41,230 nt of DNA. Source: Desulfobacterales bacterium (GTDB lineage Bacteria; Desulfobacterota; Desulfobacteria; Desulfobacterales; UBA11574). Position numbers and translations under genes: made by a program. Positions 1 to 41,230 of this stretch are shown here, piece by piece (position 1 is the stretch's first letter; the number at the start of each line of letters is the position of its first letter). Where the stretch lies: assembly GCA_030145345.1 (NCBI GenBank), contig JAQYVT010000017.1:1-41230 (forward strand), in the 5' to 3' direction. The notes beneath the pieces were generated by a model that was not told the origin of the DNA, ran no database searches, and saw only the letters and a program-made list of their open reading frames with translations.

Positions 1-717
1 TTCTTCGTCATCGATATTCACGATTTCATCCAGAAGATTCTTTTCGAATATTTCCGGACGATAGGCCTCTTTCATGTTTTTCAGCCCCTGGATTTTGTGC
101 CCCAGATACGGCTCGACCCCCACGATGCGGATATCGGGGTTGTATTCTTTCATTCGTCGGGTCAGGCCCATCAGGGTCCCGCTGGTTCCCAGGGTGGCGA
201 CGACCATAGAGACCTTTCCGTCGGTCTGCTCCCAGATCTCCGGGGCTGTTCCGTGATAGTGGGCCTGCCAGTTGGCCGGGTTGTTGAATTGATCGGCCAT
301 GAAATAGGTGTCGGGATTCTCGCGGGCCAGACGATAGACTTCTTCGATGGCGCCGTCGGTTCCCAGATGTCCGGGGGTCAGTAAAATCTCCGCCCCCCGT
401 GCTTTCAGAATTTTCTGGCGTTCCACGCTGGCGGCCTCGGACATGGTCAATAGAAGCTTGTACCCCTTTACCGCGCACACCAGTGCCAGTCCGATGCCCG
501 TGTTTCCGCTGGTGGCCTCGATGACCGTTTTGTCGGGGGTCAGTTCCCCGGATTTTTCGCCGTTTTCGATCATGAACAGTGCGGCCCTGTCCTTGATGGA
601 ACCGCCCGGGTTAACATACTCGAGCTTTGCAAGGATTTTTACTCGGGGATTCGGGTTGAGGTTTTTTATTTCAACCAGCGGCGTATTCCCAATTTTGTCA
701 AGAATGGAGAAACTCAT
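1..717 (-). CDS. Cysteine synthase family PLP enzyme (3' end outside window)
   Basis: The ATG is at 717 and the frame stays open to base 1, so 239 residues of the N-terminal part are visible and the C-terminus is missing. The family (CysK/CysM/cystathionine beta-synthase fold) makes cysteine from an activated serine and sulfide using PLP. Visible signatures are the N-terminal IGNTPLV, the PLP lysine in NPGGSIKDRAA (residue 43), the TSGNTG substrate loop, and a glycine-rich phosphate-binding loop written GTSGTLMG instead of the commoner GTGGT. The last visible residues (NIDDEE) could lead into a regulatory or CBS domain, but this cannot be seen. The 5' leader carries a hairpin motif (768–800) that also occurs upstream of the DUF1844 gene. 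CysK, CysM and CBS-like members cannot be told apart from this fragment. Confidence 0.9.
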   Translation of the reverse strand, partial: MSFSILDKIGNTPLVEIKNLNPNPRVKILAKLEYVNPGGSIKDRAALFMIENGEKSGELTPDKTVIEATSGNTGIGLALVCAVKGYKLLLTMSEAASVERQKILKARGAEILLTPGHLGTDGAIEEVYRLARENPDTYFMADQFNNPANWQAHYHGTAPEIWEQTDGKVSMVVATLGTSGTLMGLTRRMKEYNPDIRIVGVEPYLGHKIQGLKNMKEAYRPEIFEKNLLDEIVNIDDEE

Positions 718-767
718 TGTGTCGATATCCGTGTTTTTCAACCGTTCGTTTGAAGCGATACTATTTC

Positions 768-800
768 AGTAATACATCCGGGCTCAGAGGACCCGGCTTT
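768..800 (-). promoter_or_regulatory. Leader hairpin motif, copy 1 (upstream of cysteine synthase)
   Basis: Read on the minus strand, this is a CCGGG…CCCGG hairpin followed by ATG and TTACT, 51 nt upstream of the cysteine synthase start. It matches 37623–37655 (plus strand, upstream of the DUF1844 gene) at about 27 of 33 positions without gaps, and both copies have the same orientation relative to the downstream gene. A second hairpin (CCCCT-TCC-AGGGG, 811–823) lies further upstream in this leader. Function is unknown: a cis-acting RNA element, an operator or a dispersed repeat are all possible. Confidence 0.4.
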
Positions 801-845
801 GGGTTTCCCCTGGAAGGGGATTGTTTTTCCATATATCAAGATATC

Positions 846-1000
846 AAGTGCCTAAAATGAACTAAAATGCCTAAATTGCCTAAAGTTGAGGAAAGCGCTT
901 TCAGCGCAAATCATTTTTTTTAATTAAATTGATCGTGCCAAAGGCACAAACATCAACTTTAGCTCATTTTTAACTTTAGTTCACTTCAAACTTTGGTCTT
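846..1000. repeat. Intergenic TGCCTAAA/CTAAAGT repeat cluster with long stem
   Basis: This fills the spacer between tmk and the cysteine synthase gene; no coding capacity is seen. It holds several TGCCTAAA/GAACTAAA units. The 23-mer at 846–868 recurs at 1684–1706 with one mismatch, and related units occur at 14408–14427. CTAAAGTTGA (880–889) pairs perfectly with TCAACTTTAG (953–962) and encloses two smaller hairpins, GCGCT-TTC-AGCGC and GTGCC-AAA-GGCAC. The latter could act as a weak terminator for tmk, but it lacks a proper T-tract on the minus strand. Confidence 0.6.
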
Positions 1001-1017
1001 TTTCAAGATTAAATAAA

Positions 1018-1659
1018 TTAGGGTATTACATCAATTTCTTCGGACAGTGTTCGGGCAATCTCTTTTCGGACCTGATCCGGTTCTTTGGATGCATCGATGA
1101 TGCGATAACGCTCCGGTTCGAGGCGGGCCATTTCAAGATATCCGGACCGCACCTTTTTGTGAAATGAAAGGGTCTCTTCTTCGAACCGGGTTTCCACCCG
1201 GTCCCGGTCTCCTTCATCGATCTGCTTCCAGGCCCGGGACAGGCCGATCTCCGGGGGGAGATCGAGGAGAAGGGTAAAATCCGGCTTTAGATTTTCAAAT
1301 AACAACCGGTGCAATCGATGGATCAACTCCGTATCGAGCCCCCGTGCATACCCCTGATAGACCACCGTTGCGTCATAATAACGGTCACACACCACGGTTT
1401 TGCCTGCGGATAAAAGAGGAGATATCACCTCGTTGATATGCTGGGACCGGTCAGCCGTATACAAGAGAAGCTCCGTCAAAGGATCCATTTCTTTGCTCGA
1501 AGGATCCAGGAGAATGGCCCGTATCTTTTCCCCGATCCGTGTCCCTCCGGGCTCTCTGGTAATCACGCAGTCATGCCCTTTGTCCTGGAGAAACCTGACG
1601 GCGTGGCTTAAATTGGTGGTCTTCCCCGAGCCTTCTATCCCTTCGAAAGAAATAAACAT
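1018..1659 (-). CDS. tmk: Thymidylate kinase
   Basis: Phosphorylates dTMP to dTDP with ATP, in the cytosol, for DNA precursor synthesis. The 213 residues match the usual bacterial length. Visible features are the P-loop near the N-terminus (FEGIEGSGKTT), the TREPGGT dTMP-binding segment, the DRYYDATVVYQG motif and a lid region rich in charged residues. The ATG at 1659 starts directly after repeat DNA (the TGCCTAAAGT unit lies about 11 nt upstream) and no clear Shine-Dalgarno sequence is visible. The gene stands alone between two repeat-filled spacers. The assignment is secure from motifs. Confidence 0.95.
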   Translation of the reverse strand: MFISFEGIEGSGKTTNLSHAVRFLQDKGHDCVITREPGGTRIGEKIRAILLDPSSKEMDPLTELLLYTADRSQHINEVISPLLSAGKTVVCDRYYDATVVYQGYARGLDTELIHRLHRLLFENLKPDFTLLLDLPPEIGLSRAWKQIDEGDRDRVETRFEEETLSFHKKVRSGYLEMARLEPERYRIIDASKEPDQVRKEIARTLSEEIDVIP

Positions 1660-1670
1660 AACACTATAAA

Positions 1671-1740
1671 TGCCTAAAGTTTGAAGTGCCTAAAATGAGC
1701 TAAAATTATTTTTACCCGGGAACAAATTAGTTCACTTCGC
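1671..1740. repeat. Second TGCCTAAA repeat locus upstream of tmk
   Basis: TGCCTAAAGT at 1671–1680 and the 23-mer at 1684–1706 (AAGTGCCTAAAATG plus AGCTAAAAT) repeat the units seen at 846–889. The repeat abuts the tmk start codon, so it forms the tmk leader. Confidence 0.55.
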
Positions 1741-1747
1741 TCATAAT

Positions 1748-1853
1748 TGGAATGTTGGAATACTGGAATTATGGAATACTGGGTTCTGAGATAATGGAAA
1801 GTTAGGTTATTGTAAAACTCCTAAAATCATCATTCCATCATTCCATTATTCCA
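1748..1853. repeat. 8-bp TGGAAT-type units in inverted arrangement
   Basis: Four direct units begin with TGGAAT at 1748, 1756, 1764 and 1772, exactly 8 bp apart. About 55 bp later, three inverted units (ATTCCA at 1832, 1840 and 1848) keep the same 8-bp period. The two arms could fold into a long imperfect hairpin. No gene is seen in the 1660–1930 spacer. Confidence 0.6.
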
Positions 1854-1930
1854 TGTCCGAGTTAAAAGTATAAGTATAGAAAATACCTTTATTTTCAAAA
1901 AAATTAGAAGTTCCGAGACATTTAATGACG

Positions 1931-2887
1931 TCATTCAGGATCCTTTTTCCCCATGTAAAAATGACGCTCCAGGAGTCTATGGTAAGACGTCCAGGTTTCA
2001 TTGGGATCTTCCGATGCCATGAAATCGCGGATGCCGTTGACCTTGGAATCTATTTCGTCAATGTAATTCAGTAAAACAGCCTCAATGGTTTTGGGGGGCT
2101 CCGGGGAGCCGAACTCCCGGACGCCGTGATGGCTGACGATCATATGCTTTAACAAAAAAATCTGGTCTTCCGGGAAATCTTCGATTCCCGAAAGTTTTTC
2201 GTCGACCATTTTGAGCCCGATCACGATATGGTTGAGCAACCGGCCTTCATCGGTATAGTCGATTTTGATTTGGTATTCAAACTCATCTGTTTTCCCGATA
2301 TCGTGCAGAACGGCCCCTGAAACCAGAAGATCCCTGTCGACGCCGCTGTAATGCCCGGCGACTTTGTCCGCCAGGCTGGCCATGGACAGGGTATGTTCCA
2401 GGAGTCCGCCGATGTAGGCATGGTGCATTTTTTTGGCTGCGGGTGCTGTTTTAAACTTGCGAACAAATTCTTCGTCTTTCCAGAATGCATCAAAAAGCGT
2501 CTTCAAGTAGGGGGTTGTTAGGGACCCTGTTATCGTCACCAGCCGTTGGAACATGCCGTCGATGTCCCGGGAGGTTGCCGGCAAAAAGTCTGAAGGATCC
2601 ACCGCCTCCTGGGCGCAGACGGCCATTGCTTTTACAACCAGCTGCAACGTCCCTTTGTATTCACCGACCGTTCCCCGAATAGATACAAAGTCACCGGAGG
2701 TGACATGGGCCGCGATTTGATCCACATTATCCCACACCACGCCCTTTAGGGTTCCGGTTTTATCGGAAAGGGTCACATTTAAAAAATTGTTCCCATCCCT
2801 TTTCTGTGACAGAATCTTTTCGGCCAAAACAAAGATGTCATCCACCACATCACCGGCGTTAATATCCGTTATAAACCGTTTTTTCAT
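1931..2887 (-). CDS. YhaM-like 3'-5' exoribonuclease (OB-fold + HD domain)
   Basis: The N-terminal ~110 residues look like an OB-fold nucleic-acid-binding domain (FLNVTLSDKTGTLKGVVWDN). They are followed by an HD phosphohydrolase-type domain with HHAYIGGLLEHT, the metal-binding pair in VLHDIGK, and later HMIVSHHG. This order is that of the YhaM/CBF1 family of 3'-5' exonucleases acting on RNA and single-stranded DNA. I chose ATG 2887 (318 residues) because GAGG lies 9 nt upstream; an in-frame TTG 15 nt earlier overlaps that ribosome site and is less likely. surE lies just upstream on the same strand (36-nt gap), suggesting co-transcription. Family membership is clear; the exact substrate is inferred. 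Confidence 0.85.
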   Translation of the reverse strand: MKKRFITDINAGDVVDDIFVLAEKILSQKRDGNNFLNVTLSDKTGTLKGVVWDNVDQIAAHVTSGDFVSIRGTVGEYKGTLQLVVKAMAVCAQEAVDPSDFLPATSRDIDGMFQRLVTITGSLTTPYLKTLFDAFWKDEEFVRKFKTAPAAKKMHHAYIGGLLEHTLSMASLADKVAGHYSGVDRDLLVSGAVLHDIGKTDEFEYQIKIDYTDEGRLLNHIVIGLKMVDEKLSGIEDFPEDQIFLLKHMIVSHHGVREFGSPEPPKTIEAVLLNYIDEIDSKVNGIRDFMASEDPNETWTSYHRLLERHFYMGKKDPE

Positions 2888-2923
2888 ATCGTCGAACCTC
2901 AAATCGGAAACAAAAACCCCAAT

Positions 2924-3691
2924 TCAGAAAGAGATCTTATGGATATCCCACTGCTTGAGCTCTTCGAGCATATCGTAATCTGTGGTATCACATTTGATCG
3001 GGGTTATGGTAATAAAATTATCGTCCAGGGCCGTGCAATCGATATCAGGATTGTCAGACGCCAATTGCGGATCGTGTCCGTGCCAGTAATATGTGCGGTT
3101 ACGGGGATCGGTCCTTTTCTCCAAATACTCTTTGTACAGGGCGGTTCCCTGCCGGCTGATCCGAACACCCGCGACCTTGTCCGATGGTATATCCGGTACG
3201 TTTATGTTGAGAATGGTTCCAAAGGGGAGCCCTTTTTCGTAGACGTGTTCTGCGAGGGTTCGCGCAAACGACGCTGCGAAATCGTAGGCGTCATCGGTGC
3301 ATCCCCGTATGGACACCGCAATTGCAGGAACTTTGTATAACGCCGCCTCTTTAGCGGCGGCAACCGTTCCGGAATAGTTGATGTTGACCCCCACATTGGC
3401 ACCCGGGTTAATTCCGGATATCACCATATCCGGTTTTTCGTCGAGGATCTCCATGAGACCGATCTTGACACAATCAACCGGAGTTCCTTCCACAGCATAT
3501 CCCGTGCCGCCGCCGTTGACCTTGATTAAAGCGGTTCGGAGCGGCTGATGCAGCGTGATGCCGTGTCCCACGGCACTCCGTTCACGATCGGGGGCAACCA
3601 CCGTTACCGCGTGCCGGTCATGGAGTTTCCCATACAGCACCCAGAGCCCTTCAGCGTGAATGCCGTCATCGTTGGTTAATAGAATGTTCAT
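2924..3691 (-). CDS. surE: 5'/3'-nucleotidase SurE
   Basis: SurE removes phosphate from nucleoside monophosphates and is linked to stress survival. The 255 residues show the family's conserved blocks: the N-terminal metal-binding LLTNDDGIHAEGL, SAVGHGITLHQPLR, GTPVDCVKIG, SGINPGANVG and YSGTVAAAKEAAL. The start is the ATG at 3691. It is divergent from lptD, sharing a spacer of about 130 bp, and leads into the YhaM-like gene. In many proteobacteria surE sits near pcm/rpoS, but that context is absent here. Confidence 0.95.
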   Translation of the reverse strand: MNILLTNDDGIHAEGLWVLYGKLHDRHAVTVVAPDRERSAVGHGITLHQPLRTALIKVNGGGTGYAVEGTPVDCVKIGLMEILDEKPDMVISGINPGANVGVNINYSGTVAAAKEAALYKVPAIAVSIRGCTDDAYDFAASFARTLAEHVYEKGLPFGTILNINVPDIPSDKVAGVRISRQGTALYKEYLEKRTDPRNRTYYWHGHDPQLASDNPDIDCTALDDNFITITPIKCDTTDYDMLEELKQWDIHKISF

Positions 3692-3821
3692 AAATAATAC
3701 CTGTAGGGTCCAAAGACATTGTGTCCATTTGGCAACTACATCTTGACTTTTTCCACTAAAATGAGATTTATACTTGATATTTCATTCTTATTCAAGATGT
3801 TATTGTTCCGGATCAGGTAAT

Positions 3822-6209
3822 ATGAGCCATTTGCAAAACTCGCGACGTTTGTTCCAGGGGTGTGTGGATGATGACTGCACCGTTTCCACCGGCCCGGATG
3901 CCCCCCGGTTTTCTTCCGCCGTCCATACGGGCCTTAAAACACTATCCGGTTTTTTAAAATCGACCCGAATCTGCAAAACCGCCAACCGATGGGCACTCCT
4001 TCCGTTGATGGTTGTTCTATTTTTCGGCCCTGCGTCGGCCCAGGATACGTCCGGTCTGTTCCAGGACGACACGAACGTTCCCTGGCACATTGTTGCCGAT
4101 GAAATCACCTATGATGATAAAACGAATGTTTATACCGGCAGGGGCAGGGTCGTCATCACCAAAAAAAATAAAAACCTTAGCGCGGATTATGTCCGTTTTG
4201 ACCAGAAAACCATGAAAGTGTCGGCCGACGGCCATGTGGTTATGACCGTTGGAGAGAACATTCTCACAGGCAGCCGTATGGAAATGAATCTGGATGCGGA
4301 AACGGGAACTGTTTACGATGGAACCATATTCCTCCAAGAAAACCATTTTTATATCAAAGGGGATAAAATACAAAAGGTCGGCGAAGATTCATACACGGCG
4401 GACAAAGCCAGCGTTTCATCCTGTGACGGCGATCAACCGGCATGGAAAATCACCGGCAGAAACCTAAAGATTACCGTGGAAGGATACGGTGTTGTAAAAC
4501 ATGCAGCCCTTTGGGCAAAAAAAGTTCCCGTGCTGTATACACCGTACCTTGTATTCCCGGCAAAGCGGGAACGTCAGTCGGGTTTGCTGGCGCCCCAATT
4601 CGGTTATGATGACCGCAAAGGGGCGGTCTATCTTCAGCCCCTTTACTGGGCCATCAACGAGAGTTCGGATGCGACGTTTTACGCGCATTATATGAGCCGT
4701 CGGGGGGCGAAACTGGGCGGAGAATACCGGTATGTGTTGGATGAACAATCCAAAGGAACGCTGATGGTCGATTTTTTAGATGACCGTAAGGTCGATGACG
4801 GTTCTTTCGAATCGAACAAATGGGGGTTTGACGATGATGATGCACTGCGACCCAATTCCGACCGTTACTGGTTTAGGGCAAAGCATGATCAGGCCTTGCC
4901 TGCCGGGTTCTTCGCAAGGCTCGACATAGACTATGTGAGCGATCAGGATTACCTCCGTGAATTCCAGTACGGATACACGGGATTCGACAAAACCCGGGCA
5001 TATTTCAACAAAGTTTTTGGAAGAGAACTCGATGAGTATGACAATCCGGTCCGGCTCAACCGATTCAATGTCAACAGAAACTGGTTCCTTTACAGCCTCA
5101 ATGCCGAACTGCGCTGGTATGATGATGTCATCAACCGTCGTCAATCGGAGACCGACGACACGTTGCAGCAACTGCCGGCCATCACCTTCGACGGTTTAAA
5201 ACAAAAAATCTTAACTTCGCCGTTTTATTTTGATTTGAAATCCGAATACACCTACTTTTACAGTGAAGACGCCCTGCGAGGTCACCGGGGGGATGTTTAT
5301 CCCAGGCTCTATCTTCCGTACCGATTCAGTAACTATTTCTCCCTCGAACCTTCTGTGGGGGTGAGACAGACGGTTTGGCATTTCGATAAAAACGAATACA
5401 GTCCTTCGGACAAAAACATGCTCCACAGAGAAATGTACGATGTAAAGGTCGATCTTTCTTCTGAAATCTTTCACATATTCAACCTCAACGGCGAAGGTGT
5501 CGAACGGATCAAACATACCGTAAAGCCCCAAGTCATCTACGACTACATACCTGAGAAAGATCAGTCTGAATACCCCTTGTTTGACAGTTTGGATCGAATT
5601 GAGAGAAAAAATATGGTTACGTACTCTTTGACCAACACGTTGACATCAAAATCGAAGATACCGACCGCAAACAAAGTTACACACCCCCCGAAGCCCGTCG
5701 GCAATAATCGTTATGAACCGCCGGCCCATACCTACAACCAGTTTTTATGGTTCAAGCTCGAACAAAGTTATGATATCGATAAAGGCAACGAAGACGATCC
5801 AGAGCCGTTTTCGCCGGTTAACATAAAGCTTCAGATTTTTCCGAGAAAATATTTTGCCATAGACGCCGATGCGGATTGGTCCCATTATGACAGCGCCTTC
5901 CGCTCAAGGAATATTGCATTGACCTTTTGGGACCCGCGCGGGGACACCCTGTTCGTTTCCCATCGATATAAAAGGGATACCAGTGAATCCGTCTACACCA
6001 ATCTTCGCTTAAAAGTATCCGACCGCCTTTCGGCGGTGGCCGAATATGAGCGGGACATATTCAACGGCAACGAATTAAGATCCGGCCTCGGATTTTTGTA
6101 CGAAACCCAATGCTGGTCATTATACACCAACTACCTTAAAGAAGGAGATGACCAGAAAATTGGATTTATGATCGAACTTTATGGAATCGGGGGTGTTGGA
6201 TCGAAATAA
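3822..6209 (+). CDS. lptD: LPS-assembly protein LptD (outer membrane)
   Basis: LptD with LptE inserts lipopolysaccharide into the outer leaflet. Visible features are a hydrophobic signal segment (LLPLMVVLFFGPASAQD), a periplasmic OstA/LptA-like domain beginning at VPWHIVADEITYD, and a long beta-barrel ending in GFMIELYGIGG. One cysteine in VSSCDGDQPAWKI and one in ETQCWSLYTNY match the two regions that are disulfide-linked in E. coli LptD, but the C-terminal pair (CC in E. coli) is reduced to a single Cys. The start is uncertain: ATG 3822 (795 residues, weak AGG upstream) puts the signal peptide about 55 residues in. An in-frame TTG at 3774 is longer still, and a GTG further in would shorten the leader. 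Divergent from surE. Confidence 0.92.
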   Translation: MSHLQNSRRLFQGCVDDDCTVSTGPDAPRFSSAVHTGLKTLSGFLKSTRICKTANRWALLPLMVVLFFGPASAQDTSGLFQDDTNVPWHIVADEITYDDKTNVYTGRGRVVITKKNKNLSADYVRFDQKTMKVSADGHVVMTVGENILTGSRMEMNLDAETGTVYDGTIFLQENHFYIKGDKIQKVGEDSYTADKASVSSCDGDQPAWKITGRNLKITVEGYGVVKHAALWAKKVPVLYTPYLVFPAKRERQSGLLAPQFGYDDRKGAVYLQPLYWAINESSDATFYAHYMSRRGAKLGGEYRYVLDEQSKGTLMVDFLDDRKVDDGSFESNKWGFDDDDALRPNSDRYWFRAKHDQALPAGFFARLDIDYVSDQDYLREFQYGYTGFDKTRAYFNKVFGRELDEYDNPVRLNRFNVNRNWFLYSLNAELRWYDDVINRRQSETDDTLQQLPAITFDGLKQKILTSPFYFDLKSEYTYFYSEDALRGHRGDVYPRLYLPYRFSNYFSLEPSVGVRQTVWHFDKNEYSPSDKNMLHREMYDVKVDLSSEIFHIFNLNGEGVERIKHTVKPQVIYDYIPEKDQSEYPLFDSLDRIERKNMVTYSLTNTLTSKSKIPTANKVTHPPKPVGNNRYEPPAHTYNQFLWFKLEQSYDIDKGNEDDPEPFSPVNIKLQIFPRKYFAIDADADWSHYDSAFRSRNIALTFWDPRGDTLFVSHRYKRDTSESVYTNLRLKVSDRLSAVAEYERDIFNGNELRSGLGFLYETQCWSLYTNYLKEGDDQKIGFMIELYGIGGVGSK

Positions 6210-6354
6210 TACCCCTGGACTTATGGAGACAAACAGAATATATCCATTAGTTGCATGCCTAACATGGCGAAATGAGTTTAATGACGATAATGATCTGCAT
6301 TTCCAGACGTTTTCTCTGCTTTGAGGAAATTTAGATGGATATCCCAAAAGACCT

Positions 6355-6876
6355 ATGACCCTAAATAAAATAGATGATTCATGGTATGTCCTGCATACAA
6401 AAAGCAGGTTTGAAAATGTGGTCAACGAAGGCCTGACAAAAAAATCGTTGGAGGTTTTTCTCCCAAAGATCCAGGTGAGAAGCAAACGACGTGACCGCAA
6501 GGTGATGATCCGAGTTCCGCTGTTCCCTGGATACTTGTTTGTAAAAACCAAACTTGAGCCTTATGAACATATTGAAATTGTAAAGACCGTCGGCGCTGTC
6601 CGTTTGGTGGGCAACAAGGACGGTCCCATTCCGGTGCCGTCGGAAACCATCGATTCTTTGAAGATCATCGTTCAAGGGGACGATTCCGTTACGACGGGTT
6701 CCCGATTTAAAAAAGGGGATCGGGTCATCGTTGTCCACGGCCCATTTGCCGGTGTGGTCGGGACGTTCGTACGGCACCGGGGAAAAGGGCGTGTCATCGT
6801 TAATATTGAGGCGCTGGGACAATATGCGGGCGTGAATGTGAATGAAGAGGATATTGAATTGCTGCCTAAAATATGA
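6355..6876 (+). CDS. NusG-family transcription antitermination paralogue (UpxY/RfaH-like)
   Basis: Of 173 residues, the N-terminal NGN domain starts at SWYVLHTKSRFENVV and carries PLFPGYLFVK. The C-terminal KOW motif reads GDRVIVVHGPFAGVVGTFVRH. NusG-family proteins bind RNA polymerase at the clamp helices and suppress pausing. The sequence (VFLPKIQVRSKRRDRK in the NGN domain, no ribosomal-operon context) fits a specialised paralogue of the UpxY/RfaH/LoaP type rather than housekeeping NusG, which normally sits between secE and rplK. Such paralogues usually serve long surface-polysaccharide or metabolite operons; no such operon directly follows. ATG 6355 has only a weak ribosome site. The target is not identifiable here. 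Confidence 0.85.
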   Translation: MTLNKIDDSWYVLHTKSRFENVVNEGLTKKSLEVFLPKIQVRSKRRDRKVMIRVPLFPGYLFVKTKLEPYEHIEIVKTVGAVRLVGNKDGPIPVPSETIDSLKIIVQGDDSVTTGSRFKKGDRVIVVHGPFAGVVGTFVRHRGKGRVIVNIEALGQYAGVNVNEEDIELLPKI

Positions 6877-6999
6877 TCATAACCACTTGACTTGCTATAG
6901 GTTCGCATTTTATAGAATTTGAAATCCAGTTTCCACAATATCGGGGTGTAAAATTTCAAACGATCAAATGACCAAAAGATATTTTCAGAAGGAGGATAT

Positions 7000-7275
7000 A
7001 TGAACAAGTTGGAGCTTATCTCCGCCTTGAAATCCGAAGCGAACATTACCAAAGCAGAGGCAGCAAGGGTGGTAGAGATATTTTTCGATAACATGGCCGA
7101 TGCCATGGCAAAGGGAGAACGTGTTGAAATTAGAGGTTTGTGCAGTTTTTTTGTTAAAGATTACAAAAGCTACACCGGCAGAAATCCGAAAACCGGTGAA
7201 AAGGTGATCATTAAGCCTAAAAAACTACCGTTTTTCAAATCTGGAAAAGAATTGAAAAATCGTGTAAATTATTAG
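7000..7275 (+). CDS. HU/IHF-family DNA-bending protein (IHF-beta-like)
   Basis: The 91 residues match the HU/IHF family length. The N-terminal helices (MNKLELISALKSEANITKAEAARVV) are followed by the GERVEIRGLCSF strand and the DNA-inserting arm GRNPKTGEKV, whose proline intercalates at the bend. The C-terminus LPFFKSGKELKNRVNY resembles IHF-beta more than HU. A strong Shine-Dalgarno sequence (AAGGAGG, 6990–6996) precedes ATG 7000. The stop is 4 nt before holB, so the two are probably co-transcribed. IHF commonly helps sigma-54 activators loop to their promoters, which is relevant to the regulon at 28–33 kb, but no specific link is shown. The HU versus IHF subtype is not settled. Confidence 0.92.
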   Translation: MNKLELISALKSEANITKAEAARVVEIFFDNMADAMAKGERVEIRGLCSFFVKDYKSYTGRNPKTGEKVIIKPKKLPFFKSGKELKNRVNY

Positions 7276-7279
7276 AGTT

Positions 7280-8353
7280 GTGTCTGGCAATGAATCGATA
7301 ATCGGCTTCGAGTCGATAGTAGGTCAAGAACAGCCCATAAGACTTTTAACGACGCTTCTTCAAAACAAGACCATCCCGCATGCCCTTCTTTTTTTGGGTG
7401 CTGACGGTGTGGGCAAAAAGATGACAGCGATGGCGTTCGCGATGGCCTGCAATTGTATGGTCCGGAGGAAGGGCGACCTTTCATCAGATACGAAAATCCG
7501 GGACGACTACCGGTCGATACCGGATCAAACAATCCAAAGGGGACCTGGCGACTGTTGTCCATCGTGTCGGAAAATTAAATCCGGCAGTCATCCGGATGTC
7601 ATTCTGGTTGAACCGTCAGGTCCTTTTATCCGAATTGATCAAATACGAAATCTTTGCAGCACACTTGCCTTGAAACCATACGGGGCAAGGCTGCGAGTGG
7701 TCATAATATCCGATGCCCAGGCCATGAATCCGTCGGCGGGCAACGCCCTTTTGAAGATGCTCGAAGAACCGCCGGACAAAACGGTTCTGATACTTACTGC
7801 CATGCAGACATCGGATCTTCTCCCTACGATCGTTTCACGCTGTCAGCATATCCGGTTTAATCCGATTCCCCGAAAACATTTGGAGGCATTGCTGGTCGAA
7901 AAACGCGGAACGCATCCGGATGATGCAAAGATCATCGCGGCCATGGCAAACGGAAGCGTCTCTAAGGCCTTTTCAATGACCCGCAAAAAGAATCCCATCG
8001 ATTGGATAAACCGGAGGATCTGGTTGATCGATGAGGTTCAATCACTATCCAAGAAACCGATGGCCGCGCGCCTGGCATTTGCTGCAAGGTTGGTCAAGGA
8101 TAAGGAGGCCCTTGGGGACTCTCTGGAGGTACTTAAATCCTGGTTTAGAGATCTTGTTGTCTGGAAATATCATTCCGGGAGAATACTCAACACGGATTTG
8201 GAAAGCAAGATTCAACGGGCGTCCCCAAATATGACCGTGGCTTCGATTCTTTCAAAGATTAACAACATTCACGCTGCCCAGAAAAATATTGAGGCCAACA
8301 CCAATTTGCGGCTTACTTTGGAAGTATTGATAATGCGACTTGCAAAAGTGTGA
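7280..8353 (+). CDS. holB: DNA polymerase III delta' subunit (clamp-loader)
   Basis: A 357-residue AAA+ clamp-loader subunit that, with DnaX and HolA, loads the beta clamp onto DNA. Visible features are VGQEQPIRLL at the N-terminus, a degenerate P-loop (GADGVGKK), cysteines arranged as a probable zinc site (CNC … CCPSC), the NALLKMLEEPP block and the SRC motif in IVSRCQHIRF. The start is GTG 7280, only 4 nt after the HU/IHF stop; no in-frame ATG lies nearby and the Shine-Dalgarno is weak, so translational coupling is likely. It is followed by the PSP1 gene and metG, a gene order conserved across several bacterial phyla. Confidence 0.92.
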   Translation: MSGNESIIGFESIVGQEQPIRLLTTLLQNKTIPHALLFLGADGVGKKMTAMAFAMACNCMVRRKGDLSSDTKIRDDYRSIPDQTIQRGPGDCCPSCRKIKSGSHPDVILVEPSGPFIRIDQIRNLCSTLALKPYGARLRVVIISDAQAMNPSAGNALLKMLEEPPDKTVLILTAMQTSDLLPTIVSRCQHIRFNPIPRKHLEALLVEKRGTHPDDAKIIAAMANGSVSKAFSMTRKKNPIDWINRRIWLIDEVQSLSKKPMAARLAFAARLVKDKEALGDSLEVLKSWFRDLVVWKYHSGRILNTDLESKIQRASPNMTVASILSKINNIHAAQKNIEANTNLRLTLEVLIMRLAKV

Positions 8354-8504
8354 TCCACACGCTAAAGGATGCCAAAGCAGGATCATATGGGATTTTAGCC
8401 GTTCCCTTACAAGATCCTGCACGCTTTCTTGGGAAAGTTTCATAAAATCGTAACAGGGTTTTATTTTAAAGCGCTGAACCCTTAGAAAAAAAAGAATTTA
8501 ATAT

Positions 8505-9311
8505 ATGAAAAAAGTGGTTGGAATAAGATTCAAGCCGGCCGGGAAAATTTATGATTTTGACAGTGGTGCCTTTGTGCTCAATTACGGGAATCATGTGATT
8601 GTTGAAACCGAACAGGGGCTCGGTTTGGGAATGGTTGTCACGCCGCCGGTGCTATACGAAGGATCTGCAGCAAGCCGATCCGGCAAGCCCCTGAAGAAGG
8701 TGTTCCGTCTTGCGAGCCAGGATGACTTTCGTCAAAAAGAAAATAATTTGGCAACGGAAAAAAAAGCCCACGCCTATTGCTTGAAATGCATTCGGGAACT
8801 GGGTCTTAAAATGAACCTTTTTGCCGTTGAAAGCGCCTTTGATGCCGGCAAATTGACGTTTTTTTTCACATCTGACGGTCGTGTCGATTTCAGGCAGCTT
8901 GTAAAGATGCTGGTTAAAAAATTCGGTGTCAGAGTCGAGATGAGACAGGTCGGAATACGAAACCAGGCGAAAATGTGCGGCGGTATCGGACGGTGCGGGC
9001 GTGAAATATGTTGCTCGGCATTTATTGAGAAATTCGGGCCGGTTTCCATACGAATGGCCAAAGATCAAGGATTGTCATTGAATCCCACAAAAATTTCGGG
9101 ACAGTGTGGCCGACTCATGTGTTGTCTGACCTTTGAATGTGAAACGTACCAGTCGGTCCGGAAAAAATTCCCGAAAATCGGTGCCGCGGTAAAGACCAAA
9201 AGCGGGAAGGGGAAAGTGATACGCCATAACGCGATATTTGATCGCATCGCTGTTCGTTTAGAAGACGGACAGGAGATAGAAGCCGGGATTGATGAGATAA
9301 TCCGGGAATGA
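8505..9311 (+). CDS. PSP1-domain protein (RicT/YaaT-like)
   Basis: A 268-residue PSP1-domain protein. The distinctive part is a cysteine-rich segment, MCGGIGRCGREICCSAFI, followed by GQCGRLMCCLTFE. In Bacillus RicT these cysteines help bind Fe-S clusters in the RicA–RicF–RicT complex that affects RNA maturation and phosphorelay signalling. No RicA/RicF partners are visible here, so the complex is not implied. The start is ATG 8505, with only an A-rich upstream sequence as ribosome site. The stop overlaps the earliest possible metG start, and the holB–PSP1–metG order is conserved. The family call is firm; the molecular role in this organism is unknown. Confidence 0.9.
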   Translation: MKKVVGIRFKPAGKIYDFDSGAFVLNYGNHVIVETEQGLGLGMVVTPPVLYEGSAASRSGKPLKKVFRLASQDDFRQKENNLATEKKAHAYCLKCIRELGLKMNLFAVESAFDAGKLTFFFTSDGRVDFRQLVKMLVKKFGVRVEMRQVGIRNQAKMCGGIGRCGREICCSAFIEKFGPVSIRMAKDQGLSLNPTKISGQCGRLMCCLTFECETYQSVRKKFPKIGAAVKTKSGKGKVIRHNAIFDRIAVRLEDGQEIEAGIDEIIRE

Positions 9312-9337
9312 GACCTTTGAAAAGATTAAGGAAAAAA

Positions 9338-11260
9338 ATGTTTAAACCCTTTTATATCACAACACCGATATATTATGTTAACGCCCGGCCCCATCTGGGG
9401 CACGCATATACGACGATTGTGGCAGATGTTGCCCGTCGGTTTCATTCAATGCGTGGACAAGAGACGTTCTTTTTGACCGGTACGGACGAGCATGGCGACA
9501 AGGTGGTGCGCTCTGCCAAAAAGGAGGGGTTGAGCCCCCGGACCTATGTAGACCAGATCAGTGGGCTGTTCAGGTCCCTTTGGCCCGAGCTGAATATCCA
9601 ATACAATTATTTTATCCGCACCACGGATGTATCCCACATATCCATCGTCGAAGAAATAATGCAAAAAATCTACGATGCAGGGGATATCTATTTTAGTGAA
9701 TACGAAGGGCTTTACTGTTTTGGATGCGAGCGTTTCTACACAGCGCGGGAGCTGGTTGACGGCAAATGCCCGGACCATGAAACAGCGCCGGAAATCATCA
9801 AAGAATCCAACTACTTTTTTAAGATGGGCCGGTATCAGAACTGGCTGATCGATCATATAAAAAACAATCCTGACTTCATAACTCCCGAGCGTTATAAAAA
9901 CGAAGTGTTATCGTTTCTCAAAGAACCCCTTGAAGATCTTTGCATATCCAGGCCCAAAACGCGTCTTAAGTGGGGAATTACGCTCCCCTTTGATGAAAAC
10001 TATGTCACCTATGTATGGTTTGATGCCCTCTTGAACTATGTTTCGGCCCTGGGATACCCCGATGGCGATCTATTCAAGACATACTGGCCCAATGCCCGGC
10101 ACGTTGTGGGCAAGGATATCTTAAAACCCCATGGTATTTATTGGCCCATTATGCTCAAGGCTGCCGGAATTCCCGAGTACCAGCAGCTTCATGTCCACGG
10201 ATACTGGAATGTCGATCAAAGTAAAATGTCAAAAAGTATCGGGAATGTGGTGGAACCGCTTCAACTCAAAAATGTTTACGGCCTTGATGCATTTCGATTT
10301 TTTCTCATGCGGGATATGGTTTTCGGACTCGACTCCAACTTCAGTGAAGCCGCACTGGTTCAACGGATCAATTCTGATCTTGCCAACGATCTTGGCAATC
10401 TGTTCAGCAGAATTCTGACCATGGCCATAAAATATTTCTCCGGAGTCGTTCCACAAATCGATGCCAAAGTGGAAAGAGAGTTTGAGCTGGGCCTGGATTC
10501 CGAAGCACTGAAAGCCATCACCGAATTCGAAAACCATATGGAAACATTTGTCTTTCATAAGGCGCTGATGGCCATCTGGGAACTCATCAGCCATATGAAC
10601 AAATATATCGATCTGACGACACCCTGGGTGCTGGCAAAGAAAAAATCGAGCCGGAAACAGCTTGAAGTTGTAATTTATAACCTTCTTGAAGCGCTAAGGA
10701 TCATATCCGGACTCATCTATCCCATAATGCCGGATACGGCCAAGACCATGCAAAAACATCTGGGTCTGGATCCGGAAAAACCGTTTTATCATTTAGAGAT
10801 CCTCAAAAGATGGAAATCCCTGGCACCGGGGACCAAGCTCCTCAAATCGGTGGCACTTTTCCCAAGAATAGACCTAAAAGAGGATCAAACCTCATCGCAG
10901 ACAAAAAGGGAATCAGGTGCCGATATGCCTGCAGTTAAGCCCGAAATAACCCTCGACACATTCGATAAAATCGATCTCAGGGCTGGGACGGTAATTCATG
11001 CCGAGGCGATCCCCAGAGCCAAAAAAATGTTGAAACTCGAAGTGGATCTGGGAGAAAAAAAGACCATCGTGGCCGGCATATCCGGGTCCTATTCCCCTGA
11101 GGAACTGGTGGGTCGGCAGGTCATTGTGGTGGCCAATCTAAAACCTGCGAAATTGATGGGCATACTGTCCAACGGTATGTTGTTGGCCGCCGTTGAAGGG
11201 GATGATTGCACCATTGCAACCCTGGATAAAAAAGTAAAATCCGGAACACCGATCCGCTGA
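9338..11260 (+). CDS. metG: Methionyl-tRNA synthetase
   Basis: Charges tRNA-Met with methionine. The class I signatures are HLGH at residue 19 and KMSKS at about 296. A zinc knuckle of the CxxC…CxxH type (CFGC … CPDH, near 127–147) resembles the Thermus-type enzyme. After the anticodon-binding helices, a C-terminal tRNA-binding (Trbp111/EMAP-like) domain runs from about 545 to the end (IDLRAGTVIHAEAIPRAKK … SNGMLLAA). ATG 9338 (640 residues) is preferred because AAGGA lies just upstream and the family starts near FYITTPIYYVN. An upstream ATG at 9308 overlaps the PSP1 stop and would add ten basic residues. Confidence 0.96.
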   Translation: MFKPFYITTPIYYVNARPHLGHAYTTIVADVARRFHSMRGQETFFLTGTDEHGDKVVRSAKKEGLSPRTYVDQISGLFRSLWPELNIQYNYFIRTTDVSHISIVEEIMQKIYDAGDIYFSEYEGLYCFGCERFYTARELVDGKCPDHETAPEIIKESNYFFKMGRYQNWLIDHIKNNPDFITPERYKNEVLSFLKEPLEDLCISRPKTRLKWGITLPFDENYVTYVWFDALLNYVSALGYPDGDLFKTYWPNARHVVGKDILKPHGIYWPIMLKAAGIPEYQQLHVHGYWNVDQSKMSKSIGNVVEPLQLKNVYGLDAFRFFLMRDMVFGLDSNFSEAALVQRINSDLANDLGNLFSRILTMAIKYFSGVVPQIDAKVEREFELGLDSEALKAITEFENHMETFVFHKALMAIWELISHMNKYIDLTTPWVLAKKKSSRKQLEVVIYNLLEALRIISGLIYPIMPDTAKTMQKHLGLDPEKPFYHLEILKRWKSLAPGTKLLKSVALFPRIDLKEDQTSSQTKRESGADMPAVKPEITLDTFDKIDLRAGTVIHAEAIPRAKKMLKLEVDLGEKKTIVAGISGSYSPEELVGRQVIVVANLKPAKLMGILSNGMLLAAVEGDDCTIATLDKKVKSGTPIR

Positions 11261-11411
11261 AGTTCGCGCCGGCTCGGGTCTCTGATCGAGCCGTAACGTC
11301 GTAATGGCAGGACGGAATGATGGGCGGCACAAATCCGAAAGCACTTAACTCTCTGTAATTTATAGCTTTAAGAGGCATAGAATTTCAAAAGGCATGGTTA
11401 TCCGTTAAAAA

Positions 11412-12815
11412 ATGATTCACCGCAGCATTAAGACCGAAACAGAGACGCTGGACAGACCGAGCTGGAGAGACTATCAGGCCGGTCTGAAATGGTCTGCTGC
11501 CAAAAAAAAACTCGTCACCGGCATCTTTAAGGTATCGGGGCTTTTTTTTCTGATCCTTGCTGTGGGGTACGGGATCATCAGCGGCCTTGAAGGAACATCA
11601 TTTTCTCATTTGATGACCGATTGTTTTTCTCCATTTAATGGGAAAAAAAGTGATGCCACTTTTAGTCATCTCCGATTAAACGATAAAAAGCACGTTCAGA
11701 ACCTGATCGATGATACATCCTTGGTCAACCTCAAAAATAAACGTATCGATGTTTTTACGAACGGGGGTAGATTCAGTGTGGACACCAGCCTTGATATTCC
11801 CCTGCAGAATTTTATTCTAAAAAAACTCGACACATCCACCGCTCGGTATATTGGAATTGTGGGAATGGATCCGGCCAGCGGCAAAGTTTTATCCATGGTG
11901 AGTTATAATAAAACAGATCCGTCCACCAACGTTTGTGTGGACAGCAGATTTCCTGCAGCGAGTATCTTTAAAATCGTTACTGCATCGGCGGCCATTGAAA
12001 AAAATGGGTTTCGTCCGAGCCATGAATTTAAATACAATGGCATGAAGCACACCCTATACAAATCCCAGCTTAAAAAACAGACCAACAAGTATACCAACCG
12101 GATTTCATTTCAGGATTCGTTCGCACAGTCCGTTAACCCCGTTTTTGGGAAAATCGGTGTCCACTACCTGGGGAAAACCACCCTCGAGGAATATGCTCAA
12201 GCCTTTGGTTTCAATCAAAACATCAATTTTGAGATTCAAGTCGATCCCAGTGCCATCCATCTATCGGACACACCGTATCAGTGGGCGGAAATTGCGTGCG
12301 GGTTCAACCAGGAAACAACCCTCTCTCCCCTCCACGGTGCAATGATGGCGTCTGCCATCGTCAACCAGGGCCGGTTGATGGAACCCGCCATTGTCGTTCG
12401 GATCGTGGACCAAGATGATAAGGTCATTTATCGCAATGCGTCGGTTTCAATGAACCAGGCGATTACCCCAGAGGCATCCAAGACCCTCAATGCGCTGATG
12501 ACCGCAACCATAAGGTCCGGCACCGCCAGAAAGGCTTTCAGAGGATACCGGAAAGATAAGATCCTTTCCAGACTCAATATCGGCGGGAAAACAGGCTCCA
12601 TGGATAACGACACCCACGATGCACGGTATGACTGGTTCGTGGGATTTGCAGAGGAAAAAGGGGGAACGGCCAAAATCGCATTGTCCGTTATCGTCGCCCA
12701 CGAGAAATATATCGGCTTGCGGGCAAGCTATTACGCACGGTCGGCAATGAAAGGCTATTTTGGCAATTATTTCGCCAAAAGCCAAAATCTTGCGTCTAAA
12801 ATTAAGAAAAAGTGA
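11412..12815 (+). CDS. Penicillin-binding transpeptidase, compact, single membrane anchor
   Basis: A 467-residue serine DD-transpeptidase-type protein that would cross-link peptidoglycan. It has one N-terminal membrane segment (about residues 38–58, LVTGIFKVSGLFFLILAVGYG) with the bulk periplasmic. The three active-site motifs are all present: SIFK (Ser184, Lys187), SVN in FAQSVNPVFG, and KTG in IGGKTGS. Only about 125 residues separate the anchor from the catalytic domain, so the dimerisation/pedestal domain usual in class B PBPs is small or missing, and no glycosyltransferase domain is present. It is therefore neither standard FtsI nor PBP2. It follows metG after 150 bp with no sign of an operon. 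The specific role is unknown. Confidence 0.85.
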   Translation: MIHRSIKTETETLDRPSWRDYQAGLKWSAAKKKLVTGIFKVSGLFFLILAVGYGIISGLEGTSFSHLMTDCFSPFNGKKSDATFSHLRLNDKKHVQNLIDDTSLVNLKNKRIDVFTNGGRFSVDTSLDIPLQNFILKKLDTSTARYIGIVGMDPASGKVLSMVSYNKTDPSTNVCVDSRFPAASIFKIVTASAAIEKNGFRPSHEFKYNGMKHTLYKSQLKKQTNKYTNRISFQDSFAQSVNPVFGKIGVHYLGKTTLEEYAQAFGFNQNINFEIQVDPSAIHLSDTPYQWAEIACGFNQETTLSPLHGAMMASAIVNQGRLMEPAIVVRIVDQDDKVIYRNASVSMNQAITPEASKTLNALMTATIRSGTARKAFRGYRKDKILSRLNIGGKTGSMDNDTHDARYDWFVGFAEEKGGTAKIALSVIVAHEKYIGLRASYYARSAMKGYFGNYFAKSQNLASKIKKK

Positions 12816-12894
12816 GGTTCACGTATTCATCGAACACCGCTTCAGATACCATTAAATTTTTACTGAAAAAACTCGTGGATAACGGCGCGTAATA

Positions 12895-12976
12895 AAAGAA
12901 CCCTCCCGGACTATTAATAAATGTTTTTGTTTTTAGAGAAAGTTTCCTCTTGAAATTAAAATGTTCAGGGTTCTTT
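12895..12976. repeat. 10-bp perfect inverted repeat in spacer
   Basis: AAAGAACCCT (12895–12904) and AGGGTTCTTT (12967–12976) are perfect inverted copies 62 bp apart, in the AT-rich spacer between the transpeptidase and kdnA. It could be part of a terminator, a small mobile-element remnant or chance. Nothing else is seen between 12816 and 13085. Confidence 0.3.
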
Positions 12977-13085
12977 CATAGGGATCTGTAATCCACCCGG
13001 ACCGTTTCCAGTATGAAATTTAATCATACCTGAAGCATCTTTGACATGGATTGGTTTTAGAGATTACATATGGAGGAGAGGTATT

Positions 13086-14285
13086 ATGCCGGGGTTTGAA
13101 ATATTTGGTGACGAGGAACGCAAAGAAGTACAGGATGTTCTCGATACGGGTGTATTGTCGCGCTACGGTTTCGATGGTGTCCGAAAAGGGCACTGGAAGG
13201 CAAGAACATTCGAATCGGAGCTGGCAAACCGGGTCGGATCGGGGTATTCTCACCTCTGTTCCAGCGGTACCGCAGCCCTTTGTGTTGCATTGGCGGCATG
13301 CGGGATCGGGGCGGGGGATGAGGTCATTATCCCCCCGTTTACCTTCATCGCCACCGTCGAGGCGGTTATTCTTGCCGGTGCGGTGCCCGTGTTCGGTGAA
13401 ATAGACGAAACACTCTGCCTCGACCCCGGATCCATCGCGTCTGTCATGACCCCCCGAACAAAGGCGGTGCTGCCGGTCCATATGTGCGGTGCCATGGCGC
13501 GGATTGAAGAGATAAAAAATCTCTGCCGTCAAAAGGGGCTCATGTTGATAGAGGACGCCTGCCAGTCCCTGGGGGCCACCTTCAACGGTAAAGCACTGGG
13601 GACCTTCGGCAATATGGGGTGTTTTTCATTCGATTCCGTCAAAACCATTACCTGCGGCGAGGGGGGGGCGGTGGTCACCGACGATAAGGAACTCTATTCC
13701 CTTGCGGATGCATTTGCAGATCACGGCCATGACCACATCGGCAATGATCGGGGTCTCGAAGACCACCCGATTTTGGGAACAAACTTTCGCATCTGTGAAC
13801 TGAATGCCGCCGTCGGACTGGCTCAGCTGAGAAAACTCGATTTCATCCTGGAAAAGCAACGGGCCCATAAAAAAGCCATTAAGGACGCCCTGGCGGCATT
13901 TCCGGAGATCGGCTTCAGAACGCTTCCTGACCCCGAAGGCGACTCGGCAACGTTTTTGTCTTTTTTTCTGCCAGATGAGGCAAAAGCACGGGAAACGGCA
14001 AAGTCTCTGGGTGAGGCCGGCGTTGACGGGTGTTTTTACTGGTTTGATAACAACTGGCATTATCTCCGGCAGTGGCATCATTTGAAAAAGTTTCGTTCCG
14101 TGGCCAGGCTCCCGGTTCAACTTTTCGATCACTGCCCGGACTACGAAAAAATTGAAGTTCCCAAGTCCGACGGCATTATGGGCAGAACCCTATCCATGCT
14201 GATCAAACTGTCCTGGACCCCAGAGGAGCTTTCCCGGCGAATAGAAAAAATGGCGGATGTATTTAAAAAAATGGGTGATGGGTGA
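13086..14285 (+). CDS. kdnA: DegT-family aminotransferase, KdnA-like (8-amino-Kdo synthesis)
   Basis: A PLP aminotransferase of the DegT/DnrJ/EryC1 family, 399 residues. The start ATG 13086 has a strong GGAGGAGAGG site (13071–13080). The N-terminus MPGFEIFGDEER, the HMCGAMA block, IEDACQSLGA and the PLP lysine in FDSVKTITCGEGGA (Lys186) are visible. The next gene is an iron-type alcohol dehydrogenase. In Shewanella, KdnB oxidises C8 of Kdo to the aldehyde and KdnA aminates it from glutamate, giving 8-amino-3,8-dideoxy-octulosonate for the LPS core. Sequence style and pairing fit KdnA well, but a generic sugar aminotransferase is not excluded. The last four residues (MGDG) and the TGA stop are supplied by the tandem repeat that begins at 14273. 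Confidence 0.82.
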   Translation: MPGFEIFGDEERKEVQDVLDTGVLSRYGFDGVRKGHWKARTFESELANRVGSGYSHLCSSGTAALCVALAACGIGAGDEVIIPPFTFIATVEAVILAGAVPVFGEIDETLCLDPGSIASVMTPRTKAVLPVHMCGAMARIEEIKNLCRQKGLMLIEDACQSLGATFNGKALGTFGNMGCFSFDSVKTITCGEGGAVVTDDKELYSLADAFADHGHDHIGNDRGLEDHPILGTNFRICELNAAVGLAQLRKLDFILEKQRAHKKAIKDALAAFPEIGFRTLPDPEGDSATFLSFFLPDEAKARETAKSLGEAGVDGCFYWFDNNWHYLRQWHHLKKFRSVARLPVQLFDHCPDYEKIEVPKSDGIMGRTLSMLIKLSWTPEELSRRIEKMADVFKKMGDG

Positions 14286-14377
14286 TGGGTGATGGGTGAA
14301 GGGTGATGGGTGAAGGGTGATGGGTAATGGGTGATGGGTAATAGGTGATGGGTGATGGGTGATGGGTAATGGGTGAT
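14273..14377 (+). repeat. Tandem repeat: 15 units of 7 bp (GGGTGAT)
   Basis: Fifteen consecutive 7-bp units without indels, consensus GGGTGAT; variants are GGGTGAA, GGGTAAT and AGGTGAT. It starts inside the kdnA-like gene and provides its final codons and stop, then runs through the spacer to kdnB. The first TGA occurs within the second unit, so copy-number change leaves the protein unaltered but changes the spacing to kdnB. Confidence 0.95.
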
Positions 14378-14407
14378 AGGTTGTGGGGGGATCCTTCCGC
14401 ATTTATG

Positions 14408-14427
14408 ACTTTAGTTCACTTTAGGCA
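14408..14427 (-). repeat. Third copy of the TGCCTAAAGT repeat family
   Basis: On the minus strand this reads TGCCTAAAGTGAACTAAAGT, the same unit as the clusters at 846–1000 and 1671–1740. It lies in the spacer before kdnB. Confidence 0.5.
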
Positions 14428-14474
14428 ATTTTTTTGTTCATCCGGGTTGGGTAATTGAAATTAATCGTCTATGA

Positions 14475-15557
<1,083 letters not shown>

Positions 15558-15610
15558 CGGCCGGTAACCCGTAAAATACTTTTTATGGCGTGTAGGAAAT
15601 CGGGAGTTCA

Positions 15611-18600
15611 ATGAATTCAACAGATAAAATATATTTAATTGTCAAACGGTTGTGCAACATCATCCTTAAGGGCCTATTGTGCAACGTCTATTTTGGAAAG
15701 CGCTTGGCCGGTGTGCAGGACCGGGCCATCGTATTTTTCCCATACCATGATAACAGACTCTGCTGCGGGTTGACCGGGATTGTCGCATTTAAACACAAGA
15801 AAACAACAGAGGACCGTATCGATGTCGCTGTTTTGAACCAGATGCTCAAAAAACTCGAAGACCACCGGGTACAGAATTGCAGACAAAATGACCTGTGCTT
15901 TGAGAGCCGTTATCTGGGCGGCAAAGACCATGTGAAGGCGCTGTTGAAGGCGGTCCGTTCGTTAAAGTCAAATGAAACGTTTTACCCTCTATTTGTCAAC
16001 ACCGAGCGCCAAGATGAACTTTCAAAATTTGCCGGCCGCCTGTCTGAAATCATCGAAACGGAATCAAAATTTTTGAGGGATCATTTGGGCCGGCTCCAAT
16101 CGAAAGATGTGGATATTCTGGTCCGGCGTATCGACCATTTAAAAGACGTTGCCTGGTGCCTAACGTCTGAAATTGCCGGCAATATAAAGAAGATTGAACA
16201 TCTTCTGGGATCTGAAAACCAAAATCCCGATAGGGAGGTTGTCAATATCTTCAAACAGATCAATGCCGTGCTGAACAGCATCGACCGCCTCGAGGTGAGG
16301 GGACGCGATTCGGCGGGTGTCTCCATGATGTTCGTTTTGGGGGGTGCAGAGTTTGAGAAGTTCAATGAAACCCTAAAAAAAGCAAATCTTCTTGAACAGT
16401 TAACCGCGCGTTCAGATCAGGACGTCCTCGTCAACTCGGGCATAAACATAAACCAGACCCAAGATGAAAACGGCCAACAGCGTGTGGCTTTGGCTTTGAC
16501 GTATAAAATTGCTGCGGAAGTGGGACGTCTTGGGGACAATATTCGTTTCTTGCGCAAAGAAATCAAAGACGATGGGATCCTGCAAAGATTGGCAGGGTGT
16601 TTACATGAATACCACACCATTTCCGCCCACACCCGGTGGGCTTCTGTGGGTGCCATCACCCAACCCAACTGCCATCCGGTGGATAATGCAAATTTAGGAA
16701 GCCGTGTTCCGGAAGGGGGGATTATCCACGCCTGCCTGAATGGGGATATCGATAATTACCTCGAACTGAAAGAAGAACATGAACGGCAGGGGTGTTTTAC
16801 CCATAAAGATATTACCACCGATACCAAAATCATTCCGCTTCAGATCGGCAAATATATCCAGCAAGGCTTCGATGTGGCGGACGCTTTCCGGAGGGCGGTG
16901 AATGACTTCGAGGGGTCCCATGCCATATCCATGCATACCGATCTTGCCCCCGGAAAGCTTTTCCTGGCCCAAAAAGGGAGCGGTCAGGCCATCTTCGTCG
17001 GGATTGCAGACGATCATTACGTGCCCTCTTCCGAGGTGTATGGATTGGTGGAAGAGACGCCCTTTTTTATTAAGCTGGACGGGGAAAAAGAAGTCGAAGG
17101 CATAGACGGTGTGACCCGGGGACAGATTTTCATCTTGAATCAGGACGCCGGGGGAGGCCTGGACGGAATTAAAGCCATGTATTATGACCGGACGCCCCTG
17201 GCCCTTGGAGAAAAGGACATAAAATATACTGAAATTACGCCAAGGGACATCGACCGCCAGGAATTTCCCCACTATTTTTTAAAAGAAATTTCAGAAGCCC
17301 CGCTTTCCGTTGAGAAGACCTTTCAGAACCGTTGGAAAATCAAAGATGAAAAAGACCAAGACCGTGTGATCACCCTGGATGAAAAGACCTTTCCTGAAAT
17401 ATTGAAAAAAGCCCTGATGGATGAAAAAATCCGACGGATTTTTTTTGTGGGGCAGGGGACTGCCGGAGTGGCTGCACAGGCATGTGCGGACATTTTGAAT
17501 TACTACCTGCACGACCCGTCGTTTTATATCCGTGCATTGAAAGCATCGGAACTGAGCGGATTTCAACTGTGTGACACCGATGACGCAAACAGTATGGCCG
17601 ACGCCCTTGTTATTGCCATCAGCCAGTCCGGTACTACAACAGATACCAATCGTGCCGTCGATATGGTCAAAGAAAGAGGCGCTTACACCATGGCCATTGT
17701 CAACCGCAGGGATTCGGATATTACCTTCAAGGTCGACGGGGTCATGTACACCAGCAGCGGTCGTGATATCGAGATGTCCGTTGCGTCCACAAAGGCGTTC
17801 TATTCTCAGATCGTTGCCGGAGCGATTCTGGGGCTTAAGATTGCAGAACTTAAAGGGCGAAGGCAGAATGATTTTGTTACAGCGGAAATAAAAGAGCTCT
17901 TAAGGCTCCCCGATTGCATGAAAAAAATTCTTTCCATGCACACTAAAATCGGGGAATCGGCCAGAAGGCTTGCAACAACCAAAACTTACTGGGCCGTGGT
18001 CGGCAGCGGCCCCAACAAGGCCTCGGCGGATGAAATCAGAATCAAGCTGAGCGAACTCTGCTATAAGACCATTTCATCCGATTTTATCGAAGATAAAAAA
18101 CACATCGATTTGTCATCAGAACCCCTGATCATTGTGTGTGCCGCCGGCGCCAGGGGTAACGTTATCGGCGATATTATCAAAGATACGGCAATATTTCAGG
18201 CCCATAAAGCGACGCCGGTGGTCATTGCAGATGCGGGTGAAGACCGGTTTGGACCCTATGCGGCGGATGTATTTCATGTTCCCAGGGTCAGCGAACATTT
18301 TTCGCCCATTTTGAACACCCTGGTGGGGCATATCTGGGGGTACTATGCGGCCATGGAAATCAATGAGGGATCACGTTTTCTGTACGAATTCAATAAAGAT
18401 ATTCAGAACACCCTAGATGAGTATGCGAAAAAGGAGATGGACGTTTATGAGCTGGTTCTGGAAAAATCTTTCAGGGAAAAAATCGCCTTTTTCTATAAAG
18501 AATTCAGAAGAAAAAAATCCGCCGGCGCTTTCCCCACGGCCATGGGGCTCGAAGCCGCGTCCGATCTAACCCTTCTGCTTAAATATTTATCGGGCAGGAT

Positions 18601-19369
18601 GCCGGTGTCTGATTTTGAAATTGACTTCGATAAAAAAGGCACTCCCCTGAATATGCTGAACAAGCTGTTCGAGTGTCTGGGGGAATCGATTAACAGCTTG
18701 TCTCGACCTGTGGATGCCATCCGGCACCAGGCCAAGACGGTCACTGTCGGGACCAGCCGCATCAGCGAAAGGCTGGAAGGGATACTGTTCGATACGTTGA
18801 AAAAATATAACATCGGAACATTCCAGCTGACCAACAAAAATATTCTCGTTCTAAAAAACCTCCAAAAGATTGTTGCCGGCATAGAAGGGGCGATTTTGTA
18901 TAGAATCGGCGGGTTGAATCTTCTCGGAGAACCCACCGATGAAACCACCATCGAAATCGTAAAGAAAGAGGGTGTTCTGGCGCCGATACCGTCCAGAGTC
19001 GAAACAGACCCGCTCCTAAAAGGCACCAAACGAATTATCGTCCGGGAGGGGAATGTCTATATCGGTATCGGCCGAAAAGACGACCGGAGCATTATTGTTA
19101 TTCCCGTTATATCCGCATCTCCTGACACGGCGAATCTGATCGAAAATATACTCCTTCTAAACATATCGTTTAAAGAAAATGTGTCCCTGGACATCAAGAT
19201 AAAGGCCCTTGGCGGAAAATACGAGCGGATTAAAAACATCGTTCAGGAAAACAGTGTGGTGTGGGAGGACGGGCACCTCGAACTTGTGGAGATGAAGGCC
19301 CTTTTTGGAATATCGGCGGAAAAGATCGGAGAGTTTATTGTTTCCCGTGTTAACCACGCCACCGCTTAA
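15611..19369 (+). CDS. Giant GlmS-like amidotransferase/isomerase with insertions and C-terminal extension
   Basis: At 1252 residues it is twice the length of GlmS (about 610), which makes glucosamine-6-phosphate from fructose-6-phosphate and glutamine. The glutaminase nucleophile appears as Cys52 in CCGLTGIVAF, so about 51 residues precede it. After a ~170-residue helical insertion come RGRDSAG (230–236), HTRWASVGA (340–348), LNGDIDNY and TTDTK. Two SIS domains follow: GQGTAG … ISQSGTTTDT … SVASTKAF, then SGPNKASADE. Glu815 and His831 keep the 16-residue spacing of E. coli Glu488/His504. The GlmS C-tail (AKSVTV) appears as AKTVTV with Lys1042, after another insertion of roughly 120 residues, and ~200 further residues follow it. 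ATG 15611 has GGGAG 5 nt upstream, so the long N-terminus looks real. The core residues suggest an active enzyme; the product is not certain. Confidence 0.85.
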   Translation: MNSTDKIYLIVKRLCNIILKGLLCNVYFGKRLAGVQDRAIVFFPYHDNRLCCGLTGIVAFKHKKTTEDRIDVAVLNQMLKKLEDHRVQNCRQNDLCFESRYLGGKDHVKALLKAVRSLKSNETFYPLFVNTERQDELSKFAGRLSEIIETESKFLRDHLGRLQSKDVDILVRRIDHLKDVAWCLTSEIAGNIKKIEHLLGSENQNPDREVVNIFKQINAVLNSIDRLEVRGRDSAGVSMMFVLGGAEFEKFNETLKKANLLEQLTARSDQDVLVNSGININQTQDENGQQRVALALTYKIAAEVGRLGDNIRFLRKEIKDDGILQRLAGCLHEYHTISAHTRWASVGAITQPNCHPVDNANLGSRVPEGGIIHACLNGDIDNYLELKEEHERQGCFTHKDITTDTKIIPLQIGKYIQQGFDVADAFRRAVNDFEGSHAISMHTDLAPGKLFLAQKGSGQAIFVGIADDHYVPSSEVYGLVEETPFFIKLDGEKEVEGIDGVTRGQIFILNQDAGGGLDGIKAMYYDRTPLALGEKDIKYTEITPRDIDRQEFPHYFLKEISEAPLSVEKTFQNRWKIKDEKDQDRVITLDEKTFPEILKKALMDEKIRRIFFVGQGTAGVAAQACADILNYYLHDPSFYIRALKASELSGFQLCDTDDANSMADALVIAISQSGTTTDTNRAVDMVKERGAYTMAIVNRRDSDITFKVDGVMYTSSGRDIEMSVASTKAFYSQIVAGAILGLKIAELKGRRQNDFVTAEIKELLRLPDCMKKILSMHTKIGESARRLATTKTYWAVVGSGPNKASADEIRIKLSELCYKTISSDFIEDKKHIDLSSEPLIIVCAAGARGNVIGDIIKDTAIFQAHKATPVVIADAGEDRFGPYAADVFHVPRVSEHFSPILNTLVGHIWGYYAAMEINEGSRFLYEFNKDIQNTLDEYAKKEMDVYELVLEKSFREKIAFFYKEFRRKKSAGAFPTAMGLEAASDLTLLLKYLSGRMPVSDFEIDFDKKGTPLNMLNKLFECLGESINSLSRPVDAIRHQAKTVTVGTSRISERLEGILFDTLKKYNIGTFQLTNKNILVLKNLQKIVAGIEGAILYRIGGLNLLGEPTDETTIEIVKKEGVLAPIPSRVETDPLLKGTKRIIVREGNVYIGIGRKDDRSIIVIPVISASPDTANLIENILLLNISFKENVSLDIKIKALGGKYERIKNIVQENSVVWEDGHLELVEMKALFGISAEKIGEFIVSRVNHATA

Positions 19370-19380
19370 CTGCTGAATCA

Positions 19381-19399
19381 TCTCCAACTAAATTGGAGA
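19381..19399. terminator. Possible bidirectional hairpin between convergent genes
   Basis: TCTCCAA-CTAAA-TTGGAGA forms a 7-bp stem with a 5-nt loop in the 41-bp gap between the convergent GlmS-like gene and sfsA. There is no clear T-tract on either side, so the terminator role is only suggested by position. Confidence 0.4.
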
Positions 19400-19410
19400 A
19401 GAACTATATT

Positions 19411-20142
19411 TCAGAGTCTGTAGGGTATTTTTCGATTCAAGGTGATGGTGTCAAGGTCGATCCGGGTGTCATAGACCATCATTTCAACACCATGTTCCAC
19501 CGCCCGCCTCAGTTCCCTTCCATACGCAGGATCTATATGATCGGCGGGTCGAAACATTTTTGCATCCATCCGCTGTACCACATAGAACATCACGCATCGG
19601 AACCCCTCGGAAACAAGGGTGCGAAGTTCCACCAGGTGCTTGAGCCCTCTGGCGGTGACAGCATCCGGAAAAAAAGCGATCCCGTCTTTTACAAGGGTGC
19701 AGTTTTTAATTTCCACAAAGCAGCCATCCGTGTCGCCGTTGCTCAAAAGGATGTCGATTCTCGAATTATAAGGGGTTTTGACTTCCCGGGCACTGTGGTC
19801 GTAGCCGTTAAGATCCCCAACCATTCCGGCATCGATGGATTCGGCCACCAGCCGGTTCGGAACCAGTGTATTGACGCCGACCAGAGAGGTTGGCATTTCT
19901 ATGAGTTCCCAGGTATATTTGGTTTTCCGTTTGGGATTATCATGAAATGACAGATAGACCGGTCTTCCGGGCTCACAACATGCCTGCATGCTGCCTGAAT
20001 TGGGACAGTGGGCGGTCACCACTTGGCCATCTGCTAATTTAACGTCTGCCAGGAAGCGCTTGTATCGTTTAACAAGGATCCCGGGTATGAGGTTCGGCCA
20101 GATCAGACCTTTCGATTTTGTGAAGCTTTTATTTTTATTCAT
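19411..20142 (-). CDS. sfsA: SfsA family nuclease
   Basis: 243 residues of the SfsA family, first described as a sugar fermentation stimulation protein in E. coli and now usually annotated as a DNA/RNA nuclease. Visible blocks are the N-terminal GILVKRYKRFLADV, TAHCPNSGSM, the nuclease-like core with SRIDILL and CFVEIKNCTL (the acidic residue and lysine of a PD-(D/E)XK-type site), and FPDAVTARGLKHL. The start is ATG 20142. It is convergent with the GlmS-like gene and follows, on the same strand, a MITE-like element and the large outer-membrane protein gene. It appears to be an ordinary housekeeping gene. Confidence 0.92.
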   Translation of the reverse strand: MNKNKSFTKSKGLIWPNLIPGILVKRYKRFLADVKLADGQVVTAHCPNSGSMQACCEPGRPVYLSFHDNPKRKTKYTWELIEMPTSLVGVNTLVPNRLVAESIDAGMVGDLNGYDHSAREVKTPYNSRIDILLSNGDTDGCFVEIKNCTLVKDGIAFFPDAVTARGLKHLVELRTLVSEGFRCVMFYVVQRMDAKMFRPADHIDPAYGRELRRAVEHGVEMMVYDTRIDLDTITLNRKIPYRL

Positions 20143-20286
20143 CCGAAAAACACCTGTTTTTTATTTATCCCAGCAGGTCTTTATGCACAACCTTAATGTT
20201 GGCGGTCTCGTAAAAAGTCCGTCTTGCTCGCTCAAAGACCATTTGAGGCCGGTTCCCGAGAGGGAATACACATGAAGATTCCTATT

Positions 20287-20431
20287 TAGTGTCCATCCGG
20301 AAACGAGGATTTTCGTTCAAAATCGAGGCATGGGAAAAGATTAACCGCAGGCATATATTTGATATTCTGAGGATTAATTTTTGAGCATAACGAAGATATT
20401 GGGCGAAAAGACCGTTTCTGGATAGACACTA
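20287..20431. mobile_element. MITE-like element with 19-bp terminal inverted repeats
   Basis: TAGTGTCCATCCGGAAACG (20287–20305) is mirrored by CGTTTCTGGATAGACACTA (20413–20431), 17 of 19 positions complementary, bounding a 145-bp non-coding AT-rich segment. Both ends carry TA, as expected of elements that target and duplicate TA (IS630/Tc1-type); that link is inference. The right end supplies the TAG stop codon of the large outer-membrane protein gene. No transposase is present. The rest of the 20143–20286 spacer shows nothing recognisable. Confidence 0.5.
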
Positions 20432-23400
20432 TTTATTCCCCCAAATCTTCAGTGCATTACGCACGGATTGCTGGTCGAACTTAAGGCGGAACTTCAAGTA
20501 CGGACCTTGTGCGGTAAAACTGCCTCTTGAAAAATCCTGATCTTCGAATCCAATGAAATTATATCCGGCGCAGATCCAGGCGTTGTCGAAAATATTGTGG
20601 CCCAGCGATACGCCGGTGCTATAGTCATATTGATCGGCGCTCCAAGAATGCAGCACGTTTCCACGAATTCCGACATCCCAATGTTCGTTCAGGTCATACC
20701 GTGCCTCTAATCCAATAAGATCGGTAAATCCACTATAATCATCACCATCGATGGTATCCTGCACATACTTTAAACCGTATTGGAGGGCTATCTGAGTCCT
20801 ATGATCCGGTTTGAAATTGGCACTCATATTGTTGACGATATGCCGGTTTTCGAAATTACTGTTGCTGTTTTCCTGTTCATTGAATTTGAAGTCGAGGCGG
20901 TCAAGGACGATCCACCGGGAATTTTTCGGACGATATGCCAGCCCTAAGCGTATATCGGCATCTGTGTTATTCGCACCGCTGTCTGCGTCTGTTTTGAAAA
21001 TTTGTACGCCGGCCGATACGCCGACACCGTGTACCGGCTCACCATAAATGCCGGTGGCGATCCGCCATTTGTCTTCATCCTCTGCGAAGCGAAATTCGAC
21101 ACGCGAGGTCCATGACCAGTTTTTTTCTTTATAGGTTGTCCCCATGGATACGGCCGTAAAATCATTGTCATTGCCGGAAGAGGGGGGCACATTGACGTTA
21201 AAGGGAGGAGATTCTGACTTCTTCAATGTCCTCGAGTGATCCAGCCCTGAATCAACACTCCATTTTTCATTGAGCTTCAGGGTCTGCCTAAGGCCGAGAT
21301 TTGCAAAAACGCGGGGTCCATATTCCGAAAATTGCCGCTCAACAGATGTATTCATCTCGTTACCGGACCAAGGTGTTGCTTTCATGCCAAGGCGTGTACC
21401 CTGTGTGTCTTCATATTCACCTTGTGTAAATTCCTGCTCACCGAACAGCATAACCGACTCTGTCAGCTTATAGTCGGCACCCATAATGGTACGGGTGGGG
21501 AAATCAGAATTATCATTGTTATTTCCAATAGATTGTTCCCGATCCAGTCTCAATTGGAGACGGTTATCGAACATTCTGTGGCTGGCCCCTGCGGTAACCT
21601 GATCAGATCGGTTGACCAGGCCATCGACAAACCTGTCTTCTGCATGACGCAACCCGGCATGCAGCGAGGACCGACCATTCGTATAATTTACCGCGGCCTC
21701 ACCCAGATCGCGCTCGGCGTCCGTGGCAAGATTGAACTGACGATAGGCCTGCCCGCGAGTGCTGAACTCCTTATTGAAACGATAGATGGCATCGGCGCCA
21801 ATCTTGCGCGTACCCGCCTCGCTTCCATTCTGCTGGCCCAGGCCAAACCCATTGCCCTGTTCCCTCACATAGAGTTGCCCCTTGAAGTCCCGCGACTGAT
21901 GGGTGAGATCTACAAGATAGGCATCTCCCTTTATTTCGGCCCCTTGATCCTCGGTCTCGCTGGTCGCCGCCTCGACTTTGAGTTGGGTATGCTTGCCGAT
22001 GTCAAGTGTCGCATCCACGCCGCCAAGGTCTCCTCTGGTACCGGTCTGTGCTTCATGTATATAGGTGGCGCCGATTTCGAGTTTCTCGTCAAGGAGTTTG
22101 ACGGCACCCCGACCGCCGTAAGTATACTCTTCGTCGGTGGCGTCGTATGTTTCGTAATCAACAACGATGAAAATGGGATTGAAATTTTCATCCTTGCTGT
22201 AAATCGGCTCCCTGAAAAACAGCGTCCCGGCATCATAGTCAATGTTATAGTCAATATGGCGTGTCAGCCTTTGAGAAGAGAGGATGACTTCACTTCTAAA
22301 GCGATCCCGGGTTTCAATCACAATTTTTTCTGAATTGATGACAATATTTTTCCGGGACAGATGATAGCGACCGGACGTGCCGTCCCCCCGGATCTCGTCT
22401 TTCACAAATGCCTGATCGGTTTCGCTGACGAACAGGTTGAAACTGTAATCTTTGGTCTTCAATTCAGATTTAAAACCGTTCAAGCTCCGGCTGTACCGAG
22501 ACAATTCAGTAACCGTGAGTCCGGTATCATAGTCACCGAACAAGGCGTAAAACTGATCCCGCTCGATTTTCACGTAGAGGTCCCTGGCGCTCGCCGCATC
22601 ATACTTCTGATCGGTTGCATCACCATACAGTGTGTAGTAGGTGTCCGGGTCGATGGTTTGATACAGACTGTCCCCAACGTCCTCGTTCGTTTTTTTATTG
22701 TCATAGGCCATGGTCAGGAGCCATTTGCCCTTGATCCTCCCCTTGGCAAACAGGGCAATCCGTCCTTCTTCGTACAGCGCGTCATCGATGTCATCAGCTT
22801 CGCTCGCATTCTCCATATGGCCTGTAACCGTATTATAACCCGTGGTTCCTTCTGCCAGGCCGACCAGGATCCAGTCCCTTTCCTCCGGCTGCAACCATAA
22901 CCGGAGTTCCTTCTCGTCATCAGCAAGATCCAGTTTCAGCACAACTTCACCTGCCCGTGAAGTTGCCTCAAGTTTTACCCGTGCAATTCCATCCTTACCA
23001 ACCACATAGTGAGGCGTATCCTTATCCATGCCGGACAGGGGATTTTTCTGGAGTGCATCTAACTCCTGTTCGGCAGCATAGGGCGAATCGACTGAAAAAC
23101 TACCGACGACACCTTCTCGAACAGGATATCCGTCTTTATCTGTCAGACGAATGGCAATCACGGGTGTGTTCCTGCCGTCTGCGAAAAGACTCGATTGTTC
23201 CTTCACCCATTCAGCGTGAACCGGAGGACCGGGATAATGTACGATACGTTTCAAGCGACCGGTTGTGTTGCCGGAGGTATCATAAACGATGACCTCGAAG
23301 TGATTGTCGCCCTCGTGCAGATCCACACCTGTCCAGCGGCTCACGGCAACCGTGCCGGATGTATTCTGACGTATGCTGTCGAAGTTTAGCGGACTGACCT

Positions 23401-25939
23401 CACTGCCGTCCAAGAGAAGCTTCAGGGTATCTTTTGGATCATGTTTAAAGGCCAGCTTGAGACTCGGGAGCGAGGGAAAATATCCCGGTTTTGGCCACAG
23501 CAGCTCGAGTCCCGGTGTGGCAATTTCAACCCATGTCTTGTCGTAGTTCTGTAGGGTCATCTGTTCGTTCGTTTCAACTTCGGCAACTTTCCACTGTTCA
23601 CCGGGCAACAATCCCGTCGTTTCGGCAACTACCGTTCCTTCAGCCTCGAGCATTAACCCATCTTCTTTGCCGAGCGGTTCACCGAAGGTTCCAAACTGTG
23701 GACGCAGTATTAAATCCGAATGTCCGGATTGCGCTTCTTCAGATTTTAGCAATAACAGGTTTTCCACAAGGGGGATGCGTTGATTATTATGGGTTGGTGT
23801 ATCGAACATAAGCATGCATTTTGTGATCAGCTTTCCGATTTCATCTTTCATGCTCACCGCACCTTTTAATAGGAGCTCTTTCTTATTTTCACCCTGTACA
23901 TCCCCGAGGCGATAGGTCAACACGTTTCCATTAACTTCCGGATCCGATAACGGTGTATTATCCAGCCTGCTGCTTTCGCTCACATAGGTTATACTTTCAG
24001 GCAGCATAATAGACAATCGAAGATTACGTATCGGCACGACACTGTTCTGCAAACCGACATGATACGCAACCGTGTCGTCCTCGACGGAACTTTGAAAATG
24101 CAGGGTTATTTCCCCCTTCATTCTGGGTTTTAGCGCCACGTGGAAATCAGTACGCCACAGGGTTCCACCCTGGAGGTCGACGAACTGCGAATAGCTGCGG
24201 CCGGCGAAGCGGCTGTTTTTTTCGCAGGGGACAACCTCGTATTTGTCAGGCAGACTATCCAGATCGAGCTGGACGACGTGAACACCCGGCCGAACCCCTT
24301 CAAAGTGAAACATACCCTGCTTGTCGGTAACGACATAGGTGCCATCTTCAAGATAGATTCGGACACCTTCGACGCCGTCGTCTTTTTCTGTAGGAATGTC
24401 ATCACAGTTATCAGCGATGACGCGGCCTACGATGAAACTCCTGCTCCGAAAAAGATCTTCCTTGACCTCCACCGTGGCACTGGCAACGTTTGAGGTCAGT
24501 CCACCGGCACCCGCTGCAAAGGCCCGATTGGTGGCCTTACCGGGTCTTGCACCCGCTGCGACTTCCACGACATAGCGGATGTTCACATGGGTATCGGCTC
24601 CCAAGGCCCCAAGGTTAAATTCAAGGCTGCGGCCGTCCGAGGAAACGACCGGGTCGGTGAAGGGCATATCATCCGTTTTTGCGGATCCCGGCTGGTAGCG
24701 AAATCCCAGGGGCAACCTATCGGTCACCACCACGTCAAAGGCCTGACCCTCGGTGGCATTTTCGATGTAGACGTTGTATTGCAAAAAGTCGCCCTTTGCG
24801 ACAATGTCCTTGTTGGCGGTTTTTCTGAGCCAAAGAGCGCTGTCTATAGGATCCATCGGAATATCCAGGTGAAATGCCGGACCAGAGTCGAGTATAAAGG
24901 GTTCGCTTCTGGAACCGGGATCAACGATGGCAAACGGCCCGCCCGGCAATGACTGGAGGATTGCAGTGGAAACTGTTGAGGGAGCGTCATAACCGGCCGG
25001 CGGCACCACATCCAGGCGATAATTCCCTGGAGCGGTGAACGGGAATCGGTAGCCACCTGGCGGAAAATTGTAGGTCTTTCCGCCACTGTCGGTCACCGTG
25101 CCGCCGGAGGTGATGGTTGAAGGAAAATTGCTGACACCATCATCACCCAAAACCGCGGCAGGGAGACCTGTGTCGGTGTTTACCAGGGTGATGCTCGTAC
25201 CGTCAACCCCCAGGCCGGTCGCGCTGCTGAATACAATGCCAAAGGGGTCCACCAGAACAGTTGAAGAAGCGCTGTCGCCACCGTCTGCCACGTCCGCATA
25301 GTTTGAAATGACTTCGCACTCCTCAGCAACGCTCAGAATGCTGTCATTCGCCGTTGCGGGGGGTGGATTACCCGCAGACTGGATATATCCCGCAAACACC
25401 CCGGTATTGAGATCGGTCTCCCTTAGACGAAGAAGCTCTTTCTCTCCCAGAAGACCGACGCTTACCGTTACCAGTACGGTCTCGGCAACAAGTGGATCAA
25501 GATTTTGATCCGGATCGGTCAATCTCAGAAAGACAGGTTCACCCTGGTGTAAAAGGTGGGTTGGGAGCAGGGGTACCGGATTACTCAGGTTGATGGGTAC
25601 AGAACTGCCGATGGGGGTGGGAGGGGGCAGTTGCACGAAAGGACCTGCATCCGTGCCGCTGGTGCTGCACTCTGTGATGGGAACAGTAACCAGCTCCGCA
25701 CCAGAAGCAGATTGAGCATACTGCAAATACTCCAGCGCGGACGGGGTTCGGATAATCTCCGTCACCGAGGTCACTGTATTAGATATCAACACAATACCGG
25801 TTGCGGTGCCGGCGTCATAGGTGACCTGCGCAGTATTGCTGATCACCGTTCCTGGCGGGACACACCATCCCCAGGTGGGTATGAGCGGGATGATAAAAAG
25901 GGCGCATACCACCTGTATGTAAGTGCGAAACGTTGTCAT
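20429..25939 (-). CDS. Giant outer-membrane protein: DUF11/Ig-like domains + C-terminal beta-barrel
   Basis: About 1836 residues. ATG 25939 gives a good signal peptide (MTTFRTYIQVVCALFIIPLIP); an in-frame GTG at 25972 would add 11 residues. The order, in approximate residues, is: an N-terminal module (GTVISNTAQVTYDAG) shared with the 391-residue protein encoded upstream; a DUF11 domain at 365–480 (GDFLQYNVYIEN … VVVTDRLPLGF); a carboxypeptidase-regulatory/SdrD-B-like fold at 520–565 (GVEGVRIYLEDGTYVVTDKQG); a second DUF11-like stretch near 605–700; an Ig-like domain near 905–1000; then from about 1016 a series of alternating amphipathic strands (YYTLYGD, FYALFGDYDTG) typical of an outer-membrane barrel, ending LKFRLKF. 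It is probably the membrane anchor, exporter or assembly platform for the small DUF11 proteins encoded just upstream. That role is inferred from context only. Confidence 0.75.
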   Translation of the reverse strand: MTTFRTYIQVVCALFIIPLIPTWGWCVPPGTVISNTAQVTYDAGTATGIVLISNTVTSVTEIIRTPSALEYLQYAQSASGAELVTVPITECSTSGTDAGPFVQLPPPTPIGSSVPINLSNPVPLLPTHLLHQGEPVFLRLTDPDQNLDPLVAETVLVTVSVGLLGEKELLRLRETDLNTGVFAGYIQSAGNPPPATANDSILSVAEECEVISNYADVADGGDSASSTVLVDPFGIVFSSATGLGVDGTSITLVNTDTGLPAAVLGDDGVSNFPSTITSGGTVTDSGGKTYNFPPGGYRFPFTAPGNYRLDVVPPAGYDAPSTVSTAILQSLPGGPFAIVDPGSRSEPFILDSGPAFHLDIPMDPIDSALWLRKTANKDIVAKGDFLQYNVYIENATEGQAFDVVVTDRLPLGFRYQPGSAKTDDMPFTDPVVSSDGRSLEFNLGALGADTHVNIRYVVEVAAGARPGKATNRAFAAGAGGLTSNVASATVEVKEDLFRSRSFIVGRVIADNCDDIPTEKDDGVEGVRIYLEDGTYVVTDKQGMFHFEGVRPGVHVVQLDLDSLPDKYEVVPCEKNSRFAGRSYSQFVDLQGGTLWRTDFHVALKPRMKGEITLHFQSSVEDDTVAYHVGLQNSVVPIRNLRLSIMLPESITYVSESSRLDNTPLSDPEVNGNVLTYRLGDVQGENKKELLLKGAVSMKDEIGKLITKCMLMFDTPTHNNQRIPLVENLLLLKSEEAQSGHSDLILRPQFGTFGEPLGKEDGLMLEAEGTVVAETTGLLPGEQWKVAEVETNEQMTLQNYDKTWVEIATPGLELLWPKPGYFPSLPSLKLAFKHDPKDTLKLLLDGSEVSPLNFDSIRQNTSGTVAVSRWTGVDLHEGDNHFEVIVYDTSGNTTGRLKRIVHYPGPPVHAEWVKEQSSLFADGRNTPVIAIRLTDKDGYPVREGVVGSFSVDSPYAAEQELDALQKNPLSGMDKDTPHYVVGKDGIARVKLEATSRAGEVVLKLDLADDEKELRLWLQPEERDWILVGLAEGTTGYNTVTGHMENASEADDIDDALYEEGRIALFAKGRIKGKWLLTMAYDNKKTNEDVGDSLYQTIDPDTYYTLYGDATDQKYDAASARDLYVKIERDQFYALFGDYDTGLTVTELSRYSRSLNGFKSELKTKDYSFNLFVSETDQAFVKDEIRGDGTSGRYHLSRKNIVINSEKIVIETRDRFRSEVILSSQRLTRHIDYNIDYDAGTLFFREPIYSKDENFNPIFIVVDYETYDATDEEYTYGGRGAVKLLDEKLEIGATYIHEAQTGTRGDLGGVDATLDIGKHTQLKVEAATSETEDQGAEIKGDAYLVDLTHQSRDFKGQLYVREQGNGFGLGQQNGSEAGTRKIGADAIYRFNKEFSTRGQAYRQFNLATDAERDLGEAAVNYTNGRSSLHAGLRHAEDRFVDGLVNRSDQVTAGASHRMFDNRLQLRLDREQSIGNNNDNSDFPTRTIMGADYKLTESVMLFGEQEFTQGEYEDTQGTRLGMKATPWSGNEMNTSVERQFSEYGPRVFANLGLRQTLKLNEKWSVDSGLDHSRTLKKSESPPFNVNVPPSSGNDNDFTAVSMGTTYKEKNWSWTSRVEFRFAEDEDKWRIATGIYGEPVHGVGVSAGVQIFKTDADSGANNTDADIRLGLAYRPKNSRWIVLDRLDFKFNEQENSNSNFENRHIVNNMSANFKPDHRTQIALQYGLKYVQDTIDGDDYSGFTDLIGLEARYDLNEHWDVGIRGNVLHSWSADQYDYSTGVSLGHNIFDNAWICAGYNFIGFEDQDFSRGSFTAQGPYLKFRLKFDQQSVRNALKIWGNK

Positions 25940-26134
25940 GTCGTTGGAATCTCTGCTAAAAAACCGAAACACCCGCCGGTGTTTTACTGTTCACGGCAGG
26001 TCTTGGTTCAACCCGTTTGCATCAGTCCCATGAAATGCTGCCATGGCGCCCACGCGGACATTTAAGTCCAGAGAGGCGCGGGCGCCATGCGGCATTCCTG
26101 TATAAAATCATTTCAGACTGTGCCCCCCTTCTCA

Positions 26135-27310
26135 TCACTGGATAATTACGTTAAAGGTCAGCGTCACCGACTCGCCCGCTTTCAGCTCTCCCGCAGCATA
26201 TCCCGGGCCGGCCTCCGCAAGGAGAACCGTCGCCATGGTTGCGGTGACTGTTCCCCCGGTGGCAGAACCGTCATGATCAACGCCGTCGACGGAACTCGTC
26301 GTCGTGAAATACTGCGGCGTTCCCTGTGATGCTCTGGTGGTACCGACAAGGTCCACCCTGAATCCCGAACCGGCAGCACTTTCCGGATTACCCGTGGCAG
26401 CGACAATGAGATCAGGATCAATCGCGGTATTGTTATCCAGTGTATCGCTGATTGTGGTCAGCGTGGCCGAGGCACCCGCACCGGCTGCATTGCTGATGGT
26501 GACCACATACTGGATATAGGCGCCGGGAATATGCTTCGGGTTCGTATTCAGGTTGAAGGGATCCCTGATGACCGTTGAAGCCTTGGTAACGGTCAACTGG
26601 GCCGATAACACCCGGTACGCATCGGTATCGGAGTGCGAAGCATCCCTTGCCGCATCGGTATCACCCGCACCGTCGGCAAACACGATATCCACCGCGCCCG
26701 GCGTATCCGCGCCTGCGGTTTCGGTAAGGACGGCACCCAGGCTTCCGGCCCCACCACCTGCACGGGCCGTCGCGGTGAGGGTGTAGGCAGCGATGTCACC
26801 GCTGGACTGTCCGACGGGTATATCTGCCAAGACATAACCGGTGGCCACACCGTCGGCAGCCAGCTCATCGATGTAGGTCGCCGTGTCTTCCCCGGCCTGA
26901 TAGCCCGCGGTGGCACCGCTTTCAGCAAAGACCCGGATATTGTTGGCATCGAAATTGTCCGTACCGCCAAACGGATCGGCACCTGCCGCTGCTGAAAGTG
27001 CAAAATCCTGGGTCGTGTTTCCGTCGTTTTGCACCGTGAACGTCGTCACTTGATTTGTGGTGTTCGGGTTCACGTCGGTGTACCCACTGCTCACCTCTGC
27101 GACAACGAGATCGATTTTGTTGTCCACCTTGAATGTGGTGGTATTACTCGAAATCGGTGTTTGCGCGCTGCCACCCACATCGAAGCTGACGCTGGCCTGG
27201 TTGGTGATGTCGGTGTTGGAAGCGGTCCCGGCCGCCCATGCAGCTTGCGGCATGAGCACTCCCCCAACAAACAGCGTGCAGATCATCATAAGTTTTTGTA
27301 ACGTTTTCAT
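26135..27310 (-). CDS. Secreted DUF11-type surface protein (391 aa)
   Basis: A clear signal peptide ends at MPQAAWA. The mature N-terminus, GTASNTDITNQASVSFDVGG followed by ISSNTTTFKV, resembles the N-terminus of the large barrel protein. The body is low-complexity Ala/Gly/Thr/Asp-rich beta-sandwich-like sequence. The C-terminal part (KASTVIRDPFN, then TNPKHIPGAYIQYVVTISN) is a DUF11-type repeat closely similar to the C-terminus of the 1424-residue beta-helix protein. ATG 27310 is chosen because GGAGGAG lies 5 nt upstream; a start 21 nt earlier lacks such a site. No membrane anchor, LPXTG or PEP-CTERM tail is seen, so it is probably released, or assembled by the barrel protein downstream. Function unknown. 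Confidence 0.8.
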   Translation of the reverse strand: MKTLQKLMMICTLFVGGVLMPQAAWAAGTASNTDITNQASVSFDVGGSAQTPISSNTTTFKVDNKIDLVVAEVSSGYTDVNPNTTNQVTTFTVQNDGNTTQDFALSAAAGADPFGGTDNFDANNIRVFAESGATAGYQAGEDTATYIDELAADGVATGYVLADIPVGQSSGDIAAYTLTATARAGGGAGSLGAVLTETAGADTPGAVDIVFADGAGDTDAARDASHSDTDAYRVLSAQLTVTKASTVIRDPFNLNTNPKHIPGAYIQYVVTISNAAGAGASATLTTISDTLDNNTAIDPDLIVAATGNPESAAGSGFRVDLVGTTRASQGTPQYFTTTSSVDGVDHDGSATGGTVTATMATVLLAEAGPGYAAGELKAGESVTLTFNVIIQ

Positions 27311-27392
27311 TTTACTCCTCCTTTCTTTCATTTTCTTTCACCTTTTTTTAATTTCCAGGGTTCATACATCGTTGTTTTTTTGTTTCAGATGC

Positions 27393-27890
27393 TTATTCAA
27401 GCTGCGCCCGAAAATTGACCCGTCCTTTTTCTTCCGGTGCCAACGATTTCTGTAACGTCCAACGAATGTGGGTATAGTCTGACCCCTTTGCCGGACGCTT
27501 TTTACCATCGGCACCAACCATGGTAAGGTTGATGGGAACGTCATAGCGCTTTCCGTTATCCACGGAAAACGTTATGCCCGTGCCCACACCGGACGCGCTG
27601 CCATCCTCGTAACGCATATGTTCGGGAACCGGGTTGGTAATGACCACCTTGTCCGCCGGCGCCTTACCCACGTTGGCGTAATAAATCGTGTAAATGACAA
27701 AATCGCCGGGAACGACGCTGGAAGCAGGAAGACGTTTGAGTTCCTTTTCACCGTTGGCATTGATCACTTCCATCTCCACCTCGGCGACCGCCTTAAGTTC
27801 AATGTTCCCTTTTGGCTGGGCCCACGCCGCACTGTTTGCGATAAACGCGGTGAGTAATGCGGCTAACATAATTAGAACATACCTTTTCAT
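27393..27890 (-). CDS. Small secreted single-DUF11-domain protein (165 aa)
   Basis: The signal peptide (MKRYVLIMLAALLTAFIANS) is cleaved after AAWA. The mature protein is essentially one DUF11 domain: VVPGDFVIYTIYYANVGKAPADKVVITNPVPEHM, then DYTHIRWTLQKSLAPEEKGRVNFRAQLE at the very C-terminus. The same THIRW/THLRI block and terminal strand occur in the beta-helix protein. ATG 27890 has a strong GGAGG upstream. It lies 54 bp after the receiver-domain gene and 82 bp before the 391-residue protein, consistent with one transcript. A pilin-like or matrix subunit is conceivable. The domain call is firm; the role is unknown. Confidence 0.8.
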   Translation of the reverse strand: MKRYVLIMLAALLTAFIANSAAWAQPKGNIELKAVAEVEMEVINANGEKELKRLPASSVVPGDFVIYTIYYANVGKAPADKVVITNPVPEHMRYEDGSASGVGTGITFSVDNGKRYDVPINLTMVGADGKKRPAKGSDYTHIRWTLQKSLAPEEKGRVNFRAQLE

Positions 27891-27944
27891 TTTATATCCT
27901 CCTCTTTTCATTGATTATTACCTCTTTTATCTTTTTCTGAGATG

Positions 27945-28385
27945 TTAAATTTTGTTTGGCGGGCCTGTCAGCTCGCACAAGTCTCCGCTGTTTTTTTTCT
28001 GAGGGTCCCCAACCAAGTGCACCAGCGAATCGATAAGCTGTTTGACCGAAAATGGTTTCTGGATAAAAGCGTGGACACCGATCCTGGATGATTCACCAAT
28101 CAACTCCGGATCGCCGAAAGCTGAAATGAGTATTTTTAGAATATGAAACGGATGGTTATTGGCCATCTTGAAGAATTCAAGTCCATCCATTCCCGGGAGC
28201 CTGAGATCACAAATGATGATGTCAAAATGCTCCTTTTCGAGGGCCTGGAGTCCTTTTTCTGCATTTTCATAGACTTTCAAGCAGCATCCCTTGCTTTTAA
28301 AGGCCATGGCCAACGCGTTGCGGATCATCTCATCATCGTCAACGAGCAAGGTTTTTAAATTTTTTAATTTGCTAAAGGTTTTCAT
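27945..28385 (-). CDS. Stand-alone response-regulator receiver domain
   Basis: 146 residues. The CheY-like features are acidic DDD at 16–18, phospho-acceptor Asp60 in IIICDLRLPGMDG, a serine switch residue in LISAFGD and the conserved lysine in IQKPFS. No output domain follows; the tail after VHLVGDPQ is short and polar. ATG 28385 has GGGAGG 4 nt upstream. It is the first gene after the -24/-12 element at 28451–28466, ahead of the secreted DUF11 genes. It may share the PAS kinase encoded at 34.8–36.8 kb, acting as a phosphate sink or signalling to another partner; this is inference. Confidence 0.88.
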   Translation of the reverse strand: MKTFSKLKNLKTLLVDDDEMIRNALAMAFKSKGCCLKVYENAEKGLQALEKEHFDIIICDLRLPGMDGLEFFKMANNHPFHILKILISAFGDPELIGESSRIGVHAFIQKPFSVKQLIDSLVHLVGDPQKKNSGDLCELTGPPNKI

Positions 28386-28450
28386 GTAACCTCCCAAACA
28401 ATCTTTTATTATTATATTTCAATATGTTAGATGTATTTATGGGAATATTA

Positions 28451-28466
28451 TGCATAAATGATGCCA
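28451..28466 (-). promoter_or_regulatory. Sigma-54 -24/-12-type promoter, unit 2
   Basis: On the minus strand this reads TGGCATCATTTATGCA, compared with the consensus TGGCACG-N4-TTGCA: GG and GC are 10 nt apart as required, and the -12 element is ATGC. It lies 66 nt upstream of the receiver-domain start codon. It has the same TGGCAT…TGCA form as the element at 33208–33223, and a shared upstream motif lies exactly 88 nt away in both. Confidence 0.7.
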
Positions 28467-28554
28467 TGGGTGCCAAGTGTGTATAAATACAATAAAATCA
28501 AGCTAATAGAAGATTTTGCGTGGAAGGGTGAGGATTGCTGGGGAAACTATTTGT

Positions 28555-28589
28555 GGAATTTAACCCAAACAGATTGTGGAAAATGACCC
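28555..28589. promoter_or_regulatory. Upstream activator motif, copy 1
   Basis: GGAATTTAAC at 28555, CAAACA at 28566 and TGTGGAAAATGAC at 28575 match 33312–33346 in order and spacing (30 of 35 identical). It begins 88 nt beyond the -24 end of the sigma-54-type element. An imperfect dyad (TTTAACCCA … TGTGGAAAA) fits binding by a Fis-type helix-turn-helix dimer. The rest of the spacer (28590–28716) is a low-complexity stretch with no gene or clear terminator seen. Confidence 0.65.
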
Positions 28590-28716
28590 TAAAGTGGACG
28601 TCAGAAGGTTTAAGGTGCAGGCACAGGGCGAATTGGGGGGCATAAGGAAAAAGGCAGAGGGTTATATGTATTTGGTGCTAGGGCTTTTTCATTTAACCTT
28701 GTGCCTTGGGTTTATC

Positions 28717-31700
28717 TCATTCCACCCGCACCTTGAATTTGACCTCGAAGGTGGGGATATCCCCTCCGCTTGCCCCATTAAACGTGCCTTTGGGATTGAT
28801 GCGCAGGTGTGTTACATTAGTGTCGAACCCATCGCCATCGGGTACGGGAATGTAGGTATATATGGTGCCGCCATCGTTGGAAAACGCCACATCATCGGTC
28901 AGATTGTCGAGGCTGGTAAAGGTGTAAGAGAGACCGCTGTCATCTGGCGGTGTGCCATCGGTAAAGAGAACCGGACCGGCAGCCGGTCCGGAACCGTCGA
29001 TGTCCCCCACAAACAGGGCGGTATTTGCGGGTATCGGGTCGGTGATAAAGACCGTGTCGGCATCGGTGGCGCCGTCACCCTGATTGGTAACGGCGACGGT
29101 AAAGAGCATCACGGCGCCGGGAATCGCCTTGGGATTGGTCTCCCCATTGTAGGGATCTGAAAAGGTCTGGACCGACTTGACCATGATGATGTCGGGCACC
29201 AGTGGGAACCAGTCGATGGTGTTGTGGCTGTCAACGGAATACGTTGGGTTGATCGGTTTCTGGGAGGCATCCGAGCCGGAGGCATCCGAGTCCTTCACAT
29301 CCACGTAGGAGATGTCTTTTGCGGTGCCGGCAGCTAGCGTGAAGTTCCAGCGGGTGTCAGGGGTTCCGGATACCAGGCTCAGGAGATTTCCATCTGCACC
29401 CTGCAACGTGACCGTCCCCACAACGGTCTGGGTGGCGCCGGCTTCAAAGGTGAGGGTGTCGGCAGTGGTGACCGTTTTGGTCAGATTGTTAAAGCTTGTC
29501 GTACCTGAAATGGTCTGACCGGTCCCATCCAGGGCCACGGTTCCGGAGTTGTGGCTGAAGGTGCCGGCGGAGTGGTCAAAATTACCGGCAATGCTCATGT
29601 TTCCGCTGGTGCTGGTAAAACCGCCGCCGCTCAGCGTCAGCGTGCCGTTGACATCGATGGTTCCGGTTCCGCCACTAAAGGTGCCGAGGTTTTCCATGTG
29701 GGGTGTGGTCACATCCCCGCCGGGGGCGAAGCTGTACCCGGTGGGAACGTAGAGTTCGGTGCCCGATCCGGTGACGGTCAGATCCGTCCCGCTGGCCACC
29801 GAATAGAGAATATCGCTGTCCGTCGATCCTCCTTTTGCGCCCGCCATGGTGGCAGTGGAAAGGACTCCGCCGTTGTCGTGACGGGTGATGCAATGGCCCG
29901 CGTAGATATCAAGGTCGTTAAGAAGGGTACCGTCAAAAACGGTGACGGTCGTCCCCTTGTAGGTCGCATCACCGTCGACGTATGCCACCAGATTGTCTCC
30001 GGCGACGGACGGGACGACCATGAACCAATAGCCGTCATCGTCGGTGATGTCCGTCTCCGCGAGCACCCCGTTCTTCAGGAGGACGACGGTCCTCCCTGCC
30101 CCGACGACGGTCGTGCCTTCATCAGAGAAGACAGTCCCTCCGATGGTGGGGGTGCCTGCCTCGTCGATCGTCTCGCCTTCGCCGGTGTCCGCGTCGTAGA
30201 GTGTCCGGTCGTAGTAGTCGGCGTAGATGGAATCCTTGGGTTTCGATAGATCGGCTTTGCTGTATGAGATCAAAGCGGTAAGAATGGTGGGCCCGCCCGT
30301 AAATGACGGCAGGTCGCTGTAGGGCAATTCCACCTCAACGAAGGTGTCCGTATCCCACGGCCCGGTTGCGGTGCCGACGCAGTAATCCCCGGGGGTTGTA
30401 TAGGTCTGGCTGAGGGTCTGATTGCCGCATCCGTAGGGGATGCTGTTATCACAGGTGTAGAGTTCCACCTCGGAGCTGCCGGTTTTATCGAATGACACGA
30501 TGAGGGCGGCATTGATGTTGTCGTCGAGGTCGGTGTCGATGAGCACGCCGGCGGCGGTCTTCTTAGGGGAGCTGTCGTCGAAACCGAAGAGGAGATAGAA
30601 GGTGTCGACAAGATTGCTTGCAACGCCGAACCGCGTAACGTCTAATGGTGGCGGGTCGACCCAGTCATTTTCTCCCCCCGCGTCGTCGACGACGAATTCG
30701 GTGCCGTCACCGTCGGTCCAGTCGGAAAAATCACAGTCGCCCCCGATGTCATTCCCGGGAAGGACACTCAAAGATTTACTGAATTCGGACGTATTATTAC
30801 CCGGGTCAGTTGCCGTGGCCGTTACGACGTAGCCCACCGGAACCGACGTGGGAAACGTGAAGTCTCTATTCCCGCTTCCGTCGGTTGTAACGGTGGTCGA
30901 TCCCAGGTACGTTTCCCCCTCACCGTATCCCGAGGGATCAGCGGCAGGGCTGGAAAAGAATTCGATTCGGAAGGTAGTGCTGGCGGCGCTGCTGAGGGAA
31001 CCTTCGATCGTCGTCGTCCCGTCCAGGGTGCTTGCCAGTGTCAGCACCGGATAGTTCTGGGTATAGTTAGACCCTGTATCGCCGTCCCCCACATCGTTGG
31101 CGCTCACCCCATCATCGTTGAGGTCTATTCCCAGTCCATTGTTTGAATACACCGCGTTTCCCAGCAGCGCATTCGCTGTGGAGCTGTCGATTATGGCAAT
31201 CCCATCCAATGCATTGTTGGCAATGCTATTGCCCATACCTGCCGTTGTCCCGCCGATGGTGTTACCGGAGCATCCTGATCTGATCGACATCCCTCTAAGA
31301 GAGTTCGGCAGGGCTCCTGACCCGCCCACATCGGTACCAATTAAATTTCCCCGGACAACATTTCCGTTCGTCGCGATCCGTATGCCGTCCCCACTATTAC
31401 CCGATATGAGGTTTCCTGTTGTCACACCGCCGATGGTGTTGCCATTGGACCCGGATCGTATGGAAATCCCATTGCCGGTGTTGCCCCGATCAAGGGTCCC
31501 GCTCACGTCGGTCCCAATGTAATTGTTTTCGATCACATTGCTCCCTGCCGTCATCAGCGTGATTCCCTCATCACCAAAACGATTGATCACCAGGCCCCGT
31601 ACGGTGCTGCTCCCCCCGCTGATAATCAGGCCATCAGCACCGGAACCTGCACTAGTTCCGTTCATCTCGATCTCCGGACCGCTGGCGTTGGTGTTGCCGA

Positions 31701-32991
31701 TAGTGGTTGTCTGGGTGGTGCCATCCAATGTCGTCCCGGTATCCACACTGCCAGGCAGCACGGTTACCGGTGCAATGGATGCAACTCCGCCGACCAGCAA
31801 GGCGGCTGGAATCCGAAACTGGCTGGAGTTTGCCGTGGTTCCACCGGTCGTGCCGATGGCGTTGGCATTCTTGATGAACTGCCGCAGGCTGCCTTGTTTG
31901 CTGCGTGCGTTGTTCGCATTCGAATCGTCATCGGTGTTCACAATGAGGTTATGGGCAAAACCGAAGTTGACATTGGAGACGTCGGCGCCGCTCACCGTGA
32001 CGGTGACATAGGTGTCCCCCGGACCGGCATTGTCTCCTGTAGCGGTATCATCCACGGAAACATCCTGGCCGCCATACAGGGCTGTGCCATTGCCCCAGGT
32101 CATCTCCGGCAGGGGGTAGGGCCAGGTTCCGGGGACCGTAGCGTTCAGGCCGCCATTGGGCAGGGTGTCGGCATCACCGATGGTGGTCGAGCGAACACGG
32201 ACCTTGTAGGTACCGTCAGCAAGGCCGGTGAAGCTGTAGTTGCCGCCGGCATCTGTGGTCGCCGACGTAATGTATGTATTGCTACTGTTGTAAAGTTCAA
32301 CGTCCACATTGGCGAGGGCAAGATCGCCGGCACCCCCGTCGTAGTCGGCAGCCGTGCCGGCAAAGTCGGCATCTTCAAAGACCCTTCCGCTGAGGGTCTC
32401 CCCGGTGGTATAGTCGATCTGGACGTTGTCGATGTGGATGTGTTGATAGCCGGGCACGGCACCATGAAACCAGAAACTAACCCGTACATTCGCCGTCAGA
32501 CTGATGGCGCTTTCCAGGGTATAACTTTTGTTTCCGGGGACGTCTCCGATCTGGAATTCTTCAAGGGTGGTGTAGCTGGTGCCGCCGTCATCGGAGACCT
32601 CAACCTTAAGCATTCCGTCCGGGGCGCCAGCACTGTCGCCAGCATAGTCGAAGGAGAGGGTTGCCGATGTGGCCCCGGAAAGATTGGCGGGCCGATAAAT
32701 ACCGTGAAAATCAAACGGGTCATAGCTCTGCATGGCGAGACACTGATTTTCCACCCAAACATTGCCCCAAACCGGCGTGCCATCATCCCACACGTCCACC
32801 CAGGGGGTGGCGCTCCAGTTCACCGTGCCGTCGCTGCCGTTGTAGGCAACGGCATTGAACTCGTCGCGAACCGTTTCAGCGTAAACGGCGCTTGCCAGGA
32901 AAAGCGACATGAGCAGACAGGCAACGAGGGTCAGTTGAGCTTGAACTTTCAAGAAACAACCGCTGATTTGCTTTTTTGCGTTAGTCCCCAT
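28717..32991 (-). CDS. Giant secreted beta-helix/SdrD-B/DUF11 surface protein (1424 aa)
   Basis: The signal peptide ends at ASAVYA (residue 38). In order: a jelly-roll-like N-terminal domain (40–195) with HIHIDNVQIDY; an SdrD-B-like fold (197–270, SGRVFEDADFAG … GNYSFTGLADGTYKVRV); a CSLREAI-like motif GSLRQFIKNAN (near 370); a parallel right-handed beta-helix (430–650, repeated GNTIGG/NVIENNYIGTDV turns); an Ig-like segment; an unrecognised Cys-containing module (745–930, GDCDFSDWTDGDG); a second carboxypeptidase-regulatory-like fold; hemagglutinin-like beta-rolls (1034–1250); and a C-terminal DUF11 domain (1267–1424) ending FEVKFKVRVE. The start is ATG 32991, with only an A-rich ribosome site. 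It is preceded by a sigma-54-type element and lies downstream of the activator gene. Its composition is visibly more GC-rich than the flanking spacers. Adhesin or surface matrix is likely; the ligand is unknown. Confidence 0.82.
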   Translation of the reverse strand: MGTNAKKQISGCFLKVQAQLTLVACLLMSLFLASAVYAETVRDEFNAVAYNGSDGTVNWSATPWVDVWDDGTPVWGNVWVENQCLAMQSYDPFDFHGIYRPANLSGATSATLSFDYAGDSAGAPDGMLKVEVSDDGGTSYTTLEEFQIGDVPGNKSYTLESAISLTANVRVSFWFHGAVPGYQHIHIDNVQIDYTTGETLSGRVFEDADFAGTAADYDGGAGDLALANVDVELYNSSNTYITSATTDAGGNYSFTGLADGTYKVRVRSTTIGDADTLPNGGLNATVPGTWPYPLPEMTWGNGTALYGGQDVSVDDTATGDNAGPGDTYVTVTVSGADVSNVNFGFAHNLIVNTDDDSNANNARSKQGSLRQFIKNANAIGTTGGTTANSSQFRIPAALLVGGVASIAPVTVLPGSVDTGTTLDGTTQTTTIGNTNASGPEIEMNGTSAGSGADGLIISGGSSTVRGLVINRFGDEGITLMTAGSNVIENNYIGTDVSGTLDRGNTGNGISIRSGSNGNTIGGVTTGNLISGNSGDGIRIATNGNVVRGNLIGTDVGGSGALPNSLRGMSIRSGCSGNTIGGTTAGMGNSIANNALDGIAIIDSSTANALLGNAVYSNNGLGIDLNDDGVSANDVGDGDTGSNYTQNYPVLTLASTLDGTTTIEGSLSSAASTTFRIEFFSSPAADPSGYGEGETYLGSTTVTTDGSGNRDFTFPTSVPVGYVVTATATDPGNNTSEFSKSLSVLPGNDIGGDCDFSDWTDGDGTEFVVDDAGGENDWVDPPPLDVTRFGVASNLVDTFYLLFGFDDSSPKKTAAGVLIDTDLDDNINAALIVSFDKTGSSEVELYTCDNSIPYGCGNQTLSQTYTTPGDYCVGTATGPWDTDTFVEVELPYSDLPSFTGGPTILTALISYSKADLSKPKDSIYADYYDRTLYDADTGEGETIDEAGTPTIGGTVFSDEGTTVVGAGRTVVLLKNGVLAETDITDDDGYWFMVVPSVAGDNLVAYVDGDATYKGTTVTVFDGTLLNDLDIYAGHCITRHDNGGVLSTATMAGAKGGSTDSDILYSVASGTDLTVTGSGTELYVPTGYSFAPGGDVTTPHMENLGTFSGGTGTIDVNGTLTLSGGGFTSTSGNMSIAGNFDHSAGTFSHNSGTVALDGTGQTISGTTSFNNLTKTVTTADTLTFEAGATQTVVGTVTLQGADGNLLSLVSGTPDTRWNFTLAAGTAKDISYVDVKDSDASGSDASQKPINPTYSVDSHNTIDWFPLVPDIIMVKSVQTFSDPYNGETNPKAIPGAVMLFTVAVTNQGDGATDADTVFITDPIPANTALFVGDIDGSGPAAGPVLFTDGTPPDDSGLSYTFTSLDNLTDDVAFSNDGGTIYTYIPVPDGDGFDTNVTHLRINPKGTFNGASGGDIPTFEVKFKVRVE

Positions 32992-33207
32992 TCTTTTTCT
33001 TGTCGTGTTCGAACCAATGGTCCAGAGCTCTATGTGTTTCTTGAGCGAAAATAGGTTTTCAATAAATTCATCGACTCGCAGTGTTCATGATTAGAAAATA
33101 GGTAACACTTTACCTTTTTGAAAATATAATCATACCTGAAGTCCTTTTGAAACCGGCTTGTTTCAAAGAATTAAACTGTTACGAAAATAGTAACCTTTGA
33201 TTCCTTC

Positions 33208-33223
33208 TGCAGGGAATATGCCA
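33208..33223 (-). promoter_or_regulatory. Sigma-54 -24/-12-type promoter, unit 1
   Basis: On the minus strand this reads TGGCATATTCCCTGCA: TGGCA at -24, CTGCA at -12, with correct GG–GC spacing (10 nt). It lies 216 nt upstream of the beta-helix protein start, so a long 5' leader is implied. It pairs with an upstream motif 88 nt away, as at 28451–28466. Confidence 0.7.
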
Positions 33224-33250
33224 AAGAAATGCTTGTCCGAAAAAATTAAA

Positions 33251-33290
33251 GATATCATAAAGTTAAATGTTGCAAACTCTATATGATATC
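33251..33290. promoter_or_regulatory. Inverted repeat between promoter and activator motif
   Basis: GATATCATA (33251–33259) and TATGATATC (33282–33290) are perfect inverted copies 31 bp apart centre to centre, about three helical turns. They lie between the -24/-12 element and the 33312–33346 motif. No counterpart exists at unit 2, so this may bind a different regulator. Confidence 0.4.
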
Positions 33291-33311
33291 AATACCCATC
33301 GGCCAAATTGA

Positions 33312-33346
33312 GGAATTTAACACAAACAAGCTGTGGAAAATGACAC
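33312..33346. promoter_or_regulatory. Upstream activator motif, copy 2
   Basis: GGAATTTAAC at 33312, CAAACA at 33323 and TGTGGAAAATGAC at 33332, the same order and spacing as 28555–28589. The dyad TTTAACACA…TGTGGAAAA is complementary at 7 of 9 positions. It lies 54 bp past the stop of the sigma-54 activator gene, the likely binding protein. The 33347–33400 remainder shows nothing. Confidence 0.65.
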
Positions 33347-33400
33347 ACCAACGTCGTCCATTGCCGACAAAAAGAATAAATATAAGGCAGGTTTTTGGAG

Positions 33401-34792
33401 TCAACCGACATGGTCTAATTTTTTGCGACGATAACGGAAGCTGTCGCGGCTTAAATTCAACAGTTTGGCGGCCTTGCTTTCGTTGCCGTTGGCCAATTGG
33501 AGTGCCTTCTGGAAGTAATACGATTCAATGGCGGCAATAAAGGCGGGGAAATCGATGCCTGCCAAGGGCAACGGTGGGAGCTGGGTTCCATTTTCAAGTT
33601 CTATGCAAGCGTTATCCTGGCTGGTGGTCTCCAGGCCTAAATTTTGGAGCATCAGTTCCGGCCCTTCTTCGAGGAGGACGCCTTTTTCGATAACATTTTT
33701 CAATTCGCGGACATTGCCTTTCCATTCAAATGTTTTTAAGGTCGATTCAGCTTTGGGAGAAATACCGGTAAATTTTTTGCCCAGCTTTTGGTTGAATTCG
33801 ACCAAAAAGTGTTTCGCGATCAAAAGAATATCATCACGTCGCTGATTTAAGGCGGGGGTTTCGATTTTGACCACCGCGATTCTATGATAAAGATCGGGTC
33901 TGAAGCGTTCCTCTTCGATCATTTGGAGCAGATTCTTGTTGGTTGCGGATACGACTCTGGTACGGATGTTTTGTTTCCGGGTACCGCCCACCCTGTAAAA
34001 TTCGCCGTCTTCCAGGAATCTCAATAGCTTTGCCTGAGCCTCCAGGCTCAGATCGCCAATTTCATCAAGGAATAGGGTTCCGTTGTTCGCCTTTTCAACC
34101 AACCCTGTTTTACCACTCCGGTTGGCGCCGCTAAAAGCGCCTTTTTCATACCCAAAAAGCTCACTTTCAATCAATTCTTTAGGTATTGAAGCACAATTGA
34201 CCGCAATCATGGGTCCCTTGAAATGGGGACTGCGGTAATGGATGGCCCTGGCAATCAGCTCTTTGCCCGTTCCGGTTTCACCCTGTATTAGAATGGGGGT
34301 ATCAGGGCTGCGGGCCGCTTTCTTGACAATGTCCATGATATTCTGGACGGCATCGCTTTCACCGATAAAGCAGGGCAGATTCTCCTTGAGGTACTTTTCA
34401 TGGAGGGCCTGAATCTCCTTGCGCATGGAAACCGCGTCGAGTGCGTTGCGGACGCTTACCATCAGCGCATCCATCTGCACCGGTTTAACCACATAATCGT
34501 GTGCGCCGAGTTTCATGGCCTCAACAACGGTGCTGACATCCTCAAGGGCCGTTATCATGATAACGATCATGTCTGGATGGATTTGCTTTATCTTCTCAAG
34601 CGCTTGAATTCCGCTCATGCCCGGCAGACCGACATCAAGAAGAACCATATCCGGTATGTTGCTTGGCATGGACTCAATCGCGGCCTCGGCAGAAGGAAAG
34701 GCTTCGACACGGTAGAATTTTCTAAGTGCCAGGGAGATTCCTTCCCTGACCAACGGTTCATCATCAACAATAAATATAGTAAAAGATATCAT
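33401..34792 (-). CDS. NtrC-family sigma-54-dependent response regulator
   Basis: 463 residues in three parts. The receiver domain has Asp53 in LLDVGLPGMSG and Lys103 in VVKPV. The AAA+ sigma-54 activator domain has Walker A GETGTGKE (171–178), Walker B FLDEIGDL (241–248) and an R-finger region RFRPDLYHRI. The C-terminal Fis-type helix-turn-helix is ALQLANGNESKAAKLLNLSRDSFRYRRKKL. The sigma-54 contact loop reads GAFSGA (218–223) rather than the canonical GAFTGA. The start overlaps the kinase stop by 4 bp (ATGA), so the two are translationally coupled. It lies directly upstream of the beta-helix gene and of two candidate sigma-54 target elements; control of those units is the natural inference. 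Confidence 0.95.
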   Translation of the reverse strand: MISFTIFIVDDEPLVREGISLALRKFYRVEAFPSAEAAIESMPSNIPDMVLLDVGLPGMSGIQALEKIKQIHPDMIVIMITALEDVSTVVEAMKLGAHDYVVKPVQMDALMVSVRNALDAVSMRKEIQALHEKYLKENLPCFIGESDAVQNIMDIVKKAARSPDTPILIQGETGTGKELIARAIHYRSPHFKGPMIAVNCASIPKELIESELFGYEKGAFSGANRSGKTGLVEKANNGTLFLDEIGDLSLEAQAKLLRFLEDGEFYRVGGTRKQNIRTRVVSATNKNLLQMIEEERFRPDLYHRIAVVKIETPALNQRRDDILLIAKHFLVEFNQKLGKKFTGISPKAESTLKTFEWKGNVRELKNVIEKGVLLEEGPELMLQNLGLETTSQDNACIELENGTQLPPLPLAGIDFPAFIAAIESYYFQKALQLANGNESKAAKLLNLSRDSFRYRRKKLDHVG

Positions 34793-36843
34793 CTAGAGTG
34801 CGTCCTTTTTTCTATCGGAAGTCCGACTCTAAAAGTGGAGCCACCATATTCGTTTTCCAGAATTGTAATCGTTCCATGGTGATCCGAAATGATTCTTTGG
34901 GCAATGCTCAACCCAATCCCTGTCCCATCGGGACTGGTTGTAAAAAAGGGATTAAAAACTTGATTTTTGAGTTCTTCGGGAATGCCCGGTCCCGAGTCGG
35001 AAACTTGAATGTAAAGGTTTTTCTTTTTGCAGAATGAATCGATCTGAATCCTTTTGGATTTTTGGTTTTTTCCCATTGCCCGGGTCGCATTATTGATCAG
35101 ATTTAAGAGGACCTGTTCGATCAGATGAGAATCGCCATAGCATTTCGGCAAGTCTGGTTTCAGTGACTTTTCGAGCTTGATATCATTTTGGCGAAGCGTG
35201 ACCGCTGAAAAATTCAGTGTCCCTTCAATACATTGGTTAAGGTCAATCAGATCCATTTTAGGAGGATTGGGCCTGGAAAAATCGAGCACTCTTTTAATAA
35301 CGGCCTCAATTTTGTCTGATGCAAGGTGAAATTGGCGGACAATTTGTTTAATCATTTCAATTTGGTCACCCTCAATAATTTCCGAATCACATAAATCTTC
35401 AAGGGTGTATAAATAAGAATTGATCCCGGTCAGCGGGTTTCGTATTTCATGAGCGATGCCGGCCGCAACATGTCCCAGCGAGCTCATCCTTTGTTGGATG
35501 GCTAATAAATGTTCTATTTCCTTGACCTGGGTGATGTCCATCATATTGAGCAGGATCGCATCCTCTTCCTGATAGTTAATCAAACTAGCGCGGCACTCTA
35601 CCCAACATAGACTAAATTTACGATCCTTTTTCCCCGGCGGATAAAACCTGAAGTCCACGGCCGATGTTTGGGTCTTTCCGGAAGTCATTTGTCGATAAAC
35701 CTTCTTGCACTTGTCAACATCGTCCGCATGGAGGTAGTCGAGGACATGGTTTTCAAATCTTTTGGGTAAAGGTCCCCATAGCCTTTTCAGGCTGGGATTT
35801 TGGTAGACGATTTGGTTCTGTTGGATGATGCAAATACCCACCGGTGAACTTTCTACGAGAGTACGGAAGCGGTTTTCGCTTTCTCGAAGCGCTTCCTCCA
35901 TCTGCTTACGTTCTATTATTTCTTTCTTCAGTTTCTCGTTTGACACAACCAGTTCGGCAGTTCGTTCATTAACTCGCTGCTTCAGCTCGTCGCGACCTTT
36001 TCGCACCTTATCCTCCGCCTGCTTTCGATCCGTGATGTCATGAATAATCGAATATAGAAGTTCTCTATCATGCAGTTTAATAGGACCGCTGTATATTTCA
36101 ACATCACGGATTTCTCCACTCGCCAGACAGTTCTGAAAATAAAGTTTTCGATGCTGTTCCGTCTTCGCTTTCTCCATTTCCTGAAACACTTGCTCTTCTG
36201 TGAGCATATAAATATTTGAAGTTTTCTTGCCGGTAAGCTCTTCATGACTCCAGCCATAGAAGGAGATAGCTGCCGGGTTGGCATCTATTATATCTGCATT
36301 CTCCGGATCAATCAGTAGCATCACGGCATGATTGTTCTTGAAAAGGCTCCGGTACCGTTCTTCACTCTCTTGTAGCGCCGCCTCTGTTTTCTTGCGACTG
36401 GTTATATCAAGTACCGTAAAGGTTACACCCATCGACAAATCGTTCGGGTCAATAGGGGCCGAACTTAAAAGGACATCAATCACTTTGCCGTCTTTGCGCT
36501 GCAAATGTGTTTCGACAATCCCGGTTCCGCGTTCATAGATCTGTGCGTATTTCTCACTCCCAACATGTTTATAATCCTCATCGGTCAGGTATAGCATTCT
36601 TGAACTTTTTCCTAATAGCGCTTCTTGGGAATAACCCAGTATTTCACACAGCCGATCATTGGCTTGTTTGATAACTCTATCGCATACCGTACCAATACCT
36701 GCTGGCACAGCTCGAAAGATGCTTCTTAATGTGGCCTCCCTTTCTCTAAGCGCTCCCGCCGTCTGCTTGTGCTCAAAAGCTTCTTTCTCCAGCTCTTTGA
36801 CCCTTTTCTCCAGTTCCTTATAGGTTGGTTTTCCGGCCATCAT
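34789..36843 (-). CDS. PAS-domain sensor histidine kinase (cytoplasmic)
   Basis: 684 residues from ATG 36843, chosen for GGAGG five nt upstream. It begins with a coiled-coil-like helix (ELEKRVKELEKEAFEHKQ), then three PAS domains (near residues 40–160, 160–285 and 325–440; the first with GYSQEALLGKSSRML) separated by a heptad-rich linker. The kinase core follows: H-box AAGIAHEIRNPLTGI with His465, N-box LLNLINNATRAM, G1 DSGPGIPEE and G2 GTGIGLSIA. No transmembrane segment or signal peptide is visible, so it senses an internal or membrane-permeant cue. It is paired with the sigma-54 activator by a 4-bp overlap. Nothing in the sequence shows the ligand. Confidence 0.95.
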   Translation of the reverse strand: MMAGKPTYKELEKRVKELEKEAFEHKQTAGALREREATLRSIFRAVPAGIGTVCDRVIKQANDRLCEILGYSQEALLGKSSRMLYLTDEDYKHVGSEKYAQIYERGTGIVETHLQRKDGKVIDVLLSSAPIDPNDLSMGVTFTVLDITSRKKTEAALQESEERYRSLFKNNHAVMLLIDPENADIIDANPAAISFYGWSHEELTGKKTSNIYMLTEEQVFQEMEKAKTEQHRKLYFQNCLASGEIRDVEIYSGPIKLHDRELLYSIIHDITDRKQAEDKVRKGRDELKQRVNERTAELVVSNEKLKKEIIERKQMEEALRESENRFRTLVESSPVGICIIQQNQIVYQNPSLKRLWGPLPKRFENHVLDYLHADDVDKCKKVYRQMTSGKTQTSAVDFRFYPPGKKDRKFSLCWVECRASLINYQEEDAILLNMMDITQVKEIEHLLAIQQRMSSLGHVAAGIAHEIRNPLTGINSYLYTLEDLCDSEIIEGDQIEMIKQIVRQFHLASDKIEAVIKRVLDFSRPNPPKMDLIDLNQCIEGTLNFSAVTLRQNDIKLEKSLKPDLPKCYGDSHLIEQVLLNLINNATRAMGKNQKSKRIQIDSFCKKKNLYIQVSDSGPGIPEELKNQVFNPFFTTSPDGTGIGLSIAQRIISDHHGTITILENEYGGSTFRVGLPIEKRTHSR

Positions 36844-37310
36844 TAAATCCTCCAACTACATAAAAACGAAAGGGTCCATACTATGGTACAGCTTGAAATA
36901 TAAAGAATAAGTATTTATACTCTGGGTTGGACGCACGTCCCGACCTTGTCAATGTGTCAAGTCAAGCCCGATTCTGTGATATTTGATGAACGCGTAAAAA
37001 GCCTTTTACGAAACCGTCATGTTTTACTTTACCCTCGTTTAGCGTTTAACCTTGTTTAAAAACTTATAGGTTAATGTATTTTGTATGTCAAATAAAAAAT
37101 AGCACAATATATAGTAGTTAAAAGCGATAAAATTATGGATAAGGTGGTTAAAAACGACACCTGATGACCGCATATCAAAATATGGTGATAAAGATTATCG
37201 CAAGCGTTCACAGGTTCAGCGCTCATCCCGTTAAATTTCCCGAATCCAAGCTTATTGGCAACGAGAATTGTTTCTTAAGAACCTATTTCGAACGGTGAAA
37301 ATTATCAAAA

Positions 37311-37328
37311 TGCACAATTTATTGTGCA
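37311..37328. promoter_or_regulatory. Perfect 18-bp palindrome, candidate operator
   Basis: TGCACAATTTATTGTGCA is perfectly self-complementary except for the central TT (8-bp arms). The size suits a homodimeric repressor or activator. It lies about 470 bp from the kinase start and 395 bp from the DUF1844 start, so its target is unclear. Confidence 0.4.
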
Positions 37329-37622
37329 ATCTATTCTTTCACATCAGGTATTCAAAATTTTCAGAAATTATTACAACAAGAATTAAAATAAATTTATAAC
37401 CCGGACATTTTGAAATGCTATTGACCGTTCGTCGGTTATTGGCCCTTTAATGACCAGATTCAGAATTTTCCACCGATTTCTCAATAGACCAATTTGATAC
37501 AATTGTTTTGAATCTTGTTGAAAAGATTTATTTTCTCTGTTAAATCTTTTTTGTTTTTACGCGTGTAACATTTCAGGACCTTGAAAATATTATCGTTTGG
37601 CCTTTAATTGATTTAGTCCTGA

Positions 37623-37655
37623 AAAACCGGGTCCCCAAAGCCCGGATGCTTTACT
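37623..37655 (+). promoter_or_regulatory. Leader hairpin motif, copy 2 (upstream of DUF1844 gene)
   Basis: CCGGG-TCCCCAAAG-CCCGG hairpin followed by ATG and TTACT, 67 nt upstream of the DUF1844 start. It is about 27/33 identical to the minus-strand leader at 768–800 and has the same orientation relative to the gene. A second small hairpin (AACCC…GGGTT) follows within the leader. Confidence 0.4.
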
Positions 37656-37722
37656 TTTGCTGGGAAAACCCATGTTGCGGGTTCATCTATCTTAACCACC
37701 AGAAGATTACAGGAGACAGGAT

Positions 37723-38133
37723 ATGTCGGAAAAAAAAGATTTTATTATCAAAGACAGACGGACATTCGCGAAAGGGGATGAAGAGACGGAGATAAAAGAA
37801 GAAAAGGCTGAACCTGCCAAGGAGGAAGCCAAGACCGAAGAACCGGAAAAGGCTGCTGAGCCGGATAAGGATGCCGAAGACTTTCCGTTGCCGGAAATAA
37901 ATTTTGCAACCTTTATTTTTTCTTTAAACTCTTCTGCGCTGATGCACATGGGCGTGATAGAAGACCCGGGCACCGGTAAAAACGTTAAAAACCTCCCCAT
38001 CGCAAAACAGACCATAGATATTCTGGGTATGCTGGAAGAAAAAACCCAAGGGAATTTAACAGAAGATGAAGCGAAAATGCTTAAAAACATACTGTATGAT
38101 CTGAGGATGATCTATGTGAAAGAGAAGGGTTAA
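37723..38133 (+). CDS. DUF1844 family protein
   Basis: 136 residues. The first ~60 are highly charged and Glu/Lys/Pro-rich (low complexity, probably disordered). The C-terminal ~75 form the DUF1844 domain: INFATFIFSLNSSALMHMGVI, then NLPIAKQTIDILGMLEEKTQGNLTEDEAKML. The start ATG 37723 follows AGGAGA (37711–37716). No signal peptide or enzyme motif is present. The stop is 13 bp before ispE, so they are probably co-transcribed; this adjacency recurs in deltaproteobacteria as far as I recall. Function unknown. Confidence 0.88.
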   Translation: MSEKKDFIIKDRRTFAKGDEETEIKEEKAEPAKEEAKTEEPEKAAEPDKDAEDFPLPEINFATFIFSLNSSALMHMGVIEDPGTGKNVKNLPIAKQTIDILGMLEEKTQGNLTEDEAKMLKNILYDLRMIYVKEKG

Positions 38134-38145
38134 TCCGGGTATTTC

Positions 38146-39018
38146 ATGAAAATTCTTTCTCCTGCCAAAATAAACCTTTTTCTACAGATTATCGGGAAAA
38201 GGCCCGACGGCTACCATGATCTCTTCTCGCTGATGTGTTGTATCGGACTTTGCGACACGGTATCACTGGACGTCGGCGTTGAAAAGACGGCGGTTTCGTG
38301 CGATCATCCCCATGTCCCGGAAGATGAAACAAACCTTGCCTTTGCTGCGGCAGATCTTTTTTATAAAAGAATGAAGAGAAATGAAGGGGTAAAAATTTCT
38401 ATACAAAAACAGATACCGGTGGCAGCCGGTCTCGGTGGGGGAAGCAGCAATGCCGCCGCTGTTTTTTTAGGATTAAATCGATATTACGGGTATCCCTTTT
38501 CCACGGACGAACTGATGTCCATGGGACGTTCGATCGGAGCGGACGTCCCTTTTTTTATTTTCCGAAAACCGGCCACAGCATCGGGAATCGGTGAAAAACT
38601 GGAAGTTTATCCAGGGCTTGAAAAGACAAAGATATTGCTGGTTTTTCCAGGGTTTAGTGTTTCAACCGCAACGGTTTATAAAAATCTGAATTTAAGATTG
38701 ACAAAGTGTAAAAAAAAACTTAAATATTCTCTTTTGAATAAGGGAGGTTTTGATCCAGGATGCCATTTATGCAATGATCTTGAGGCAGTCGTGGCATCAA
38801 AATACCCTGTTATTAATACTGTTAAGACGGCTCTTTTAGACCATGGGGCACTGGGAGCTTTAATGTCGGGTAGCGGGCCGACTGTGTTCGGTCTTTTTTC
38901 TGATTCAAATAAAGCCTCAACGGCAAAACATGCCCTTGCTCGTTCTGATGATACGTGGCAGCTGTATCTTGCAGATATGATAACGCAGGATGATGGATAC
39001 AGCATATCAGACACATAA
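38146..39018 (+). CDS. ispE: 4-diphosphocytidyl-2-C-methyl-D-erythritol kinase
   Basis: Phosphorylates CDP-methylerythritol in the non-mevalonate isoprenoid (MEP) pathway. The 290 residues match the family. Visible motifs of the GHMP kinase fold are the N-terminal SPAKINLFLQIIGKRPDGYH, the glycine-rich ATP loop PVAAGLGGGSSNAAAVF, the catalytic Asp in GADVPFFIF and the C-terminal GALMSGSGPTVFGLF. ATG 38146 has only a weak ribosome site and is probably coupled to the DUF1844 gene 13 bp upstream. The ispE–tRNA-Gln–prs–rplY–pth order is a conserved block. Confidence 0.95.
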   Translation: MKILSPAKINLFLQIIGKRPDGYHDLFSLMCCIGLCDTVSLDVGVEKTAVSCDHPHVPEDETNLAFAAADLFYKRMKRNEGVKISIQKQIPVAAGLGGGSSNAAAVFLGLNRYYGYPFSTDELMSMGRSIGADVPFFIFRKPATASGIGEKLEVYPGLEKTKILLVFPGFSVSTATVYKNLNLRLTKCKKKLKYSLLNKGGFDPGCHLCNDLEAVVASKYPVINTVKTALLDHGALGALMSGSGPTVFGLFSDSNKASTAKHALARSDDTWQLYLADMITQDDGYSISDT

Positions 39019-39076
39019 AATCACCCGGCTATTGACGGGGATGTTTATCTTGATCGATGGTCAACATTTTCGCTTC

Positions 39077-39151
39077 TGGGGCGTCGTCAAGCGGTAAGAC
39101 ACAGGACTTTGGTTCCTGCATTCGGAGGTTCGAATCCTCCCGCCCCAGCCA
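39077..39151 (+). tRNA. tRNA-Gln (anticodon TTG)
   Basis: A complete cloverleaf: acceptor stem TGGGGCG pairs with CGCCCCA, the D-arm contains AAGCGGTAAGAC, the anticodon stem CAGGA/TCCTG encloses the loop CTTTGGT (anticodon TTG, reads CAA), and the T-arm is GGAGG-TTCGAAT-CCTCC. The discriminator G and an encoded CCA end at 39151. It lies between ispE and prs. Confidence 0.97.
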
Positions 39152-39234
39152 AATGACGTCTGTTTTGAAATGATACGGTGAACAGGGAGGCAGCCTCCCT
39201 TGCATGCAGCGGAATATACAGGATATTTACTTTG

Positions 39235-40173
39235 ATGGATGATTTTATAATATTTTCAGGAAATTCAAACCCGGCCCTGTCTAAAAAAGTATGCAGTTAC
39301 CTCAATGTTGCTCTGGGCGGAGAAAAGGTAAAACGGTTCAGTGACGGTGAGATCCAGATAGAAATCGATGAAAACGTCAGATCAAAAGATGTTTTTGTAA
39401 TTCAGTCAACCTGTTCTCCGGTCAACGAAAATCTCGTTGAATTGCTCCTGATGTTGGATGCATTAAAGCGTGCCTCAGCCGCCAGGATAACAGCGGTAAT
39501 TCCATATTATGGATATGCACGCCAAGACAAAAAGGTTGCGCCGCGCGTTCCCATCAGCGCTAAACTGGTCGCTGACATGCTGACTATTGCCGGTGCTTCC
39601 AGAGTCATCACACTGGATCTCCATGCCGGGCAAATTCAGGGCTTTTTCGATATCCCCGTGGACAATCTTTTTGCCGCTCCGGTTCTTATCGATCATATCC
39701 GGAACAATTTTAATAATGACCTTGTGATCGTTTCTCCAGATGCGGGGGGTGTGGAAAGGGCCAGGGCCTTTGCAAAACGCCTCAATGCCGGTCTCGCCAT
39801 CATCGATAAGCGGAGAGAAGCACCCAACGAAGCCAAGGCCATGGCCGTGGTCGGTGATGTCGCCGGAAAAGTAGTGGTTATTCTGGACGATATGGTCGAT
39901 ACCGCGGGTACCCTGGTGGAAGCTGCAGGTGCCATCATAAAAAATGGCGCCAGAGAGGTCTATGCCGTTTGTGCACATCCTGTTCTATCGGGGCCTTCAA
40001 TCGAAAGGATTGAAAAATCACCGCTGAAAGCCCTGGTTGTGACAGACACCATCCCGCTAAGAAATAATGCCATATCCTGTAAAAAAATAAAGGTTCTTTC
40101 GATTTCCGCGCTGATCGGCGAGGCGATTGTCCGAAGCTTCAGAGGAGATTCGGTGACATCTCTGTTTGTATAA
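39235..40173 (+). CDS. prs: Ribose-phosphate pyrophosphokinase
   Basis: Makes PRPP from ribose-5-phosphate and ATP for nucleotide, histidine and tryptophan synthesis. ATG 39235 (312 residues) begins with [19 protein letters not shown], the normal start of the family; an upstream GTG at 39178 would add residues lacking any homology-like features or ribosome site. Visible signatures are [24 protein letters not shown]-type helix residues, [10 protein letters not shown], the metal-binding [18 protein letters not shown] and the PRPP loop DDMVDTAGT. It follows the tRNA and precedes rplY by 27 bp. Confidence 0.96.
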
Positions 40174-40200
40174 AAGTGTATTAAGGAGGATAAATATATT

Positions 40201-40857
40201 TTGGAATTAATAGAACTAAAAACCAATATCAGAACTACGGTGGGCAACGGTCCTGCACGACGCCTCAGACAGACAGGACAGATCCCTGCTGTGCTTTACG
40301 GCCCGAAAACAGAATCCGTTCTTCTTTCGATAAATAAAAATGACCTTGATCTGGTCTTGAAAAAAGGAAGGAGCGGTCAGATCATTTTGAACCTGGTCAT
40401 TCAAAAAAATGGTGAAACCCACACCCGACCCGCCATGATAAAGGAACTCCAGGTCCATCCGGTTTCACGGAATTATTTGCATATCGATTTCTATGAAATC
40501 GACATGGATCGCAAGATTACGGTTGGCGTCCAGGTTGTAACCACCGGCACGTCCGTGGGCGTGGAACGTGGCGGTATTCTACAGATTATAAGACGTGAGC
40601 TTGAAGTGCAATGCCTGCCGTTTGAGGTCCCGGAATCCATCGAGATCGATGTTACCGATCTGGATATGGGAGATTCCATCCATGTGGAAGATATTTCCCT
40701 GGACGGTGACGTTGAATTTTTAGGTGATCGCAATCTTACGGTGGTAACCATACTCACGCCGAAGATTGAAGAAGAACCGGAAGAAGAAGAAGAGGCCGAA
40801 GCGGAAGACGCTGAAAAAGAAGATGGAGAAACACCCGAAGCTGCTAGCGAAGAATAG
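40201..40857 (+). CDS. rplY: 50S ribosomal protein L25/general stress protein Ctc
   Basis: The 218-residue long form (TL5/Ctc type) binds 5S rRNA. The N-terminal L25 domain (RRLRQTGQIPAVLYGPK) is followed by the C-terminal beta domain (VGVERGGILQIIRRELEVQCLP) and an acidic tail of about 30 residues rich in Glu (from 186). The start is TTG 40201, placed 10 nt after a strong AAGGAGG (40183–40189); no ATG is suitably placed. It lies 19 bp upstream of pth. Part of the prs–rplY–pth block common in bacteria. Confidence 0.95.
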   Translation: MELIELKTNIRTTVGNGPARRLRQTGQIPAVLYGPKTESVLLSINKNDLDLVLKKGRSGQIILNLVIQKNGETHTRPAMIKELQVHPVSRNYLHIDFYEIDMDRKITVGVQVVTTGTSVGVERGGILQIIRRELEVQCLPFEVPESIEIDVTDLDMGDSIHVEDISLDGDVEFLGDRNLTVVTILTPKIEEEPEEEEEAEAEDAEKEDGETPEAASEE

Positions 40858-40875
40858 TTTTTACAGGTATTATTG

Positions 40876-41230
40876 ATGCCGCAAAAACGATTACGCTTGG
40901 TGGTTGGTCTGGGGAATCCGGGTGAAGCCTATGCAGAAACCCGCCACAATGCGGGTTTCCTGGCAGTGGATAAACTTTCAGAGGCTTTCTCTATTGATTT
41001 TGCAAAACGAAAGTTTGATACCCGATTCGGCATCGGATCGGTCAATGGTGTAAAGATTGTTCTGGCTAAACCAATGGCCTTTATGAACAGAAGCGGGCCT
41101 TATGTTCATAAAATTGCAGGATATTTTAGGATATTATGTGAGGACATGTTGGTCGTTCACGACGACATCGACCTTGCTTTTGGAAAATTAAAAATAAAAG
41201 AGAAAGGAGGGGATGGGGGACACAGAGGTA
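40876..41230 (+). CDS. pth: Peptidyl-tRNA hydrolase (3' end outside window)
   Basis: Releases tRNA from peptidyl-tRNA that drops off the ribosome. The first 118 codons are visible from ATG 40876 and the C-terminus is cut by the window edge. Motifs are RLVVGLGNPGEAYAETRHNAGF (Asn and the catalytic His of the RHNAG block), KPMAFMNRSG and VVHDDIDLAFGKLKI with the catalytic Asp, then GGDGGHRG. It lies 18 nt downstream of rplY. Confidence 0.95.
   Translation, partial: MPQKRLRLVVGLGNPGEAYAETRHNAGFLAVDKLSEAFSIDFAKRKFDTRFGIGSVNGVKIVLAKPMAFMNRSGPYVHKIAGYFRILCEDMLVVHDDIDLAFGKLKIKEKGGDGGHRG

Follow-up and report, generated by a model that had tools for sequence, protein, structure and literature searches.

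Comparative analysis of a 41,230-nt stretch of DNA from a Desulfobacterales bacterium (UBA11574; GCA_030145345.1, contig JAQYVT010000017.1, positions 1–41,230), hereafter the window, indicates that two of its intergenic regions each hold, in all likelihood, a sigma-54 promoter, both belonging to a single small regulon that would be switched by an adjacent kinase/NtrC-type activator pair with the probable assistance of IHF. Established at the level of sequence comparison are the architecture of the activator site, the conserved geometry of the promoters, the tracking of the site by the recognition helix of the activator, and the receiver and surface-protein context. The regulon is of a familiar type, is well supported by comparison, and appears to be undescribed, as no description of it or of its site was found in the running text of the open literature. 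For a two-component system of uncultured relatives of sulfate reducers, the analysis names a candidate activator, its putative DNA site and a few predicted targets, and the site model is usable for finding regulon members in further genomes.

Gene layout of the locus and the proposed switch

The genome to which the window belongs comprises 3.57 Mb and is ~98% complete. All of the genes of the locus are found on the minus strand. The most upstream one encodes a histidine kinase with PAS domains (34789–36855; Pfam PAS, HisKA and HATPase_c), and its end overlaps the start of the gene for an NtrC-type sigma-54 activator (33401–34792), of which the kinase is the probable partner. The activator consists of a receiver, a sigma-54 interaction AAA+ domain and a Fis-type HTH (Pfam Response_reg, Sigma54_activat and HTH_8), has an LSRDS recognition helix, and has orthologues with a linked site. 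Its gene adjoins the predicted upstream activating sequence B (33308–33348), composed of tandem 18-bp inverted repeats (33331–33348 and 33308–33325) and recovered both by a model from other genomes (E-value, 4.9e-7) and as a PWM pair. An IHF-like site (TAACTTTATGATA, 33253–33265) and a -24/-12 element (TGGCATATTCCCTGCA, 33208–33223) follow, and unit B itself encodes a single 1424-aa predicted secreted/surface protein (28717–32991) with SdrD_B matches in Pfam and an N-terminal hydrophobic segment in its translation.

Promoter A has the same layout, with the predicted upstream activating sequence A (28551–28591; inverted repeats at 28574–28591 and 28551–28568; E-value, 4.1e-8, and a PWM pair), an IHF-like site (TATTAGCTTGATT, 28496–28508) and a -24/-12 element (TGGCATCATTTATGCA, 28451–28466). 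Unit A begins with the gene of a stand-alone receiver-domain protein of 146 aa (27945–28385; Pfam Response_reg), whose ATG at 28385 is preceded by GGGAGG and whose orthologues in relatives likewise lie behind this promoter. Behind it, after a gap of 33 nt, lies the gene of a 172-aa DUF11 surface protein (27393–27911; domain match), which is probably co-transcribed with the receiver gene. Next come the genes of a 398-aa predicted secreted protein (26135–27331), which has an N-terminal hydrophobic segment and no Pfam match, and of an 1847-aa DUF11/SdrD_B surface protein (20429–25972; Pfam), possibly the end of unit A. Judged by eye, the C-terminal third of the 1847-aa protein resembles an outer-membrane beta-barrel. 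The earlier note had proposed a two-unit surface-protein regulon; the sites are indeed confined to two units, each with predicted surface proteins, but unit A begins with a receiver.

According to the proposed mechanism, the kinase would phosphorylate the adjacent activator, which would occupy both 18-bp inverted repeats of the tandem pair in front of each promoter. IHF, as the probable cause of a DNA bend ~42 nt upstream of the -24 box, would help to bring the activator onto the sigma-54 RNA polymerase waiting at -24/-12. Promoter B would drive the 1424-aa surface protein, and promoter A the stand-alone receiver, probably together with the DUF11 surface proteins encoded further downstream; the role of the receiver may be feedback (as a phosphate sink) or a second output.

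Activator site and promoter geometry

A 35-bp motif at 28555–28589 and 33312–33346, identical at 30 of 35 positions on the minus strand, had been reported in the earlier note, and both coordinates and identity were right on recheck. In 1000 Markov-shuffled intergenic pairs the best 35-mer match averaged 21 and never exceeded 25, compared with 30 in the real pair. The shared element is real, although its true extent is not 35 but 41 bp (28551–28591 and 33308–33348): when aligned with the sequences that follow the regulator genes of orthologous loci, it resolved into a tandem pair of 18-bp inverted repeats (consensus TTGGGnnAnnTnnCCCAA), 23 nt apart. Paired dimer sites of such size are the usual targets of NtrC-type proteins that have a Fis-type HTH. 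In relatives, the step between repeat units is usually 22–23 nt; in some of them the units abut, with a step of 18 nt.

The proposed scan of the whole genome for the motif, with up to three mismatches allowed, found no copies beyond the two of this locus. A dispersed repeat lacking -24/-12 elements, which the earlier note had named as the finding that would speak against it, was looked for genome-wide and is excluded; the reading of the motif as a dispersed mobile repeat is scarcely credible, nothing having been found in its favour. The binding site had also been expected to be searchable throughout the genome. A 41-position site model, trained on 12 sites that all come from genomes other than the window's, recovered exactly the two window sites (E-values, 4e-8 and 5e-7), at which binding is predicted, with the next-best match at 0.19. 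Single 18-bp units gave weak matches elsewhere in the genome; with the window units discounted, these were roughly as frequent as in a control with the reversed pattern and hence uninformative.

The TGGCAT-N6-NTGCA elements described in the two minus-strand spacers were confirmed at 28451–28466 and 33208–33223, and both have GG-N10-GC spacing. They are the only matches to TGGCA-N7-TGC[AT] on either strand of the window, and each agrees with the consensus (TGGCAC-N5-TTGC-like) at 9 of 11 positions; the -24 elements read TGGCAT instead of TGGCAC, which was counted against the sigma-54 reading. The genome encodes rpoN (PF04552 match; E-value, 1.9e-65). A sigma-70 promoter overlapping element A was considered (score, 10/12) and rejected, as such matches arise by chance.

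The distance between the 35-bp motif and TGGCA-N7-TGCA, reported as 88 nt in both copies, was exactly that when measured, and corresponds to 84 nt from the end of the 41-bp site to the sigma-54 element. In 23 of 24 promoters that had been located solely via the activator site, the best sigma-54 element lies 79–87 nt from the end of that site; the one exception, 107 nt, equals 84 nt plus one 23-nt unit step. The spacing is also kept by sites away from the regulator gene, namely three in genome G011 (82, 82 and 83 nt) and one in G109 (C17; 83 nt). The equal distance in the window is therefore less remarkable than had been thought, given how little relatives vary, while the suggested selection on geometry is backed by 23 of 24 promoters: the family gives this constraint much stronger support than the two window copies. 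Taken together, the comparisons support the assignment of both sites as sigma-54 promoters, each served by an activator site further upstream.

The equal spacing might instead have been inherited, not selected, if the two copies arose by recent local duplication of one promoter region. Relatives usually have the gene order activator–promoter–receiver, and here a surface-protein gene lies inserted between; G109 and G145 likewise have two-copy site arrays at the locus. Against this stand the window spacers, identical at 29 of 88 positions (27% expected), and the upstream flanks, identical at 26 of 100, so that only the functional elements still match, as well as the 82–83 nt spacing at the unrelated G011 loci. 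As a sufficient explanation duplication is thus largely refuted and unlikely; as the origin of the two copies, it is compatible with the regulon proposed here. A role of the repeats as transcription terminators, or as RNA hairpins that mark gene ends, is highly improbable: they are inverted, and each follows closely behind a gene of the same strand, but neither intergenic region has a terminator-like site and the distance to the sigma-54 element is constant in 23 of 24 promoters.

The 88-nt spacers had been called unrelated, which holds for their overall sequence but not for an IHF-like site that both carry at the same offset, 42 nt before the TGG, with 8 of 9 positions matching YAANNNNTTGATW. 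This consensus for IHF is weak, AT-rich and was picked after viewing the spacers, which makes the following shuffle figures indicative, not blind: such a site at any common offset in both spacers occurred in 0.025% of dinucleotide shuffles, and matches of at least 7/9 at -43 to -40 were found in 15 of 21 non-window promoters drawn from both paralogue classes (shuffle mean, 1.15; maximum, 5). Scores of 6/9 or less were obtained in G010, G002, G109-C4b, G039 and G073, several of which keep TAAC at that place. It is likely that the IHF-like site, if bound by IHF, helps to account for the fixed spacing. The genome has 13 matches to the HU/IHF family; two of the three scanned are nearest to IHF-beta, below curated cut-offs. 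A candidate source of IHF is the IHF-beta-like gene at 7000–7269 on the plus strand, outside the locus, whose best NCBIfam matches are to IHF-beta, below the curated cut-off. Two of the 13 family matches in this 3.6-Mb genome have an in-frame TAA.

Recognition helix and site class of the activator

The earlier note had named the NtrC-type regulator 54 bp from one copy as the probable cognate activator. The distance is right, and the site was found to follow the recognition-helix class of this protein. Among 45 homologous regulator genes, a TTGGG-type site pair lies downstream of all 16 with an [ST]RD helix and of none of the 29 with other helices; as the [ST]RD proteins form one clade (support 0.999 in a tree built without the DNA-binding domain), this match represents a single evolutionary co-change, not 16 independent ones. 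Many paralogues with NHH or NYH helices have tandem TTTCGAAAtnttTCTAAA units instead, the strongest being at loci L020, L040, L081, L022, L104, L019 and L109, as scored with a matrix built from some of those same sites. One genome (G010) has both regulator types, each beside its own site type. The regulator of G223 is ~64% identical, like some [ST]RD members, and yet its helix is of the NHH type and its site of the TTTCGAAA type. Among the TTTCGAAAtnttTCTAAA-type loci L020, L022, L040, L081, L104 and L109, those inspected have the same arrangement of sigma-54 and IHF-like elements, and in L020, L022 and L081 a receiver gene follows.

The same tracking was observed across whole genomes. In a scan of 30 genomes, the site model gave matches in all 12 whose orthologous activator belongs to the same helix class, and the 18 others gave none. 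When 389 genomes of the order were scanned, 18 matched, and 15 of these have the orthologous activator; G121, which has it too, gave a match only in a laxer search (E-value, 0.0017). In the other three of the 18, G124 (70% complete), G201 (78% complete) and G316, whose match is marginal, no activator gene was detected; the G124 site lies near a receiver gene.

A different NtrC-type protein of the genome could bind these sites as genuine sigma-54 activator sites, since many homologous regulators are likely to be present (103 first-look candidates), including a paralogue with 61% identity. This is quite unlikely, given that the site follows the present helix class and that genomes with other helix classes only, G223 among them, have no such site. 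Based on these comparisons, the neighbouring regulator is very probably the activator of both units and is the best-supported candidate for that role. The paralogue in question (C139:386-1774, L080) has an INHHT recognition helix and adjoins its own kinase; no TTTCGAAA-type pair was found beside it on a contig that ends 385 nt downstream.

Two paralogue classes with different helices and sites within one promoter architecture provide a natural test of specificity change in NtrC-type activators. As a tentative and rather doubtful extension, paralogous switches of Desulfobacterales (kinase, NtrC-type activator and receiver) may have diverged into insulated regulons through a few helix residues and the DNA site, with units of site–IHF–promoter, giant surface protein and receiver duplicated as cassettes and the receiver acting as built-in feedback on surface-protein production.

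Comparison with known systems and targets in relatives

The closest precedent is PrsK/PrsR, in which an activator motif, a spacer and a sigma-54 element lie upstream of PEP-CTERM genes in Proteobacteria (PMC1569441), and pepA expression is RpoN-dependent (PMC9850573). Both systems have an NtrC-type regulator and a kinase, a motif upstream of -24/-12, surface or extracellular targets, and co-occurrence of motif and regulator. They differ in the spacer, 62.8 ± 10.6 nt in PrsK/PrsR (PMC1569441) versus 79–87 nt here, and in the stand-alone receiver, which is a conserved target only in the present system. Membership in the PrsK/PrsR–PEP-CTERM system was considered and rejected: the regulator scored 360 bits against PEP_resp_reg (TIGR02915), whose cut-off is 502.6, and PEP-CTERM matches were found neither in the window proteins (NCBIfam; Pfam only for 20429–25972) nor in the tested proteins of relatives (Pfam only). 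The present system thus seems to work like PrsK/PrsR without belonging to it.

Two-component sigma-54 regulons of D. vulgaris are also similar, as far as the text of the respective papers goes: activator genes are co-localised with the promoters, most of which lie close to the activator site, the sites are palindromic, and the regulons are small, mostly one to four operons, some with exterior or biofilm targets (PMC3333781, PMC4641369). Neither an orthologue nor a matching motif turned up in the running text of these papers (PMC3333781, PMC4641369), and, unlike those regulons, the present system was traced in Desulfobacterales only. The orp promoters of D. vulgaris resemble the present ones in that IHF sites separate the activator site from the sigma-54 element and lie about equally far from the promoter, but they have another activator (DVU2106) and other targets, and IHF binding and requirement were demonstrated experimentally there (PMC3897727), whereas binding is predicted here.

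Relatives have the same promoter in front of a receiver gene, the gene of a large secreted protein, or both. Of these targets the receiver recurs most constantly, and our guess is that it acts as feedback. In G011, the distant sites (L087, L088 and L089) lie before a small TPR-like gene, before a GAF-GGDEF diguanylate cyclase gene and near a contig end. The targets include a LamG/beta-helix/SdrD_B protein of at least 2979 aa in G078, a LamG/SdrD_B protein of 981 aa in G088, and C25-peptidase proteins of ~4470 aa in G145 and 2449 aa in G109. The regulon may bear on how very large surface proteins are expressed, among them the gingipain-like C25 peptidases of relatives. The C25 domains are of the gingipain type and occur in giant predicted secreted proteins (L086:2405-15871 and L091:7076-14425).
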